Positions 1 through 64,000 of a stretch of 64,000 nt of DNA are shown here, one piece after another. Under the pieces are notes generated by a model. That model searched no databases and was not told the DNA's origin. It was given only the letters and a program-made list of their open reading frames with translations. How positions within the stretch are numbered: position 1 is the stretch's first letter; every line of letters begins with the position of its first letter. Source of the DNA: Nemania diffusa (lineage: Eukaryota; Ascomycota; Sordariomycetes; Xylariales; Xylariaceae); contig JBBPUQ010000005.1 of assembly GCA_038501195.1 (NCBI GenBank), positions 1,922,001 to 1,986,000 on the forward strand, written 5' to 3'. A program made the position numbers and the translations under genes.

Positions 1-930
1 AGTCGCGCTTAGGGCGCGGACGGTACCGCAGTGGACACCGCTGGTGGAGCCGGAGCGGCAGATGCTGGATCCGACGGCGGAGGCGGTGCTGCCCGACACG
101 GGCAGGTTGCCAGAGCCGTAGCCGTTGATCTGGCCGGTGAGGGTGGTTCCAGTGACGGTGCGGATGTAGCTCATGTCGGCGCTGCCGGGGAAGACGGAGC
201 CAGAGAAGGTTCCAAGCGACGCACCGCTGCTGGTAGTGGCAGAGCTGCCTGCGGTGCCACAGTGGCCAGCCGAAACGAAACCGGTTGTGACAGTGAAGCC
301 GACGGAGCAACGGGCGGCTCGGTTGATGATGTAGGCGTCACCACCGTAGACCGAGACGAAGGTAGTGGGCATCGCATCAACGACACGCACCTCGAACTCA
401 GACGCCTCGAGGCCGACCTGAGCGGCGAGAGCCTCGGCGTGGGCGGTGCTGTCGGCGAGGGCCTCTAGGACGAGCTTGTTGGCGGCGACGTCGACGTAGT
501 ACGCCGCGATGCCAGAGTCGGCGGTCCTTGTGCCGAGAGCGTTGACTTGGCTGATGTCCTGGTTGTCAAGGGCGAGCTTGGCCTCTTGAAGCTTGGAGAG
601 GCTGTTGGCCATGATCGCCGGAGTGGCGCCAGCGGCGGTCACCTCGGCGGCCAAGGCCTCGTCGGTGATGCCGACGTTGATCGTAGTGCCGTCCTCGGCA
701 ACCCAAGCGCCGGCGAACGAGGCACCCGTCGAGGTGCGCAGCTGCTCGATGACCTCGGTGGCCGAGAGCTCACGGGCAACACGAGCAGTGGCCTGCTTGG
801 CGTCGAGTCCCAAGTCGCGCTTCATGGCGGCCAGGATCTCGGGGTGGAGGCTGTTCGCGACCGGCGAGGGGGCACCGTAGGCAAGGGGCAGGACGGCTGC
901 CAAGAAGGCGAGGAACCCGGTGAGCTCCAT
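1..930 (-). CDS. alpha-lytic/streptogrisin-type S1 serine protease (partial, runs off left edge)
   Basis: The reading frame starts at ATG 930-928 and stays open for 310 codons to the window edge, so the C-terminus is missing. Residues 1-20 form a signal peptide (MELTGFLAFL, then AAVLPLAYGA). Residues 21 to about 195 look like a proregion with the alpha-lytic protease prodomain (the part around 151-190 is typical). The mature enzyme should begin near YGGDAYIINRAARCSVGF, which resembles the start of alpha-lytic protease and streptogrisins. Catalytic His223 lies in SAGHCG and Asp252 in ADMSYI. The catalytic Ser would lie beyond the edge. The family is secreted, made as a zymogen and folded with help of the proregion. 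It is mainly actinobacterial and proteobacterial, with scattered fungal members, so ancestral transfer is plausible but inferred. The GC-rich codons differ from the AT-richer flank. Confidence 0.9.
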   Translation of the reverse strand, partial: MELTGFLAFLAAVLPLAYGAPSPVANSLHPEILAAMKRDLGLDAKQATARVARELSATEVIEQLRTSTGASFAGAWVAEDGTTINVGITDEALAAEVTAAGATPAIMANSLSKLQEAKLALDNQDISQVNALGTRTADSGIAAYYVDVAANKLVLEALADSTAHAEALAAQVGLEASEFEVRVVDAMPTTFVSVYGGDAYIINRAARCSVGFTVTTGFVSAGHCGTAGSSATTSSGASLGTFSGSVFPGSADMSYIRTVTGTTLTGQINGYGSGNLPVSGSTASAVGSSICRSGSTSGVHCGTVRALSAT

Positions 931-1750
931 GACTAGCGTTCTGAAGACAATACTTGGGAGAAAGAGGCGTTGATATTGTAGAAGCTAAGCAGAAAGCTAG
1001 ATGAGGCGATGAGTCTGCTGCAAACTACCAGATTAGATGAGAACATGTCTACTCATTTATACTCATCGCGGCTCCAGTATCGCAACTTGCATCACGCTCT
1101 TGTTGTCGCTATCCAAGACAGCGCCTACATTAGACTGGTTGTTTCTAAATCTCTCCTTCCTAATCCGCCCCAACCGGCCGGGCGACGTTATCACAGGTTT
1201 TGATAGTATCGGCAGGATAATCCTCAAAAGGCACGTAGCTTTGGACAGATAAGCTGTTGTAACTCCAGGCTGGCACAGCCCGGTTAACAACTCACGCTTC
1301 TTACACCCCTTTAAGTTTAGCAACATGTCAAGTGAGGCCCATAGCATCCGCTTCGGATCAACCATATATCCAAATTCGGCATGTCGATGGTGACATTCTG
1401 ATCCGTGTCGTTTCTGGTTTATAGAACGGGCAGTAGACGCCTTCGGCCCGCAAGATTCAGGGCGCCGGCAGCCGACACTAGCAGGCAATCTCATGTGGAC
1501 TCCAACTACTACTATTAACGGTAATGTGCGTTTCTAGCTTTGCGGAGAACCTTGCGGGACTCCGGCTATCGTCAATAATCCTGCGCGGTACGTGCTTTGC
1601 AAGCAACCGGGGAGTAGTTTACATACCTGTTTTATCAGGTTAAGAACTCGACAACGCCAGTGGGCTCACTCAACCCTCTGTTCAGATTGGCATTATCGTT
1701 GATAGGCCAAGAGTACCGAATCAGGAAGGCAGGGGAAGAAGGTTCCTTGG

Positions 1751-1770
1751 TGTTTCTTGGTGTTTCTTGG
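1751..1770. repeat. 10-bp tandem repeat, two exact units plus a variant
   Basis: The unit tgtttcttgg occurs twice in direct succession, preceded by a near copy (ggttccttgg) at 1741-1750. It directly precedes the 73-bp duplication. Confidence 0.8.
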
Positions 1771-1771
1771 A

Positions 1772-1917
1772 GTTCAATTCCTACACTTCTAAGAGGTTGG
1801 TTGGGGCAGCCAAGCTATTGGCCGTTGTAACCCCATCTCTTGGTGTTCAATTTCCATACTTCTTACAGGCTGGTTGGGGAAGCCAAGCTATTAACCGTCG
1901 TAGCCCCATCTCTTGGT
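1772..1917. repeat. 73-bp imperfect tandem duplication
   Basis: Two units start at 1772 and 1845. Each begins gttcaatt and ends ccccatctcttgg. Most differences are C/T or G/A transitions (for example ggccgttgtaacccc against aaccgtcgtagcccc). That fits, but does not prove, mild repeat-induced point mutation. Confidence 0.75.
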
Positions 1918-2405
1918 ATCTGGTGGGCATCGAACTGCCTATACTCCGAGTTTTGTCATTGCCTTCACAACTTCCATTCCAGGTTGTTGCCAAGATGTCT
2001 GGTGTGCGCTACAATACGTTATACAGTACCTTCTCTTTCAAGCCATGTAGAAATTGTGCCAATTCGCGGAGAATGAAACTGCCGATAGCTAAATTGCCAC
2101 TCGCTGTTGGAATTATCGCTGGGCGCTCTGGTGGGTCAACACGCCGATCACAAACGGAGGCCCGGCGGCTATAAGGAGAAGGCGGGTCCGTCGCATAGCC
2201 ACGACGAGTCCGCAGACCCCCTTCGTATCACCGTGTTCAATATAGCAAGTGCAATAGTTGTAGACCCGCACTCGAGGATGGAAAGCTATCAAGCGTTGAA
2301 TCGCGAATGGTTTGTCATGATTACCAACATTGATCCTATAACCTGTCTAATATATGCAAGATAAGACAGATACCGCAGCAAAACTGTGAATGATAACTAC
2401 CTAAC

Positions 2406-2415
2406 TACCTAGGTA
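2406..2415. repeat. TACCTAGGTA palindrome, copy 1
   Basis: Perfect 10-bp palindrome in intergenic DNA, one of four exact copies in the window. Confidence 0.7.
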
Positions 2416-3454
2416 GCGAAGTTGCCATTTTGTAGGTCTATCCCATGAGGAGCCAACCGGGTCCTCCGGGGCCTAGAGCACTGTTTCACTCCCAATGCGC
2501 CTCTCGAATATATTACGTAAGGGTGAGCGTTAACGGAGCGAAAGTCGCCCTTCACCATGCCCTGTCAAGCAACGTGACAGTCATCAAGGAACGCCTTAGA
2601 TCTCCCAGACTATTAGGTATGCGTCAAATACTAATTCTCATAGAACAGAAACGCGTGATTAGTACCGAAAACGGCAGTTATAATCATCCATCCCGCATAG
2701 AAGCACTGATAACCCATATAGAATCAAGGAACTAATATGAGAGGCAACACGAAGAACAGGGGAAGATTGAAATAAGAGAAGTGAGTACAACAAATCTATA
2801 CTCGCAGTCCCAGAACTGGGAAATACAAGGAGAAACTAGTCTTGAAGACACTCACTTTAATGCAGTACGGCTAACGGTCAATTCGGTCCTCGGGGTTGAA
2901 GAGAGAGACATTGTGTACTCTCATCCACCTTACACGCCGTACGGGCGTAGGATACGGTATAGGCGCCCCCAAACATATTGCAATGGAAAATGAGTATTTG
3001 TCTGAGTGGCGGTGAAAAGAGGATGTAGTAGTTGATGAGAGCGGTCGTGGCAGCACAGAAGCGTGTCTTCAATATCTATAGAGATCTAGAGCCAAACTGT
3101 CATATCCTACGGTTTGTAGATGCTACAAGTGAGAAAAGAAATCAGATTCATCTTTATAACTATTATTCTGTGTGGCTCCTCGCCCGAATTGCCTTTATAC
3201 CTTGGAGCTTGTCGAGGAAGTCAAAGAAATAGTGCCGCGCAAAAACTAGAATAGCTGATCGAGCTTGGTAAAAACCAATCTATGTCAAGCGATTGATATT
3301 TGAGGAATAGAAGAAGCAGTCCGGCCTCCCCAATGGCCGCTATGAATAGCAATGAGCAACTCACGCTGTTGCTCCTTGATCCGGTAAACGAGGGGACCAG
3401 ATTCCAAGGGATCCTAACTTATACACATATTTCCAACCTATTTCTGAATTGGTG

Positions 3455-6400
3455 TTAGATATCGTTGTCGGATGAGTCACTGGGGTTCTCATGGCTTAGT
3501 TGATCCTCATCCACTGTGGTGCTCCTTATGCTACTCCGGTCACTGTTGTCGTCATCATCGTCATCGTCGCTATCGCCTTTATTGCTATCTGACTTCGACG
3601 TCATAGGATGGGACGAAACGCTCGAGCTATCAGCCTCAGAACTTTTATTCGAGGTATGACTGGCGTCATCAGAATTTGCAGTTCTCATTTTGAAATCGTG
3701 CGGCGGTTCGAACACGTGTATGATATCGCGATGGTGCCAGCATTTAGGGCATAGTCCAAAGTCGTAACAGACTTTACATTCATAAAAGGTACCATGCATT
3801 TCCTTTACGTTATTAGTTAGACATCATACAGTTCAATTGTGAGGACCTACCCAGAAACACCCATCGCACCACCATCCATTGTCGATGGGTTTGCGCTCCC
3901 CTTGATCTAATTCATCTGTGTCTTCTGTAGCTTGATCTGAATTGAGGCCTGCGGCGCGTCTCGAACTCAATAGAGTGGTAACTTCTTCTGGTGCCCCTGT
4001 ATGACGAGAGATCTGAAAAGGTGTCCATATTTCGTCTCCAATCCTGCACTTAACTGACCGATCAGCGCCTCGGTCGAGTAGGTGCTGAACGACGCCGGCC
4101 AGATCTGTCGGTTCACTCTCATGGGCTTGCATAAAACAGTCAAGTGAACCTCTTGCAGCCCAGCACAGTGCAGTCCAACCGTCCATGTCGGGCGTGTCGA
4201 TGTCTAGCTCTGGCAATAGTTCAAGGATTCGTTTGACGACCTGCAGGCGGCCTGCTTGTGCGGCGTAATGTAGTATAGAGCGGCCAAAGATGTCAACTTC
4301 CGCAAGCTTGGCGCCGGCCTTCTCGATGAGCCGAAAATTCACCTCTCCATTTAATGCCGCAAAGTGAATGGGCTTTCTTTTCAAATCATCTTCCACGTCG
4401 TGTATTGCTCCCCTGTCTAGTAAGGTGTGCACGGTGTTAGGGCGAGAGGAGAGAGCTGCTGCCGCTAATGGGCTGCCCACGTACCGACTCCGGGCATTAA
4501 CGTTGATATCAAGCTCTAGGAGGTAATTAATCAATTTGTCAGTATCTTTCATGTCGTCAGAAAACGGCAGGCAAGCTGCCATTAAAGGCGTCCCGTAACC
4601 AGAGGCAGAATCACAGTTGATGTCTGCTCCGTAGTCGATCAACATCTTTGCTATAGTATAATCGTAGTGTCGACAAGCTCGAAGTAGAGGCCCCTCTGCG
4701 CAACCGAGCCCTCTGCCATAAATATTTGGATCCGCACCCTGTTCGAGGAGATACGAGACAATCTCAACCCGTCCTTCTAGGACGGCTTGGCTCAACGCAG
4801 TGAAACCAAAGTTGTCTTGTTGAGTAAGGCTGGCCCCTGCCCTGACTAGTCTCTGAACAGCCCTTAAATTACCAATACCAGTACAGCCTATTAGAGCTGT
4901 TTCGCCATAATCACCAACCTGGTCGATGTCAATGCGTGTCTGAAACTCCATTAGAGCATTTAAACAGTCAAGTTCGGCTGTTTCTTCCCTATTAAAGGAG
5001 TCAAATATCAAATGAAGCGGACCATCTTTGTTCGCATCCTGCAATTTCAGATCTGCCCCCGCCTCCGCCAAGATGATAATTATGTCTGCATAGTGATAAC
5101 ATGCAGCAAACATGACTGGGGTCCAACCCGGCCACTTTGTGTCTTTTCTGGCCGCTATATTGACGTTGGCATTGTGATCAAGTAAAATTTTGACAGATTC
5201 TGTCCATCCTTTTGAAGCGGCGAGCACTGCGAGACACTAGGTAGTCAGCAATCGTAGGACATAATTGGGACTCCCAAAGCTTAGTAATAGCACGTAGGAG
5301 AGAATGCGGGTCAGGGACTCCCTGAACTAGGTAGTCTACGTCTACGAAACCTGCCAAAGAAGAAGCATATGATTTGAGAGAACATACTGAGTGGATTGGC
5401 CCCTTCAGAGCTCGAGAGATTGATATTCCGTGTATGCCCAGCCACCAGCCGCGTCAATTCCGGTGAGCTGCCGGTCATATGCAAGGGGATATTGCCGGCC
5501 TGAGTCGGTATGTTTGCATCTGCACCTTTCTCTAGGAGGATTTTGACGAGGGGTATAGATTTAACTCTAGTAGCCTCGTATAAAGCGGTCCTGCCATATT
5601 TATCGACTATATTGACGTCTGGGTCGAACTCAAGAAGAAATTCGGCGAGTTTGAATTGACTATTGGCGCAAGCCGAAGTTAATGTAGGCGATCCGTTCAT
5701 TTCATTTGTTGCATTTATGTCCACTTTATACTCAAGAAGCAATTTGGCTAGAGCAATTCTGTCCTTTTCGGGTACCGGTAGACTAGGCCTGGTCAATTCG
5801 AAAAGAAGGGGGTTGATAGATCGCGGGCTGGAAGCATTTGCCCCTTTTTCGAGTAGAAAACGACAGGATTCTATGTGACCGTTCATGAGCGCGTAACGTA
5901 AAACCGGCCCGCTTCCTAGAGAGTCCGCTGTCTCTATATCAACGCCATAATCCAAGAGAATCTGCATAGTTTTGCGATTGCCCCGAATAGCTGCTATAAT
6001 TATCGGGGACCTCCCTAGACCGTCCTGCTTCTTAGGATCTGCTCCTAGCTCAAGAAGCTTCTCTACCACACGAAAATTTCCGCTTTCACAGGCATGGCAA
6101 AGCGGGGTTAGTTTCAGCCTGATGTCAGTAGTTGGGTTCATGTTTGCTTTACCTTTTTTCACAAGCCAATCCACGATATCAGCATCCCCATGGATCACAG
6201 CTTGAAAAAATGGGGTTCTCTGAAGATAAGACTTGAACTCAACATTAGCCCCATAGCTCAATAAAATCTTGACATTTGAGATATGCCCAATACGAGAGGC
6301 CATGCAGAGAGGTGTCATTAGAGAGCCTTGGGCGAATGAAATTTCTGAGTCAGCTGGGGTGCCAATCTCAAGTAGTTTCCTGGCTAGGCGGTCGAGGCCG

Positions 6401-8679
6401 AGCCTCGCGGCTCGGAAAAGGTGCACACTTCCATGTTTCGATAGTTCATCTCTACCTTTAGGAGAAAGCCGATCGATTAGTTCTATAGCTAGAGATTCAT
6501 TCCCGCTTGAGCTCGCAGCCATTGCAATATTAAGAAGAACGGATTGAGGGAGGTCATCTTGTCCTTCTAGTTCGAGGAGATTGCTGACCAAACGAGCATT
6601 GCCAGCTCGTGCTGCTTCTTCTATGCCCAGTGTAACATCTAAACTACAGCTCGGCTCGAGAATTTCAGAATAGCCAAGGCTGATGAGGGCTACGAACGGC
6701 GATTTCCAGGGGTTCCTACTTCGATTGAATGGGTTTGAAAGTAACCACTATTCCAATCAGCAAACTTGAGACTAGTACAGCTACTTAAGTTTTACTTACA
6801 ACTGTTCTCGACCAGCGCTCAAGGTTCATCTCGGTTAATTTTTGGCGTAGTCTTTTGATTAGTTCTTTATTTGTACCGGATTGAACGATTGAGAAGTGAT
6901 AGGGCCAATATTTAACGGCATAACTGATAAATCCCAAGTCACTATCGACGATAAATAGCTGCTTAGACAACGAATCCAGCTCGTTTTGAACTCTAGTGCG
7001 TGCGAGATAGTCCAAGCACAGATGAGCTATATCGTAATGAGCAGTGCTAGCAACGCCATGCCAAAAATAGCACGGAGAACCTAGAGACGGAGTTCTAAAT
7101 ATGTCTCCTAGGCGTTGGTGTGCAAGGCGAACCCCGCTTTGCGTATTCACGGTGATCCCGGCAAACCAGGCAGTTCTTTGCCTCTGGAATCGATCGAAGA
7201 GGTCCCAATCTGGTAAAAATTTTTCTCCATTATCAACTGCGCTTCCGAGAAAGAATATTGTCGCAAACTCTTTTGATGATAATGGCCGTGTTGCGAATAA
7301 AAGGAAGGCAACTGCCAGTCGGGCTTTGTTTTGATCTGGTATGCTCCGAAGTACTCGATCAAGAACCGTCTCAAGTGTGTAAGTTCCTAAAATGCCATGG
7401 GTAGCCTCTAGCAGTAGTTCTTGAGTACTAAGATCCCGCCTAACTTGTTGCTCTGAGAGGATGGATAGCACTAATTCATCTACAGCCTCGGCACCCTCAA
7501 TTACCGGCCAAGACGACCTCGCTGTTTCTCGAATTGGAATTATAGGAGGCGGCTCAAACGCTTTGCCAATTTTCTGCCGGTTTATGATGTCATTTTGCTC
7601 GGTCTCGTTTTCTTTCTCTGACAAAGTGACATCCGTAGAAAGATCAATACTTGGCCAACCCGAGAGCTCGACTCCCAAGACGGAAGGGTTTTTGCTGGTT
7701 AGAAAAACATAAAGACGCTTTTCGCACCTTGTTGCATGTCGCGTCAGATACTGCATGAAAGCGTCCCGCGATGGTTTGGGGCAGACATCAAAATGATTGA
7801 TGACAAATTCAATATGTCCGTCCAAATTAACCACATGGAATTCAAACCAACTAAGTAGGTCGTCCTCAGTGCACGCCTGTTCTTCGTAAAGGCGATCTAA
7901 GAAAAGGTCCATGGGAGATCTTGAGTTCGACATGTGGTTCAAGAATGTCCAAAGCATATTAGACAAAGATCGAGATCTAACGTCAACAGGGTCGAAGGAA
8001 AAGTAAAAGATGAATGAAGGCCTTTTTTTGTCCCGCATAAATCTTAGGTGGTAATAGATATGCTCGGAGGCTCGCTGAACAAGGCCATCTTTGCTATTGC
8101 TTGCATAAACATAGAGCATCTGGGCTTCCCGTGGGTATAGCCATTTTAGCAACGCGTCGGGTAGTTTTAAGGGGGCAGCGATTGAGCCTGCCATGGTCAA
8201 GGGTTCCGTAAGTGTAGCTAGGCTGAGTAGAGCACGGTTTCCATTAAATGGTAGCCTCTGAGGTCGGGCAATAGAGGATGCATGACTTGCGAGTTCTATT
8301 TGAGAAATAAGTTGGCGGAGATATTGGGAAAGCTCAGGGACAAAGGCATCGTTAGCTAGGGGGGAAATTATCCCCTTTTCAAATGGATGGTCCATTAATG
8401 GCATGTAAGACTTGAGAATATTTGGTTCATTAGATAGGCTCGTAGATGAAGATGAAGATTTATAAAGACAGCACGAACCTGCAAAGGTTGTTGGCCAAGC
8501 GAAGCGCCTTCGTTTACGCTAACCAGATAGCCCCAACCGGAGAAGTGGGATGCTACAAATGATTCGTCGATTTCAAGAATGGAAAGAGCGAGGCTAGTGA
8601 GAGTCGCAAAGGTAGGCTGGATCTGACTAGATGAGCCCCCGGTTCTCTTATAAAAGAGGTGGGCTAACTTGTCTTCCAT
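3455..8679 (-). CDS. NLR-like protein: degenerate NACHT-like core, ankyrin repeats, C-terminal ZZ zinc finger
   Basis: Five exons (8679-8479, 8410-6800, 6747-5388, 5226-3851, 3802-3455) join in frame to 1631 residues. Introns are 68, 52, 161 and 48 bp; the first donor is GTTCGT. The N-terminal third is laid out like a fungal NACHT/STAND protein, but the P-loop position reads LYVYASNSKDGLVQ and the Walker B-like strand reads FVINHFDVC, so nucleotide binding is doubtful. From the third exon on there are many ankyrin repeats (for example GANPLMLAASKGWTES formed across intron 3). The C-terminus is a ZZ-type finger split by the last intron (CDGCFWEMHG, then CKVCYDFGLCPKCW). An acidic, serine-rich tail follows. 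By family, ankyrins sense or bind partners and ZZ fingers bind protein ligands. A role in fungal nonself recognition is inferred. The true start may lie upstream (see the adjoining relic). Confidence 0.85.
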
Positions 8680-8689
8680 GTCGAGGGCG

Positions 8690-9641
8690 TTGGCTTTAAT
8701 ATCGCGTTAGTAGTTCTTTTATTAAGTATACTCTAAAGATATTGTAGAGGTAATTATGCAGAGTTCATAATGCATGAGTCTAGCATCCAGTAGATTTTGC
8801 TGCTGATATTGGCCAGAATAGTAAAAGAGTACTGGATTTCACTCACTGCTTCCATCTGGATAGTTAAAAAACACCTTGGAGTGTTGGTAAATAGAACAGC
8901 TTAAACAGAGCCATGGTGAATTACAAGTATACGACACCTATTGAATATTTCTCCATGAAGACTCTTGGTTTGAGAGGCAATTGTGAGTGCCTATCCTAGG
9001 CTATTAGCACCCCCATTTCGGGAAACCGAGTGGTTAAGCCAACCTTTTTCACAATAATAGATCCCATATCGAAGGATAGGAATAGAAGCTGATGTTTCTC
9101 ATCAGAGACGAATAAGTTGCTGGCTCTCTCTAGTTCTAGATGCTTGCACTCACAGTCCTGCTTGTCCTTAACTCTGTTAAGTGATGAAGAAGGCGCTCAG
9201 ACAAGGTGCTGATTCCATTGTGACAATGTCCTGATGTTAGGATTTGTCTCGGATCGTATTTGAAGTGTATGATGCGAGAATCTCCTCTATGTCGATCGAG
9301 AAATTCACGTAGCCATCCAATAGGCTCATGGAGAGCCTGAGGATCATCGAAAACCCCGAAGACGACCACGACACTAGAACGAGGGTTGTAACTTGTAAGT
9401 AGTCTAGTCGACAGTCATAATGGAGTCTGGATATTCCTCACTCTAAATCCAATGCTTGAGGGCTGCCTTCTAGATTCTCTGCCCGCATAGCGCCAGAAAA
9501 TCGAGGTGCTGAGGCCCAAGCCACGTACAAAGGCGACTCTTGATCAACATGCTCCCCGTCAGGCATGGTATCGACCCCTTCCATAGAAAGGCTCGGCTTT
9601 GGGGAGGAATGACCTAAGCTCATGGGTAGTGCATTCGACAT
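8690..9641 (-). pseudogene. decayed alpha/beta-hydrolase-like N-terminal region of the adjoining NLR-like gene
   Basis: A frame starts at ATG 9641 and splices across 9441-9374 (GTGAGG donor, TTCTAG acceptor), giving DLDVVVVFGVFDDP. This resembles the first strand and loop of DUF676/SesB-like hydrolases found at the N-terminus of fungal NLRs. Further down, HQLLFLSFDMGSIIVKK sits where these families carry the nucleophile elbow (LLFLGHSLGGLIVKK), so the catalytic Ser is replaced. A later segment, IFNRCRILVIHHGS, resembles the usual F-G-T-P-H-R-G stretch with a deletion. Stops and frame changes near 9136, 8998 and 8905 could not be bridged by introns of plausible size. Either the domain is dead or it is spliced in a way I could not resolve. 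It ends about where the intact NLR-like frame begins, and on the same strand. Confidence 0.5.
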
Positions 9642-10020
9642 CTAGAAGCGACTGTGGTTGTGCTCTCAATGATTCTCTAGGAACAGGCCTGCCTACACTT
9701 AGGCTCTCGCAATGCGGGTCCTCTAGCATCCAGATTTGGATAGCTCGTTCCGGAATTCTGTGTTTGGGAATTATTGGCATAATAAGCTGACAGAAATTAC
9801 GTAGCTGTTCAACCCCACGTGACGCTTGCCCCCTGTTGCTGCACAGTGTAAGGACGCCTTTATATAAATATGTACATGGAAGCAACCGAATAGTGGAATT
9901 CTACTGATTCAATTAATAGAAGGCAGTATTCCTTATGTGGAGATGCACATAACAGTCTATACCCAATACTAGGTGAGAATCATATACCGGAGCCCAACCG
10001 TGGTTAGGTATTCTATTAAC

Positions 10021-10030
10021 TACCTAGGTA
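10021..10030. repeat. TACCTAGGTA palindrome, copy 2
   Basis: Exact copy just past the stop codon of the 302-residue protein gene on the minus strand. Confidence 0.7.
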
Positions 10031-10031
10031 A

Positions 10032-10940
10032 TTAGCTCTCCTTTACGACATCATCCATGACGGCATGGAAACTGATATCGGAAATCGCTTTCAAGTCGAC
10101 TGCAGCAAGGTTTTCCAGATCATAGCCAGCCAAGCATAGGTTATTTGTAGGGTTCCGTAGAGGATCAAACAGGATCGGGTCATCCTTGCTTCGTGCACCA
10201 AAGAAGCGACTGATTTCTGTCTTCCAGTCGGTTTCCACTTTGATCTCGAAGGTGCCCTGAAATTTGTTGTCGTCTTCGCGTGATATCAGAATGGCGACGC
10301 GTAAAAAAGATGGTATGCCCGTTTTAGTTGTCCTGTTTTCGTGAATGATCCAGTTAACCCCTATTTCGTTACCAAAATCATCGCACTCCGTGGCCCCGTT
10401 GAGGACAGTAGCATCAGTTGCCGTGCCTGAGGTAGTCTTTTCCCACTTCAGTGCACCTCCGATATTGGCTCCAAAGAATCCACCACTAGCACTAACTTCT
10501 GTCCCAATCGTAGATGATTCTTGCCGGAATGTCGGCGATAGAATAAAGTGACCATACGGAGCCAAACCGTGGATCCTTGGTGTAGATGCGTTTGCCTGTA
10601 TCCCATAGAATCTGAAGCTTATATTGGCGGCGGTGATACGGCGACCCATCTTCACTGCATTGAAGCTAAGGTCGTAGACCAGAAGTGTAGCGTTGTCCTC
10701 GCCCGGCTCTATGAGGCCGTGAACAACTTCGCGGGCCTTGCAGCGAACTTCTACTGCACCGCGACGTTCGGTGATGGTGGTGCGTTGATACTGTCTCGAG
10801 GGGTCGGGATCATTGCGGGTACGGTAACCACTGCCTTCATTGCCAAGCTGGCTTAGTGGGACCTCAAATGATGCTGCTTCCACGTCGGTTACACTTAAAT
10901 TTTCGGGCGACTGGTTTGTTGACACTGCTGAAGCTGACAT
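10032..10940 (-). CDS. unassigned beta-rich protein, possible partner of the divergent ankyrin-subtilase
   Basis: Single exon, 302 residues from ATG 10940. I do not recognise a named family. No signal peptide and no hydrophobic transmembrane segment are evident. Residues 1-55 are polar and probably flexible. From about 56 to 240 the sequence alternates short hydrophobic and polar runs typical of beta strands. Residues 143-172 are rich in Gly, Ser and Thr (SSTIGTEVSASGGFFGANIG), and strands follow around IPSFLRVAILIS and FQGTFEIKVET. The C-terminus (DDPILFDP, YDLENL) is acidic. The gene is divergent from the ankyrin-subtilase gene, with 363 bp between start codons, which suggests shared regulation. 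In fungi, small pore-forming or regulatory proteins are often encoded next to subtilases that process them. That this is such a substrate is inference; it could equally be an inhibitor or sensor. Confidence 0.8.
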   Translation of the reverse strand: MSASAVSTNQSPENLSVTDVEAASFEVPLSQLGNEGSGYRTRNDPDPSRQYQRTTITERRGAVEVRCKAREVVHGLIEPGEDNATLLVYDLSFNAVKMGRRITAANISFRFYGIQANASTPRIHGLAPYGHFILSPTFRQESSTIGTEVSASGGFFGANIGGALKWEKTTSGTATDATVLNGATECDDFGNEIGVNWIIHENRTTKTGIPSFLRVAILISREDDNKFQGTFEIKVETDWKTEISRFFGARSKDDPILFDPLRNPTNNLCLAGYDLENLAAVDLKAISDISFHAVMDDVVKES

Positions 10941-11303
10941 CGTTCCGCCTATAGTAGCGCGGTGTCCTGCACCAACTCATACAATTTACTATCAATTAAA
11001 GCAATGCGTATATTTCATTCGCAAGGCGGCAGACCTACCTATCTATCCTATGAATTTTCGGCTTGTCGACTCTATTTTCAGGCAGTATGCAGCTTACGCG
11101 CCCACACTTAAGACGAGGGGTAATAGTGCGCGATCATACTGGGTACATACCGAACCGTTTAGGGCGACTTTCACATTCCCTCAGCTTTCCCACAGTGTGA
11201 TGCTACCCTTGCTCGGCTAGTCAGCGCGGGGGTCAGACGAAGGAAGACTTGGGTCTGCCGGAAACCCCCTCCCTTCACTCATAAGGCGAGGCCAAGAAGG
11301 TTT
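10941..11303. promoter_or_regulatory. shared divergent promoter interval
   Basis: 363 bp separate the start codon of the unassigned 302-residue protein (minus) from that of the ankyrin-subtilase (plus). I see no clear TATA box or named operator. The assignment rests on the divergent layout alone. Confidence 0.5.
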
Positions 11304-14300
11304 ATGCTTCGCGCACAAGAAGCCATCACACGTCTAATAATGGAATCCCCAGTATCGCCGTCTAATTATCTATTTGTGGCCGAGAATCCTAGGGCCTATG
11401 CAAACAATGATGACTCGTCCGGATCCGACTCGGAAAGTTCCGATGATCATGATCATGATGAGCTATTTGGGCTTGAAGCGAAGCCTGTCACGGAGTTGCT
11501 TGACGAAATTCTGAGTCATCTCCATCACATAGATTTGGAGCAGATTGAACATGATATTAACTTGGATCGAGAGCATCTCGCAGCCGCCACCGACGACAAG
11601 GATAACCCGACTGTTTTGCATATTTTGGCAGGCTCCAAAAAGGACGATCTACCAGCTATCGCAAAGCTTCGTCCATTAGTCGAGTTCCTTATTTTACACC
11701 CAAAGGACCTAATGTCCCAGATTGACAGGGCTGGTTGCACACCGCTTCACAGAGCAATTGAGGAAGGGAAAAAAGATCTCGTAGAATTAATGTGTCAAGT
11801 ACACCCAGAGATCAACAATATACTGTCGATCCAGAGTCATCAGAATAACAACTGTCTCCATATCGCAATTAAAGACGAGGTCGAATTTCTTCCATTTCTA
11901 ATTCAACACGCCGCGCCTCAGACACTATGTGCCAAGGACAGCAATGGTAACACGCCACTTCACTTAGCAGTCCAGTTTGATCACTGCAAACCGAATCAGC
12001 TTAGAATAATCCAAATAATGGTTGCTAAATGCGATGGAATGATGAAGGAATCAGAAGAGACTTATAACTCTGACGAAAAGAGTATTCTGACTTATAACGA
12101 TAGTCAGCTCTCGCCTTATCTTCATCACGTTAAATCTTGTGAAGCTGCTGAGGCTGGCAAGATACGGAGAAGGCAGGCACGCCATGCCAAGACCGAAAAG
12201 ACAGCCAGAGATCGAAATAAGGCTGGGCCAAATCGTGGTGATGGGCCGTCCGGAAAGGACGACAGAGCGAGACGCAGAATAGCTCCTCCCGATACCCCTG
12301 GTGCTCCGCGGGATGAGCGGCGAGAGACAATAGGTGAGCTCAAGCCGCCATCTCGTTCTGGTACGGTGCTTATAGAACCGAGCGGAGGAGCTTACTCTAT
12401 GGATTACGGTGGGAGAGAAATCGGTCTCGGAAGCTCACATGCCCCTGCACACCCAGAGTCTTCGAGATATTATAATACCGGAACTATAGTCGTTGATGAT
12501 CAAAATCTAGCGTCCGGCGCGCTCAGTGATTATTATGAAATGGATACAGCTGCTATTAGCAGAAGACCTGTAGATCCACGGCTTAATTCCATTAGACGCG
12601 GAGAGGTTTCGAGGCCTAAAACTAGGTCTAGGCGGTCTGATAAAAACGGGAGCGAAAAGGGATCTCGCACTAAGCCATCTAAGGAGTCGATCCAGGAGAT
12701 ACGTTTATTTCTCAAACAACACTATCTCCGAGAGCGGAACCACGATGCAGCGTTAGATATATTATACGGACGTAACACGACGTCGGGTGAGTCGTTGCCT
12801 CTTCAGCTCGAGCGACTTGAAAACAACAACAAGGTTGAACTCAAGCAATGCTAAAGCAACAACTACGACTGACTACTACGGTTTAGATCAACAGATATAC
12901 TTTGACCTGTCTGGATATACCACATTGACTCGTCGAAGGTTACAGAAAGGACTCAAGAACGTCAAGTTCGACGATACGCTGCAGTACGTTGAAGTACCGC
13001 AGATTACCATTGAAGGAACCGAGGCGATCCCCAACACCAGCAGGCTTAGAGGTACGATGGAAAAGACAGACCCTAATGGGAATGGCCGTACGGACCTTGC
13101 GTTTATTTTCAGCTGGCTGCGTACTAAGGGTGTCGAGACGATCCTACAGGTCATAGTCGATGATCTAGGTCCGCAGGCCCACGGAGACGAAGCCATTGAG
13201 GAGGCTACTAAGGGCTTTGGCGTCGAAGTCTGGAATTGGAAGAAAATTGACTTGTGCGCAGAGGTCATCGTAACCGCGGCCCCTACTGCCAAAGTTGCCC
13301 ACCTTTACTGGACCGGCAATAACGCCGTGCTTCGAGGCTGGTGTGATGTCGGCGGGCTAAAGAAGCTGCAGAACCTACGTGCTCTCTATATCCATGTCCA
13401 GCAAGCAAGTCTCCCAGGGCCACCGCTCATAATGTCAACTAACGTGCAACTATAGGGCCTTGATTCTCACGCTCGCACTAAAGCAAACATGTCATATTTT
13501 GAGAACCAGATGAAGGCTACCCGACCTGATCTCGAAATAACGTGGGATGGGCTCCAAATGCCACAGGACATGCCCGCCGCGGCAGGATCCAGAGCACCCG
13601 CTAACCGGCCGACGCAGGCATCACAGCACGACTGGATCAGGTGTATGACGGACTTCAAACGACTCCTGAATGAGGCCGAAGCGAACTTCTTACGCACGGA
13701 GAATAGAAAGATCGAGGACGAGATCAGTGAACCCATTAAAGTCGCGCTAATCGACGACGGCGTGAACATAAGCGAACTCGAATACACCCCGATCGGAGGG
13801 CGGAGCTTCTGTCCACGGACCGAAGAGTATGCCATCCGTATCCGGGCTTTACCCTGTAGGACATTTACTGATACATGATTTTCCACAGCAAGTCGCGCAA
13901 TTTCCCGTACTACGTCTCGAGCTCTGGCCATGGCACTGTTATGGCCAGTCAGATCTATCGGATCTGCCCTCGAGCGCAGCTCTACGTGCTCAAGCTAGAG
14001 GACTACGCAGACGAGAACGGCAACCGGCAGATCACAGCGCGAAGCGCCGCACAGGTGAGTAGGCATCCTTACCCACCACTCCCCTGGCACCACTCACCAC
14101 TCACCTGGCACCACTCACCACTCACCTCCTATCCCCCCAGGCGATCCGCGCAGCCGTCGGCCGCGGCGTGCACATAATAAGCATGTCCTGGACCCTCGAG
14201 CCGCCCAGCGACGAGCGCGCCCGCGCAGACCTAGACAGCGCCATCGCCGACGCCGTGCGCCGGCGCGTCCTCCTCTTCTGCAGCGCCAGCGACGGCGGCG

Positions 14301-14842
14301 CGCGCGAGGACCTGAGCTACCCCTACGCCGCCGCGCACAGCAGCGCCTTCCGCATCGGCGCCGCCTACGCCTCGGGCGCCACCGACGCCAACGTCGGCAG
14401 CACCGGCAAGATCGACTTCACCTTCCCTGGCAACAACGTCGAGGTCCTCTCATCGCTCGCCGGCCGAGGCGCAGTGGGAGTAGGAGGAGGAGGTGCAGGC
14501 GGGGACGCCACCTTCCGCTACCGCACCGGCTCCTCTGTTGCTACCGCCCTCGCCGCCGGCCTCGCTGCCCTCGTCCTCTACTGCGTCCAGGTGCGCCTGC
14601 TCCGCGCGCGCAGGGACGAGGCCGAGGCCGTCCGCACCCAGTTCCGCCGGCTCACGGAGCACGAGCAGATGATGAAGGCATTCCGCAGCATCGGCGTCAC
14701 CGAAGAGAGCAATTACAAGTACGTCGCTGTGTGGGATACGTTCGAAAAGCCTGTCCGGAAAAGCAAGGAGATGGCTAAAGACCGGTGGGTCGATCTCGTT
14801 GCCGGCATTGGCGCCGAATTATGCTTGAAGATCTCGGCCTGA
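11304..14842 (+). CDS. ankyrin-repeat subtilisin-like (S8) protease
   Basis: Five exons (11304-12786, 12887-13404, 13456-13826, 13889-14054, 14141-14842) join in frame to 1079 residues. The N-terminal part carries an acidic Ser/Asp patch, then about four ankyrin repeats (AGCTPLHRAIEEGKKD, NNNCLHIAI, NGNTPLHLAVQFD), then a long basic, probably disordered linker. A second region (GRNTTSDQQIYFDLSGY) leads into an S8 domain. Catalytic Asp is in KVALIDDGVNI, His in SSSGHGTVMAS, Ser in TGSSVATALAAGLAAL. A C-terminal helical tail follows. No signal peptide is visible, so it is probably cytosolic, unlike secreted subtilases. Subtilase domains are known as effector domains of fungal NLR-like proteins; here ankyrins stand in for the sensor and no NACHT is present. 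The second intron uses a GC donor. Exon 5 is much richer in GC than the rest. The start could also be the Met 12 codons downstream. Confidence 0.9.
13405..13455 (+). other. GC-AG intron
   Basis: The only junction that keeps the subtilase frame is CAA|GCAAGT to TATAG|GGC. The donor is the classic GC-type GCAAGT, and a CTAAC branch-like site (aactaac) lies before the acceptor. A GT donor 4 bp downstream would break the frame. Confidence 0.7.
14084..14125. repeat. 21-bp exact tandem duplication inside an intron
   Basis: Two identical units beginning ctggcaccactcacc lie in the fourth intron of the ankyrin-subtilase gene (14055-14140). Confidence 0.9.
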
Positions 14843-15318
14843 GAAATCGTAATTAGATTTCATCTTGTTTTTGATACCCACTAGACTAAGTCCTCATTTC
14901 TAACGGTCAAAAATAGACTTGTGAGTACGGAGGCGGTGTATAGAGGCCGGGGACCGGCACATGTATGTTTAAAAATGTGATATATCTGTACCTCAGAGGT
15001 AACTTGTCATTTTTTATTGGGACACCTTTCTTTTCCTGACCCGGTTATCTATAGAGTCTATGATTGATCATTCATCCACCAGTGCACCCATGCACTGACT
15101 GAAAAGGTATATCCTCCCAAAAGTTAGGTCGACGACGCCAAAATAATGCAACGTGGCTATAAATGTAGCAGACGTGAAACTACAGAACGTAAACGCCGAG
15201 CAATGCCATTAAGTTTCATTAATATTCCGTAGAGACAGCTTTATCGCGTCTGCCCCGTCGGAGAGTATCCCAGTGATTCCATCCCCGAGAATATAACAAG
15301 TCGTTACTTTGAGGCGTA
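14843..15318. other. convergent intergenic region
   Basis: 3' flanks of the ankyrin-subtilase (plus) and the DUF3405 gene (minus). Nothing recognised apart from presumed 3' untranslated DNA. Confidence 0.5.
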
Positions 15319-17583
15319 TCAGCCGAACGGCAGCCTGGACTCACTTTCGTAGCCGCTTTCCGTTGGGGCTACATCTTTGATGGGATGCATCAAGATGGGA
15401 GGCAGACACGGGCGGCCATGTATTTCTTCCCACTCTTCGCCCCCTATCTTGGTATCTTCATACCCCATGAGATTGTTATAGAGCCGTTGAGGCGGATTTG
15501 CTCTGTAGTACCAAGTAGTCCCTCCATACCTGGCCTCGCGTCCCCAGCCGATGGCAGAGTTATCGCCTCCGCTCTCACCTTTCTCACCAGAGTTAAACCA
15601 TCGAGCGATGTCCTTGCCTTTCCATGGTCTGTCAAAGAACATTGGCATGGGCGCATAGACAGCTTTCAGGCCATGCAAGAGGGCCACAGTCTGGCATGTC
15701 ATCTCCGAGGCGATGTGATTTCCTCGCAAGTTTTCAACGTGCATGATATCAAGAAGCTTTTTCGAGATTCTTGACTGAGTAACAATCGTCACCCGCCGCG
15801 GTAGTTGCTGAGTTGCGTGAGTAGAGTCGTTAAATCCCCATACGTCATTCGCGCCGACCCACCCACTGTAGTTTACATTGATCATTGGAGCTACAGTGAT
15901 CAGGTCAGCCTCTTCGCCGACACCCCATTTATAGTCGTCCTTTTCAGGCCGGGCTACTGGAGGTTTAGGTCCGACGGGATTAATGAATGGGAAGTCGGGA
16001 GGGCCCCATATGGTATCTTCCCCTGCTAGACGCTCAACTTCTTTTCGAAACTCGGTATCGTAATCACCGTGTACTGAAGGAATGTAGTAGCGCTCGCTTC
16101 GTTCCCATAGACCACGGCGCGGCTGCCGCTTCGCAAAGGAGGACAGTTTTTCTAGGAAATCGTAATGCTGGCCCGTAATTCTGGCATCCATTTCCCAGTT
16201 CCAGACATAATCAAATTCGGGGAACTCCTGTATAAATTTCTGGACTGACAACCATTGAGAGACGTGTACTGTCGCTTTGTCGGGGTCCAATTTCGGATAC
16301 ATAGCCTGTACAGCTTCATCATTCCAAAGTATAGCAATGTCTCTAAACTCAGCGGGGACATTTTGCTGAAGAACGTATTGGTAAGTCCCTTCGTCGTCCC
16401 ATATTGCGTAGGCATTATCTTTGACGTGCACAAATAGGTAAACTTGATACAGACCCCCAGATCGTAGTGACAGTTCTGTGATAAGCGAGCGGATCACTTG
16501 TTTATCATTCTCGTTGTAGTCTTTTCCAGTATATGTTCGTAAAAGCAAGGCGGTCCGGGCTTCCTTGCCCTTAGAATTGCTAGACCCGGATTCCGCTGTA
16601 GGCCGTTTATTAGGGGTCGAAGACGTTCTTCTGAGATCGTCATTGTGATCACGGCCTTTGGGAGTGTCCTCGAGGTCGTAGTCGCTTTTTGCCCCAATAA
16701 ACGCCATTGTCTGCTTATGCGAATAAACCGAGTTGACAAACGGATTTGGTTGGCCTTGTAGATCGAATCGAGCCTTGTTCTTCTGAACGCACTTTTCCTG
16801 CAATTCGCCCCAGCGTACTTTATCCCAGTCTACTGGTGCATCGGAGGTATCGTTGGCATTCTGAAACCCGTACATGCCAAGTCGCGTCTCACGCTCAAAG
16901 CATAGATCTCCATCCATACCCAAAACATCATAACTGCCAATCAGAGGCTCGGGGAAATTTTTAGGAGCTCCTTTGAACACCATTATGTCGGACACCAGCT
17001 CTCCTTCCGGACCCTCGCAAGGGACGTACTTTCCGGTCTTTGCAGTTTGTTTATAATTGGGGTACGGGTCGTAAAAGTATGGGGTGTGAGAAGTGAAATA
17101 GCTTGGCTTGTCGGCAGCTGTTAGTTGAGCTTCGAAGGTGGCGGATCGGGCCTTGCTGGTGTTTAGCGTGTTCAATGTCTGACCGTATATCGCATCCGCC
17201 CCGAGTACACTGCATTCAAATTAGGTCTCCATTTTAGTAACCTAAGTAATATTATTTCAAGATGCTTACCGGCCGAGTTGATCATACTCTAGTCTGAACT
17301 GCTGCCGAATAGCTTCCTGTTGCTCTTCTTGTGCCTCCTTCATTTTATCCTCGAAGCTGGGTATATGGTTTGGATCCTCCTCGTCGTTATGGTCGCTCTT
17401 CTTTTCGTCTAGATTTGGCTCACTTGGAATGTTGACCACACCCTCGCCAGAGTTCTGCTGGATAACATCCCCATAATTTCCAGAACCATGCAACATAAGC
17501 CAATATAGCGTGACCACGGTGAACCCAAACACTAACAGACCTTTGGGTCGCAACAACCACCGGCGGGGCTGCACTGCCAGCAT
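15319..17583 (-). CDS. DUF3405 family type II membrane protein
   Basis: Two exons (17583-17270, 17209-15319) with a 60-bp intron give 734 residues. A short basic N-terminus is followed by one hydrophobic segment (GLLVFGFTVVTLYWLML, about residues 15-31), then a charged stem with a possible coiled coil (MKEAQEEQQEAIRQQ). The large C-terminal domain matches the fungal DUF3405 family: ALLLRTYTGKDY, LYQVYLFVHVKDNAY, FDYVWNWEMDARITGQHYD and NLRGNHIASEMTCQ. The D-A-R motif after WNWEM and the overall layout resemble Golgi glycosyltransferases, so a lumenal sugar-transfer role is likely but unproven. The gene is convergent with the ankyrin-subtilase. A basic Ser-rich loop near residues 285-315 is probably flexible. 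Confidence 0.9.
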
Positions 17584-20500
17584 TGCAGATAATGACTCGA
17601 GGTACCAGATACAAATTTCGGACTGGTTGGGTAGTTAAGTTGTGTTACAGACTTTCTAATGCCAGCAGAAGTGCATTAACATGGCGGTCGGGATTGGCGA
17701 TCGTTTAGAAATACGATTACCGTCAGGCGGGTTGAGTATTAAAGACGTAGGGAAACGGCACGTCAAGGCAGTTCTCTCGGAAAGAGGTCGTAGGAATGGA
17801 GGTGGTGAGCGTAATGAGCGTGGTGACTCCTATCAAAGGACGTCGGGTATAATATCCCTTGAGACAGGTATCTGCTTGATTAGGGAGGGAGAGATAACAT
17901 TTGGGGGATTTATTGCCACTTGCGAAGAAGTTAGTTAGACAAAGGCCAGGCTAGATTGGGTTGACGCGAACAAACGTATATATGTTGTGAACACGTTGAT
18001 TGTGGTACAATTTGGTACAGAGCACAAAAGTTGCGTCAAGAGAAACAGCCTGGCCTTGATCACGACTACTTAGGTCAGATGTTGGTGGAAAAGGGATTGA
18101 AGGAAACAAGAGGAAAGAGAGAAGGATTGAACGGTGTGAAGGCACATGTGTGAGGACTATTTAGGTAGGCAGGCAGGACGGAAGGGATAAACATACATAG
18201 GGCGGGTAGGTATGAGGAGAGGTATGTACGAAGAAAAGGTGTTATCAGGTATCTACGTAGATGTAGACACAAGTATAGAGAGGTGGTTGAGATAAAAATG
18301 CAAGGAAGATGGAGAAGCGCATCGCCAAGGCCGTAGATTCCACAAGAAAGATGACTGCGCCGCTGCGGTAGACAGGTGGAAGGGATAGCTTAAGCATGGG
18401 ATGGCAACGTGAAAGACCGGGGTTGTGAGCTAGGGGGTCCATCGCGGCAGGTACAGTAGGGGAACATGTTACAATACAGTAACCTCACCTTATAATCCCG
18501 TGCCAATCAGAATTGTTAGGTATAGCCCAAGTGCCTATCTAGTGCACAAGACACTGTGGGGGTATGCGACATGCAGTTTTGAAATTGAAATCCCCTATTG
18601 TCTTTGTTGCTTGCTACTGGACGTGCACTAGAGCTCTAGTCTACATCGGCCCCCGAATCGCTACTGAGCGCCCAGCTCAATCTAGCACAACTAACACGAC
18701 TTGACATCAATCAGTTACCAGTCTATACATGTATGTACATCCGTACAACCCAGGTCTATTAGTGCTTGATAGAGAATAGGTAACTACGTGGTTAGGTAGC
18801 AGGGCAGACAGAATTAGAGAATGTAGCACATCAAACAACAGCGCAACAAGCCTGTTAATGATTAGGTTATGATTGTCAGGGATAGGGACTTGTCCCTATA
18901 AGAAATAAGAAATACCTACACTGGAACCACTCAAGCAGAATCGGAAGTTGAAGGCCCAGACCCTGCCAAGTCTTTCTTGATGAGGATTGGCGCTAAGAAA
19001 CAAGTAGATTTCCTTATGATGCGCACCCGCAAAACAACGCCGTTATTGCCTTGTACCGTCTGCATATATAGTCTATCACATGGTGCTTATGGAAGTGAAT
19101 TTGTTCACTTTTCTTACATGTTTGCTTTATTTACCCATTCCCATCCGTATTGTCTAAGTTGGGTTTTACCTACTTGCAAAAATTCTCTTAGTTTCTCGTG
19201 TGTGCAGACCGCCCCTGTTACCCTGCTCCCGGCTCTACAGTGCAGTAGTTGCACTGTAGGATGTGTCAATCATGGGCTACTGTCCACTCTGGGGTTATGG
19301 AGCTCCTACTACCTATGTACGTACATCGATAACCAGGTACAGAGATTCAAGTTGTGCCATTGAAATCTGCTTCGGCCGGGTGCATATATTAAATAGATAA
19401 CCGCGCAACACATACCTACCTGGCACTCCGTTTGCTCCGGAGGTAATGTGCGACGTGGTTTCTTAGCAAAGTCTTATATATATGACCGGACAGCGCGATT
19501 TTATCCATGATTGCTCTCTCCATTTCCGCTATTGGTGGGTGCTGAAACAAACCGGCGCGGTGACGTCGGTAGATCTGACCCGGAATCGTAAGGATCTCCG
19601 GCACCCAAGATTACAAGTATAGGTCGATGGGGCTTACGCAAGCCTCACAAATGGCTTAGCGCCTCCATGCGCTAGGAGCGTGCTTGCAGCAGTCCAACAG
19701 CGCACATTTCTGGAAGCTCGAACCAGCTCGAGCCAACGGTGTGTAACGGGCAGTGCCGCATGCTCTCAAGCCACCTGTTGTCGCCGAACCTATCGCATGT
19801 CGGATCCTACGACAATCCGAAACAGCACAGCACAACATGTGGTCTAAATAAATCTGGAAATTATATCAGCAATAACGTGTATGGTATGGGGCTCTTTGAT
19901 GCCGTTGTGCGGCGTGGCGTGCGCCTTCCAAATGCAGCACTACGCTAGGCATCTACTGAAGATTATCTGCGCCCCATACAATAACGTCATTCTAGTCCAG
20001 GGTATTAGCTCGACCCGGGGTCCCGACTCGTTGCTTATGACCGAGTGCCGGCTCCGCGCTTCCTCATCCCGTTTGAAGTCATTGCAAGTCTAATGAATCA
20101 GGAATATACATTCATCAAGATCTTCTGATACTAGTCAGGTAATTAGGGTAGTACTCTATCTACTCGGCAACTCTACACTCGCAACACCATAGGCACTCTC
20201 TGCTTACATTTGTTCAGATGGTGACCACTTGCAACAGTGTGTGTATGACGCGGCGATGCAGTGTCATCGTCGTACTGGAGTGCAGACTTCGGTGAACTGA
20301 TCAGATTTCTTGGATAATACAATGCTGTCTGTAGCCAGTAGCAAACAAGTAGGTATCACAAATTGAGATCCCGTGCGTTTGTCCGTAGCAGGGGTTAAGG
20401 TCATCTTACCCATTTGGCCTTAAATTTTAGTTAAGTGTTTGCATCGGAAAGCAGCATCTAATTTTTACCTTCTATTTAATTATTTAATTATAGAGAAAAA

Positions 20501-22138
20501 TGTATTATACGGCCCACATTATTTACTCCATGAATCCGATAGGCTAATAGTGTCTTGCTCGCGAGAATTAACGCAGCGCCAACGCAGTCCCAAGCTATTA
20601 TATAGCAAGCGCCCTGTTTCATACCTAGTCAGGAACACAAACAATCAACGAAACCTATATCGAACATATATTACTTGGCAAGAAACATATACGACGCCGG
20701 CCGAATCTACGAAACACCGTGTGACCCCGACCGCGCAAGTCCGGCGACACAACGAACCGCCGGCTGCTTACGTCTGAGACTATAGATTAGGTACGTATCC
20801 CTTCAAAGACGAGACGAAGGGAGATTATCGTAGCGTGGCCGTACATGCGCCTTCGTACGCGTGTGAACCACAACATCAGATCGGAGATCTGCTAGTCGTG
20901 TGTGGTGAATCAATTGATGATAGCTCGAGTGGCGAGTTGTAGTCTACAGTTGAATTGAGAAAAAGAGGGAGGAGAGAGAAAAATGCTCCGAGACGTTTAA
21001 TGACGCCACATAAGTATCGTGTCCGTAGATATCCGTCGTTCTTCCACGCCTCGATAATGCATGGATGAAAACCATGTGTATGATTTCATCTATTCTATCA
21101 TATCATAACGAAAATCAATCGCATAGTCAGATAAAAATATCAATTGGTTGGTCTTGAAACAAATAAGCAGAAAATTCGTAAGCGTGGTGCATGGTGCAAC
21201 AACTCAGTGATCATGATAAAATCGATTCAGCATAGCACATGTAATTTCCGTTATCTCTCACAGGTATTGAGCGTAGGCAACAACAGCCTCTTCCGGAAAG
21301 TCGCCATCTTACGATGTACGACAGAAAGTTGACCACAAGTATTCGCGAGACTGAAGCTTAGCATAGTGGAGACATGCAGAGTATGGTGGTGTAAAGTATT
21401 ATTGCATTATACTATTATACCAACGGACGGCAAGCATTTACACTCGTCATCCGTGAAGTTCCTTTCCGCATGGTGGTAAAAGCAACATGTGTCTCGCCGA
21501 GATCACCGCCCGTCCCCATACCGCGGGCTCATTATGGCCCGATGTCACGCCTTCTAACCCTTACCATGTCTGAGATGAAAAAGAGCCAGGCAAGAACTGC
21601 CCCTCAAGCTACCTATCTATCATCCACCTTAGACTAGGAAGCAACAATGTAGTATGCCAAATATCCACGCGAAATAGTACTCTTTAGACAGGAGAACGCA
21701 ACCGCTTTGCCCCCCATGATTATCTTACAAACGGAATCCTTCCTTCACTTTATCTCAAACCCAAGAAATAGATAGAAAACCAGCACCTTGGACAAGGGGC
21801 TGTGGGTATATATAATAAGGGGTAGGCAGTTGGTATCAACCCAAGCCTGAAACCCAAGAGCAAAGAGCGCAGTAGGGTATATAGCTCGCTGATAGAATTG
21901 AAACCAAGAATCCAATAGTATGCAAATTTCCAGAAATTTGTGTAAAAGATCACAGAACGCCATGGCTGAATGCGGTGATAACGTTGATGAAACGAATGTC
22001 GATTGAACGACAAGAGGGGAGAGATATATATGTATAGAAAGAACGCCGTATGCTTCGTATCGTAAGAGGTTAAGGTTGATACCAGGTAAGCTTTGCGTAG
22101 AAACGTGACTTAAGAGCGGATGCCTGGGGTTCATCCAG
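17584..22138. other. long intergenic region, no convincing gene
   Basis: About 4.5 kb between the DUF3405 start and the LIM gene stop. It contains only short frames with no domain signal, including one of 128 codons at 18977-19363 (plus) that I reject. A 10-bp hairpin is listed separately. The left end should hold the DUF3405 promoter and the right end the LIM 3' untranslated region. Confidence 0.5.
19235..19259. other. perfect 10-bp inverted repeat (hairpin)
   Basis: Arms CTACAGTGCA and TGCACTGTAG flank a 5-base loop, gtagt. No T-run follows and no gene is adjacent, so the function is unknown. Confidence 0.6.
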
Positions 22139-24448
22139 CTACATCACGCCCAGTCTCGTCATTCGCTTCTCCATCCTCTGCATTGTCTGCATTGGACCTA
22201 AGCCACCACGGCCAAGTGCCTGGCCAGGCATCAATCTCTGGCCTGTAGGTAATCCAAATGGACGGTGGAGGTTCGACGACGGGCCAGCGGGCAGGCCTCT
22301 AGGCGGCTCGCGTATACTAGGGATCCCTCCCGGCGGAGGTCCGTTCCTGCTAGGCCCGGACCTTGAGCCCTGCCGTTGTTGCAGTGGCGGAGGCGGACCC
22401 ATCTGCTGGGCGCGGATAGCGGCCTGCATCCTCTTCCAGGCATCTCGCTCGCAGTACGACTTCCCATTAACATCGAAGTAGCCATCGCGCAGCACGACAC
22501 CGCAATCACCGCAGCGGAAGCAGCCTGGGTGGTATTTTTGCGGCACCTCGTCCTCGAGGTACTGCCCCTCGATGCCCCGGTTGCAGGACCCGCATAGACT
22601 ACCGTTGAGCTTGTGGTAATGCTGCTCGCAATACGGGCGGTCTTCGTGCACATAGAAGGTGGCCGAGCTAAAGGCTTCCTTACACGTGGCGCACACAAAG
22701 CAAGCTTTGTGATACCGCCCGGTTAGACGCCCATCTGCCGACGAGATCGATTTCCCTGTTATCGGCTCTTGACACGCCTTACAATTTCCTCGTGGCCGCG
22801 GATTCTTCGATGGCTGTCGATTATGTGAGCTTGAGCCCGTTGTCGAAGCTGTCAGTGATCGCATGCGGCCCTGACCATCTTGGGGGGTAGCGTCGAGTCT
22901 ATCAGAGTTTGGAATGCTCCTAGGTGAGATGGGAGACTCGGACCTAAAATCCCGTTCTGCTTGGGCAGCTGGGTCGAGCCGTAAGTTTTGTAACCGCTCA
23001 CGCTGAGGAGCGGCTGGCTTCAAGTTGTCGCTTCTAGGTATCGGTATGGGTGCTGCTGTTGCTGACCCTGGCTGTGGTCCACTCATAGACTTTTGTAAAT
23101 CATCCACTAAAGAGTTTATTCCTGCTACATCAGAAGGTCGCCGTGGATCGGAGCGAGAATCTACCGATCGAGCCGGGCTTGTATTTGAGCTTGCACGACT
23201 GCCTTGAGAATCCTGGCTATAACCGGAATTACTAGAAGATTGAGATATTGACGGCGAGTGGTAAGGATTTCCGGCGCCGAATTCGTCAGCAAGATTTATC
23301 GAAAGAGTCTGGCTACCATCTCGTGTCTGTGGCCGTATCAGGCTTTTACGTGGAGGTGGTGGACGCGATGTGTCTCTTATTCCATAAGAAGGCCGGTTTC
23401 TACGGTCGCTCATCATTATTGGCTGATCCCCATTTGGGTTGGGCGGCCTACTCGACATGTCTGGTCGCAGACCAGGTGCGGAGGGAGCGCGGATTGGGCC
23501 ATCGGGTCGCAGTTCATTTCCGCCCGGCTTCAGGATTTGGTCAGGGAACGTCTCGGACCGTTTACCAAGGGTAAGGGGTTGTGGTCCTGCGTCTTCTCCC
23601 TCTCTCTGCGGCGGCCCAAACCCGCCGTATCCATTCTTTCGTGGCATTTTTGGTAGTGTCATACTACCACTGGTTAGTGATGAGCCTGAAGCCGCCGTGC
23701 CGGGCCGGTCGATTGACGTTCCTAACTGCGAGGTGTCATCGCTTATGTCTGCGGTATCATCTCTACTAACACTCCTCGGAAACGCGTTTTTCGCTGTTGA
23801 ACGAGTTCGGGCCACTTCAAACGGGCCCGGCGCAATGCTGTTCATTCTCGTCAAGAGACTTGAAGCTTGTTTGTTAGGACTTGTTCCGTACGCTGCTTCC
23901 GCTTCTTCCGGCTCTGGCTCTGCTGAAAACCCACCATAGCCGCCTGGTCGTCGTGGGGATCCTGCTATGGCCGGCGAGAAATATTCGTCGTTGGCAGAGC
24001 CAGCCCCAAGGCGCCCATTCATTGGTGTCTTTGGTGAAATTGCTTGAGATGCCGTCGAGGCACTGACTGGTGTTAACTGATCTTGAAATGCTCGATCTAT
24101 GAAGCGCAGTTAGAACAATCAAAATCCTTGAGGACGACCGAAGGTTAGACTTACTTGCTGCCGATGTGTCCACTGTTGGCGGTGCACGAGTGAATTTATC
24201 GAAAACATTTTGCTTAAATGAAGACAAGGCACCACCTAGAAGATCTGGCATCGGTGGATCTGCTGCATGGGCGTTAGAAGCCGAATATTAAAGAGTTCGA
24301 ATAGGGCGATTGACATACGCTCTGACACTGCGGATTCATTACTATCACCGCAAACATGTTCACCCATCATAGAAATCTCTACTTGGTTACCACAGTTAGA
24401 GCATTTTATTGTCGGCATGAACGCCGACTGTCGTGATAAGTCTGTCAT
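22139..24448 (-). CDS. paxillin-like LIM-domain protein
   Basis: Three exons (24448-24319, 24262-24155, 24096-22139; introns of 56 and 58 bp, the first with a TTCTAAC branch) give 731 residues. The N-terminus has a short CxxC...HxC motif (CSNCGNQVEISMMGEHVC). A long, disordered Ser/Pro-rich region follows, with repeated GGYGGF and NGYGGF motifs. Two tandem LIM domains lie near residues 520-650 (CKACQEPITGK...YHKACFVCATC and CGSCNRGIEGQ...YHPGCFRCGDC). The tail is rich in Pro, Gly and Arg. LIM domains are double zinc fingers that bind proteins. The closest known type is fungal paxillin-like protein (Pxl1), which acts at sites of polarised growth and septation. The symbol is left empty because orthology was not tested. 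Confidence 0.9.
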
Positions 24449-24506
24449 GACTGTAGACCGATCTCTAAACCTCTTTACGTATTACGTATGTCCTCCTTCT
24501 AGATCT

Positions 24507-24930
24507 TCATTCGCTCGGGATCGGTCGTCGGTCGACGTGGTCATGGGTATTCGTCGAGATGTAAGGCAGGTTGCTTATTGTATTCCAAGCTTCAGGCAAC
24601 CCAGATGCCTCTATGGATGGATTTGAATGGTTATCTGGATGCAGGTGTATATTTTCAGTAAGGTCGTAGCGATCTAAGAAACGAGGGTAGCGCATAAGGA
24701 GATCGAAGATCTTTGCTGCACGCCGCTGGCAACTCTCGTAGGCAGTCGATCGGTAAAACAAGACTGGGAATGTCACAAGGGCTCTCTGGCCAGCAGCCAG
24801 TCTGACTGGCGGGATGTTTTCAAACCCCAGACCTAATAATAATTCAAGCACGTCGATAATGTGCGTTGCGGCACGGCGGTTTGAGAAGCGGTTTCGGTGA
24901 GTGCTTGCTCCGGATCTACACTCGACGAGG
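24507..24930 (-). CDS. unassigned open frame (C-terminal exon or relic)
   Basis: From about 24930 to the stop at 24507 the minus strand stays open for about 140 codons with protein-like composition (HIIDVLELLLGLGFENIPPV, RAAKIFDLLMRYPRFLDRYD). A TAA lies just upstream in frame and I see no clear start or acceptor, so it may be the last exon of a gene whose 5' part is unrecognised, or a relic. It lies only 58 bp upstream of the LIM gene start and on the same strand, where the LIM promoter would be expected. No family is recognised. Confidence 0.25.
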
Positions 24931-27900
24931 AATTGGTAGGAGGGAGGTTAGCCTGAGGGCATTCGGATTGTGTAAAGATCGGTGAGGGCGGTTGTTCCTG
25001 TTGTGTTCAGAATGCGTCTCGAACATCCCTGCAAAGCTACCCCTGGAAAGTAGTGTAACTATAGCCTGGGGGCCCTGGTAACGATTTGATATGCACGGCT
25101 GTGGTAGTGTGCGCTACACTATATACGTACAGGGAACTCCTTGGTCCCTCTATATCGCTTGGCAGCTTTCTCAAAATAGGCATAGATCATGGATCACGTT
25201 CTCTCTAAGCGTCAAAAGTTCTGTACATGCCTACACTAGATACATGTGCGTTCCTTGATTTGACAGAGAAAAAATACATAAGAAATACATAAATGGCAAA
25301 GACGGAACTAGAAGGAAGAGGGGGAAGGGGACAAGATGATGATAAAGTTTGGGGGTAGGTAGGTATGTAAAAACAGAAGCAGTGAGACCTAGGTATGCCT
25401 ATGTGTAAGAGCAGGTTTCTATTTCCCGACAATCCTTGAATTATGTTGGTCAAAAAGGGACAGTGAGCAGAATGGGCGGCCAATCATTCGGGCCCCTTGC
25501 TTTGTCCTCAGTGTATCAAGTATTGTTCCCTACAGAGTTCCTTATCCAATCAACTCCCTAGGTACGCTAGGGGTATAACATGTACTGTAGCACGTGTATG
25601 TATAAGTAGCAGAAGAGCTCTGTACCTTAGGTACCTATCTATCTATTCGGTAATACTATTTCCTCAAAAAGGAAGCTGACGAGTAGGTATGTCATGCTTC
25701 ATTCCAACGTTACAATTCGAGAACCATTCCTTTCAGCCATGAACTCCCGCTTTAAGCTGGTTAATATACCAGTTCGTCGTACAGTAACCGTCAACACTGT
25801 AAGAAATGGATGAAGAACGCCATTTGTTGCTATTGAGGTTAGCGTGCCTGCAAGGTGAGCTGCCTTTCGTCTAGCGCTACCCTCCCAATCAGGGTTGGCA
25901 CGGGTACCTTACAGCTCTGAGCTCTTGAACTAGGTATCTAATTGTGATTCGTTCCGAAGCAGGTTGAAACAAAGGGGCACCTTCGCCTTGGCCCCAGCCT
26001 TGGCTCTCTCCTTTGCCTGAATCTGGTCACGCATCGGGGCTCACCAATCTCAGGTGGTCATGCTCACCCAATATAGTAGCCAATTATGTCGCAGATTCCA
26101 GTAACAACTAAAAAGCCACAACCATAGATCCCGCGGCTATTGCTTTGAATAAGAGCTACAGGCTGAATGAAAATGAATGGAAATGAATGAGCAAATGGAT
26201 GGATGATAGGGAGGTACATGCTCAGCATATGTGCGTGGTTATGGTGAGCAGTAACCATACCCATATTCGTATTGACATGCTTATCCTTGTCCAGGCTAGG
26301 TAATCGACCGTATTCCTCTTCTCCCTAATCCCCGTGATAGGTCGCTCGGCAAATTGAAGGTCATTTCTGGAGCCATGGTTTTCTCATTTTATACAGCATC
26401 TACCTATTATATAGCCAGACGACCTAGTGTGCTTTGGGTAAAGCACATTATGGGCCCGCATCTGATGATACCTATCTAGGTGCTGGCTTGCTGCATGCTG
26501 CGTTCGTTCCATTCGATTTGCTAAGATCCTCAGCCTGGTCTGGTGGGCGAGATGGGGAGCGGCAATGCTCGCGTCCGTCTCCGGATGGATAGACGTCTCG
26601 GGATCTCTCTACTTTGTGGTGTCATGGCCTTCTATGGTGTACCGAGCAACAGGATAGGTTTCATGGCGGCCTGGCCCTCGCCACGCATTGCGTGCATGTG
26701 CATTGAGGATTCCCGCGCGGTACGGAATACATACAAAGCATACCTACTTCGCTCGGCGAGACATTGGTCTAACGGTTCTCCAGCTCGTTTCGTCAGGTTG
26801 CCCCGTTGCCGAATTAGACCCCTGTCGATCAGGTCCCCTGATTGCACTAGGTACCTATGTACCTACCTAAGAGATGGGTTCCTATGTGATGACCCACGCA
26901 GTTTATCTTGGGTTCTCGGCTTAATATTCTATATGCGTGCCGTGATCAAGTGCAGAGGTTATGCATCAACTCGGATGCCGCGACCAAGCGAGAAGCTAAT
27001 AAAGTCTAAGGTATCTCGCCTCATACAAGTAGCTGTTCGCTATGAAATTTGGCAGATTCGTCGCTAATTGATCCCACCAGAACAATTAGTTTCGGCAATT
27101 GTATCATCAATCCTCAAGCGAAAAAGTCCCATGCAACGCTTATCATTCCTATCAAGGTGACGAGACCACAGTCAGCAAGTCGAAAAGTCCCCCGCACGCT
27201 ATTTAGTACCGCTTGAGAGTCGCAATTATGATCGTCGAGTTCTTCACTAAAAACAGGTAGTTAGGATCTAGCGATAGCGTCGATTCGGCGATCGCAACGC
27301 TCGCCAGTGCACGGTGCAGTTGTCGATCTTAGAGATATTATTTCACCTCCACTAGACAGCGTCAACGACACATTGTTTGACCAGTCTTGCTTAAGCTCTT
27401 GTGTATTCAATCTTCAGTCAGGTACATATATAGCAGGCATAGAGTGGAAGAGTATGGCCAACTCGCTCATTATTCAGCTACATTCTATAGAAGGGTGGGC
27501 CCTCATTATAGAACCTGTTGTAGTCGAAATTGAGGAAGACGCGGCAAAGATGGTGTTTGTAGTACGCAATGCCCGTACTGTACACGATGTCAACGTATGA
27601 GAGATGCCATGGTGGTTTACATGCTTTTGCATCCTTCTGATCCTTTCAGTGGAGAGTACCGCAGAACGTCAAGGTACTTAGGTTCGTAGATGAACACAAA
27701 TATATCTACTCACTTTATAACGATGCATTCCTTCTATCTGGAGATCCCTGGAAGATATACTGTTCGACTACACAGCCTAAGATCTCCGGAATGATTTCAA
27801 CTGTTGTGCTCTAAATTCATACATGCCACGAATTTAGGGCTCTGCATTGCCCCTATGCCCTATTTTGGTTAGTCTAGACTATATACGTAAGTACATAGCC

Positions 27901-29050
27901 GGATTGTCTTTATCAAGAGTATACAGATATCTCTAAACTTAAGTAAGGCAGTCAGCATGCATACCTTGGTCGTATCCTGACTTAAACGCAAGCCGGTCTG
28001 ATCAACACTGTTGTGCTGGCAAGCGGGACGGGTCTAGTTGAACTCACGAAGTGGCTATTAGTATTCCATTACATATGTCCTGTAGAGACTTAAAATATCT
28101 GATTGAAGAAATATTAGATCTGGCCGAAAGATTTGTTAGTCCCAAGTCTCGATAATAGAAACAATACTAGATACTTAGGCAGTCTAGTTCTACTTAGAAG
28201 CAAGCAACATCGCTTAGCCATTATATGTGACAGCGCACCTTATCGCCGGTTATCCTTCCTTTAGTGGTATTCGAGCTGCATACCGCTAGGTGATTACTTA
28301 AGGACATGACGAATCAGAGCCTCTAAATCCTTACCCCTCCATGGCCCCTCATACGCAACAACAGCAGATGTCGTGGAGCATATTGACACCGCCTACTCTG
28401 ATAACTTGTAGTCATTCGCTTGATAATAACTTCTTGCTGCATACTTACATACTGTACCTAGGGAGACTTTTCTCTGGAATTCAATGATGTGTAACTAGCT
28501 CGGTGGTGCCATTTCGAACAACTCACCACACCCACAATCGGAGTCGGCATCTTATCCGATAAGCCGATAACCACAGCAGCCCCTCCTCTTTTAGACTACC
28601 TATCTACTGTAGACGCCTACACAGCTCGTTCGTTCCACTAGGTGGTCTTTATACTCCGGCTACCGGTTCCGAATAAATACTTATAGTTCACCCTAAACTA
28701 TCCGACTTTAATCTCTCTTCCTTCTTTCCAATTTCTATCTCAAGTTGTAGATTTAGTCCTCCCAACTACCTTACAACCGTCTCTATACTGTAGACCCCAT
28801 ACCAAAGTCGATCGCGCTCCCGGGCCGCGGTCACACACCACCGTCACAACGTTTTCCAATCTCCTTAACTCGTACGAGTCTTTCCTACTAGAACTTACCA
28901 CCATGATTAAACTAATCGTGTTTCAGCGTCCATCACCCGTACGCAGGAGCCCGTTGCTCTTCTCGAGGCGGAAGTGCAGCGGACTCGCCTTACACCTATT
29001 AAAGGGGCACTACTGCTAGTTGCAAATTAGCTATCAAGAACGAATTCAAG
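24931..29050. other. long intergenic region upstream of inositol-phosphate synthase
   Basis: About 4.1 kb with only short, unrecognisable frames (for example 26543-27067 and 27307-27600 on the plus strand). ACCTAGGTA and AGGTACCT type motifs recur around 25387, 25627 and 26850. The right end should hold the INO1-type promoter and 5' leader. Confidence 0.5.
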
Positions 29051-30798
29051 ATGGCGCCGCACGCCGAATTAGATAACGGCACTGCGTACGGTGATGGACG
29101 TGTTCATGGCCTGGACACAACTGTGCCTGCAAAAAAAGAGGATGTGTTTGTGGTGGACTCCCCCAATGTGACTTACACGGACAGTGAGATCCGATCCAAG
29201 TATACCTATCGAACTACGAGTGTGACCAAGGGCGCCGACGGCAAGTATGTGGCTACGCCCAAGGAAACACTATATAACTTCAAAGTCGACCGTAAAATCC
29301 CCAAGACAGGAATGATGCTGGTGGGATGGGGTGGCAACAATGGCACCACCGTCACCGCCGGCATCATTGCCAATCGTCGAGGTTTGGTGTGGGAGACCCG
29401 CGAGGGCCCTCGTGCCGCCAACTACTATGGCTCCGTCCTAATGGGTTCCACTATGAAGCTCGGCACTGATGCCCAGACTATGCAAGATGTCAACATTCCT
29501 TTCCATGACGTTCTCCCTATTGTCCACCCCAATGATCTCGTTATTGGCGGATGGGATATCAGCTCAATGGACCTTGCTGCAGCGATGGATCGCGCTGCCG
29601 TGCTTGAGCCCACCCTCAAGGCACAGGTTAAGAAAGAACTCAAACAAATGGTCCCTCTTCCAAGCATCTACTACCCAGACTTCATTGCTGCTAACCAGGA
29701 AGATCGAGCTGACAACTTGATACCCGGCGATAAAGCTTGCACGGCTCACGTCGAGAAGATTCGCCAGGATATTCGGTATGATCTACCTTTCCAGTGCTAC
29801 TAATACATGCTCACTCTTGATATAGTGAATTCAAGGCACATAACAATCTTGACAAGGTCATCGTTCAGTGGACTGCCAACACTGAACGATATGCCGATAT
29901 CCTACCTGGAGTAAATGATACCGCGGACAACTTACTAAAGGCCATTGAGGATGGCCACGAAGAGGTGTCACCTTCCACGATATTTGCTGTGGCTTGCATC
30001 CTCGAAAAAGTACCCTTCATCAACGGCTCTCCTCAAAACACGTTCGTACCAGGCGCTATTGAACTCGCCTCAAAGCACGGTGCTTTTATCGGTGGTGATG
30101 ACTTTAAGTCTGGGCAGACAAAGATGAAGTCGGCACTGGTAGATTTCCTGATCAGCGCAGGTATCAAGCTTACCTCGATCGCGAGCTACAACCACCTCGG
30201 CAACAATGATGGCAAGAATTTGAGTTCTCAGAGACAATTCCGCTCTAAAGAGATTTCCAAGTCGAACGTTGTCGATGATATGGTCGAGGCGAACACCGTC
30301 CTGTATAAGAAGGGTGAGCACCCGGACCACACTGTCGTCATCAAGTACATGCCGGCCGTTGGTGATAATAAGCGTGCGCTGGATGAATACTACGCAGAGA
30401 TCTTCCTTGGTGGACATCAGACTATCTCGTAAGTCGAATTATTACTCGGGGCTTTAAGATTATCTATGCTAATGTATCAATACAGCATCTTCAACGTTTG
30501 TGAGGATTCGCTTCTAGCCTCGCCTCTCATTATCGACCTGGTCCTTGTTACCGAGATTATGACGCGTATTGAATGGCAAGCACATACGAACAACTCGGAG
30601 GCTACCGGGGATGAGTTCAAGGGCTTCCACAGCGTGCTCAGCATTCTCTCATATATGCTCAAGGCGCCGCTCACACCACCAGGTACCCCCGTCATCAATG
30701 CGCTCGCCAAACAGCGTGCTGCATTAACGAATATTTTCCGTGCCTGTGTCGGCCTGGAGCCTGAGTCGGACATGACACTTGAGCACAAATTGTTCTAA
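29051..30798 (+). CDS. INO1: inositol-3-phosphate synthase
   Basis: Three exons (29051-29775, 29826-30428, 30486-30798; introns of 50 and 57 bp) give 546 residues, close to the fungal norm of about 530. The enzyme converts glucose 6-phosphate to inositol 3-phosphate using bound NAD in the cytosol, the committed step of inositol synthesis. Visible signatures are the NAD-binding loop [15 protein letters not shown], then [18 protein letters not shown]-type [27 protein letters not shown] and [14 protein letters not shown], the core active-site stretch. The C-terminal exon carries [17 protein letters not shown] and the conserved APLTPPGTP. Start ATG 29051 sits in a CAAGATGG context. Yeast INO1 is repressed by inositol; I did not identify a regulatory site here. 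Confidence 0.97.
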
Positions 30799-31339
30799 GG
30801 CATGGCCCTTCTCTTGGTGTGTTAAGGCAGTAACTAGCTGCCGAGTGCCGGTTTAACTTACAGATTTGGAATGTTTGTGAGTGATGGCACGGTGACCTGT
30901 CACCATGTTTCGTTCGATCTTTGCTGCTGCGGCAGATTGTTCAACCCTGTTGTTATGTAACCATGGATTTCAACATCCTGGAGTTTTGGATTCTTAGTCA
31001 TCACATCAATACATTCGTCTAGCCCATCTATATGCATACTGCGCCTATCACTTGCTGTAGATATGTTATGACTCGAAATTTTTATTATAATCCTATCGAC
31101 AAGTAGTAGGCCTATACATAATCCTTGCTTCATCCTTCCACTAGGCCAAGTTTCATAACTTGATTCTCTTGGCGACTTGTGTTAAGCCTTACAACGCCAC
31201 GCCATGCCAAAAGAAACCGAATGTAGACCTTGCGGTCCAGGAAAACCGGGCGGCATCTAAATGTACCAATTCTCCGAGTTACAGTAAAACATGTTGCAAA
31301 CCAACATTAAGAACACCTAAAGCACCATCCACGGCGCGC
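30799..31339. other. convergent intergenic region
   Basis: 3' flanks of the inositol-phosphate synthase (plus) and the large membrane protein gene (minus). Nothing else recognised. Confidence 0.5.
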
Positions 31340-34300
31340 CTACAACCAAGTGCGCCTCGAGCTTAGGCTTTCATAGCTCTTCGCGTACCGCCCCTCGCCC
31401 CCTTCGGCGAGTAAGTCGGCGCGGCTGTCCCTCCCTCTGCCCCGGCGGCCGCCGGCGCGCGGGTCCTCCTCGAAGTAGTAGTGGTTCGCGCCGGCGGCGT
31501 AGCCGACGCGCCAGGGCACGCCGAGCTCGGCACCGTCCGGACCATGCCCGCAGCACCCCGCAAGGGCGCGCGAGGGCGGCGAGTTGACGGCCAGCGCGAA
31601 CAGGTTCTGCGGCTCCGTGTAGTCCGTCACGAGGAACCTGGCTGCCTTACCGCCGTGGGTAACTCTCCTCCTCATGCCGTCGCCTCCCGAGCCGTCGTGG
31701 TGGTGGGGCTTGGCCGGGGCGTCGGAGTCCTCGCTGTCGCTGTCCGCCGCTGAGGTCTTTACCGGGTCGTGGGTGCTGTGCGGGAAGGAGAACCGAGCGG
31801 TGGAGGAGGACTGGTGTTTCTGCTTCGAGGATAGTTGCGATGATGAGGAGGGGGAGGGAGATTTCCCGGTCGCGAAGGCTGTCAGGGCACTCCCTGAAAG
31901 AAGATACCCCAGACATAGCAGATCGAGCAGGAACGTGAGCCCGAGCACGGGGTAGAAGATGGCCTGCCAGGCGGCCGTGTGCGCCGAAGCGTACTGCTGC
32001 GTGCGCACGCGCGCGCGGAAGGACTCATACACGCCCTTCGGCAGCTGCATGGGCTCGCCGTGCGGCCACTCCGGCGCGAACGTCGTGTCCAGCGCCCCCG
32101 TGACGAGCGTGTTGGCCACGAGCACCGCGAGCGCCTCGGCCACGGACGGCAGGTGCGGGTCCAGCGCCGGCGCCGCCGGGATCAGGTTCGTCAGCACGCG
32201 CGCGTTGCTCGCGTTGTTGCTCTGCGCGCCGCCGTCGAGGTCGATCGCCAGGCTCCATTGTACGGCGATGTTGCGCCAGTCGCCCGAGACGTGGAGCGGC
32301 GTGTCGGCGCCGGGGGCGGCGGCGGCGCCGGGGGGAGGGGCTACGGGTTTGTAGGCGTCGGCGTCGAGCGCGGCCTCGCACTCGGCCTTCATGTACCCGC
32401 CTGATGTCCCTGACAGGTCGAAGGCGGTCGTGCAGTTTGTCGACTCCCACGACCGCATTTGGCAGAGCGTGTAGTCGGGGATGTAGGGCGCTTTGGCGAG
32501 GATGTAGAGCGCGTCGACGTAGCGGAACGAGGCGTTGGTTACGACGTTGGTTACGACGTTGTAGTCGATTGGAAACTTGAGCAGCAGCGGTTAGCACAAG
32601 ACATTCTCTATACCTGGCGCGAATCTCTGGTTGCGGGACTGTCTGCACTTATTCACGTGAGAAATAGAGAGGAAATGAGGGCTACGTACTAGTGGAAATA
32701 CTGGAGGCTCACGACCATATTTCTCACCCCATTTGAATATGTCGTCGACCACGGTGCTGTTGAGCCACTCCGTCTCCGAAGCGCTGGGTACATCGACTTC
32801 CCAGTCCGGCGGCAGATCGTTAGTAAAGGAGTTATTGTTCGTCCGCGCATTCGGCCATCGTTGGTAGACAAGCGGCGCTACCTCGCTCTCGTTCATATTG
32901 ACGCACATGACGTTAACGACGGGGGCCACAACGCTTGCCCGGATGGAGTACTGTCCCAGGCCCAATAACTCGCTCGGCTGTAGGATACCATTGATGGGAT
33001 CTGTAGCAGCCATGTAGACTCCGGGGTGCGGCATGGCAAGAGTCACGTTGTTTATAACCCTGTGATAGGTTGCAAAGTTTGCCTCCATGTCCCCATTTTC
33101 TTTCTCGATCCACGAAGAGTTCATCGTAGTGTTGTCGAAGAGATTATGCGTCCCGGTGGGCCGGTCAGAGAGCTGAAGTGTGTTCGGGGATTCCATCTTG
33201 TGTATATCATCCCATTCCTTCCTGGGGAACAGGTACGTCAGTAGTCTCTCAGCTGAGATAGGTATTGGCCTAGATTAATACTTACATGAAGGCGACGAGA
33301 CTGCTATATGCTGTAAGAGAGTTAGCACATTCTGCTTTTGTGAGTACGGAAGCCTTTGACAGTAATGGACAGCTTACATTGACCAGAGAACAAGACATTC
33401 ACGCACGATTCCGCAGAGTAATTTGCGTCGATGTTGCCGAGGGGCGTCTGGCAAGCCCTCTTCACATATTCTGGATTGCTATAGGAGGCGTGTACTAAGC
33501 CTTGCAAATCTCGCATAACCCAATCTTGATATGTCAACTTTGGGCTTACCACTATACCGTTGAAAGTCAGTAACCATCGTCCTATGTTTCATCTCGTCAA
33601 GGCTCCCTAACGTGATTCTAGCTCTAGAACGAGCTGTGGAGCCTCGAGGCGTGATAGGGAGAAAGTGGCGCTGACTATTACTTACTAGCATCTGACGCTG
33701 TGGTGTAGAACAAACTGCATATGGCCGCTATTAATGTTAGTGCACCAAGGATCGTGGTCGCAGCGTGCGGGATGCCTTCCCAGTGGGTGAGCAGCGAGCC
33801 AGGTTGCTGTGCGGGAGTCGGTTAGTTAACGAGTAGATTGGAGGCCTAAGGGGGACGTCCCCTAAAGAAACGATAGTTTTCCACTTACTATTACCCAGTT
33901 TCGCATCGTCATCTCTGCTAGAGTTACGCCTCGCGAGAGCCTGCTGAAGGCCCTCCTCGTCAACACCTGGCCCAAGACCGCTACGAATACCGTAACAAAA
34001 GACAACTCGATAGTCTTGGCGATCAGAGTTGAGAGTAGAGTTGCCGTCGAGGGCGAGACTTGCCATCCGCTTCCTGACGAGATACTTCTCCCGTACTGGG
34101 GTTGGATGATCGAGACGACAAACCAAATTCCACTGAGCACAGTAGAGTAGATGGATAAGATGACGAGGGTTACGTATAGCCAGCTCCAACGATTTATGTA
34201 GACATCCCGCCTCGAATGACAGCCTAAGTGTACTGGAGCTGCAGTATAAATTAGCATTGGCTACATGAGAGAATCGTTAGGCCTAGAGCTACGTACCGCA

Positions 34301-34915
34301 AGGTGGGAATACGTTATTTACGTCGCTTTCATCTTCACTACCTATTCTTCGCGGGGAGGGGTTTTGGCTATACATTGCCGACAGAGGAATGGATTGAGCT
34401 TCTGGGTGTGTTGGCATCATGACTGTACTTCTTCTGACGTCAGAATTCGAGGGTGGCACGACAGTCTCATCCGTAGAATATGCTGAACTTGAAATGCTTA
34501 TATTTGAAGCCAGGCTGAACTGTCGACGAAGGTCACCGACATTTTCGACAGTGGACACCGATCTTATACTTCTAGAAGAAGACATACTCGCTTGTGGTGC
34601 GACATAAGCTCGTGGGGCTGTTGGTCCGCGTCCTGTACTGGGTGGCGCCATGTCGAGAGATTGTGGTGAAACAGCCACCGGCGAGGCTCGCCGTTCTGGC
34701 GATAAGCTTGAGGTCTCCCTGGTTTCCACCCACCAAGCCGAATCGGGGGAGACGGGAGAAACCACACATTCCGCTCCATATCTTGTCAGGTCCTCGGATC
34801 TTATGCTTCTGCTATCTGTGTCTATTGAAGTAGCTGGTAGGTCGCTACCCCATGGCGAGAATGTTGATGGCAGATGGTAGATATCCCCCTCGCGTTGAAG
34901 AAATGGTGATTCCAT
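31340..34915 (-). CDS. large multi-exon integral membrane protein of unknown function
   Basis: Seven exons (34915-34297, 34238-33889, 33806-33686, 33551-33378, 33310-33286, 33221-32690, 32575-31340) join in frame to 1018 residues. Exon 5 is only 25 bp. The first 200 residues are polar and Ser-rich, probably cytosolic. Membrane segments follow at SWLYVTLVILSIYSTVLSG, SFVTVFVAVLGQVL and ILGALTLIAAICSLFYTT. A long Asn-glycosylation-rich part (NDTT, NNVT, NNNS, NSTV type sites) is probably outside the cell or lumenal. A last membrane segment (IFYPVLGLTFLLDLLCLGYLL) precedes a basic, His/Ser-rich cytosolic tail. The layout resembles a widespread ascomycete family of large uncharacterised membrane proteins. 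No enzymatic motif is seen. The last exon is strongly GC-rich. The gene is convergent with the inositol-phosphate synthase. Confidence 0.85.
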
Positions 34916-36131
34916 TTTTCCTGTGCTACTGCCCTAGCAACTCTGCAATGGGTGTTTCCAAGATATGGCTTTAAACTGCGTTGAGAGAACAAAGGGTTAG
35001 AGGGCAAGTTATAGGCTCTGGTAGGTTTTGGCAAACAAACAAACCCAAGCCCCCACCAAGGCCGGGATATCCTAGTAACTAGTATTTTTTCTCATTTGCC
35101 TTGAATCAATGAAGCCGTTCATGTAACCATGAGCCAGCTGTCTTTCCAAGGATGTTATCAGTGGTCGAAATCCTTCAATGGTGGTGGCGCAGGTCGTTAG
35201 CTGGTGGGCGATCGATTATCCGGATCTATTAACAAGTTCATTAGTACGTACATCTTTGTAATTGTTTGCTTCTCCTATCACACCGAGCGAGTGGTATTAT
35301 TAGACGTCATGAAATCCACTGATTGACGTGTTGCTTCTGATGTATCAAGGGTATACACGGTGGGTAATCTAATCTTTGAAACAAACCGCCTTTATCTACC
35401 GAATTTACTTAATCTATGCATAGTTACGATAATAGGCCGCGAAGTACGCTGTACCTCCGGACACTCTATTTCGTGCACTTGTCAATGCTTGAGGCCGAGC
35501 CACCGTGTGTAATCACACTGCCACCCAACAAGACCAACAAGACCAAAAATCTAGAAAACTTGATCCCTGTCTTAGTCCAGCTGTTGGTAGTACTATTAGC
35601 TCAGACAAGCAGTCTAGCGTATACAGTATTACAACATTTCCTGAGCAAACCAATCTGCAGAAGAAGCGTGGGAGGGGGTTTCTAATAATAGCTTTTATAA
35701 TGAGACACAGGTAGATAGAGGTAAAGGCTATGCAAACCACGTCTAATAACACATGCTCAACTATATAGTATTTTCTCCCGAACGGATCACAATTAAAGTG
35801 CTATTAGGTTACCTAAGAGATGTTTACAATAAGGAGGTCTATTATAATTTTATAGGAACTAAAATCTCACTTGTCCCACTCGGGCATTTTTCAAGTTTGA
35901 GGCTATTGATGATGGGGCTACAAATACCGACTGGAGATCGGATGGTTTGCTACAATGTAACGGATAACCCCGCAAATGCTAGCTGCGGATTGCTTGGCAT
36001 AAAGGTCCGAAGCATAGTGTTTTGTCCATTATGAATATTCACGGCAATGAACAATCAATGCTAGCTAATAACACTACTGTTGATTTTTATTATTATTTAG
36101 GTTTCTACTCTAGTTCGCGCAAATCGAGAAC
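34916..36131. other. divergent intergenic region
   Basis: 5' flanks of the membrane protein gene (minus) and the reductase-RidA fusion (plus). Short AT-rich frames only; no gene recognised. Confidence 0.5.
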
Positions 36132-37802
36132 ATGGACAAGACTGCAGGCCTTCAACGAAGGCCTAAGCGAATCCTTATCGGCGGGGATACCTTGATCCCT
36201 CGAATGATATCGGGGCTGTGGCAGCTTGCTGGGCACGATGCGGATGTCGACATTAACGTTGCGGCTCAAGAAATGGAGCCCTTGATAGACTCAGGGTTCG
36301 ACTGCTTTGATATGGCTGATCATTACGGGGACGCTGGTAGGGCATTATTAGCCTAGCCATCTGATCTGGTTATCGCTGACGTTGATCATTGAGAGCTCGT
36401 CATCGGTAGATTCCGCGCAACGTCTTCTCGAGATATGCTCGCTTTCACGAAGTGGTGTCCGCCTGAAAATGGTACCAAATCGTTCGAGGCAGCTGAGCAA
36501 GCAGTTAACCTTGCGCTCCATAGAATGGGCCAAGAGAAAATCACTCTGATGCAATGTTCGTCGTCAATCTCACATGCTGTCTCCCACAACGGGTGATCTT
36601 CTAGCACGTGCCGGCTTTTTTGTGTGTGGAACCTGATACGTCGCGTAGATCATATTTGGGATTACTCAGACGATACATACTGGCACAACCTCACCCATCT
36701 TCGCGCAATGCAACAACAGGGAAAGATCAAGCACATCGGGGTCACAAACATTGATGCCGCGCATCTTGAACTGATGATTGATACAGGCTTCGAGATTACC
36801 ACGAACCAGGTCTCCTGTTCCGTACTGGACCAGCGCCTTGTGCGCGGAAGACTAGCATATGTATGCGAGAAGAACAAGGTGGGTGTGTTAGCCTACGGGA
36901 CCCTCCTCGGGGGCTTCCTCAGCGAGAAATGGCTTGGTCAGCCCGAGCCTGCAGACATAGATAAGCTGAACTCGAGTCTTCGAAAATATCTTCGATTCAT
37001 CCAAGCTGCTGGGGGTTGGCGACCCTTTCAAGGGCTACTACTGACTTTGGCGGGAATTGCTCGTGATAAAGGCGTAAGCATTGCTACTGTTGCGATGAGA
37101 TACGTCCTTGATATCCCCGCGGTAAGCGCGATTATCGTTGGCTGTCGACTCACGGAAGAGTCATCCATCTATGTCAATAAAAACCTCGAAGTCTTCTCAT
37201 TTGTATTATCTGAGGACGACCGCGCCCTCATACAAAAGGCACAAGAAGCCCTGTTGGATATCCCTGGCGATTGTGGCGACGAGTATCGGAGACGGCCTTA
37301 TCTAACAGCAGCGGGGGACCTCTCACACCACCTAACAAATGCGCCGAATACCAACCTTGGCACAGCTATTGCCCTTGGTCAGAGGGTAGAGTATTCTACG
37401 GGTAGCCCATGGGAACCCATTGCAGGCTACTGTAGAGCAGTCCGTACGGGTGACCATGTCTACATCTCGGGAACGACAGCCAACAGTCCGATCAATATAG
37501 GCGTCCCGGTTCTTGGGGGCGATTCGGCGCGAAGTCAAACCGTGGCCATCTTAGATATTATCAACCGGGCCGTGAAGGCTCTGGGCGGCACCCTCGCTGA
37601 TGTGGTGCGCACGCGGATCATTGTCAGAAACGAGGCGGATTGCGACGAGGTTAGTAGGGCGCACGGCCAGGTGTTCCGGCACGAGGGTATTCGGCCCTCC
37701 AACACGCTATTCGCAGCCAAGTTGATTGGAGATGAGTATCTCGTGGAAATCGAGGCAGAAGCGCGTCTTGGATTTGGCGGTGTCTTTCGCCTCTCGTCTT
37801 AA
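36132..37802 (+). CDS. aldo-keto reductase fused to a RidA/YjgF-like domain
   Basis: Three exons (36132-36336, 36394-36555, 36649-37802) give 506 residues. Introns of 57 and 93 bp restore what otherwise looks like a broken gene; the second has a GTTCGT donor. Residues 1 to about 350 are an aldo-keto reductase. The catalytic Asp and Tyr are in FDMADHYGDAE, Lys in AFTKWCPPENG, and later elements are LMQYHIWDYSDD, KIKHIGVTN and VGCRLTEESS. The C-terminal 140 residues form a RidA-like domain (GYCRAVRTGDHVYISGTT, ADVVRTRIIVRNEADCDE, LVEIEAEARL). RidA proteins hydrolyse reactive imines/enamines through a conserved Arg before the last strand. Here that position appears to be Lys (LFAAKLIGDEYLVEIEA), so classical deaminase activity is doubtful. 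A plausible role is oxidoreduction of a small carbonyl compound coupled to handling of a reactive product, but the substrate is unknown. Confidence 0.9.
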
Positions 37803-38196
37803 TTGGAGACCTCTATTGTTTGGTAGAGTTAAGCTCTTCTGGCCACAGCTGACCACTGGATAAATGAAGTGTGCAATTGGCTGCTTGTCCAAACCTTGCG
37901 TGATCAATCCCTTCTATTTCCTTATAAATTAGAGCGTTAGAAACCTGAAGCTCCTATTTATAGCAATGAGACATAGGGTGGGTAGTGTGTATGGTTAGTT
38001 GGGAGATGCGGTTAACTACCTAAACTAGACTAGCGAGTGCTTTAGGTGAGGAATAAGTGCCTGCACCCGCGGCCCGCTAGATAAGCAAACGGGCCGGCCT
38101 GGAGAAGTGCAAAGCAGAGAAGGTACGGTACGGTACATGGAGAAGAGGCTTCTATCAGACATCCAGCTGCAACCTTCCTCGTCCGAATTGGCGAAA
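37803..38196. promoter_or_regulatory. upstream region of the PIF1-type helicase gene
   Basis: 394 bp between the reductase stop and the helicase start on the same strand. It contains a triple GGTAC repeat at 38122-38136. No promoter element could be named. Confidence 0.4.
38122..38136. repeat. GGTAC x3 short tandem repeat
   Basis: Three exact 5-bp units directly in front of the helicase gene. Confidence 0.8.
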
Positions 38197-40510
38197 ATGT
38201 CGGCTCCATTTGCAGGTAAGTACCCAGGTACGTCACCCTGATCATTACCTAATTTCGCACAGCCAGCGTTCTGACGAACACGCAGAAGCGCCAGGATTCT
38301 CGCCTAATTCATTCCCCGATTCCGAGCATGCAAGAGCAGGGGCAGCAGATAGGCCGCAACATGTATTCAACACCGAGCCATTTGCTTCCCCGACGAACGA
38401 CGAACAAAAACATGGCGAGCCTCGAAGAAAGCGGCCCCGTACTGAAGTAATCAGCCTGTTAAGCTCAGACGAAGAGGACAGTGGCCCGGCCGAGCGACGG
38501 ACAAGACAGACAAGACAGCCACAGCGCCCGTCACAACACCCTCAAGACCACGATAGCTTTGCTGATTTGGGATATTCCGGCGAACCCGTCTCGACCCCGT
38601 CCAGGCTGGCTGGAGCAGGCCCCGACAGCACAGTCATTCTCGGCACCAGAGGCGACCAGGCCGATCAAAGCGTAGAAGACGATAAGATGAGTTGGAGTGC
38701 TGGACCAAGCCAACAAGCAGGGGGGATTGCCCCCGAATCTTCCATCTCGACTCGAGGTCTCTTCACTCCCTTGGGCAGTCCTGAGCCACAGCCCATAGAT
38801 CAAGACGGCGCATATCAAGAACCCCCGCCTCGGATGCCTATCCCCGTCAAGGAACCCCCACTTTGCCCAGAGCAAGCCGAATTGGTTGACATCATCTTGT
38901 CCGGCCGGAACGTCTTCTATACTGGATCGGCAGGGTGTGGCAAATCTACTGTCCTCAAGGCCTTCACGAGACGCCTACGCGACAGAGGGCTACAGGTCGA
39001 CATTGTAGCACCCACAGGTATCTCGGCCCTCGGCGTTGGCGGCTCCACGACATTCGTCTACGCCGGCTGGAGTTTGAGTAGCTTCAAGCAGACACTAGCC
39101 AAGCTCCGAGGCGGAGCGCATCGGAGATACATCCGAAAGCGATTGAGGGATACGGATGTCTTAGTCATTGATGAGATAAGTAGTAAGTGGCGTCTGGCGA
39201 GGTTCTATCCCCTGCCCTGTGCTAGCCATTTTCAGGAGTACAAAGACTCACGCTGGGGCTAAAGCGATGCCACAAGAGGTAACTTCACTCAATGGTGCAA
39301 CTGCTGACCCCCAAATGCTGTAGTGGTGGAGAACTTTCATTTTGAACGACTCAACGCCGTGATGCAAGAAGCTCGGAGTTCATATGAACCCTTTGGCGGC
39401 GCGCAGATTGTGGTCACTGGCGATTTCCACCAGCTACCTCCCGTGAAGCCTTTTGAGCATTGTCTCCATTGCGGGGAAGAACTTATCGCGAATCGATCGG
39501 AAGACTCGTATACATGCAAGACACATGGCGTTTTCCGCGACGAGGATAAATGGGCATTTAAGAGCGAAACGTGGGGCCTATGCAACTTTGTATATTTCCA
39601 TCTTAAAACGATCCACCGGCAGAACGATGAGGTTTTCATCAAGATTCTGCAGAAATGTCGAATCGGCCAGCCTTTGACCGGTGATGATACAGATCTACTT
39701 ATGAACCACCCATGCATGTCCGGAAATGCGACGAAGCTTTATGCGAGGCGAGACGAGGTTCGTAGAGAGAACCAAAAACGCTTCGCCAAGCTCTTGTCAG
39801 AGAAGCATTCTTACCCCTGCGTGGATGAATTCAATATGAACCCCGAACATTATAATCTCGAGAGGCATACCAGGCGCGCACCCGATGGATCATTAGAGAC
39901 GCTCAAAGACCATCGTTATGAGGCACTAGTTGAGTTCAAGAGAGGTATGCTGGTCGTTCTCCTCACCAATTTAGATCTCAGCCAAAAGCTCTGCAACGGA
40001 AGCCAGGGTATCATTTGTGGCTACGAGGACTTCGACCCCCAAAAGCTTCCAAGATTGCCCAATAAGAAGGAGCCTTCGCCAGAAAACGGAATCCACGGTG
40101 ATTATGCGGAGATGAGAGAGATGCATATTCGAACATTCCTGGACCGAAGGGGTATCACCAAGAAGGTCTGGCCGATTGTCAAATTCCACAACGGTACCGT
40201 GCGGACTATATACGCAGATTGCTCGATACACACCCTAGGGAATAAGGAACCTTATAGTATCCTGAGCAGAACCCAAATCCCTCTGGCTCCGGCGTGGGCC
40301 ATGTCGATTCACAAGAGCCAAAGTCTTACGCTCGACCGCGTCATCGTTGATCTCACCCGGGCTTGGGAAGAAGGCCAGGTTTATGTTGCTCTCTCCCGAG
40401 CAACAACCCTGACCGGCCTCAAGATCGAGGGAGATCCGAGGGGTTTGTCAGTTGGTAAGGGCGGGAACTCCGAAGTCAGGAAGTTCCACATGGAAAAATT
40501 CGGGATATGA
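38197..40510 (+). CDS. PIF1-type DNA helicase with SUMO-interacting-like motif
   Basis: Three exons (38197-38215, 38286-39182, 39324-40510) give 700 residues. The first exon is only 19 bp (MSAPFA); it is chosen because a GTAAGT donor and a CTGAC-CGCAG acceptor keep the frame into AEAPGFSPNSF. Residues 1-215 are disordered and contain VISLLSSDEED, a good match to an acidic SUMO-interacting motif. The SF1B helicase core follows: Walker A in GSAGCGKSTVLKAF, Walker B in DVLVIDEIS, motif III VTGDFHQLPP, then motifs LCNGSQGII, MSIHKSQSLTLDRVIVDL and VYVALSRATTLTGL. A small Cys-rich insert (CLHCGEELI...CKTHGVF) after motif III may bind zinc. PIF1 helicases unwind DNA 5'-3' and act on replication forks, telomeres and G-quadruplexes. 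No nuclease or Rep domain is fused, so it is not an obvious Helitron product. Confidence 0.9.
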
Positions 40511-41235
40511 TCATAGGAACTGGTTGCTTCTGTTTGTTTAATTTTCTGTAATACGTTCGCGCCAGCAGGCAGGGAGTTGTGGACATAGTATAGCAAGGGT
40601 AGAAATTCTCATGACCCAACAAGCTTTGCTTTATAGCGGGTATCTAGAATAGGGTAGGGTCAACGGAAACTGGAGGATTGCGATGGTTATGAATATGGCT
40701 TAGATAGGTAGTGAGACAGTGTGTATTGACGCCAGGCGTTTGCCTTTGCCATACAGTAAGTATATCCCCAGACAAACATGTGGCCTCCTTGCTTCACCAC
40801 ACAGCCACACACGCTGGATTCTAAAGCTCTTTCTTCTGTATCACTTTAGCGTTTTGCCTAGTCTCTAGATTTTTCGTGACCTATCGCATATGAAGGTGTA
40901 CGAAGACGACGACTTCGGGTAATTACAGGGTCCCGTTACGCCTCCCTACATGTCTCGGTTTGTTTTCTCGCTTGATACAAACCAGTAGAGAGTAATTGTA
41001 AATCCGATTCACCAAATTGCAGGATAAGGGTGTGCATGAAAGATGATAGCGAGAAAGTCGTCCCATGAAATGACGATATGAGTGCGACGCCCGGGATTCC
41101 CATTATAACTTACTAACCGGGGATGATGGTAAAAGCTATATTGCAATAATATGTCTTCGCCAATTATACACCGAGAACCTATTCGTTCCGCATCGTAAAT
41201 ACACCTTAACACCTCACCTACTTCTAAGACATCTT
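40511..41235. other. convergent intergenic region
   Basis: 3' flanks of the helicase (plus) and the DUF1996 gene (minus). Nothing recognised. Confidence 0.5.
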
Positions 41236-42833
41236 TTATTTATCTACAGGCATGCCACCGGGAAGTTCCGTCAACCCTGCAAGTGACAAAGTTAGCCCCG
41301 TGTCCTGAATAGCACTGGATGGAATTAGAAGCAGTCATCACGGATACACTTACAGCCGTCAATATTCTCATTGACACTAGTCTGCACAGAACACTGATTT
41401 CCTTGTTGGATATTCTGGCTCTTCAGCGCCGGGCAGTTGATGTTGCAGTTGGTGTCCATGGCCTTCTGTAAGGCGTCGCCTTTCCATCCGAATACGTAAT
41501 CTCCGTGGTTTCCGTAACCTTGGGCCTACTTAGTTGACATGTACGGGGAATATATTTAAGGCCACTAAGGTAAAGCTTACCTGTCTTGTCGCCAAAGCTC
41601 CAGACGAAGGGCTGGGAGCCGTCGGCCGGCCAGTCCGCCTTGTTGTTGAACTGGGTCGTGTCCCATATCACCTCGTAGAATAGCTGTGGGATCTTGACTG
41701 GGTGAGTCGCCGGGCACTACGATGTTCGGAGTTAGCAATTGCCATTTAGAGTACAATTTACACGTAAGAAGAAAATACGACCGAGAATTACTTACGGGTC
41801 CATTACTCTCGAACGTTCCGCTCGATGGGTATGCAACGTGGCTTGCGTGGTCTGGCGGGTCCAGGGTCTTGCCGTCCCAGCAACTGTAGGACAGCCATTA
41901 GCTCAGCAAAGAAAGTAAAAGCGATATTTCACGATGGAAGAAAGAACCCGAGGCGACTCACGTCGGAAAGCGCACGTTCACCATGATGCCTGCCGGGCAG
42001 GGTTGCTTGGGGAAATACGCCGTCTCGCCAGTGCGCGTGAGCGGATCTTTGAGGCATGTGAACGTGAGCTGGCGCGGGACCTTGCTCGCGTCGCGGTTGT
42101 TCGGGTCGCCGACAATCATACGGAAACCCTTTTGCAAACCATGGTCAGCACGGAATCTTCAGCGAAAAGCACAAGCACTAGAGATAATTTGCTTGGCGGA
42201 CGGGGAGCACCTACGGGCTTAAATGCGGTCACTTTCCCCTGGCCGCTGATAACTGGCGTGTAGTACACCGTCATACCGCCCTTGGATGCCTCAAACCCGA
42301 CGTTGCCCTTCTGCGGCACGCGCTTAAACGTTCCATTGCGGGCTTGGAAGTACAATACTGCTGTCTGCTCTTCGTAAGCTCCGCTCGCTTCTGCTGTGCC
42401 TCACTAGGACTTTGGAGAAATAAAGCTAAACGTTAGTATCAAGATGCTTCACATACTAAGAAGAGGTTAGCATAGTATCAACATTGCGACTAGGGAAGCA
42501 CTTTACCCCAGTAATTTGAGAAATCCTCCGCAAAGGTGCAAGTAGTGCACGTCGCTTGCGAGGGAATGTCGACCGTCGCCGGGTCCATCGAAGGCTTGAA
42601 AGCATTCTGTCCGACACGCGTTAGTCAACATGCAACTCTCCTCACTATATCCACCCGAGCCCACATACGCCTCCTATAATCTGGTGCAGATGCGGACTGC
42701 CCGTCACACCGGGGTTGACTAGAGGGTCGAGACGCTCGACCACGAGCTGGGAGCATGAGAATCGAAGAAGAGCCAAGACATCCGGCACAAGCAGCGCCAG
42801 CCCGGCAGCGGCGTATCGATTTTGAAGCTGCAT
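41236..42833 (-). CDS. secreted DUF1996 domain protein
   Basis: Eight small exons (42833-42669, 42606-42507, 42393-42215, 42128-41962, 41883-41796, 41716-41581, 41518-41354, 41276-41236) join to 346 residues. The start MQLQNRYAAAGLALLVPDVL forms a signal peptide. The family core follows at once: LRFSCSQLVVERLDPLVNPG and SPHLHQIIGG, then VPRQLTFTCLKDPLT, CPAGIMVNVRFPTCWDGKTL, DHASHVAYPSSG, CPATHPVKIPQLFYEVIW and YGNHGDYVFGWKGDAL, ending with ELPGG. DUF1996 proteins are fungal, usually secreted and of unknown activity; conserved Cys, His and Asp residues suggest a metal- or sugar-related role. The acceptor of exon 3 is the least certain; I used 42393, which adds EASGAYEEQ to the typical NYWTAVLYF stretch. 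A later acceptor would shorten the protein. Confidence 0.88.
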
Positions 42834-44468
42834 TTTGAAGATTGCTTCTCAACAGCACAGCGACAGAACCAGGGGGTCGGAAGTTGGCACACTGAGCGGC
42901 AGGCGAGTCGGGGTGGACGTCGACTAATATAGATTTGCGCTCAGGGGCCTGAATTGCCGAGATCTTGTATGTACATAACTCATACCGGCCATTGTGATAG
43001 TATTAAAAAGTCGACCGTCGTGTAGGAACGCGACGGTTAAAATAAGGTTGTATCCGCATTACCCGGTAATAGAGAACCCACGGCTAGCGCAGATCAATCG
43101 GGCAATTCGGTGCTCTATTGACTACCGGAATAGGATATTGATAAACATCTAAGTCATGATGGCCTTGTCGGGGGTTTGCTAGTAATACTCCATGCTCATG
43201 CCGCGCAGCTCGGTAACGCACGGCAGTATATAGGAGCTCTGCCATGCGTCCACTCCCCCTGATCTATTCGCAATGTGATATCAGGGGACACCGGAGTTCG
43301 AGAATTAAATATAGATTTCTTAAGGGCTGCTTTTGCTCTGCGTTTAGATATTCATTCTCAAGCATTAAAGATGTGCTACGAGCGAGGTGGTTTGCCAAGG
43401 ATAATACCGTGTAGGGCACTCCATACCATTACGACATATAAGAACTAGATATCCTAGGTTATTATAGTCGGACTTCTCTCAGAACGGAAACTTAAATAAA
43501 ACGAATTATAGCAGTCTACTCTAATATCCCTGACAGCTAATGTTGGGCGATATGAAATTTTACTTTCTAGCTAACCACCTGCAACGACGACAACCTACAA
43601 GCTCAGGGGTATGCAGGTTAACGGGTATTTGATTCTAAAATAAGTTAAGTTCGAGAACATCACAAGGCTTCGTGTAATGCAATGGACAGAGAATTAATAT
43701 AATTTAAATTTTAGTAGCGCAGTGTAGGACCATAATCTTCTAACACATGACAAGCGACTTTTTCACCTCTTAGCTTAGCCGGCAAGCTACAATTTATTTA
43801 TGGGTTTCCTTCACACGGATTGGCCTGCTAGTTCTCGATGCCTTCAAATAGTACATCTGATTGATCCTGAATTAGCGATGGAATAATGAAGGCATTAGTG
43901 CAACCATGTTTCAAGATTTTTGTGACATGTAATTGCGGAGTGCTTCAACTCCGTTGTGTGGCCGCCCCAACTGTAATATGGGCAGAGGTTCTTAAGATAT
44001 TTTATAGTTGTTTGAACATGTTACAAGCTTACGAAATGTCATGGCGCAGTTAAGACAACCTATAGATATTGAAATGCGACATTTCTACCTTAACTGCGGT
44101 ACTTGCGACAGTATTAAGTTTTGTTAGGGCCTGGGCCGCCTAGCCACTGTAGGGTCTATCACAAGGATGATTTCAAGTATTTCTTAGAGAGATATATCGA
44201 GATTGACTTACATGGTAGTCTTAGAAGGCTAGTGTGCTTACCGTTTAAGGTGCAGGGAGGTGAGGTTAATTATAGAATATGAAAAGGGGCTTGACCTATA
44301 ACGCTAAAGGGCATCAAGATAGCGACTCTTTTCTGTATTCAGGCGTACGAATGTGTTTAACATGGTCAAAAGTTTCACTGAAGTGATACGTTAATACTGA
44401 ACTGACAGTTATATATTCCATATAATATTTATGTATATATGAGCGAGGGCTACTGTAGCTGTTACTCT
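42834..44468. other. intergenic, AT-rich toward the right
   Basis: About 1.6 kb between the DUF1996 start and the 3' end of the ligase gene. From about 43300 it is AT-rich with no coding signal, possibly a decayed repeat. Confidence 0.5.
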
Positions 44469-46372
44469 TCAAGCTAGCTTTGAATCTGCAGGTTTCCTAT
44501 CACCAACTTCCTTAGTCGCGAGATCTCTCAGTTGCTTCCGCAAGATTTTGCCAGACTAAATGCCACATTAGTTTCGCTCGCTCCTCGGTATCTGTACTAG
44601 ACTTACCGGGTTCTTTGGGATGGCATCAATGAACTTCACGCCACCTTTTAACCACTTATAGCGAGTAACACGCGGCTCTAGCCACTTCGCGATCTCCTGC
44701 TCTGTTACCTTTACTGTAGGATTTGGGACGACGTATGCGCGCGGGAGTTCATTCCCATTGATGGTTACGCCAACGACGGCTACATCTGTAATCGCGGCAT
44801 TATCAAGTAAGACCGCCTCCAGTTCAGCCGGCGCTACTTGATTTCCCTTTACTTTAATGAGCTCTTTAATCCGATCCACAACGTGCAATTTTCCCCCAGC
44901 CTCATACTTATCGATATAAGCGATATCGCCTGTCTTGAGCCAGCGCGTTCCATCGGGATCAATGTGTATGGTGCTCGCGGTAGCTTCTGGCTTGCCCCAG
45001 TAGCCCTTCATCATGATCGGACCCGAGACCCAGAGTTCACCCTTTTTATTAGCACTCGTGATCTCTCCAGAACCATCCGTTGCTATTATCTTTGCTTTAC
45101 AGTTTGGAACAATCTCGCCCACTGCTGATGTTCGGCGAATTTCGGTTGGGTGCCAAGACGAAGCCGTGCAAGTTAACTCGGTCATACCCCACCCTTGTCG
45201 GACTATGACCTTATTTTCTGGCCACAACTTCGATAACTCATCGCAAATTTCGAGGCCGAGGGGAGCAGCTCCACTGCTTACACTCTGTACACTGCTCAGA
45301 TCGTACTCCCGTGTCGAGGAATGCTTCGCAAGTGTGACGATAATAGGCGGGACTGCTACTATGTGTGAAATGCGGTAGTCCTGAATGTGTTGCAGCATCT
45401 TCGCAAAGTCGAAAGACGGCATCACATAAACCGGGAGTCCTGAGTGTGGGACACTTGAGGCAAAGTATGTCTGGCCATATGCGTGATAGCAAGGCAAGAA
45501 GCAGAGGTGGCGGTAAGTCTTCCTCTTCTCGGTGATCTCGGGATCTAACTCCTCCAAGAAATTCACTTGTACACAGTTGGCGACGTAGGCATAGTGAGAT
45601 ACTTCAACGCCCTTGGGAACACCGGTTGTTCCCGAGCTGTAATTTAAGCAGCACGTAGTCGCTTTCGGGTCTCTCGGCTCAACCCAATCGAACTTGGTAG
45701 CATCGAGTTCCGACGCAAGAAGGCTCGTCCAGTGCCGAGACCCTAGACGAGCCTTTCCTTGTTGCTTATCTAACCCCGTAGCATCAAAACTGTACACACG
45801 GTTCTTAGGTAGGCCAACCTGCTGGGCAGCCTCCATAGCAATCTCCATGCTGGAGTCGGCAGCGATAAGGATGTAGGCCCCGCTGTCCTTTAGCTGATAG
45901 GCAAGCTCACGAGCGACGAAGGTTGGGTTTGCGCCAGTAAATATACCGCCTGCCATGAGGACACCCATGAAGACAGAGGGGAAGAACAAATTGTTTCCTG
46001 AGAAAAGTAGCACGCTACGGCACTCCGGAATTAGTTTCTCACTGTTAGTTAATGTGCTTGGGAGAAGATGATCTCTACTATATGGTTCTAGCTCTCATAA
46101 AAGCTTTCATACTCTTAAAATGACTAGACCAGGAAGATAATGATTTAGATAATGACTTACCGGTCACCCGTCTTCAAACCCGCCCGCTGCAATCCCAATG
46201 CTATCCGCTTCGCCCATAATCGGTAGCCAGCTCGCGTGATAATCCGACTTTTCGGATGATCCGGGTCAATGAACTGGGGCGAGTCGGGTAGAGGACCAAA
46301 CGAGGAACCAAATACCCATTTTGGTAGAGAGCAAACTGGGATTGGAGTCTCCCACCTAGAGGGAATGACCAT
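44469..46372 (-). CDS. 4-coumarate-CoA-ligase-like acyl-adenylate-forming enzyme
   Basis: Three exons (46372-46161, 46014-44607, 44555-44469) give 568 residues, normal for the ANL superfamily. Core motifs are complete: A3 in NYSSGTTGVPKGVEVSH, the acyl pocket region QTYFASSVPHSG, A5 in QGWGMTELT, A7 in WLKTGDIAYID, A8 in DRIKELIKVKGNQVAPAELE and the A10 lysine in PKNPSGKILRKQLR, which spans the last intron. Such enzymes activate an aromatic or fatty acid with ATP and join it to CoA. Fungal members are often peroxisomal. The tail reads ADSKLA, so an SKL tripeptide sits one residue short of the C-terminus and would not be a standard PTS1. No signal peptide. Substrate unknown; it stands alone, not in an obvious cluster. 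Confidence 0.93.
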
Positions 46373-47834
46373 GGTGGATCAAGTCAGGCTAAGAGTAATT
46401 GTAGTTGAAAATGAAAACTCAATTACAGAAAAATAAATCTAAAATCACCAGTACTATATATACGTAGTACAGATGTAACAAAAATGGGGATTGAGTCTAC
46501 TTTGGTAGATCGGGGTGGAGAATACCTAGGTAATTCAAAGGGATAAGCGAGGCATTGGGGAAAGTGAGGGGAAAGCTTGTTCCCCAGACTACTAACGAGG
46601 GAGACATACGGGGAAGCTTGCCGAGGAACAAGGGTCTTGATTGCATGGGGTGCTCGGAGCGGTAAAGAAGTGACCCCATTCTATACAACATAGTACCTGC
46701 AATTACAAATTAAATAGGCGCCTCTCCTCACTCACTAAGTACCATAGGCTTATTCTTTGTAGTCATCTTATTCAAGGTATATTTTAGACTAGTTATGTAA
46801 TGTTGTAGAGAACTATTAGGTTGTTGTTTGACAGCCGGGCAAGGTATTTCCCCAATTAATGAGTTGTGATCTGTTAGAAATGGGGAGTAACAGAAATAGA
46901 CAGGTACTTTTTACAACTATGGATATGACACTAGATAAGAATCACGCCAGATTTGGGGTATATTCCACTCACTTCGAAGGAGTTGCCCCTAACTGACAAT
47001 GCATTTGAGCTATTCAGAGTCACACAATAGTATTAACTTTTGTTCTTGGATACTGATGTTGATGGCTTAGTATTATCTATCATGCTCTAGTAAGGCACGA
47101 GGTAAACGGCTGAAAAAATATTCGGTAGTAAGGGGTTACACCTACCGTCGGTCTGACATTTCACAGATGGTGGCTGTGACAAGGGGTTTAGTAAAGGGGT
47201 TGGAATAGTAATAACTCAGGTAATGATTCTCTTGGGGCCTAAATGGCCCATGACCCTCCTCTTTCTTAGTTAGGGGACCTTTGTACAGAAGGTAGGAATT
47301 TTTTCCCTTGCTGACTCCTTACGAAATCTTTCTCCAATAACCTCATCTGAAACCCAAAAGGTCAGTCAGGCTCAGGGATTGACCTAGGTAAGGGCCTAAA
47401 TGGAGGCATGTATTGGCTGGAGGCGGTATTCAACCTGCTCAAAGCTTGGGGTTATATAATAGCGTAGCCTTTTATATGTGGCAGCGATAGATAAAGAATA
47501 TAAATGCGGAGATCAACTTATTCTTTCTTAATAGGGCCAGCTTTCTGAACCTACTAACGCACATATTCATGTCTCGTGCAAACCCTGTGGTTGCTGCGCT
47601 ATTAGAAGTCATACTATATATCGCGTGTTTACTGAAAGCTCAATCTTATAACAGGTACCTTGAAAGTAATAGTCTATATTTCCTAGTCTGTAGATTTAGA
47701 AGCTCGCAAACTGAACCTTTTTGCATGCATCTCCATGTCTCCGATAACACAAGATTCAGTCTAGTGAATCACACTGCATCAACCAGGCTATAATCACTAG
47801 CTCGATATTCCAAGTCAACGATACCTGTCGACAT
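46373..47834. other. intergenic, no convincing gene
   Basis: About 1.5 kb between the ligase start and the kinase-like 3' end, with one TACCTAGGTA copy. Two similar phrases (ggcctaaatgg) near 47237 and 47394 hint at an old repeat. No coding signal. Confidence 0.5.
46523..46532. repeat. TACCTAGGTA palindrome, copy 3
   Basis: Exact copy upstream of the ligase gene. Confidence 0.7.
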
Positions 47835-49376
47835 TCATGCATCTGCATCATAGAAGAGCCTTTGAACGAAAGCGCTAATAGTCTCATCGCTTTCAGACAT
47901 TTCCATCCAATTTTGGAATTCGGAATTGTCTTGAGGACTCCTATTGTTGACCTCTGTTTCAGCTGTATCTAGGGCTTGTCTCAAAGACGGGCGGTCGCTC
48001 ATCTCTGCCGCTAAGCACCTTACAAGCTGATCGCGTAGCCGTATGTCTATTATTCTGGCCTCCCTGAGAGGTTGAGGGGCGACTGTTAGTATTTCGACAG
48101 ACCGGTATCTACCCATGTACTCATAAAGAACTGGCTCTTCCAGTTGCTCTAAGCGGTCATCATCTTCGTAAGGTAAACACAGATACATCATAACCTAGGC
48201 AGAGGTTAGGTCCCTCTAACAAAAAACCCTGTGACGTAGACTTACTGAGGCGGCACCCCAAAGGTTTGTCCTACTTCCAAATTCGAAGGGATTCGGTAAC
48301 CTAGAGGAAATTGTTTTAGTTTAAGAGTAGCTGATGATATTATGACTGAATTTTAACTAACCCAGCCCTTACGTAATCTATAGCATTGTCGGCTCTACCC
48401 CTGCCGAAGTCAATAAGCTATAGTAGATTAGTGGTGATGTTGCTGACGAGGCTATAACTGCAATGGCATGTATTTTTTATTTTCATTTTTTTATTCCGGT
48501 CTCTTGCTGGGATACCACTGACCTTGACTACCGGTACACCTGGGTCATGATCTATATCTGGAGACCAGGATGATTGGGATCCAAACAAGAAATTATCAAT
48601 ATGCGACGAATTCTGAGTTAATGTGTAGTATTCTCGATCAGGATCTATACGTTCTCGTTCTATTTGACCATTGTAGGACTGAGGAGGTATATTTGGGGGG
48701 AAGGCCATTGCCACGCATTGGCGAACCACTACCGCAGAATTATGAATTAGTCCTCAGGTTACGTTATGAGAGAGCAAAAACGCCAGAAACGGTAGAAAGT
48801 CAACGTACAGCAAAGCCATATCCTCCACAACATCCGATTGGGAATGAGCGCTTGTTGCATCCAGAGTTTGTCGAGGACAGCGTGAAATGTGCCATTTGGA
48901 AGATGCTCCAAAGCAAATGTAGGACACCTACGGACCCTTAAAGGCTCCCTCGTGATAATATTACCGTCAGCGTTTATATCCTCTTGGCTATCCAGAGCCT
49001 GGTGGCTGCGCTCAGCCCTGCGCAATGACGACTGGTAGGTGCTTTCGCCGTTAGATATCCCTGGGAGATTCAACGAGCAATCAGCAAAAGGGACCAGCTG
49101 CACAATGTGCTCGGCTCCCCTCAGCATCTCCAACCACCGATATTCATTGCGTAATTGGTCGTCGGCGTCTGAATCCTGGTCGGACGATAAGCTCCCGAGG
49201 GAGTACTTGACTACTAGCTTTCGAACTGCTTGGTCGGGTCCGACCTTTTCTTCCATTATCAAAGCTCCCCCATGACGACCTAAGCCAGCAAAGCCCACGA
49301 AATTGACATTCCGGTTATAGGTAAAGTATTCGGCCACTTCCTGCCCTAGCCGACGATGGTCCTCTTCTGTAGCCAT
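47835..49376 (-). pseudogene. fungal kinase-fold protein with lost catalytic loop and a frame break
   Basis: Splicing gives exons 49376-48809, 48728-48523, 48417-48373, 48300-48246 and 48194-47835, with good donors and acceptors. Their sum, 1234 bp, is one base over a multiple of three: the break lies between exons 3 and 4, both of which are protein-like (LIDFGRGRADNAIDY, then LPNPFEFGSRTNLWGAAS in another frame). Kinase elements are a Gly-rich loop (GLGRHGGAL), the VAIK-like Lys (LVVKYSLG), an alpha-C Glu (NEYRWLEMLRGAEHI), a hinge (FALEHLPNG) and a DFG. The HRD/HxD position reads QNSSHIDNFLFG, so the catalytic Asp is replaced. It is either a decaying gene or a pseudokinase whose fourth exon I have mis-spliced. 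Its relatives are fungal-specific kinase-like proteins; no function is assigned. Confidence 0.65.
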
Positions 49377-49747
49377 GACACAGGTCCATACGATGAGCTT
49401 GGTTCAACATGATGTTAAAATAAAGCCCGAGGTCGTGTATAATCGGGCGAGGTGCACTGTAGCGATACCCAAATTAAAATGTCTTTGAATTCATGTTGAG
49501 ACGTTTTCGGAGCTGAATATGGTGCTCCTAATCAAATAAAGACAAAGGGTATACCCCCATATTAAAGGTAGAGAAACCGTCCTAGAGCAAACAAAGCTAC
49601 GTAGTAGTTAAGGCTATCTTTACAATCGCAGTTCTCCGTCCTAATTCAACACTGACACTGAGTTAGTTAACCAAATTCCTCCTATTTCAATTGCAATACA
49701 GTTATTTTCTTTAACGTCAATGTATTAGTAGATTTAGGTATTATATG

Positions 49748-49996
49748 TATCCCTTTGGGTGCCGTTTCGGCTCCAACACCCTTGCAACCTCCGACTAGTA
49801 TCCACACCACCCCTACTAACATTTTAACGTGTAAACTTGGTGTGTAAATGTTAGTGAAGTGACTTCTAATTCTGCCTAGATATGGGCATATACTGCTTAA
49901 ATAGAAGTACTGCTAAATACAACATTTTTATTGGGTGCATAGACCTTGTCGTCGGTGCTTGGCAACGTTGGAGCCGAAACGGCACCCAAAGGGATA
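49748..49996. mobile_element. MITE-like element with 30-bp perfect terminal inverted repeats
   Basis: A 30-base arm at 49748-49777 (starting tatccctttgggtgccg) is the exact reverse complement of 49967-49996. The whole unit is 249 bp and has no coding capacity. The outermost TA on both sides can be read as a TA target-site duplication, as made by Tc1/mariner-type transposases. Internal sequence next to the arms is only loosely complementary. Confidence 0.75.
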
Positions 49997-50281
49997 GATG
50001 ATGTTGTATCTTTTATCGTTTATAGCACTTAGGACGCAATTGATATACTGATGAGACCCTCTAGCACCACTTTCTATATGTGGTTACCATGTCCATTCAC
50101 TCACTCTATGATTCATTTATCTAGCTACTAACACAGGGCAAATATCGGTATATGATCTGCACGTCTACGTTTGATGGGTTCATCGCCAAGTCTAAAACGG
50201 TCAGGCTTAGAATTTAATATCTGAATAGGGTATAGTAGACATACGCTCAAGAATCCACTCACCATTGCATGTAGAAGATAA

Positions 50282-50800
50282 GACCTAGGCGCATCACAGA
50301 CAATGGCTCATGGGATTCTCAACTCCGACCTACCCAACGATAGGAAGAGCTTCAAGCACACCCTAGATGAGGTGGGTACTATGACCGGTACTGCTTTTGA
50401 TATAGTAAGCTGTTTATCGTATATACAACGATACTGGGGTTCTTTACTGGCCAAGGGCGGAACCCATTGACACAATACAGAGTAGACACGGGATGAATGA
50501 AAACCTCATTTGGTCTCTCCAGACTTAATGGAAAGCTTGGGGCTTGGTCTGGCTACCGCCACATTGGCGCCCGACTGCATTTCAGGGGCGATAGATTCCT
50601 GCAGGTACGCCTGCATGTAAGCATGACTACATATTTAATACACCGCGGTCCGAATGTGTATCTGGACGTCGACAAGTTTCAACTCTATACGTCAAGATGT
50701 TGGACATGCATAAACCTTGGAGGCTAGATAAGTTCTATTCGTCATTTGCAGAAGGGGCCGAGAGCCGGCCTTGGGACGCGATGCAGTAATAATTCATTTA
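50282..50800 (+). pseudogene. decayed cytochrome P450 fragment
   Basis: Three pieces in P450 order survive. Around 50303-50370 is AHGILNSDLPNDRKSF followed by a weak I-helix-like TMTGTAFD. Around 50617-50685 is VSMTTYLIHRGPNVYLDVDK, very like the fungal PxxMxxYxxHxDPxxFPDPxxF region. Around 50749-50790 is FAEGAESRPWDAMQ at the heme-loop position, with the axial Cys lost. The pieces are in different frames with stops, the ERR-to-heme spacing is shortened and no N-terminus is seen. P450s are heme monooxygenases; this copy cannot work. It lies about 300 bp from the MITE-like element and 1.6 kb upstream of a secreted flavoprotein gene on the same strand. Confidence 0.65.
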
Positions 50801-52352
50801 ATATCTAAATCCTGTTTATGCCTTATATGGTATTGTGAAAAGGCTTATAAAATAGGTCCATTTACAAATTCGTTATAAGTGCTAGTCTGGCACAGGCGGA
50901 ACTATACAACAGTCACACGGTTCAGCTATTGAGGACTGTACTTGTTATGAAATTGCTAGATCTGCAGACCTTGAACGACTGTACCTACCTAGGTATTCCG
51001 AGCCAAGTTTTCTATACGAAGGCATTCTTGACAACCTATTCGCACATCGTAATTTACAATTAATTATGTGTGCACTCTAGCTATGTACTATTCTATTTTG
51101 CCTTGTCCACTTAGCAAAACAATATTCATTTACACAATTACTTATCACACGTAAATCTCTCATTCAAGCCACCCAACCTAGCACAGGCTCGCTTGCTATT
51201 GTCAGTAAATAGGTTAGAGGCATTATTAGCCTGAGCGAGTATTATGAACCCTGTGCATAGACAAAGTACCTATATGCTAGGGCATTGAATTAAGTACTAT
51301 CTACAATCCTATCCACCAATAAAAAGGGCCTTGCCAATGCCGCCGACTCTTTTGGGGCTTAGTAGTATACGCATAAGGGAGTTTTTTGCCGTGCAAGTAA
51401 CCATGTACCTAACGCATAGACCTAAACTTAACTTCAAAGCTATGCCTCTCTACAGGTTCGAAGTAGCCAAATAAAAATCTACTGCCACTCGTCGCGGCGT
51501 GAGATAGTTATGATCAGTGCTATGCTATACAATACAGCGCATCGTGCATTGTTTTCAAAACCTTTGCGATCTTTTTGCTCCTACTTTCAGCGCCTTGCTT
51601 TAAGCTACTCCATAATATTCGGCATCCCCTAAATTAGTGATGTCATGGTATCACTTAATAGGTTGTCTCTAAGTATATAGTGGCGTGCATATCCGTGTCG
51701 ATTCAAGCTGAAAGGCTCTTGGCATCAAACTATTGCGCTGCTGATGTGTTGTCGCATCAGCGCGGTCTTGACGGCCGTGTCGTCATATGGTTACGGGCAT
51801 CTGAGAGACCAGTGCTGGTCTGCTGGCCAGGCCACTTGGGTCATGTCTTAGCTGGAGATCACAGCCGGATCATCTCGATTATGTGCATATGCAGCCCGCG
51901 AGCTTCAACCAAATATTTCTAACTAAGTGGGGGTTTGTTTTTTACCTAATGCTTAAGAAATATTGAATTATGTATCTGCGGAAATGCAATGCAACCGGTA
52001 GTTGAAAGTGGCTATGATCTACAAGCGTCGCTTGGCACTGCGGCGTCACCCGTTCACAGGTCTTACAGGGTACGAGACAATCTACGGAACCGCACTAGTC
52101 ACTCGATGAACCACGGTTGTGCATGGAACTACGACAGCTGATGACAGGAATGCTGTCTATTGAGTGTTCGCCCAATATCGTGTCCCACCGCCGCAATGGT
52201 GATCGGCAAGACATCCGACCGCAACCTTAGGCTGGCTTCATCCTGATGTGTGAAGCCTATATAGTTAAAGTGGCTGCCACCCGACTGTGAATGGAAGTCA
52301 TGTCACGGCTGTGCTCATCCCCCCAACGAACCATTTGTTCTCGAATCTTACC
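50801..52352. other. intergenic, promoter of the flavoprotein at right
   Basis: About 1.55 kb with one TACCTAGGTA copy and no convincing gene. Confidence 0.5.
50986..50995. repeat. TACCTAGGTA palindrome, copy 4
   Basis: Exact copy, preceded by another TACC half site. Confidence 0.7.
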
Positions 52353-53953
52353 ATGGGTTTCATTAAGGTCGCTGTAGCGCTGCAGCTTTTGCTCTCGTCC
52401 ATCTCCACGGCTTTACCCGCCGGATTGGTCGGTCTCGAAACTAAGGCGATTTCAGAGAGCTCGACCCTCTATGATGCCGTCATCGTCGGTGGTGGCCCTG
52501 CTGGCCTCAGCGCTTGTAAATATTTCACATAGGTTTTGTCGTCAATCCTGGGAATAAGATTTCGCTAACGTGGATATTCGCTGCTAGTAAGCGGTTTGGC
52601 TAGGGTGCGCCGGAATGTGTTGCTCATCGACTCCGGCGTGTACCGCAATGATCCTACTCGCCACATGCACGATGTTATTGGCACTGACGGTAAGTTAAGG
52701 GAATCCGACCTTCAGTGAGATTGCTTGAAGTTCAAATTGTTGCAAGGGGAGCCGGACGCTGACAAACAGTGTAGGTGTGAGTCCGGCGTTTTTCCGATGG
52801 AAAGCTCGTAGTCAGCTCGCGTACTACCAATCTGTCTCGTTCGTCAATGGAACGGTGACTAAGATTGACGTCGCTGGATCTAATACCACCGTTGGGGCGC
52901 CATTCACCGTTCAGGCAACGTTCCCGTCAGGTGAAAAAGCCTCAGTTGGTGCAAAGGCTATCGTACTAGCAACGGGCGTTAGCGATATCATCCCGAATAC
53001 CCCTGGTGTCCTACAGAACTGGGGAAAGGGTATCTTTTGGTGCCCTGTAAGTAACCCCATATCGCTAATTGTAATCCGCCTAGCGGATACTGTATCAATG
53101 AACCTAAAAGGGAAAGGCTTTGCTAACATCTCGTCAAAGTGGTGCGACGGCAACGAACACGCAGACCAACCTCTCGGCATTATGAGTGACTTAAACGAGG
53201 CAGCCAGTCTCGTCCAGGAGATATCGACGCTAAATAGCGACATCATCGCCTTCGTGAACGGGACTGACACGCCCGAAGCGCGCGCCGCGACGGACACGAA
53301 GTTCCCCGGCTGGGAACAGTACCTCGCGCTGCGCAACATCACGGTAGAGAATCGCACGATTGCAAGCCTCGTGCGCTTGGCAGACGGCGGCGCCAACGAG
53401 CACCCAGAGGCACCCACGTTCCCGGAGCACGACTTGTTCCGTGTCGATTTCACGGAGGGCCCGAGCGTAGAGCGTGCGGCGTTCTTCGCGAGCTTCCCGA
53501 ACAAGCTGCACTCGAGCGTCGGCCCCGACATGGGCGTGAGGCTCGATGGCAACAGGCTCGCTGCCGACGGCGCCCGGGGCCTCATGACGAACATTCCTGG
53601 TGTCTACGCTATCGGTGACGCCAACGCTGACAATGTCACCAACGTACCGCATGCCATGTTCTCGGGAAAGCGGGCTGCTGTGTTTCTGCACGGTAAGTTT
53701 ATTATTCGCCGTACCTGGCTCTTGAGTATGGTGATAAGTAGCAAGATGGTTCAGAAGATCAGGCTTAGGAATTCATGCTAATACGTGATTGTGAATAGTT
53801 GCGCTTGCTCGCCAAGAAACTGCCGCCCTCCTGGCGTCGCATAATGCAACATCTCTCAATGGGAGAAGCTTAGATCTTGATCCTCGCGCGGTTTGGCAGC
53901 AGATGAACGGCGGAAAAGTTGATATCCTCGACGCTGGCGACTTTGAGCAGTAG
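52353..53953 (+). CDS. secreted FAD-dependent oxidoreductase, thioredoxin-reductase-like with CxxC
   Basis: Five exons (52353-52515, 52588-52689, 52775-53046, 53140-53692, 53799-53953) give 414 residues. Start ATG 52353 lies in ACCATGG and begins a signal peptide (MGFIKVAVALQLLLSSISTA). The FAD Rossmann motif is YDAVIVGGGPAGLSALSGLA, spliced across intron 1. RHMHDVIGTDGVSP and VLATGVSDIIPNTPGV follow. A redox CxxC is formed across intron 3 (FWCPWCDGNEHADQPLG), the position used by thioredoxin-reductase-like enzymes including fungal disulfide oxidases of secondary metabolism. VYAIGDANADNVTNVPHA is the second FAD motif. The third intron (53047-53139) is a multiple of three and stop-free, so retention would not be obvious. 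Secretion is unusual for this family; some fungal relatives act outside the cytosol. Substrate unknown. Confidence 0.9.
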
Positions 53954-54263
53954 GGTTGGGTTAATAGCTTCAGGCGTACTAATGAATCGCAATGGTGCAA
54001 CTCAGAAATAGGGGTTGAGTTGAACCTTGTTGGCAAGCAGCACACCCATCTGCCTAGAACCATAATACTGATAATTCGGAACACTGCGTCTATCTAATAG
54101 CCCAGATTGTCTTACATAATAAAATAATAATAAACTAATATCCTAACACACCACGCTGACACTCTGCTACCTTTTAGAATAGGTGTGGTGACAAGACAAG
54201 TTTAAATAGTTTATTAGTTAACTATATCATGTATCGTTGCTGACAATAAAGCCTTCCTCACAC
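53954..54263. other. convergent intergenic region
   Basis: 310 bp between two gene ends. Nothing recognised. Confidence 0.5.
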
Positions 54264-55883
54264 CTACTCATTTCCTTTCGTGCCAATTCGAAAGAATCTC
54301 TCCCCATCCGACCAAGCTCCGTCATGCTCCCAAATGAGACTGTCTATACTGCCATCTTCTCCACGTTGAAACTTGAGCTTGTAAAAGTTTCGCCAGGTGA
54401 CGGGAAATCGGCCAAGCCGGGCGTTCTCGTCTCTAGTCATGACCCAAGTGAAGATGTCGTATTCATAATGTTTCATGGGATACGAGAACTGATGGTTGCC
54501 CTGGAAGCATAGCTGCAACTGCCCGCCCTCATGTCGTATCTCAAGATTGAACGTCTTAATCTTGTTATAGAATTGACCAACGTACGACGGAAGTGGTAGA
54601 TGAACAGTTCCTGGAGTACACTCGTTTGCAAGATCGGACTCGATCTTCAGCCACCGTGCATTCGAGTTCCTCGCACTTGTTTTAGCTAGTTCCAGGTAGT
54701 CGACCGTTTCTGGGACATCGAGGATGGTTTGCAGAAGAAGCTGTCCGATCCAGTCCGACACATCGTTATTGGCAAGTCCGTTTGAGAGGACTAGGATTGC
54801 AGTACCAGTATCGGGTAAAAGGGCAACAAAGTGGAGGCTACACATGTTACTACCTTGATGCCAAAGGCAAAGCTTTGGCTCTTTGAGCCCTTCACCAACA
54901 AGCGGCATGGTCGGGACATAGGTAGGGTTCAACCCAATGCTGCCCAACGTAGCGGGCAACTCCGTGCGGGCCCAGCCGAGAGCATATGAATTTTCGTTTC
55001 CTGAAGGCAATTCAAACATTTTGGAATGCGCTTGAAGCAATGTTGGCACCTGGACAAGAGGATTACCGGGCGAAGAAGTTGCGTTGCGCTGGGTTTGATC
55101 TTCCAGGCCCGAGAGCAGGGTTTTGTAATAAACGAGCAGATCTCTCACGCAGCTTTGCACCCCGACGGCGCCTTGCATGAGCTTGCCATCCTCAAACTGT
55201 GGACGCGGTTCAAGGTGATGTGGTGTGCAGCTCGAGAGGGATTGGTAGGGCTCGGCACGGTTGTCCACACTCGACTCGCTGGAGGTAATGGTGCGGCTCA
55301 TTCCAAGCGGCTCGAAGATGTTTGTTTTCAGAGCTGTGCCCCATGAGAACTCACCGCTCAGAGCGGAGATGATCTCGTCGGCGACTGCATACCCCCAATT
55401 GTTATATTGGAACCCTTCTCCTAAATCGAATAGCTTCTCTAAGCTATTAATCATGGGCAGTGCAGCCTGACGATCCATGGTGGTCTGGCCAAATTCTATG
55501 TTCCAAATGTTATTCTTTGGGGCCAGACCGCTTCTATGAGCTAGAAAGTCGATGACGCTCGAGTTTTTCTGGACAGACTCGTCCCAGTGCTTGAAATGGG
55601 GTAAGATGCTAGAGACAGGAGTATCCCATTTCATTTTGCCCCGCTCAACTAGCATAGCGACCATCGTCGCTGTGAATGACTTGGTCAAGGATGCTAGGTA
55701 GTATATTGTATTCTCGTCGGGACTAAGCTGCTTAGCGACATCTCGAAAACCGAATCCTTCTGTGTGAATAACGTCTCCTTGATGGAGGATGCCTATGGAG
55801 ACTCCAGGCGCGCCCGATACCTTAACAATGTCATTGATAATCGGAGATAATGCGCGTATACGAGATGCAAGACCTTCAGTCAT
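54264..55883 (-). CDS. beta-lactamase-fold serine hydrolase
   Basis: Single exon, 539 residues from ATG 55883 (MTEGLASRIRAL). The frame is open 62 codons further upstream, but that part is Pro-rich and unlike the family, so the later Met is chosen. The nucleophile and base are in LASLTKSFTA (SxxK), the Tyr in FQYNNWGYAVADEI (YxN) and the third motif is probably HQGSN. The family includes class C beta-lactamases, D-aminopeptidases and fungal esterases or transesterases (LovD type). The C-terminal 140 residues form a separate beta-barrel-like lipocalin domain (YVGQFYNKIKTFNLEI) common in fungal members. No signal peptide, so probably intracellular. It is convergent with the flavoprotein gene. 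Substrate unknown. Confidence 0.9.
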   Translation of the reverse strand: MTEGLASRIRALSPIINDIVKVSGAPGVSIGILHQGDVIHTEGFGFRDVAKQLSPDENTIYYLASLTKSFTATMVAMLVERGKMKWDTPVSSILPHFKHWDESVQKNSSVIDFLAHRSGLAPKNNIWNIEFGQTTMDRQAALPMINSLEKLFDLGEGFQYNNWGYAVADEIISALSGEFSWGTALKTNIFEPLGMSRTITSSESSVDNRAEPYQSLSSCTPHHLEPRPQFEDGKLMQGAVGVQSCVRDLLVYYKTLLSGLEDQTQRNATSSPGNPLVQVPTLLQAHSKMFELPSGNENSYALGWARTELPATLGSIGLNPTYVPTMPLVGEGLKEPKLCLWHQGSNMCSLHFVALLPDTGTAILVLSNGLANNDVSDWIGQLLLQTILDVPETVDYLELAKTSARNSNARWLKIESDLANECTPGTVHLPLPSYVGQFYNKIKTFNLEIRHEGGQLQLCFQGNHQFSYPMKHYEYDIFTWVMTRDENARLGRFPVTWRNFYKLKFQRGEDGSIDSLIWEHDGAWSDGERFFRIGTKGNE

Positions 55884-56486
55884 TGTCACAGCTAGGGGGT
55901 CGCAAAAATTTCTAAAGAGGGGCAAATTCGCAAAAGTTGAGGGCGGGGGGGGGATGCTAGGAAGAGGCTGTAATCTTGCGTGCCGAAGCGAAGAGCCAAT
56001 AAGCAAGGGGGGCTTTTTCTTTGTGTCTCGGGACCAGTCACTTCCAGAAGTTGGTGTGTTGCATACCAAACGGCTTAGGCTGCGTATCTATATTCTGAAA
56101 AGTTTCTATGCATGATGTCCGACAACTTTACAAATTACCTACTTCCCTAAACGCGGCGCCTGCAATTTCAGGAATCACACCTCTGGGGTTCTGTAGGGGT
56201 TTTCAAATGCGACATAGTCTGTGTGATTACTTACTATCCTTCTTTATGACTCTCTCTACTCTTTTCTATCTGTGACAACGGCTGATATTTAGGGCTTAGA
56301 TCGATCAGAGATCTATTCAGTTAATAGTTCTCTTTTGCTCTCCTAAGATCCCCGGTCCACTCTTCCTTTCCTTGTAGGCTTCTATATATATATTATATTC
56401 AGCTCTTCTAAATAGTGAGGTATTCTGCTTGCCCGTGTGACACTTTCGACTGCGTGGGGCATCTCCAAATCAAATCCTCACTTGAA
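55884..56486. other. intergenic between two minus-strand genes
   Basis: About 600 bp. Holds the hydrolase promoter and the HET gene 3' flank. An open frame continues the hydrolase upstream to 56069 but looks non-coding. Confidence 0.5.
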
Positions 56487-58298
56487 TTATAAAAAGCCTT
56501 CCACCCTAAATTGTCCCTTACTTCGCGCCCAAGACAGACCGTGAACATCCCCTATTGCAACAACATTCGAGTCAACGTCGCTCCCTCCACTCTCTTCTCC
56601 GGAGCTTTCCACCCAGTAACTTTTGAGGCGATCTGATGGCCGATGAACTACCCCGTTGCAGATATTAAGTGTCCGAACCTTCACGTACTCAGAGGGGAAA
56701 ATCTCATCCCCAAAAACCACAGATACATTAAGTTGTTCGTTAAAGTTAGCTGTTTGCTCAACTTTTGCTCCTTCGACTTGATGCACCAAGCTCTCTATGA
56801 CGTACTTCCCATTCAGGACTTGATCTTGAGAGTGATCTTTCGCAGTAAAGACCTGACAAAACCATTCTACTAATCTCCCTGTGACTCTGATGCCGAGAAA
56901 TATAAAACTTGAACACTCCCTAGCTCGCAGACCCAGTAGAGCGCAGCCAATTTTCGCCGAGGTCTGCTGCGTCAAAGGCGTTAAGCGTAATATACTAGAT
57001 TCGTGTTCTGTACGACTCCAAACATCAAGGTCTGTTATCTCCCCGCTCTCGTTATAGGTACTGATTTTAAATGATATCCTTTGGTCGAATAAGGGCAGCA
57101 TACCGTATGCAGACCGGTTTACGTCCGCGAAGGAGGCATTATCAAAGGAGATATATGTATGCGGGGATTCGGGTTTTAGTCTTGTTGCTCTCACAAATAG
57201 TGGCTCTGCAACGAGGCCACGGAAGAAATGGGGATTGAGAGGAACGGGGTGGGGTGGGTATGAAGTTCGTCGAAGATAGAGGTTACCGTTCTCCCTATTT
57301 CTACCGATCGCTAAACTAGTCACTGGAATACAGGGCATCCGCCGGTCTAAAGACGAAGCCTCCGGATTCATAATCACGTTCATTTTGAGGAAGTAGTAGA
57401 ACTGTTTGCCCGTGTCAATCACTGGTAGCCGAATGGATAAACCAACGTTTGTCATAGCGAAAATCGAGTCTTGATGCATATCATCGATGCTGACGAAGTT
57501 TCCGGCGTGGCAGAATGTATTTGGCGAAGGCGCAAGCAAGCTGGCCCAGTCATCCGGCACAGATTGAGTCCAGGACCAGCAGAATATCGTCTGGTCATTG
57601 GTGACTTTGATGATCTCCTCCTGAAGGCGAGTGAATGCTTTCATGCCTTCACCGTACAATAACGGCATGTTAACATCGAAAAGACCAAGCATACAATATG
57701 CAAGGTCTTCAACTCGTGTAGTGGACCTTTCTGCAAGCCAGGACATCCTTCTTCCAACACTAGCCGTTATCGCCAAATCGGGGTGAGTGAGAATATCCTC
57801 GCTAATGCCTGTGACCAAAGCTACATCGGTGACCAAAGTCCCACCCCTACTGCCAATCTTAGACCAATCTACAGCGTAGAAGGTGAGCTCTCTTGGAGCG
57901 AGTAGTTCTTGGAGCGTCCAGCCACGTGTAAACCAGCGGCTCTTCCAAAATTGCGATATTGACCGGTCATCTACAACATCACTGAGGTAGGCATAGCAGA
58001 TCTTCGACCTGGCGTACCATTGATACATTGAGTTGATAGCTTCACTCAGCTCAGCTGAGCTCGTCTTGTCGATGCAATTTGTGTCGACCCAAAGGTAATC
58101 CAGACTGTGGCTCTGTGCCTTTTTGCATGCCCCTTCTATCTTGTCGAAACCGGCTTTGCTCGAGGCAACCTGCGGGTTCTGCCAATCTTGGTACGAGACT
58201 TCCTCACGGCCCCAAGTATGCGATAGGATAGCATACGGCGGAATGTCGTCCCCGTGGAACTCTTCGAGCAACATGGAATTGACGTTGATTAGACGCAT
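56487..58298 (-). CDS. HET-domain (heterokaryon incompatibility) protein
   Basis: Single exon, 603 residues from ATG 58298. The N-terminal 250 residues carry a full HET domain: YAILSHTWGREEVSYQDW, KAGFDKIEGACKKAQ, LDYLWVDTNCIDKTSSAE, SINSMYQWY-type AINSMYQWYARSKICYAYL, FTRGWTLQELLAP and VEDLAYCMLGLFDVNMPLLYGEG. HET domains trigger regulated cell death during nonself recognition and are related to TIR domains. The remaining 350 residues are beta-rich with no recognised repeat, so the sensor part is not of the WD40, ankyrin or NACHT type. This subfamily (HET plus a conserved uncharacterised C-terminal region) is common and highly expanded in filamentous ascomycetes. The last residues, HGLSWARSKGQFRVEGF, are typical of it. 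Confidence 0.95.
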   Translation of the reverse strand: MRLINVNSMLLEEFHGDDIPPYAILSHTWGREEVSYQDWQNPQVASSKAGFDKIEGACKKAQSHSLDYLWVDTNCIDKTSSAELSEAINSMYQWYARSKICYAYLSDVVDDRSISQFWKSRWFTRGWTLQELLAPRELTFYAVDWSKIGSRGGTLVTDVALVTGISEDILTHPDLAITASVGRRMSWLAERSTTRVEDLAYCMLGLFDVNMPLLYGEGMKAFTRLQEEIIKVTNDQTIFCWSWTQSVPDDWASLLAPSPNTFCHAGNFVSIDDMHQDSIFAMTNVGLSIRLPVIDTGKQFYYFLKMNVIMNPEASSLDRRMPCIPVTSLAIGRNRENGNLYLRRTSYPPHPVPLNPHFFRGLVAEPLFVRATRLKPESPHTYISFDNASFADVNRSAYGMLPLFDQRISFKISTYNESGEITDLDVWSRTEHESSILRLTPLTQQTSAKIGCALLGLRARECSSFIFLGIRVTGRLVEWFCQVFTAKDHSQDQVLNGKYVIESLVHQVEGAKVEQTANFNEQLNVSVVFGDEIFPSEYVKVRTLNICNGVVHRPSDRLKSYWVESSGEESGGSDVDSNVVAIGDVHGLSWARSKGQFRVEGFL

Positions 58299-59369
58299 AG
58301 TTACGCTATAGGGAGAAATGTACTATCAGATAATGTAATGTAGGTGTAGGTAAGTTGTGAACATGATCCATCGTTATGTGGGTTCATCTTACCCTTCTAT
58401 ATAGTAGTTAGGCAGCTACGCACTGCATAAGATGCGGGGTTCGTAGGCAATTGCTACGCAGAAACCTGAGGTGGTATCTATTTGATGTTGTTACGGATAT
58501 ACTTCTACCTCATACGCATTTCCTGCTTATCATAAAGGTACTGTCAAAAAATATTGTCTTCATTGGTTGAAGCCCCTTGCTAACCAGGGCAAACAGCCGA
58601 AATCAGCGCTGACAACAAGCAAAGTACTGCTTTAATTTAAGCAAAGCTATTGTCTTTTCTTCCTTTTTTTTTTCTCTTTTTAAAGAAAAAGAATAAAAGT
58701 AAAGTAATCATTTTAATTATTGCAGTGAAATGCCCCTCAAAGCTGTTAGGCCTTGTTGAAATATGTTTAAAGCAGAAGAGGAAGTTTTGGCTTTCCCTGG
58801 AAACAAGCTGGATATTTCATTCCACCCGTCACAGCATAATACATTCTACAACCCTACTGCATAGCCAGTGCCTTCTCTGCGAGTAGCCTGAAGACGCCCT
58901 GACATTAAATTTAAAAGGTCCTTTAAAAACTAATATTACCCTTACTATGCTTTTTGTTTTTGCGTATTTATCGACGTGTAAAATAAATGAAGATAAAAGT
59001 AAAACGTTATTATTAATAAGACTATACATTTTAGTGCGATATACTAGGTTACAGAATTTCAATATAGAATAGTTAGTATATTATAAACCTTAAATAATAA
59101 CTTAAATGCTAATATAAAGTTCTAATAGAAAGCATATGATGAAATGAGTTCGACGGCTGACGCGTCTTGAACGTGTGGACACACAGTAAAGTTTACCTCT
59201 TATTTATAAATAGATGCCGAATCCTCACTGACTTATGGTATCTCGCTTACCCTGCATATTATCTGTCTATCACGACAAACTGTTACCGAATAAAGCAACT
59301 ACCTAGTAGCATTAGGCCTCCTACTACCCACATTCGCTATATTCTACAAACGACATAGTAGGACTAGCA
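58299..59369. other. AT-rich intergenic region
   Basis: About 1.1 kb. From roughly 58620 to 59130 it is strongly AT-rich with many TA and long A/T runs and no coding signal. This could be a RIP-mutated repeat relic. The right end is the promoter of the DUF3669 gene. Confidence 0.5.
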
Positions 59370-60368
59370 ATGGATAACCCAGTCTACTGTAAAGTAGCAG
59401 GAGGCGTGATGCCTTTACATCGTATAGGCGCGGGATCCTGCGGTTCGGTATGGACCGAGCGATTTGTCAGGCCAGGGAGCGTTGTCATCAAGCGCGAAGA
59501 CGGCCGCGAAGACAGGTCCTTAAAAAACGACTCTGATATGCATCTACGAATCTTACTAGCTTACGAGTTTGGAGTTCCCCACCAGTTTGCGATACCCTTA
59601 TGGTATGGCTATATTCCCGCCCACAACGCGAAAGAAGTCCTTGGTCGCTTTCCTTGGGGGTACGCAGCTCGAAATATCCTACTTACCGAGCGTATCCTAC
59701 CTCTATCGTTGCCTGCACGGCGCCTTCTTCTCAATAAGTACTGCCCACCGGCACTGTTATGTTCAACAGTTACCAACAATCACGACTGCTTAGTCCGACC
59801 ATATCTAGGAAGCAGACGTGAGAGAGTCGAAGACTTGATTCGCCCTAACTTTACGTTAGTCAATCTTCCGCTCTACCTGGACCAGATGGAAGAGCTAAAA
59901 ATGAAAATTCCCGTATATTCATTGCGCATGGCCAGAGCGCTCGCATTCATGCATTGGTCGGCACGAGTGGATGCGGAAGGCGTGAAATTCGGCCTGGCAG
60001 CAGCTCGCGATCCGCGCTCGACAATTAAATCCTCGATACTCGACAGCCACTGCATATGGATGTTTGACTTCGATCGTTGCAAGCCTATGACGATGGACAC
60101 TGTTGGCATAAAGCAAGCAGCGGGCGCATTCTGGAGGAACGATCCTTGTTACCCACGCCCGGGCAAAAATCGCAGAAAAGATATTAATCTTTGGAAGGAT
60201 TTCAAGCGGTCGTATCTAAAAGAAAGTTTTCATATCATCGGCTCGGGCGATGTGCAGCGCTGCGTCCTTCCAGGACGTCTCATCCGTATGATCGAAAACA
60301 TGCCGCCCGACCGAAATGGGCACTCGAAGAGTTGTTGTCCATTCATTCCGGGAAAATTCCTCCGTTGA
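59370..60368 (+). CDS. DUF3669 family protein
   Basis: Single exon, 332 residues. The N-terminal half has a Gly-rich IGAGSCGSVW followed by VVIKREDGREDRSLKND, reminiscent of a kinase Gly loop and VAIK lysine. Then follow NILLTERILPL, DCLVRPYLGSRR and LDQMEELKMKIPVYSLRMARALAFMHW. The signature C-terminal part reads CIWMFDFDRCKPMTMD, ending in FWRNDPCYPRP and LWKDFKRSYL. This matches the fungal DUF3669 family, which is kinase-like and of unknown role. A canonical HRD motif is not seen; FDFD may occupy the DFG position. The family is highly expanded and variable between strains in ascomycetes. No signal peptide or membrane segment. Confidence 0.85.
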   Translation: MDNPVYCKVAGGVMPLHRIGAGSCGSVWTERFVRPGSVVIKREDGREDRSLKNDSDMHLRILLAYEFGVPHQFAIPLWYGYIPAHNAKEVLGRFPWGYAARNILLTERILPLSLPARRLLLNKYCPPALLCSTVTNNHDCLVRPYLGSRRERVEDLIRPNFTLVNLPLYLDQMEELKMKIPVYSLRMARALAFMHWSARVDAEGVKFGLAAARDPRSTIKSSILDSHCIWMFDFDRCKPMTMDTVGIKQAAGAFWRNDPCYPRPGKNRRKDINLWKDFKRSYLKESFHIIGSGDVQRCVLPGRLIRMIENMPPDRNGHSKSCCPFIPGKFLR

Positions 60369-60665
60369 TACTGTGAAGGGTTAACGGTATACAAGGCACC
60401 CTGCGACACATCGTTCACCAATCAATCAATGAGCATTGTTTTGCCTTATTATTATCATTTTTTATCGGTCGGCATTTCTAGAAGCTTATAGGTATGACGT
60501 CGGACTTGTAGGTCCATGATTCGCGAATTTGGAGTACCGAGATCACGCCCGCTCACGAAGAAACTCCAAGCGTTCTCCGCCGACATGATCGAGGACGAGA
60601 AGCCTTGAATATTGTTAATGAAATTTAATAAATGAGAGGTAGTGGCCATTTCACATCATCTAGCT

Positions 60666-60909
60666 ACGTGGCTTCAACGGGCCTAGCTGCGTCTCTTCTG
60701 TCAATCTGCGGGAGGAGAGGGCGGACTGGTACGAACTTGTTGCGGCCATACCGGACCGCAAAATCAATGAGTTTTCAGCAACAAGGTCGCAGACCCGCAA
60801 CATGTACAAAACGCGACTAGGTAGCCAGAAAATGCGGAATATGTATGACTTGACGAAGCTAGAAGACCTGGCGGCATTTCTCGCTAAAAGTGAAGGCAGC
60901 AATATATGA
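60666..60909 (+). pseudogene. unassigned relic or terminal exon
   Basis: An 80-codon open stretch with protein-like composition (LREERADWYELVAAIPDRK, MRNMYDLTKLEDLAAFLAKS) ends in TGA and has a stop just before it. Further upstream, at about 60512-60608, another fragment (SMIREFGVPRSRPLTKKLQA) is open in another frame. Together they look like remains of a gene whose family I do not recognise. Confidence 0.3.
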
Positions 60910-61682
60910 ATAACATCGTTCCTTGTAAAAAAAAGGGACGGGGAATCAATAGCTCTAATCCCTGTTGAGTTCCCCAAAATAGCACTGGTTGACTTCTTAG
61001 GCCTTGAGAGCTTCCTAAACCAGTAATCTAGCGACTGACTACATAGAACTCGTGCACAATCATCATCATCATAGATCTGTACCCATGTGCCCATCTTCTC
61101 AAACTGCGACCGCAAAACTCACCATGCCAAGAATTAATCAGGTTTGATGTCCTTCAATCCGAGTTAGTGCTACTTGTAATTGACGACCAGCGGCGCTTCT
61201 TCGGCCGAGCATCGAGTGCGTCCGAGGTTACATGCAGGCCCAGTTCGGTTACAATTCCCCCGGGCGCAACGACGGCACGGATGCGGGCTGCATGGGAAGA
61301 CAAACGGGAAATTGAAGTGCCTACTTCTATCCCCATTATCCCCATCTCAAATTCTCAATGACGCGTTCCATACTATCGTCGTGTTAAGGGCCAGGGAGCC
61401 CTTGTAAACGCGGGATTCCCACTCGGCCTCCTTGACTGGTGGAATTTTCTCCATGTTCCGTTTTCTCCGGAGCCGAATTTGGTATCGCTGCCCGGTACTG
61501 GAGCGGGTATGGAATCGGTGCCAATGTCGTAGGTATGTAGACTTGGACTCGACATGGGTTCGCAGTTCTCATATATGTGTCTGGGCATGCGCCAATCCAA
61601 TGCACAACGCCAGCAGGAGACATCGAGATAGACGAAGAGTTTACTGCATTGACTCGGGTTAACTACAGCCAACACCATCAGA
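60910..61682. other. intergenic, promoter of the acetylesterase at right
   Basis: About 770 bp, no gene recognised. Frames on both strands lack domain signals. Confidence 0.45.
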
Positions 61683-62635
61683 ATGAGGTTCTCATCGGTA
61701 TCTGCCGTCTTGGCACTCGGTGCGCTGGAGGCTGTTGCTACTCCAACACGGCCCGAGTTGGCTCCCCGGGCCACACCTACTATCTATCTTTGCGGTGATA
61801 GTACCATGGCCTACAAGGGCGCCAATGACGGCGCTACAGATGGCTGGGGCCAGTATTTCGGTACCTACACTACCGCTACTGTGGTCAACAAGGCCATTGG
61901 CGGCCGCTCGGCTCGGAGCTTCTGGGAGGAGGGACGGTTCGCTGATGTCGCCAGCCTGGCGCAGGCGGGCGACATCGTCGTCATTGAATTCGGACATAAC
62001 GACGGCGGCACTCCCACTTCAGCCGATAACGGCCGCTCCGACTGCCCGGGTGCCGGAACGGAGACATGCATCTCGGACGCAACAGGCGAGACTGTCTACA
62101 CCTTTGTCTTCTACGTCATCCAGGCAGCCAGACTCATGCTCGCCAAGGGAGCCACTGTCGTCCTCAGCTCTCAGACCCCAAACAATCTCTGGGAGACCGG
62201 CGTCTTCGTCAACGCGCCGCCGCGCTTCGTTGGTTATCAACTGACCGCGCAGAAGGCACTTGGCGCCGGCGTCTACTTCGTCGACCACTACCAGGCCGCA
62301 TCCGACTGTAAGTACTTTCGAAGTCATAACGTTCTCCTCTAGCTGCCTACGGCCACCGTGCTAGCACGATAGTCATCCCCTTCCATTATGATCGATGCCT
62401 GGGATGAACTCCGGCCATGACTGTATGGCATATATCTGACTTACAACGATTTATAGTGTACTACAAGCTTGGAAATGCCGCGACAAACGCGCTCTACCCG
62501 AACGACCACACTCACACTAGCCCCCAAGGTGCCAACTTGACCGCGGAAGCTTTTACGCAAGCCATTCATACACAACTGAATGGCACGACCTCATTGTATA
62601 ACTACATTATTAGCAACCCCCCGGTTGTGTACTAA
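61683..62635 (+). CDS. secreted rhamnogalacturonan acetylesterase (SGNH hydrolase, CE12 type)
   Basis: Two exons (61683-62307, 62457-62635; intron 149 bp) give 267 residues. A signal peptide (MRFSSVSAVLALGALEAVA) is followed by the mature start TIYLCGDSTMAYKG, which carries the catalytic Ser in block I. Block II is NKAIGGRSARSFW, block III is VVIEFGHNDGG and block V is NDHTHTS with the catalytic Asp and His. This order and the C-terminal DHTH are typical of fungal rhamnogalacturonan acetylesterases, which remove acetyl groups from the pectin backbone outside the cell. Length agrees with the family. Expression is likely inducible by plant pectin, but no site is identified. Confidence 0.94.
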
Positions 62636-63434
62636 GCATTCTAGTGGTTTTGGGGTGAATAAAAAGATGGCATCTTACGAAGGTGACCTACATGTGAGAA
62701 TGGCCGTGAATACCGGGTGTTATGGTCTAATTATAATTCACATCGATTGCCTTAGCTTAGTCAAGTATTTAAGATCAATTGAAGGTCTATCTTGTATTAT
62801 ACTTTTAGGTGCATCTTTAAGGTTTATAAAATGCAATGTGCTAGCTCATCTCTTAAGGGCTACTTTTGCTCTAACTTACACGCGCCTAGGTCAATGTTGA
62901 TTGTATTGATGTGAAGCTGGTACCAGGTGGTTTAAATACTGTGCACCCCGCAAGCCAAGTGGTAGATGCCCCTTTTAACTTCATCTGCATTGAATTCTAA
63001 CTATAATCTTTCAAAACTTGTATGAGGGATTCACTTAGAGTTGAACCAGGGTACTAAGGAGATTCTAAGTCCGTATAGATGAAACGAGAGTAATTATTGA
63101 GTGTTAACGAATGTGTAGCAAGTGATCTTTCTCGAACACAACAAGCCGTAATCCAGGTATTTTATGCCCGTACTGCTGTGTATCTATTGTACCCCCTATC
63201 CCCCCTATCCCCCCTATCCTGGTATCATATGTGAATAGAACGATCGTGATTGTAAATGACTGTAACCCAGCCTTCCTTTTAGGGTCTCATAGCTGATAGT
63301 GTCGTGACCCGCACGACAACTAAACAGCTTCATTCTTCCCGCATCAGCGCGGTTTTCTGGTCGTGGCCAGCTCCGTCTTGCCCATAATTGTAGATATGAG
63401 TGTCTTTTCCAAGCTCCTCGTACTTCAGTTTTCC
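62636..63434. other. convergent intergenic region
   Basis: 800 bp between the acetylesterase stop and the 3' end of the small secreted protein gene; contains a 9-bp tandem repeat. No gene recognised. Confidence 0.5.
63192..63219. repeat. C-rich 9-bp tandem repeat, about three units
   Basis: Unit CCCCCCTAT repeated about three times, the first one base shorter. Confidence 0.85.
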
Positions 63435-63815
63435 TTAATCAAATGACCAACTAACAGTAGTTCGTCCAACGGACAAGTCGGCCAGCGACTTGAACACGGT
63501 TGACGAGACGTCGATCGCCCCGCTTGCACACGAGGGGCATTTGTCGACGACCTTGGCCCTTGCCTTCTTCCCGTTCTTGGTGATGGTGATGAACTTGCCA
63601 CAGTTCCCATTGTACTGGGAAGGTGACATGGAAACGACTGCCTCGCTGTCTGAGTTCGTTTGTCCGCACGCACCAAGACCGGGCTGGTAGTATGTGATGT
63701 CGCCTTTGAAGGTTTGCGATCGTTCTGCTAGGGTATCGCCGTTGTTGTTGACAGGGACTGCGAGGACACTGCTCGCGGCACCGAGAGCCATGAGGATTTG
63801 AGTGAGTGAAAGCAT
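63435..63815 (-). CDS. small secreted RlpA-like double-psi beta-barrel protein
   Basis: Single exon, 126 residues. A signal peptide (MLSLTQILMALGAASSVLAVP) precedes a single RlpA-like/expansin-like barrel: GDITYYQPGLGACGQTNSDS, then SQYNGNCGKFITITKNGK, ARAKVVDKCPSCASGAIDVS and FKSLADLSVGRTTVSW. Two Cys pairs and the D-x-C-x-x-C motif are intact. Relatives include barwin-like proteins, a papain inhibitor of Streptomyces and many fungal effector-like secreted proteins that bind wall polysaccharides. No expansin carbohydrate-binding domain is attached. The gene is convergent with the acetylesterase. A wall-associated or plant-interaction role is inferred. Confidence 0.93.
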   Translation of the reverse strand: MLSLTQILMALGAASSVLAVPVNNNGDTLAERSQTFKGDITYYQPGLGACGQTNSDSEAVVSMSPSQYNGNCGKFITITKNGKKARAKVVDKCPSCASGAIDVSSTVFKSLADLSVGRTTVSWSFD

Positions 63816-64000
63816 GTTTCCTTTTTGGCGTAAGGGTCTATCTTAGCGAATGTATAGAGGTGGCGAGTGCCTTGTGTGTAATTGAATGATTGAATGAGTG
63901 TGTACGTAAGTGGGTGCGTCTGTGTAGGGATTGTATGTTTCTATTGTCTATTTGCTGAAGACAAGTTAAAAGAATGTTAAGTGCGTGATAAAAAGAGGGA
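63816..64000. promoter_or_regulatory. upstream region of the small secreted protein gene
   Basis: 185 bp to the window edge, rich in TG-type simple sequence (gaatgattgaatgagtgtgt). No named element. Confidence 0.35.

What the first reader, a model, noticed from the sequence alone, without database searches (positions are those of the whole stretch)
10032..14842. Divergent pair: intracellular ankyrin-subtilase and an unassigned beta-rich protein
A cytosolic-looking S8 protease with ankyrin repeats and a full Asp/His/Ser triad shares a 363-bp divergent promoter with a 302-residue protein that matches no family I know. In fungi, subtilases encoded beside small proteins can act as their activators (the HET-Q2 subtilase and HET-Q1 gasdermin of Podospora are the described case). 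The small protein has a Gly/Ser/Thr-rich alternating stretch at residues 143-172 that could be membrane-inserting beta structure. If so, this would be a new protease/executioner pair. The sequence shows the layout and triad; the functional link is inferred.
Basis: partly seen in the sequence, partly recalled or inferred. Interest (0 to 1): 0.78.

Follow-up and report, generated by a model that had tools for sequence, protein, structure and literature searches.

The report
Fungal leukocidin-like pore protein with protease
A fungus carries, back to back with a protease gene, a gene for a protein predicted to fold like bacterial cell-bursting toxins; the same pairing recurs in other fungi, which suggests a previously unrecognised self-destruct or defence switch.

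Summary

The pairing recurs: 5 of 9 family members found in this genome sit beside an S8 gene; at least 13 of 43 relatives share a contig with an S8 relative, several with consecutive locus tags. The S8 partners form one clade, with Asp at the oxyanion-Asn position, apart from S8 genes beside a gasdermin or another unassigned family in the same genome.

Best reading: a HET-Q2/gasdermin-like two-gene switch whose executioner is a leukocidin-type pore former. Cleavage, pores and cell death are inferred. Searches of the held papers found no description of it.

The parts
10032..10940 (-). Leukocidin/alpha-hemolysin-like 302-aa protein, single exon
   Evidence: ORF; model and fold searches; 43 homologues
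10383..10553 (-). Long predicted beta hairpin, residues 130-186 (strands 130-151 and 162-186)
   Evidence: Secondary structure of the model; tip 148-167 has pLDDT under 50
10425..10514 (-).
   Evidence: Composition and alternation; sub-threshold Pfam Leukocidin matches of 5 relatives cover the matching stretch
10035..10145 (-). C-terminal extension, residues 266-302, beyond the part aligned to solved toxins; candidate regulatory tail (inferred)
   Evidence: VIA ranges end at 263-266; pLDDT of residues 271-290 about 93
10941..11303 (.). Divergent intergenic region, 363 bp (399 bp if the protease starts at 11340)
   Evidence: ORF borders; start of P0044
11304..12786 (+). Exon 1 of the ankyrin/S8 gene; ankyrin repeats at about residues 144-240 (11733-12023)
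   Evidence: Pfam; splice model
12887..13404 (+). Exon 2, middle domain; followed by a GC-AG intron 13405-13455
   Evidence: Splice model, agreement with P0044
13456..13826 (+). Exon 3, holds catalytic Asp767 (13753-13755)
13889..14054 (+). Exon 4, holds catalytic His805 (13929-13931)
14141..14842 (+). Exon 5, Peptidase_S8 core with catalytic Ser978 (14534-14536) and Asp897 (14291-14293) at the oxyanion-Asn position
   Evidence: Pfam E 6.6e-10

Best explanation
A two-gene cell-death module. The ankyrin/S8 protein is a cytosolic sensor-protease. When its trigger arrives it cuts the neighbouring 302-aa protein, a dormant leukocidin/alpha-hemolysin-type protein, perhaps removing its disordered N-terminal tail (about residues 1-45) or its C-terminal extension (266-302). 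The cut protein assembles on the fungus's own membrane and its stem hairpins form a beta-barrel that kills or permeabilises the cell. The logic is that of HET-Q2/HET-Q1, with another executioner fold. Shown here: genes, triad, predicted fold, recurrent linkage, parallel divergence. Inferred: cleavage, which end is cut, pore formation, target membrane, cell death, trigger.
Against: No activity was tested. The model is of moderate confidence (mean pLDDT 72.8, stem tip under 50) and Foldseek TM-scores are low (0.19-0.31 by query). No Pfam cut-off is passed (best 17.6 bits against 22.4). The two models share alignment rows. Alternation is not special to the stem: other predicted strands alternate as much or more. 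4 of 9 own-genome members have no S8 gene detected beside them, and none of 21 more distant relatives shares a contig with the listed S8 homologues. The Asp at the oxyanion position could mean altered activity.
Confidence: 0.65

Rival explanations
1. The small protein keeps the leukocidin fold but is not an executioner: it regulates the S8 protease (inhibitor, bait or sensor partner) and no pore is made.
For: Linkage and co-divergence fit any tight partner; the oxyanion Asp suggests an unusual protease that may need a partner.
Against: The glycine-rich, alternating stem is kept in divergent members, which a regulator would not need.
Confidence: 0.13
2. A defensive toxin against other organisms (competitors, grazers), stored inside the cell and activated by the protease when the hypha is injured.
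For: The fold is that of secreted toxins.
Against: No signal peptide seen on the small protein or the protease (by eye and hydropathy); ankyrin/S8 sensors are described as intracellular cell-death controllers (PMC12881547, PMC10197012 passages).
Confidence: 0.15
3. Chance neighbours: an ordinary intracellular protease and an unrelated protein that share a divergent promoter.
For: 4 of 9 own-genome members have no S8 gene detected beside them.
Against: 5 of 9 are beside one, four divergent and one in tandem; chance about 7e-9 if 25 S8 loci and a 10 kb reach are assumed; the pairing recurs in other genera.
Confidence: 0.03

Closest known systems
HET-Q2/HET-Q1 and Q2L-protease/fungal gasdermin two-gene clusters (PMC10989679, PMC12881547, PMC10197012: passages, and section 21 of PMC12881547)
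   Same: S8 protease with repeats such as ankyrin, encoded beside a small predicted pore former; many copies per genome; one such gasdermin pair is present in this very genome (L033)
   Different: The executioner has no sequence match to solved gasdermins and a leukocidin-type predicted fold; the S8 partner belongs to another S8 clade, with Asp at the oxyanion position
Alpha-hemolysin/leukocidin beta-pore-forming toxins (PF07968; solved NetF, NetB, CytK, beta- and delta-toxin, LukGH, Vibrio cytolysin)
   Same: Predicted core fold and stem hairpin; sub-threshold Pfam matches over the stem
   Different: Fungal, apparently cytosolic, below the Pfam cut-off, about 10% identity, with an extra C-terminal segment, and encoded beside a protease
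NWD2/HET-S type modules (PMC12881547 passages)
   Same: Two-gene sensor and membrane-executioner logic
   Different: Amyloid signalling and a helical HeLo executioner there; proteolysis and a beta-barrel executioner are expected here

Membership tests
Leukocidin/hemolysin toxin family (PF07968) | Sequence score over the curated cut-off of 22.4 bits | tested here: not met
   Window protein: no match at E<=10; best relative 17.6 bits
Leukocidin/hemolysin toxin family (PF07968) | Leukocidin core fold | tested here: met
   In predicted models only:
Leukocidin/hemolysin toxin family (PF07968) | Glycine-rich alternating stem hairpin | tested here: met
   alternation itself is not specific to this stretch
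Leukocidin/hemolysin toxin family (PF07968) | Secretion signal | tested here: inconclusive
   None seen by eye; hydropathy maximum 0.94 at residue 268; no signal-peptide program run
Leukocidin/hemolysin toxin family (PF07968) | Ring oligomer and membrane pore | not testable with these tools
   Needs biochemistry
Fungal gasdermin (HET-Q1/RCD-1) | Sequence relation to solved fungal gasdermins | tested here: not met
   No gasdermin row for the protein at E<=1 or its profile at E<=10; the same test finds one for L033 at 2.5e-31
Fungal gasdermin (HET-Q1/RCD-1) | Gasdermin fold | tested here: inconclusive
   Rows shown are leukocidin type; an unlisted fold is not excluded
HET-Q2-like (Q2L) protease | S8 domain with catalytic triad | tested here: met
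HET-Q2-like (Q2L) protease | Repeat-type sensor region (ANK, TPR or WD40) | tested here: met
   Ankyrin repeats in exon 1
HET-Q2-like (Q2L) protease | Gene beside a gasdermin gene | tested here: not met
   The neighbour is the leukocidin-like gene
Aerolysin-like pore formers | Aerolysin fold | tested here: inconclusive
   One aerolysin row, E 2.5e-3, probability 0.30

The most novel reading that the evidence does not exclude
Pezizomycotina fungi use an endogenous, cytosolic leukocidin/alpha-hemolysin-type protein as a dedicated cell-death executioner, gated by its own lineage of ankyrin/S8 proteases with a changed oxyanion hole: a second protease-gated pore system beside gasdermins, multiplied within single genomes, possibly for allorecognition or antiviral immunity.
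Probability: 0.55. Interest if true: 0.9.

Novelty: new variant of a known kind. Interest (0 to 1): 0.82.

Why it matters
In the passages I read of fungal cell-death reviews the executioners named are HeLo-type proteins and gasdermins. A leukocidin-type pore former under an S8 sensor-protease would add a fold best known from bacterial toxins to the eukaryotic cell-death toolkit, and would show that fungi change executioners under a similar S8 sensor design. It gives a fold, a partner and a testable mechanism to a family of 'hypothetical' fungal proteins, and it can be tested in yeast.

Tried and rejected
Gasdermin identity: no sequence match to solved gasdermins. Aerolysin: one weak row. Viral relatives: no BFVD hit at E<=0.001. 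Pfam Leukocidin sought directly in the genome gave nothing at E<=10; the 14 control genomes did not ring either, so this shows nothing. The first splice models failed: searches printed no protein, and one search had intron 2 one codon off; replaced. The profile search with A2 listed 50 proteins, 21 of them new; none of those 21 shares a contig length with a listed S8 homologue. A conserved [LF]FG loop at residues 246-248 (F247 in 28 of 44, G248 in 40 of 44) was considered as a cut site by analogy with HET-Q1 F238 (PMC10989679 passages); nothing but conservation supports it.

Literature (titles and abstract starts of the listings only, unless said): searches (4 papers; 0; 2; 25 shown of 1,301; 4; 5; 5; 6) showed no paper on a fungal leukocidin-like executioner; two searches served for gasdermin background. 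PMC9815663, PMC10197012 and PMC12881547 hold neither 'leukocidin' nor 'hemolysin' in their main text. Passages checked: PMC5915685, PMC3110756, PMC3948071, PMC7896725. PMC5915685 reports a horizontally transferred five-gene cluster in Colletotrichum with two ankyrin proteins, a serine peptidase, a hemolysin-III protein and a hypothetical protein; hemolysin III is, as I recall, a different membrane-protein family, and I did not test the cluster. Preprints and most subscription papers are not held; the primary HET-Q1/HET-Q2 paper was not read.

Rows dropped or missing: one search listed 120 of 263 S8 homologues, 119 of them with a contig length, so 13 of 43 is a lower bound. Of 20 homologues chosen for the tree, three (P0118, P0107, P0133) lacked the motif used to cut them and were left out, as was L016. 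The Mantel test left out P0001 (near-identical to the window) and L016; one identity in it (L024 against P0005, 0.64) comes from a short local alignment. L024 was first found by looking near an S8 gene, then independently. The Fisher value (0.015) used classes I assigned by hand. The number of 25 S8 loci in the chance estimate is assumed from the 32 matches.

Full report
WHAT IS THERE. The window lies in a 55.6 Mb genome of 16 contigs. The closest named proteins are from Hypoxylon argillaceum (98%) and Nemania diffusa (99%). A single-exon gene at 10032-10940 (-) encodes 302 aa. Back to back with it a five-exon gene at 11304-14842 (+) encodes 1079 aa with ankyrin repeats, a middle domain and a peptidase S8 domain. 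Splicing was settled with the annotated relative P0044: intron 2 has a GC donor, and the true start may be the ATG at 11340. The triad is complete.

SEQUENCE SUPPORT FOR THE FOLD. Scanning the 44 rows against Pfam at a lax threshold, Leukocidin (PF07968) is the family most rows match: 5 of 44, best E 0.0036, all below its cut-off; EF-hand_8 follows with 4. The five matches (P0008, P0012, P0013, P0014, P0022) all fall in profile positions 48-116 and protein residues 114-182, the part that holds the predicted stem. Family-averaged hydropathy alternates in two arms, about 142-153 and 154-168, with a change of phase between them, as expected of two membrane strands. Other predicted strands, such as 227-239, alternate as strongly, so this alone proves nothing. 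VIA ranges end at 263-266, so the last 37 residues, of which 271-290 are confidently placed, are an extension.

LINKAGE IN THIS GENOME. Nine family members were found: seven with open frames over 300 aa and two fragments; three of the nine (C1:513849, C4:5692229, C6:4143907) were found only from one paralogue, at E 9.8e-4, 7.5e-4 and 6.2e-9. Five lie beside an S8 gene: the window, L014, L016 and L024, all divergent, and L015, in tandem. Ankyrin repeats pass a Pfam cut-off in the window and L015, are sub-threshold in L014 and L016, and are not seen in L024. In L016 only the region of the catalytic Ser was found (profile E 1.3e-16; E 8.5e-10; no Pfam match), so that protease may be decayed. Of the other four, L017 has a NACHT frame and ankyrin repeats nearby and no S8 match in the 30 kb of L017-L019. 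L042 has a convergent frame that I read as ankyrin-like by eye (not scanned). The two fragments have no S8 match within 40 kb. With 25 S8 loci assumed and a reach of 10 kb, five or more of nine by chance is about 7e-9.

LINKAGE ELSEWHERE. The database gives no gene context, but names and contig lengths do. Consecutive locus tags occur in Conoideocrella, Neonectria, Cercophora, Fusarium nygamai and F. lateritium, and tags two apart in Trichoderma gracile. None of the 21 more distant relatives shares a contig with a listed S8 homologue. For 16 pairs, four of them from this genome, identities of small protein and of the last S8 exon correlate at r 0.95, 0 of 5000 permutations reaching it; species divergence contributes to this.

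THE PROTEASE LINEAGE. In a midpoint-rooted tree of S8 pieces the four leukocidin-paired S8 domains used (window, L014, L015, L024) fall in one clade (support 0.99) with the 17 homologues used and with L026, for which no partner was found in 10 kb. The S8 domains beside a gasdermin (L033), beside another unassigned family (L020, L022, L029, L030) and of L028 fall outside. Members of the first clade carry Asp where subtilisin has the oxyanion Asn: 118 of 120 homologues, the other two Ala; the six outside carry Asn (the own-genome ones read by eye). I recall the same change in the convertase PC2; that comes from no call.

MECHANISM. In the described case HET-Q2 cuts the HET-Q1 gasdermin near its C-terminus, and about 80% of fungal gasdermin genes are clustered with protease genes, many with ankyrin, TPR or WD40 sensors (PMC10989679, PMC12881547, PMC10197012: passages, and section 21 of PMC12881547). 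In this same genome a HET-Q1-type gasdermin (E 2.5e-31 to 9uv9) lies beside an ankyrin/S8 gene. The simplest reading is the same switch with another executioner. Which end is cut, what triggers it, which membrane is hit and whether the cell dies are inferred.

NOVELTY. The paper searches listed nothing on fungal leukocidin-like executioners, and three relevant papers hold neither 'leukocidin' nor 'hemolysin'. Preprints and most subscription papers are not held, so this is not proof of novelty. I class it as a new variant of the protease-gated two-gene kind, with a new executioner fold.

Noticed in passing
L029:3203-4048(+), L020:3590-4450(+), L022:3009-3701(+), L030:6775-7650(+): Four small proteins of another family without a significant Pfam name, linked to each other by weak phmmer matches, each beside an S8 gene; three of those genes carry DUF7580. 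Possibly a third executioner class.
   Followed up: partly
L033:7080-7982(+) and 4203-6888(-): A HET-Q1-type fungal gasdermin (E 2.5e-31 to 9uv9) beside an ankyrin/S8 gene: the described kind of pair, in the same genome.
   Followed up: yes
window:14291-14293: The S8 lineage paired with leukocidin-like genes has Asp at the oxyanion-Asn position, 118 of 120 homologues.
   Followed up: partly
L017:4649-5677(-), L017:2-1600(-), L019:8479-9435(-): A family member without an S8 neighbour lies near a NACHT frame and ankyrin repeats; it may answer to an NLR instead.
   Followed up: partly
L015:6935-8425(-): A longer paralogue (492 aa) with a C-terminal stretch weakly like SlyX; relatives of 400-560 aa occur in Trichoderma and others.
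   Followed up: no
G000:C10:104845-107430: Pieces matching the S8 and middle domains on opposite strands, perhaps the remains of another ankyrin/S8 gene.
   Followed up: no
window:3833-6522(-), window:56487-58298(-): Two ankyrin-repeat frames next to the pair and a HET-domain frame further along the window.
   Followed up: no
PMC5915685, section 10 (paper): A horizontally transferred fungal cluster with two ankyrin proteins, a serine peptidase, a hemolysin-III protein and a hypothetical protein; whether it holds a pair of this kind was not tested.
   Followed up: no
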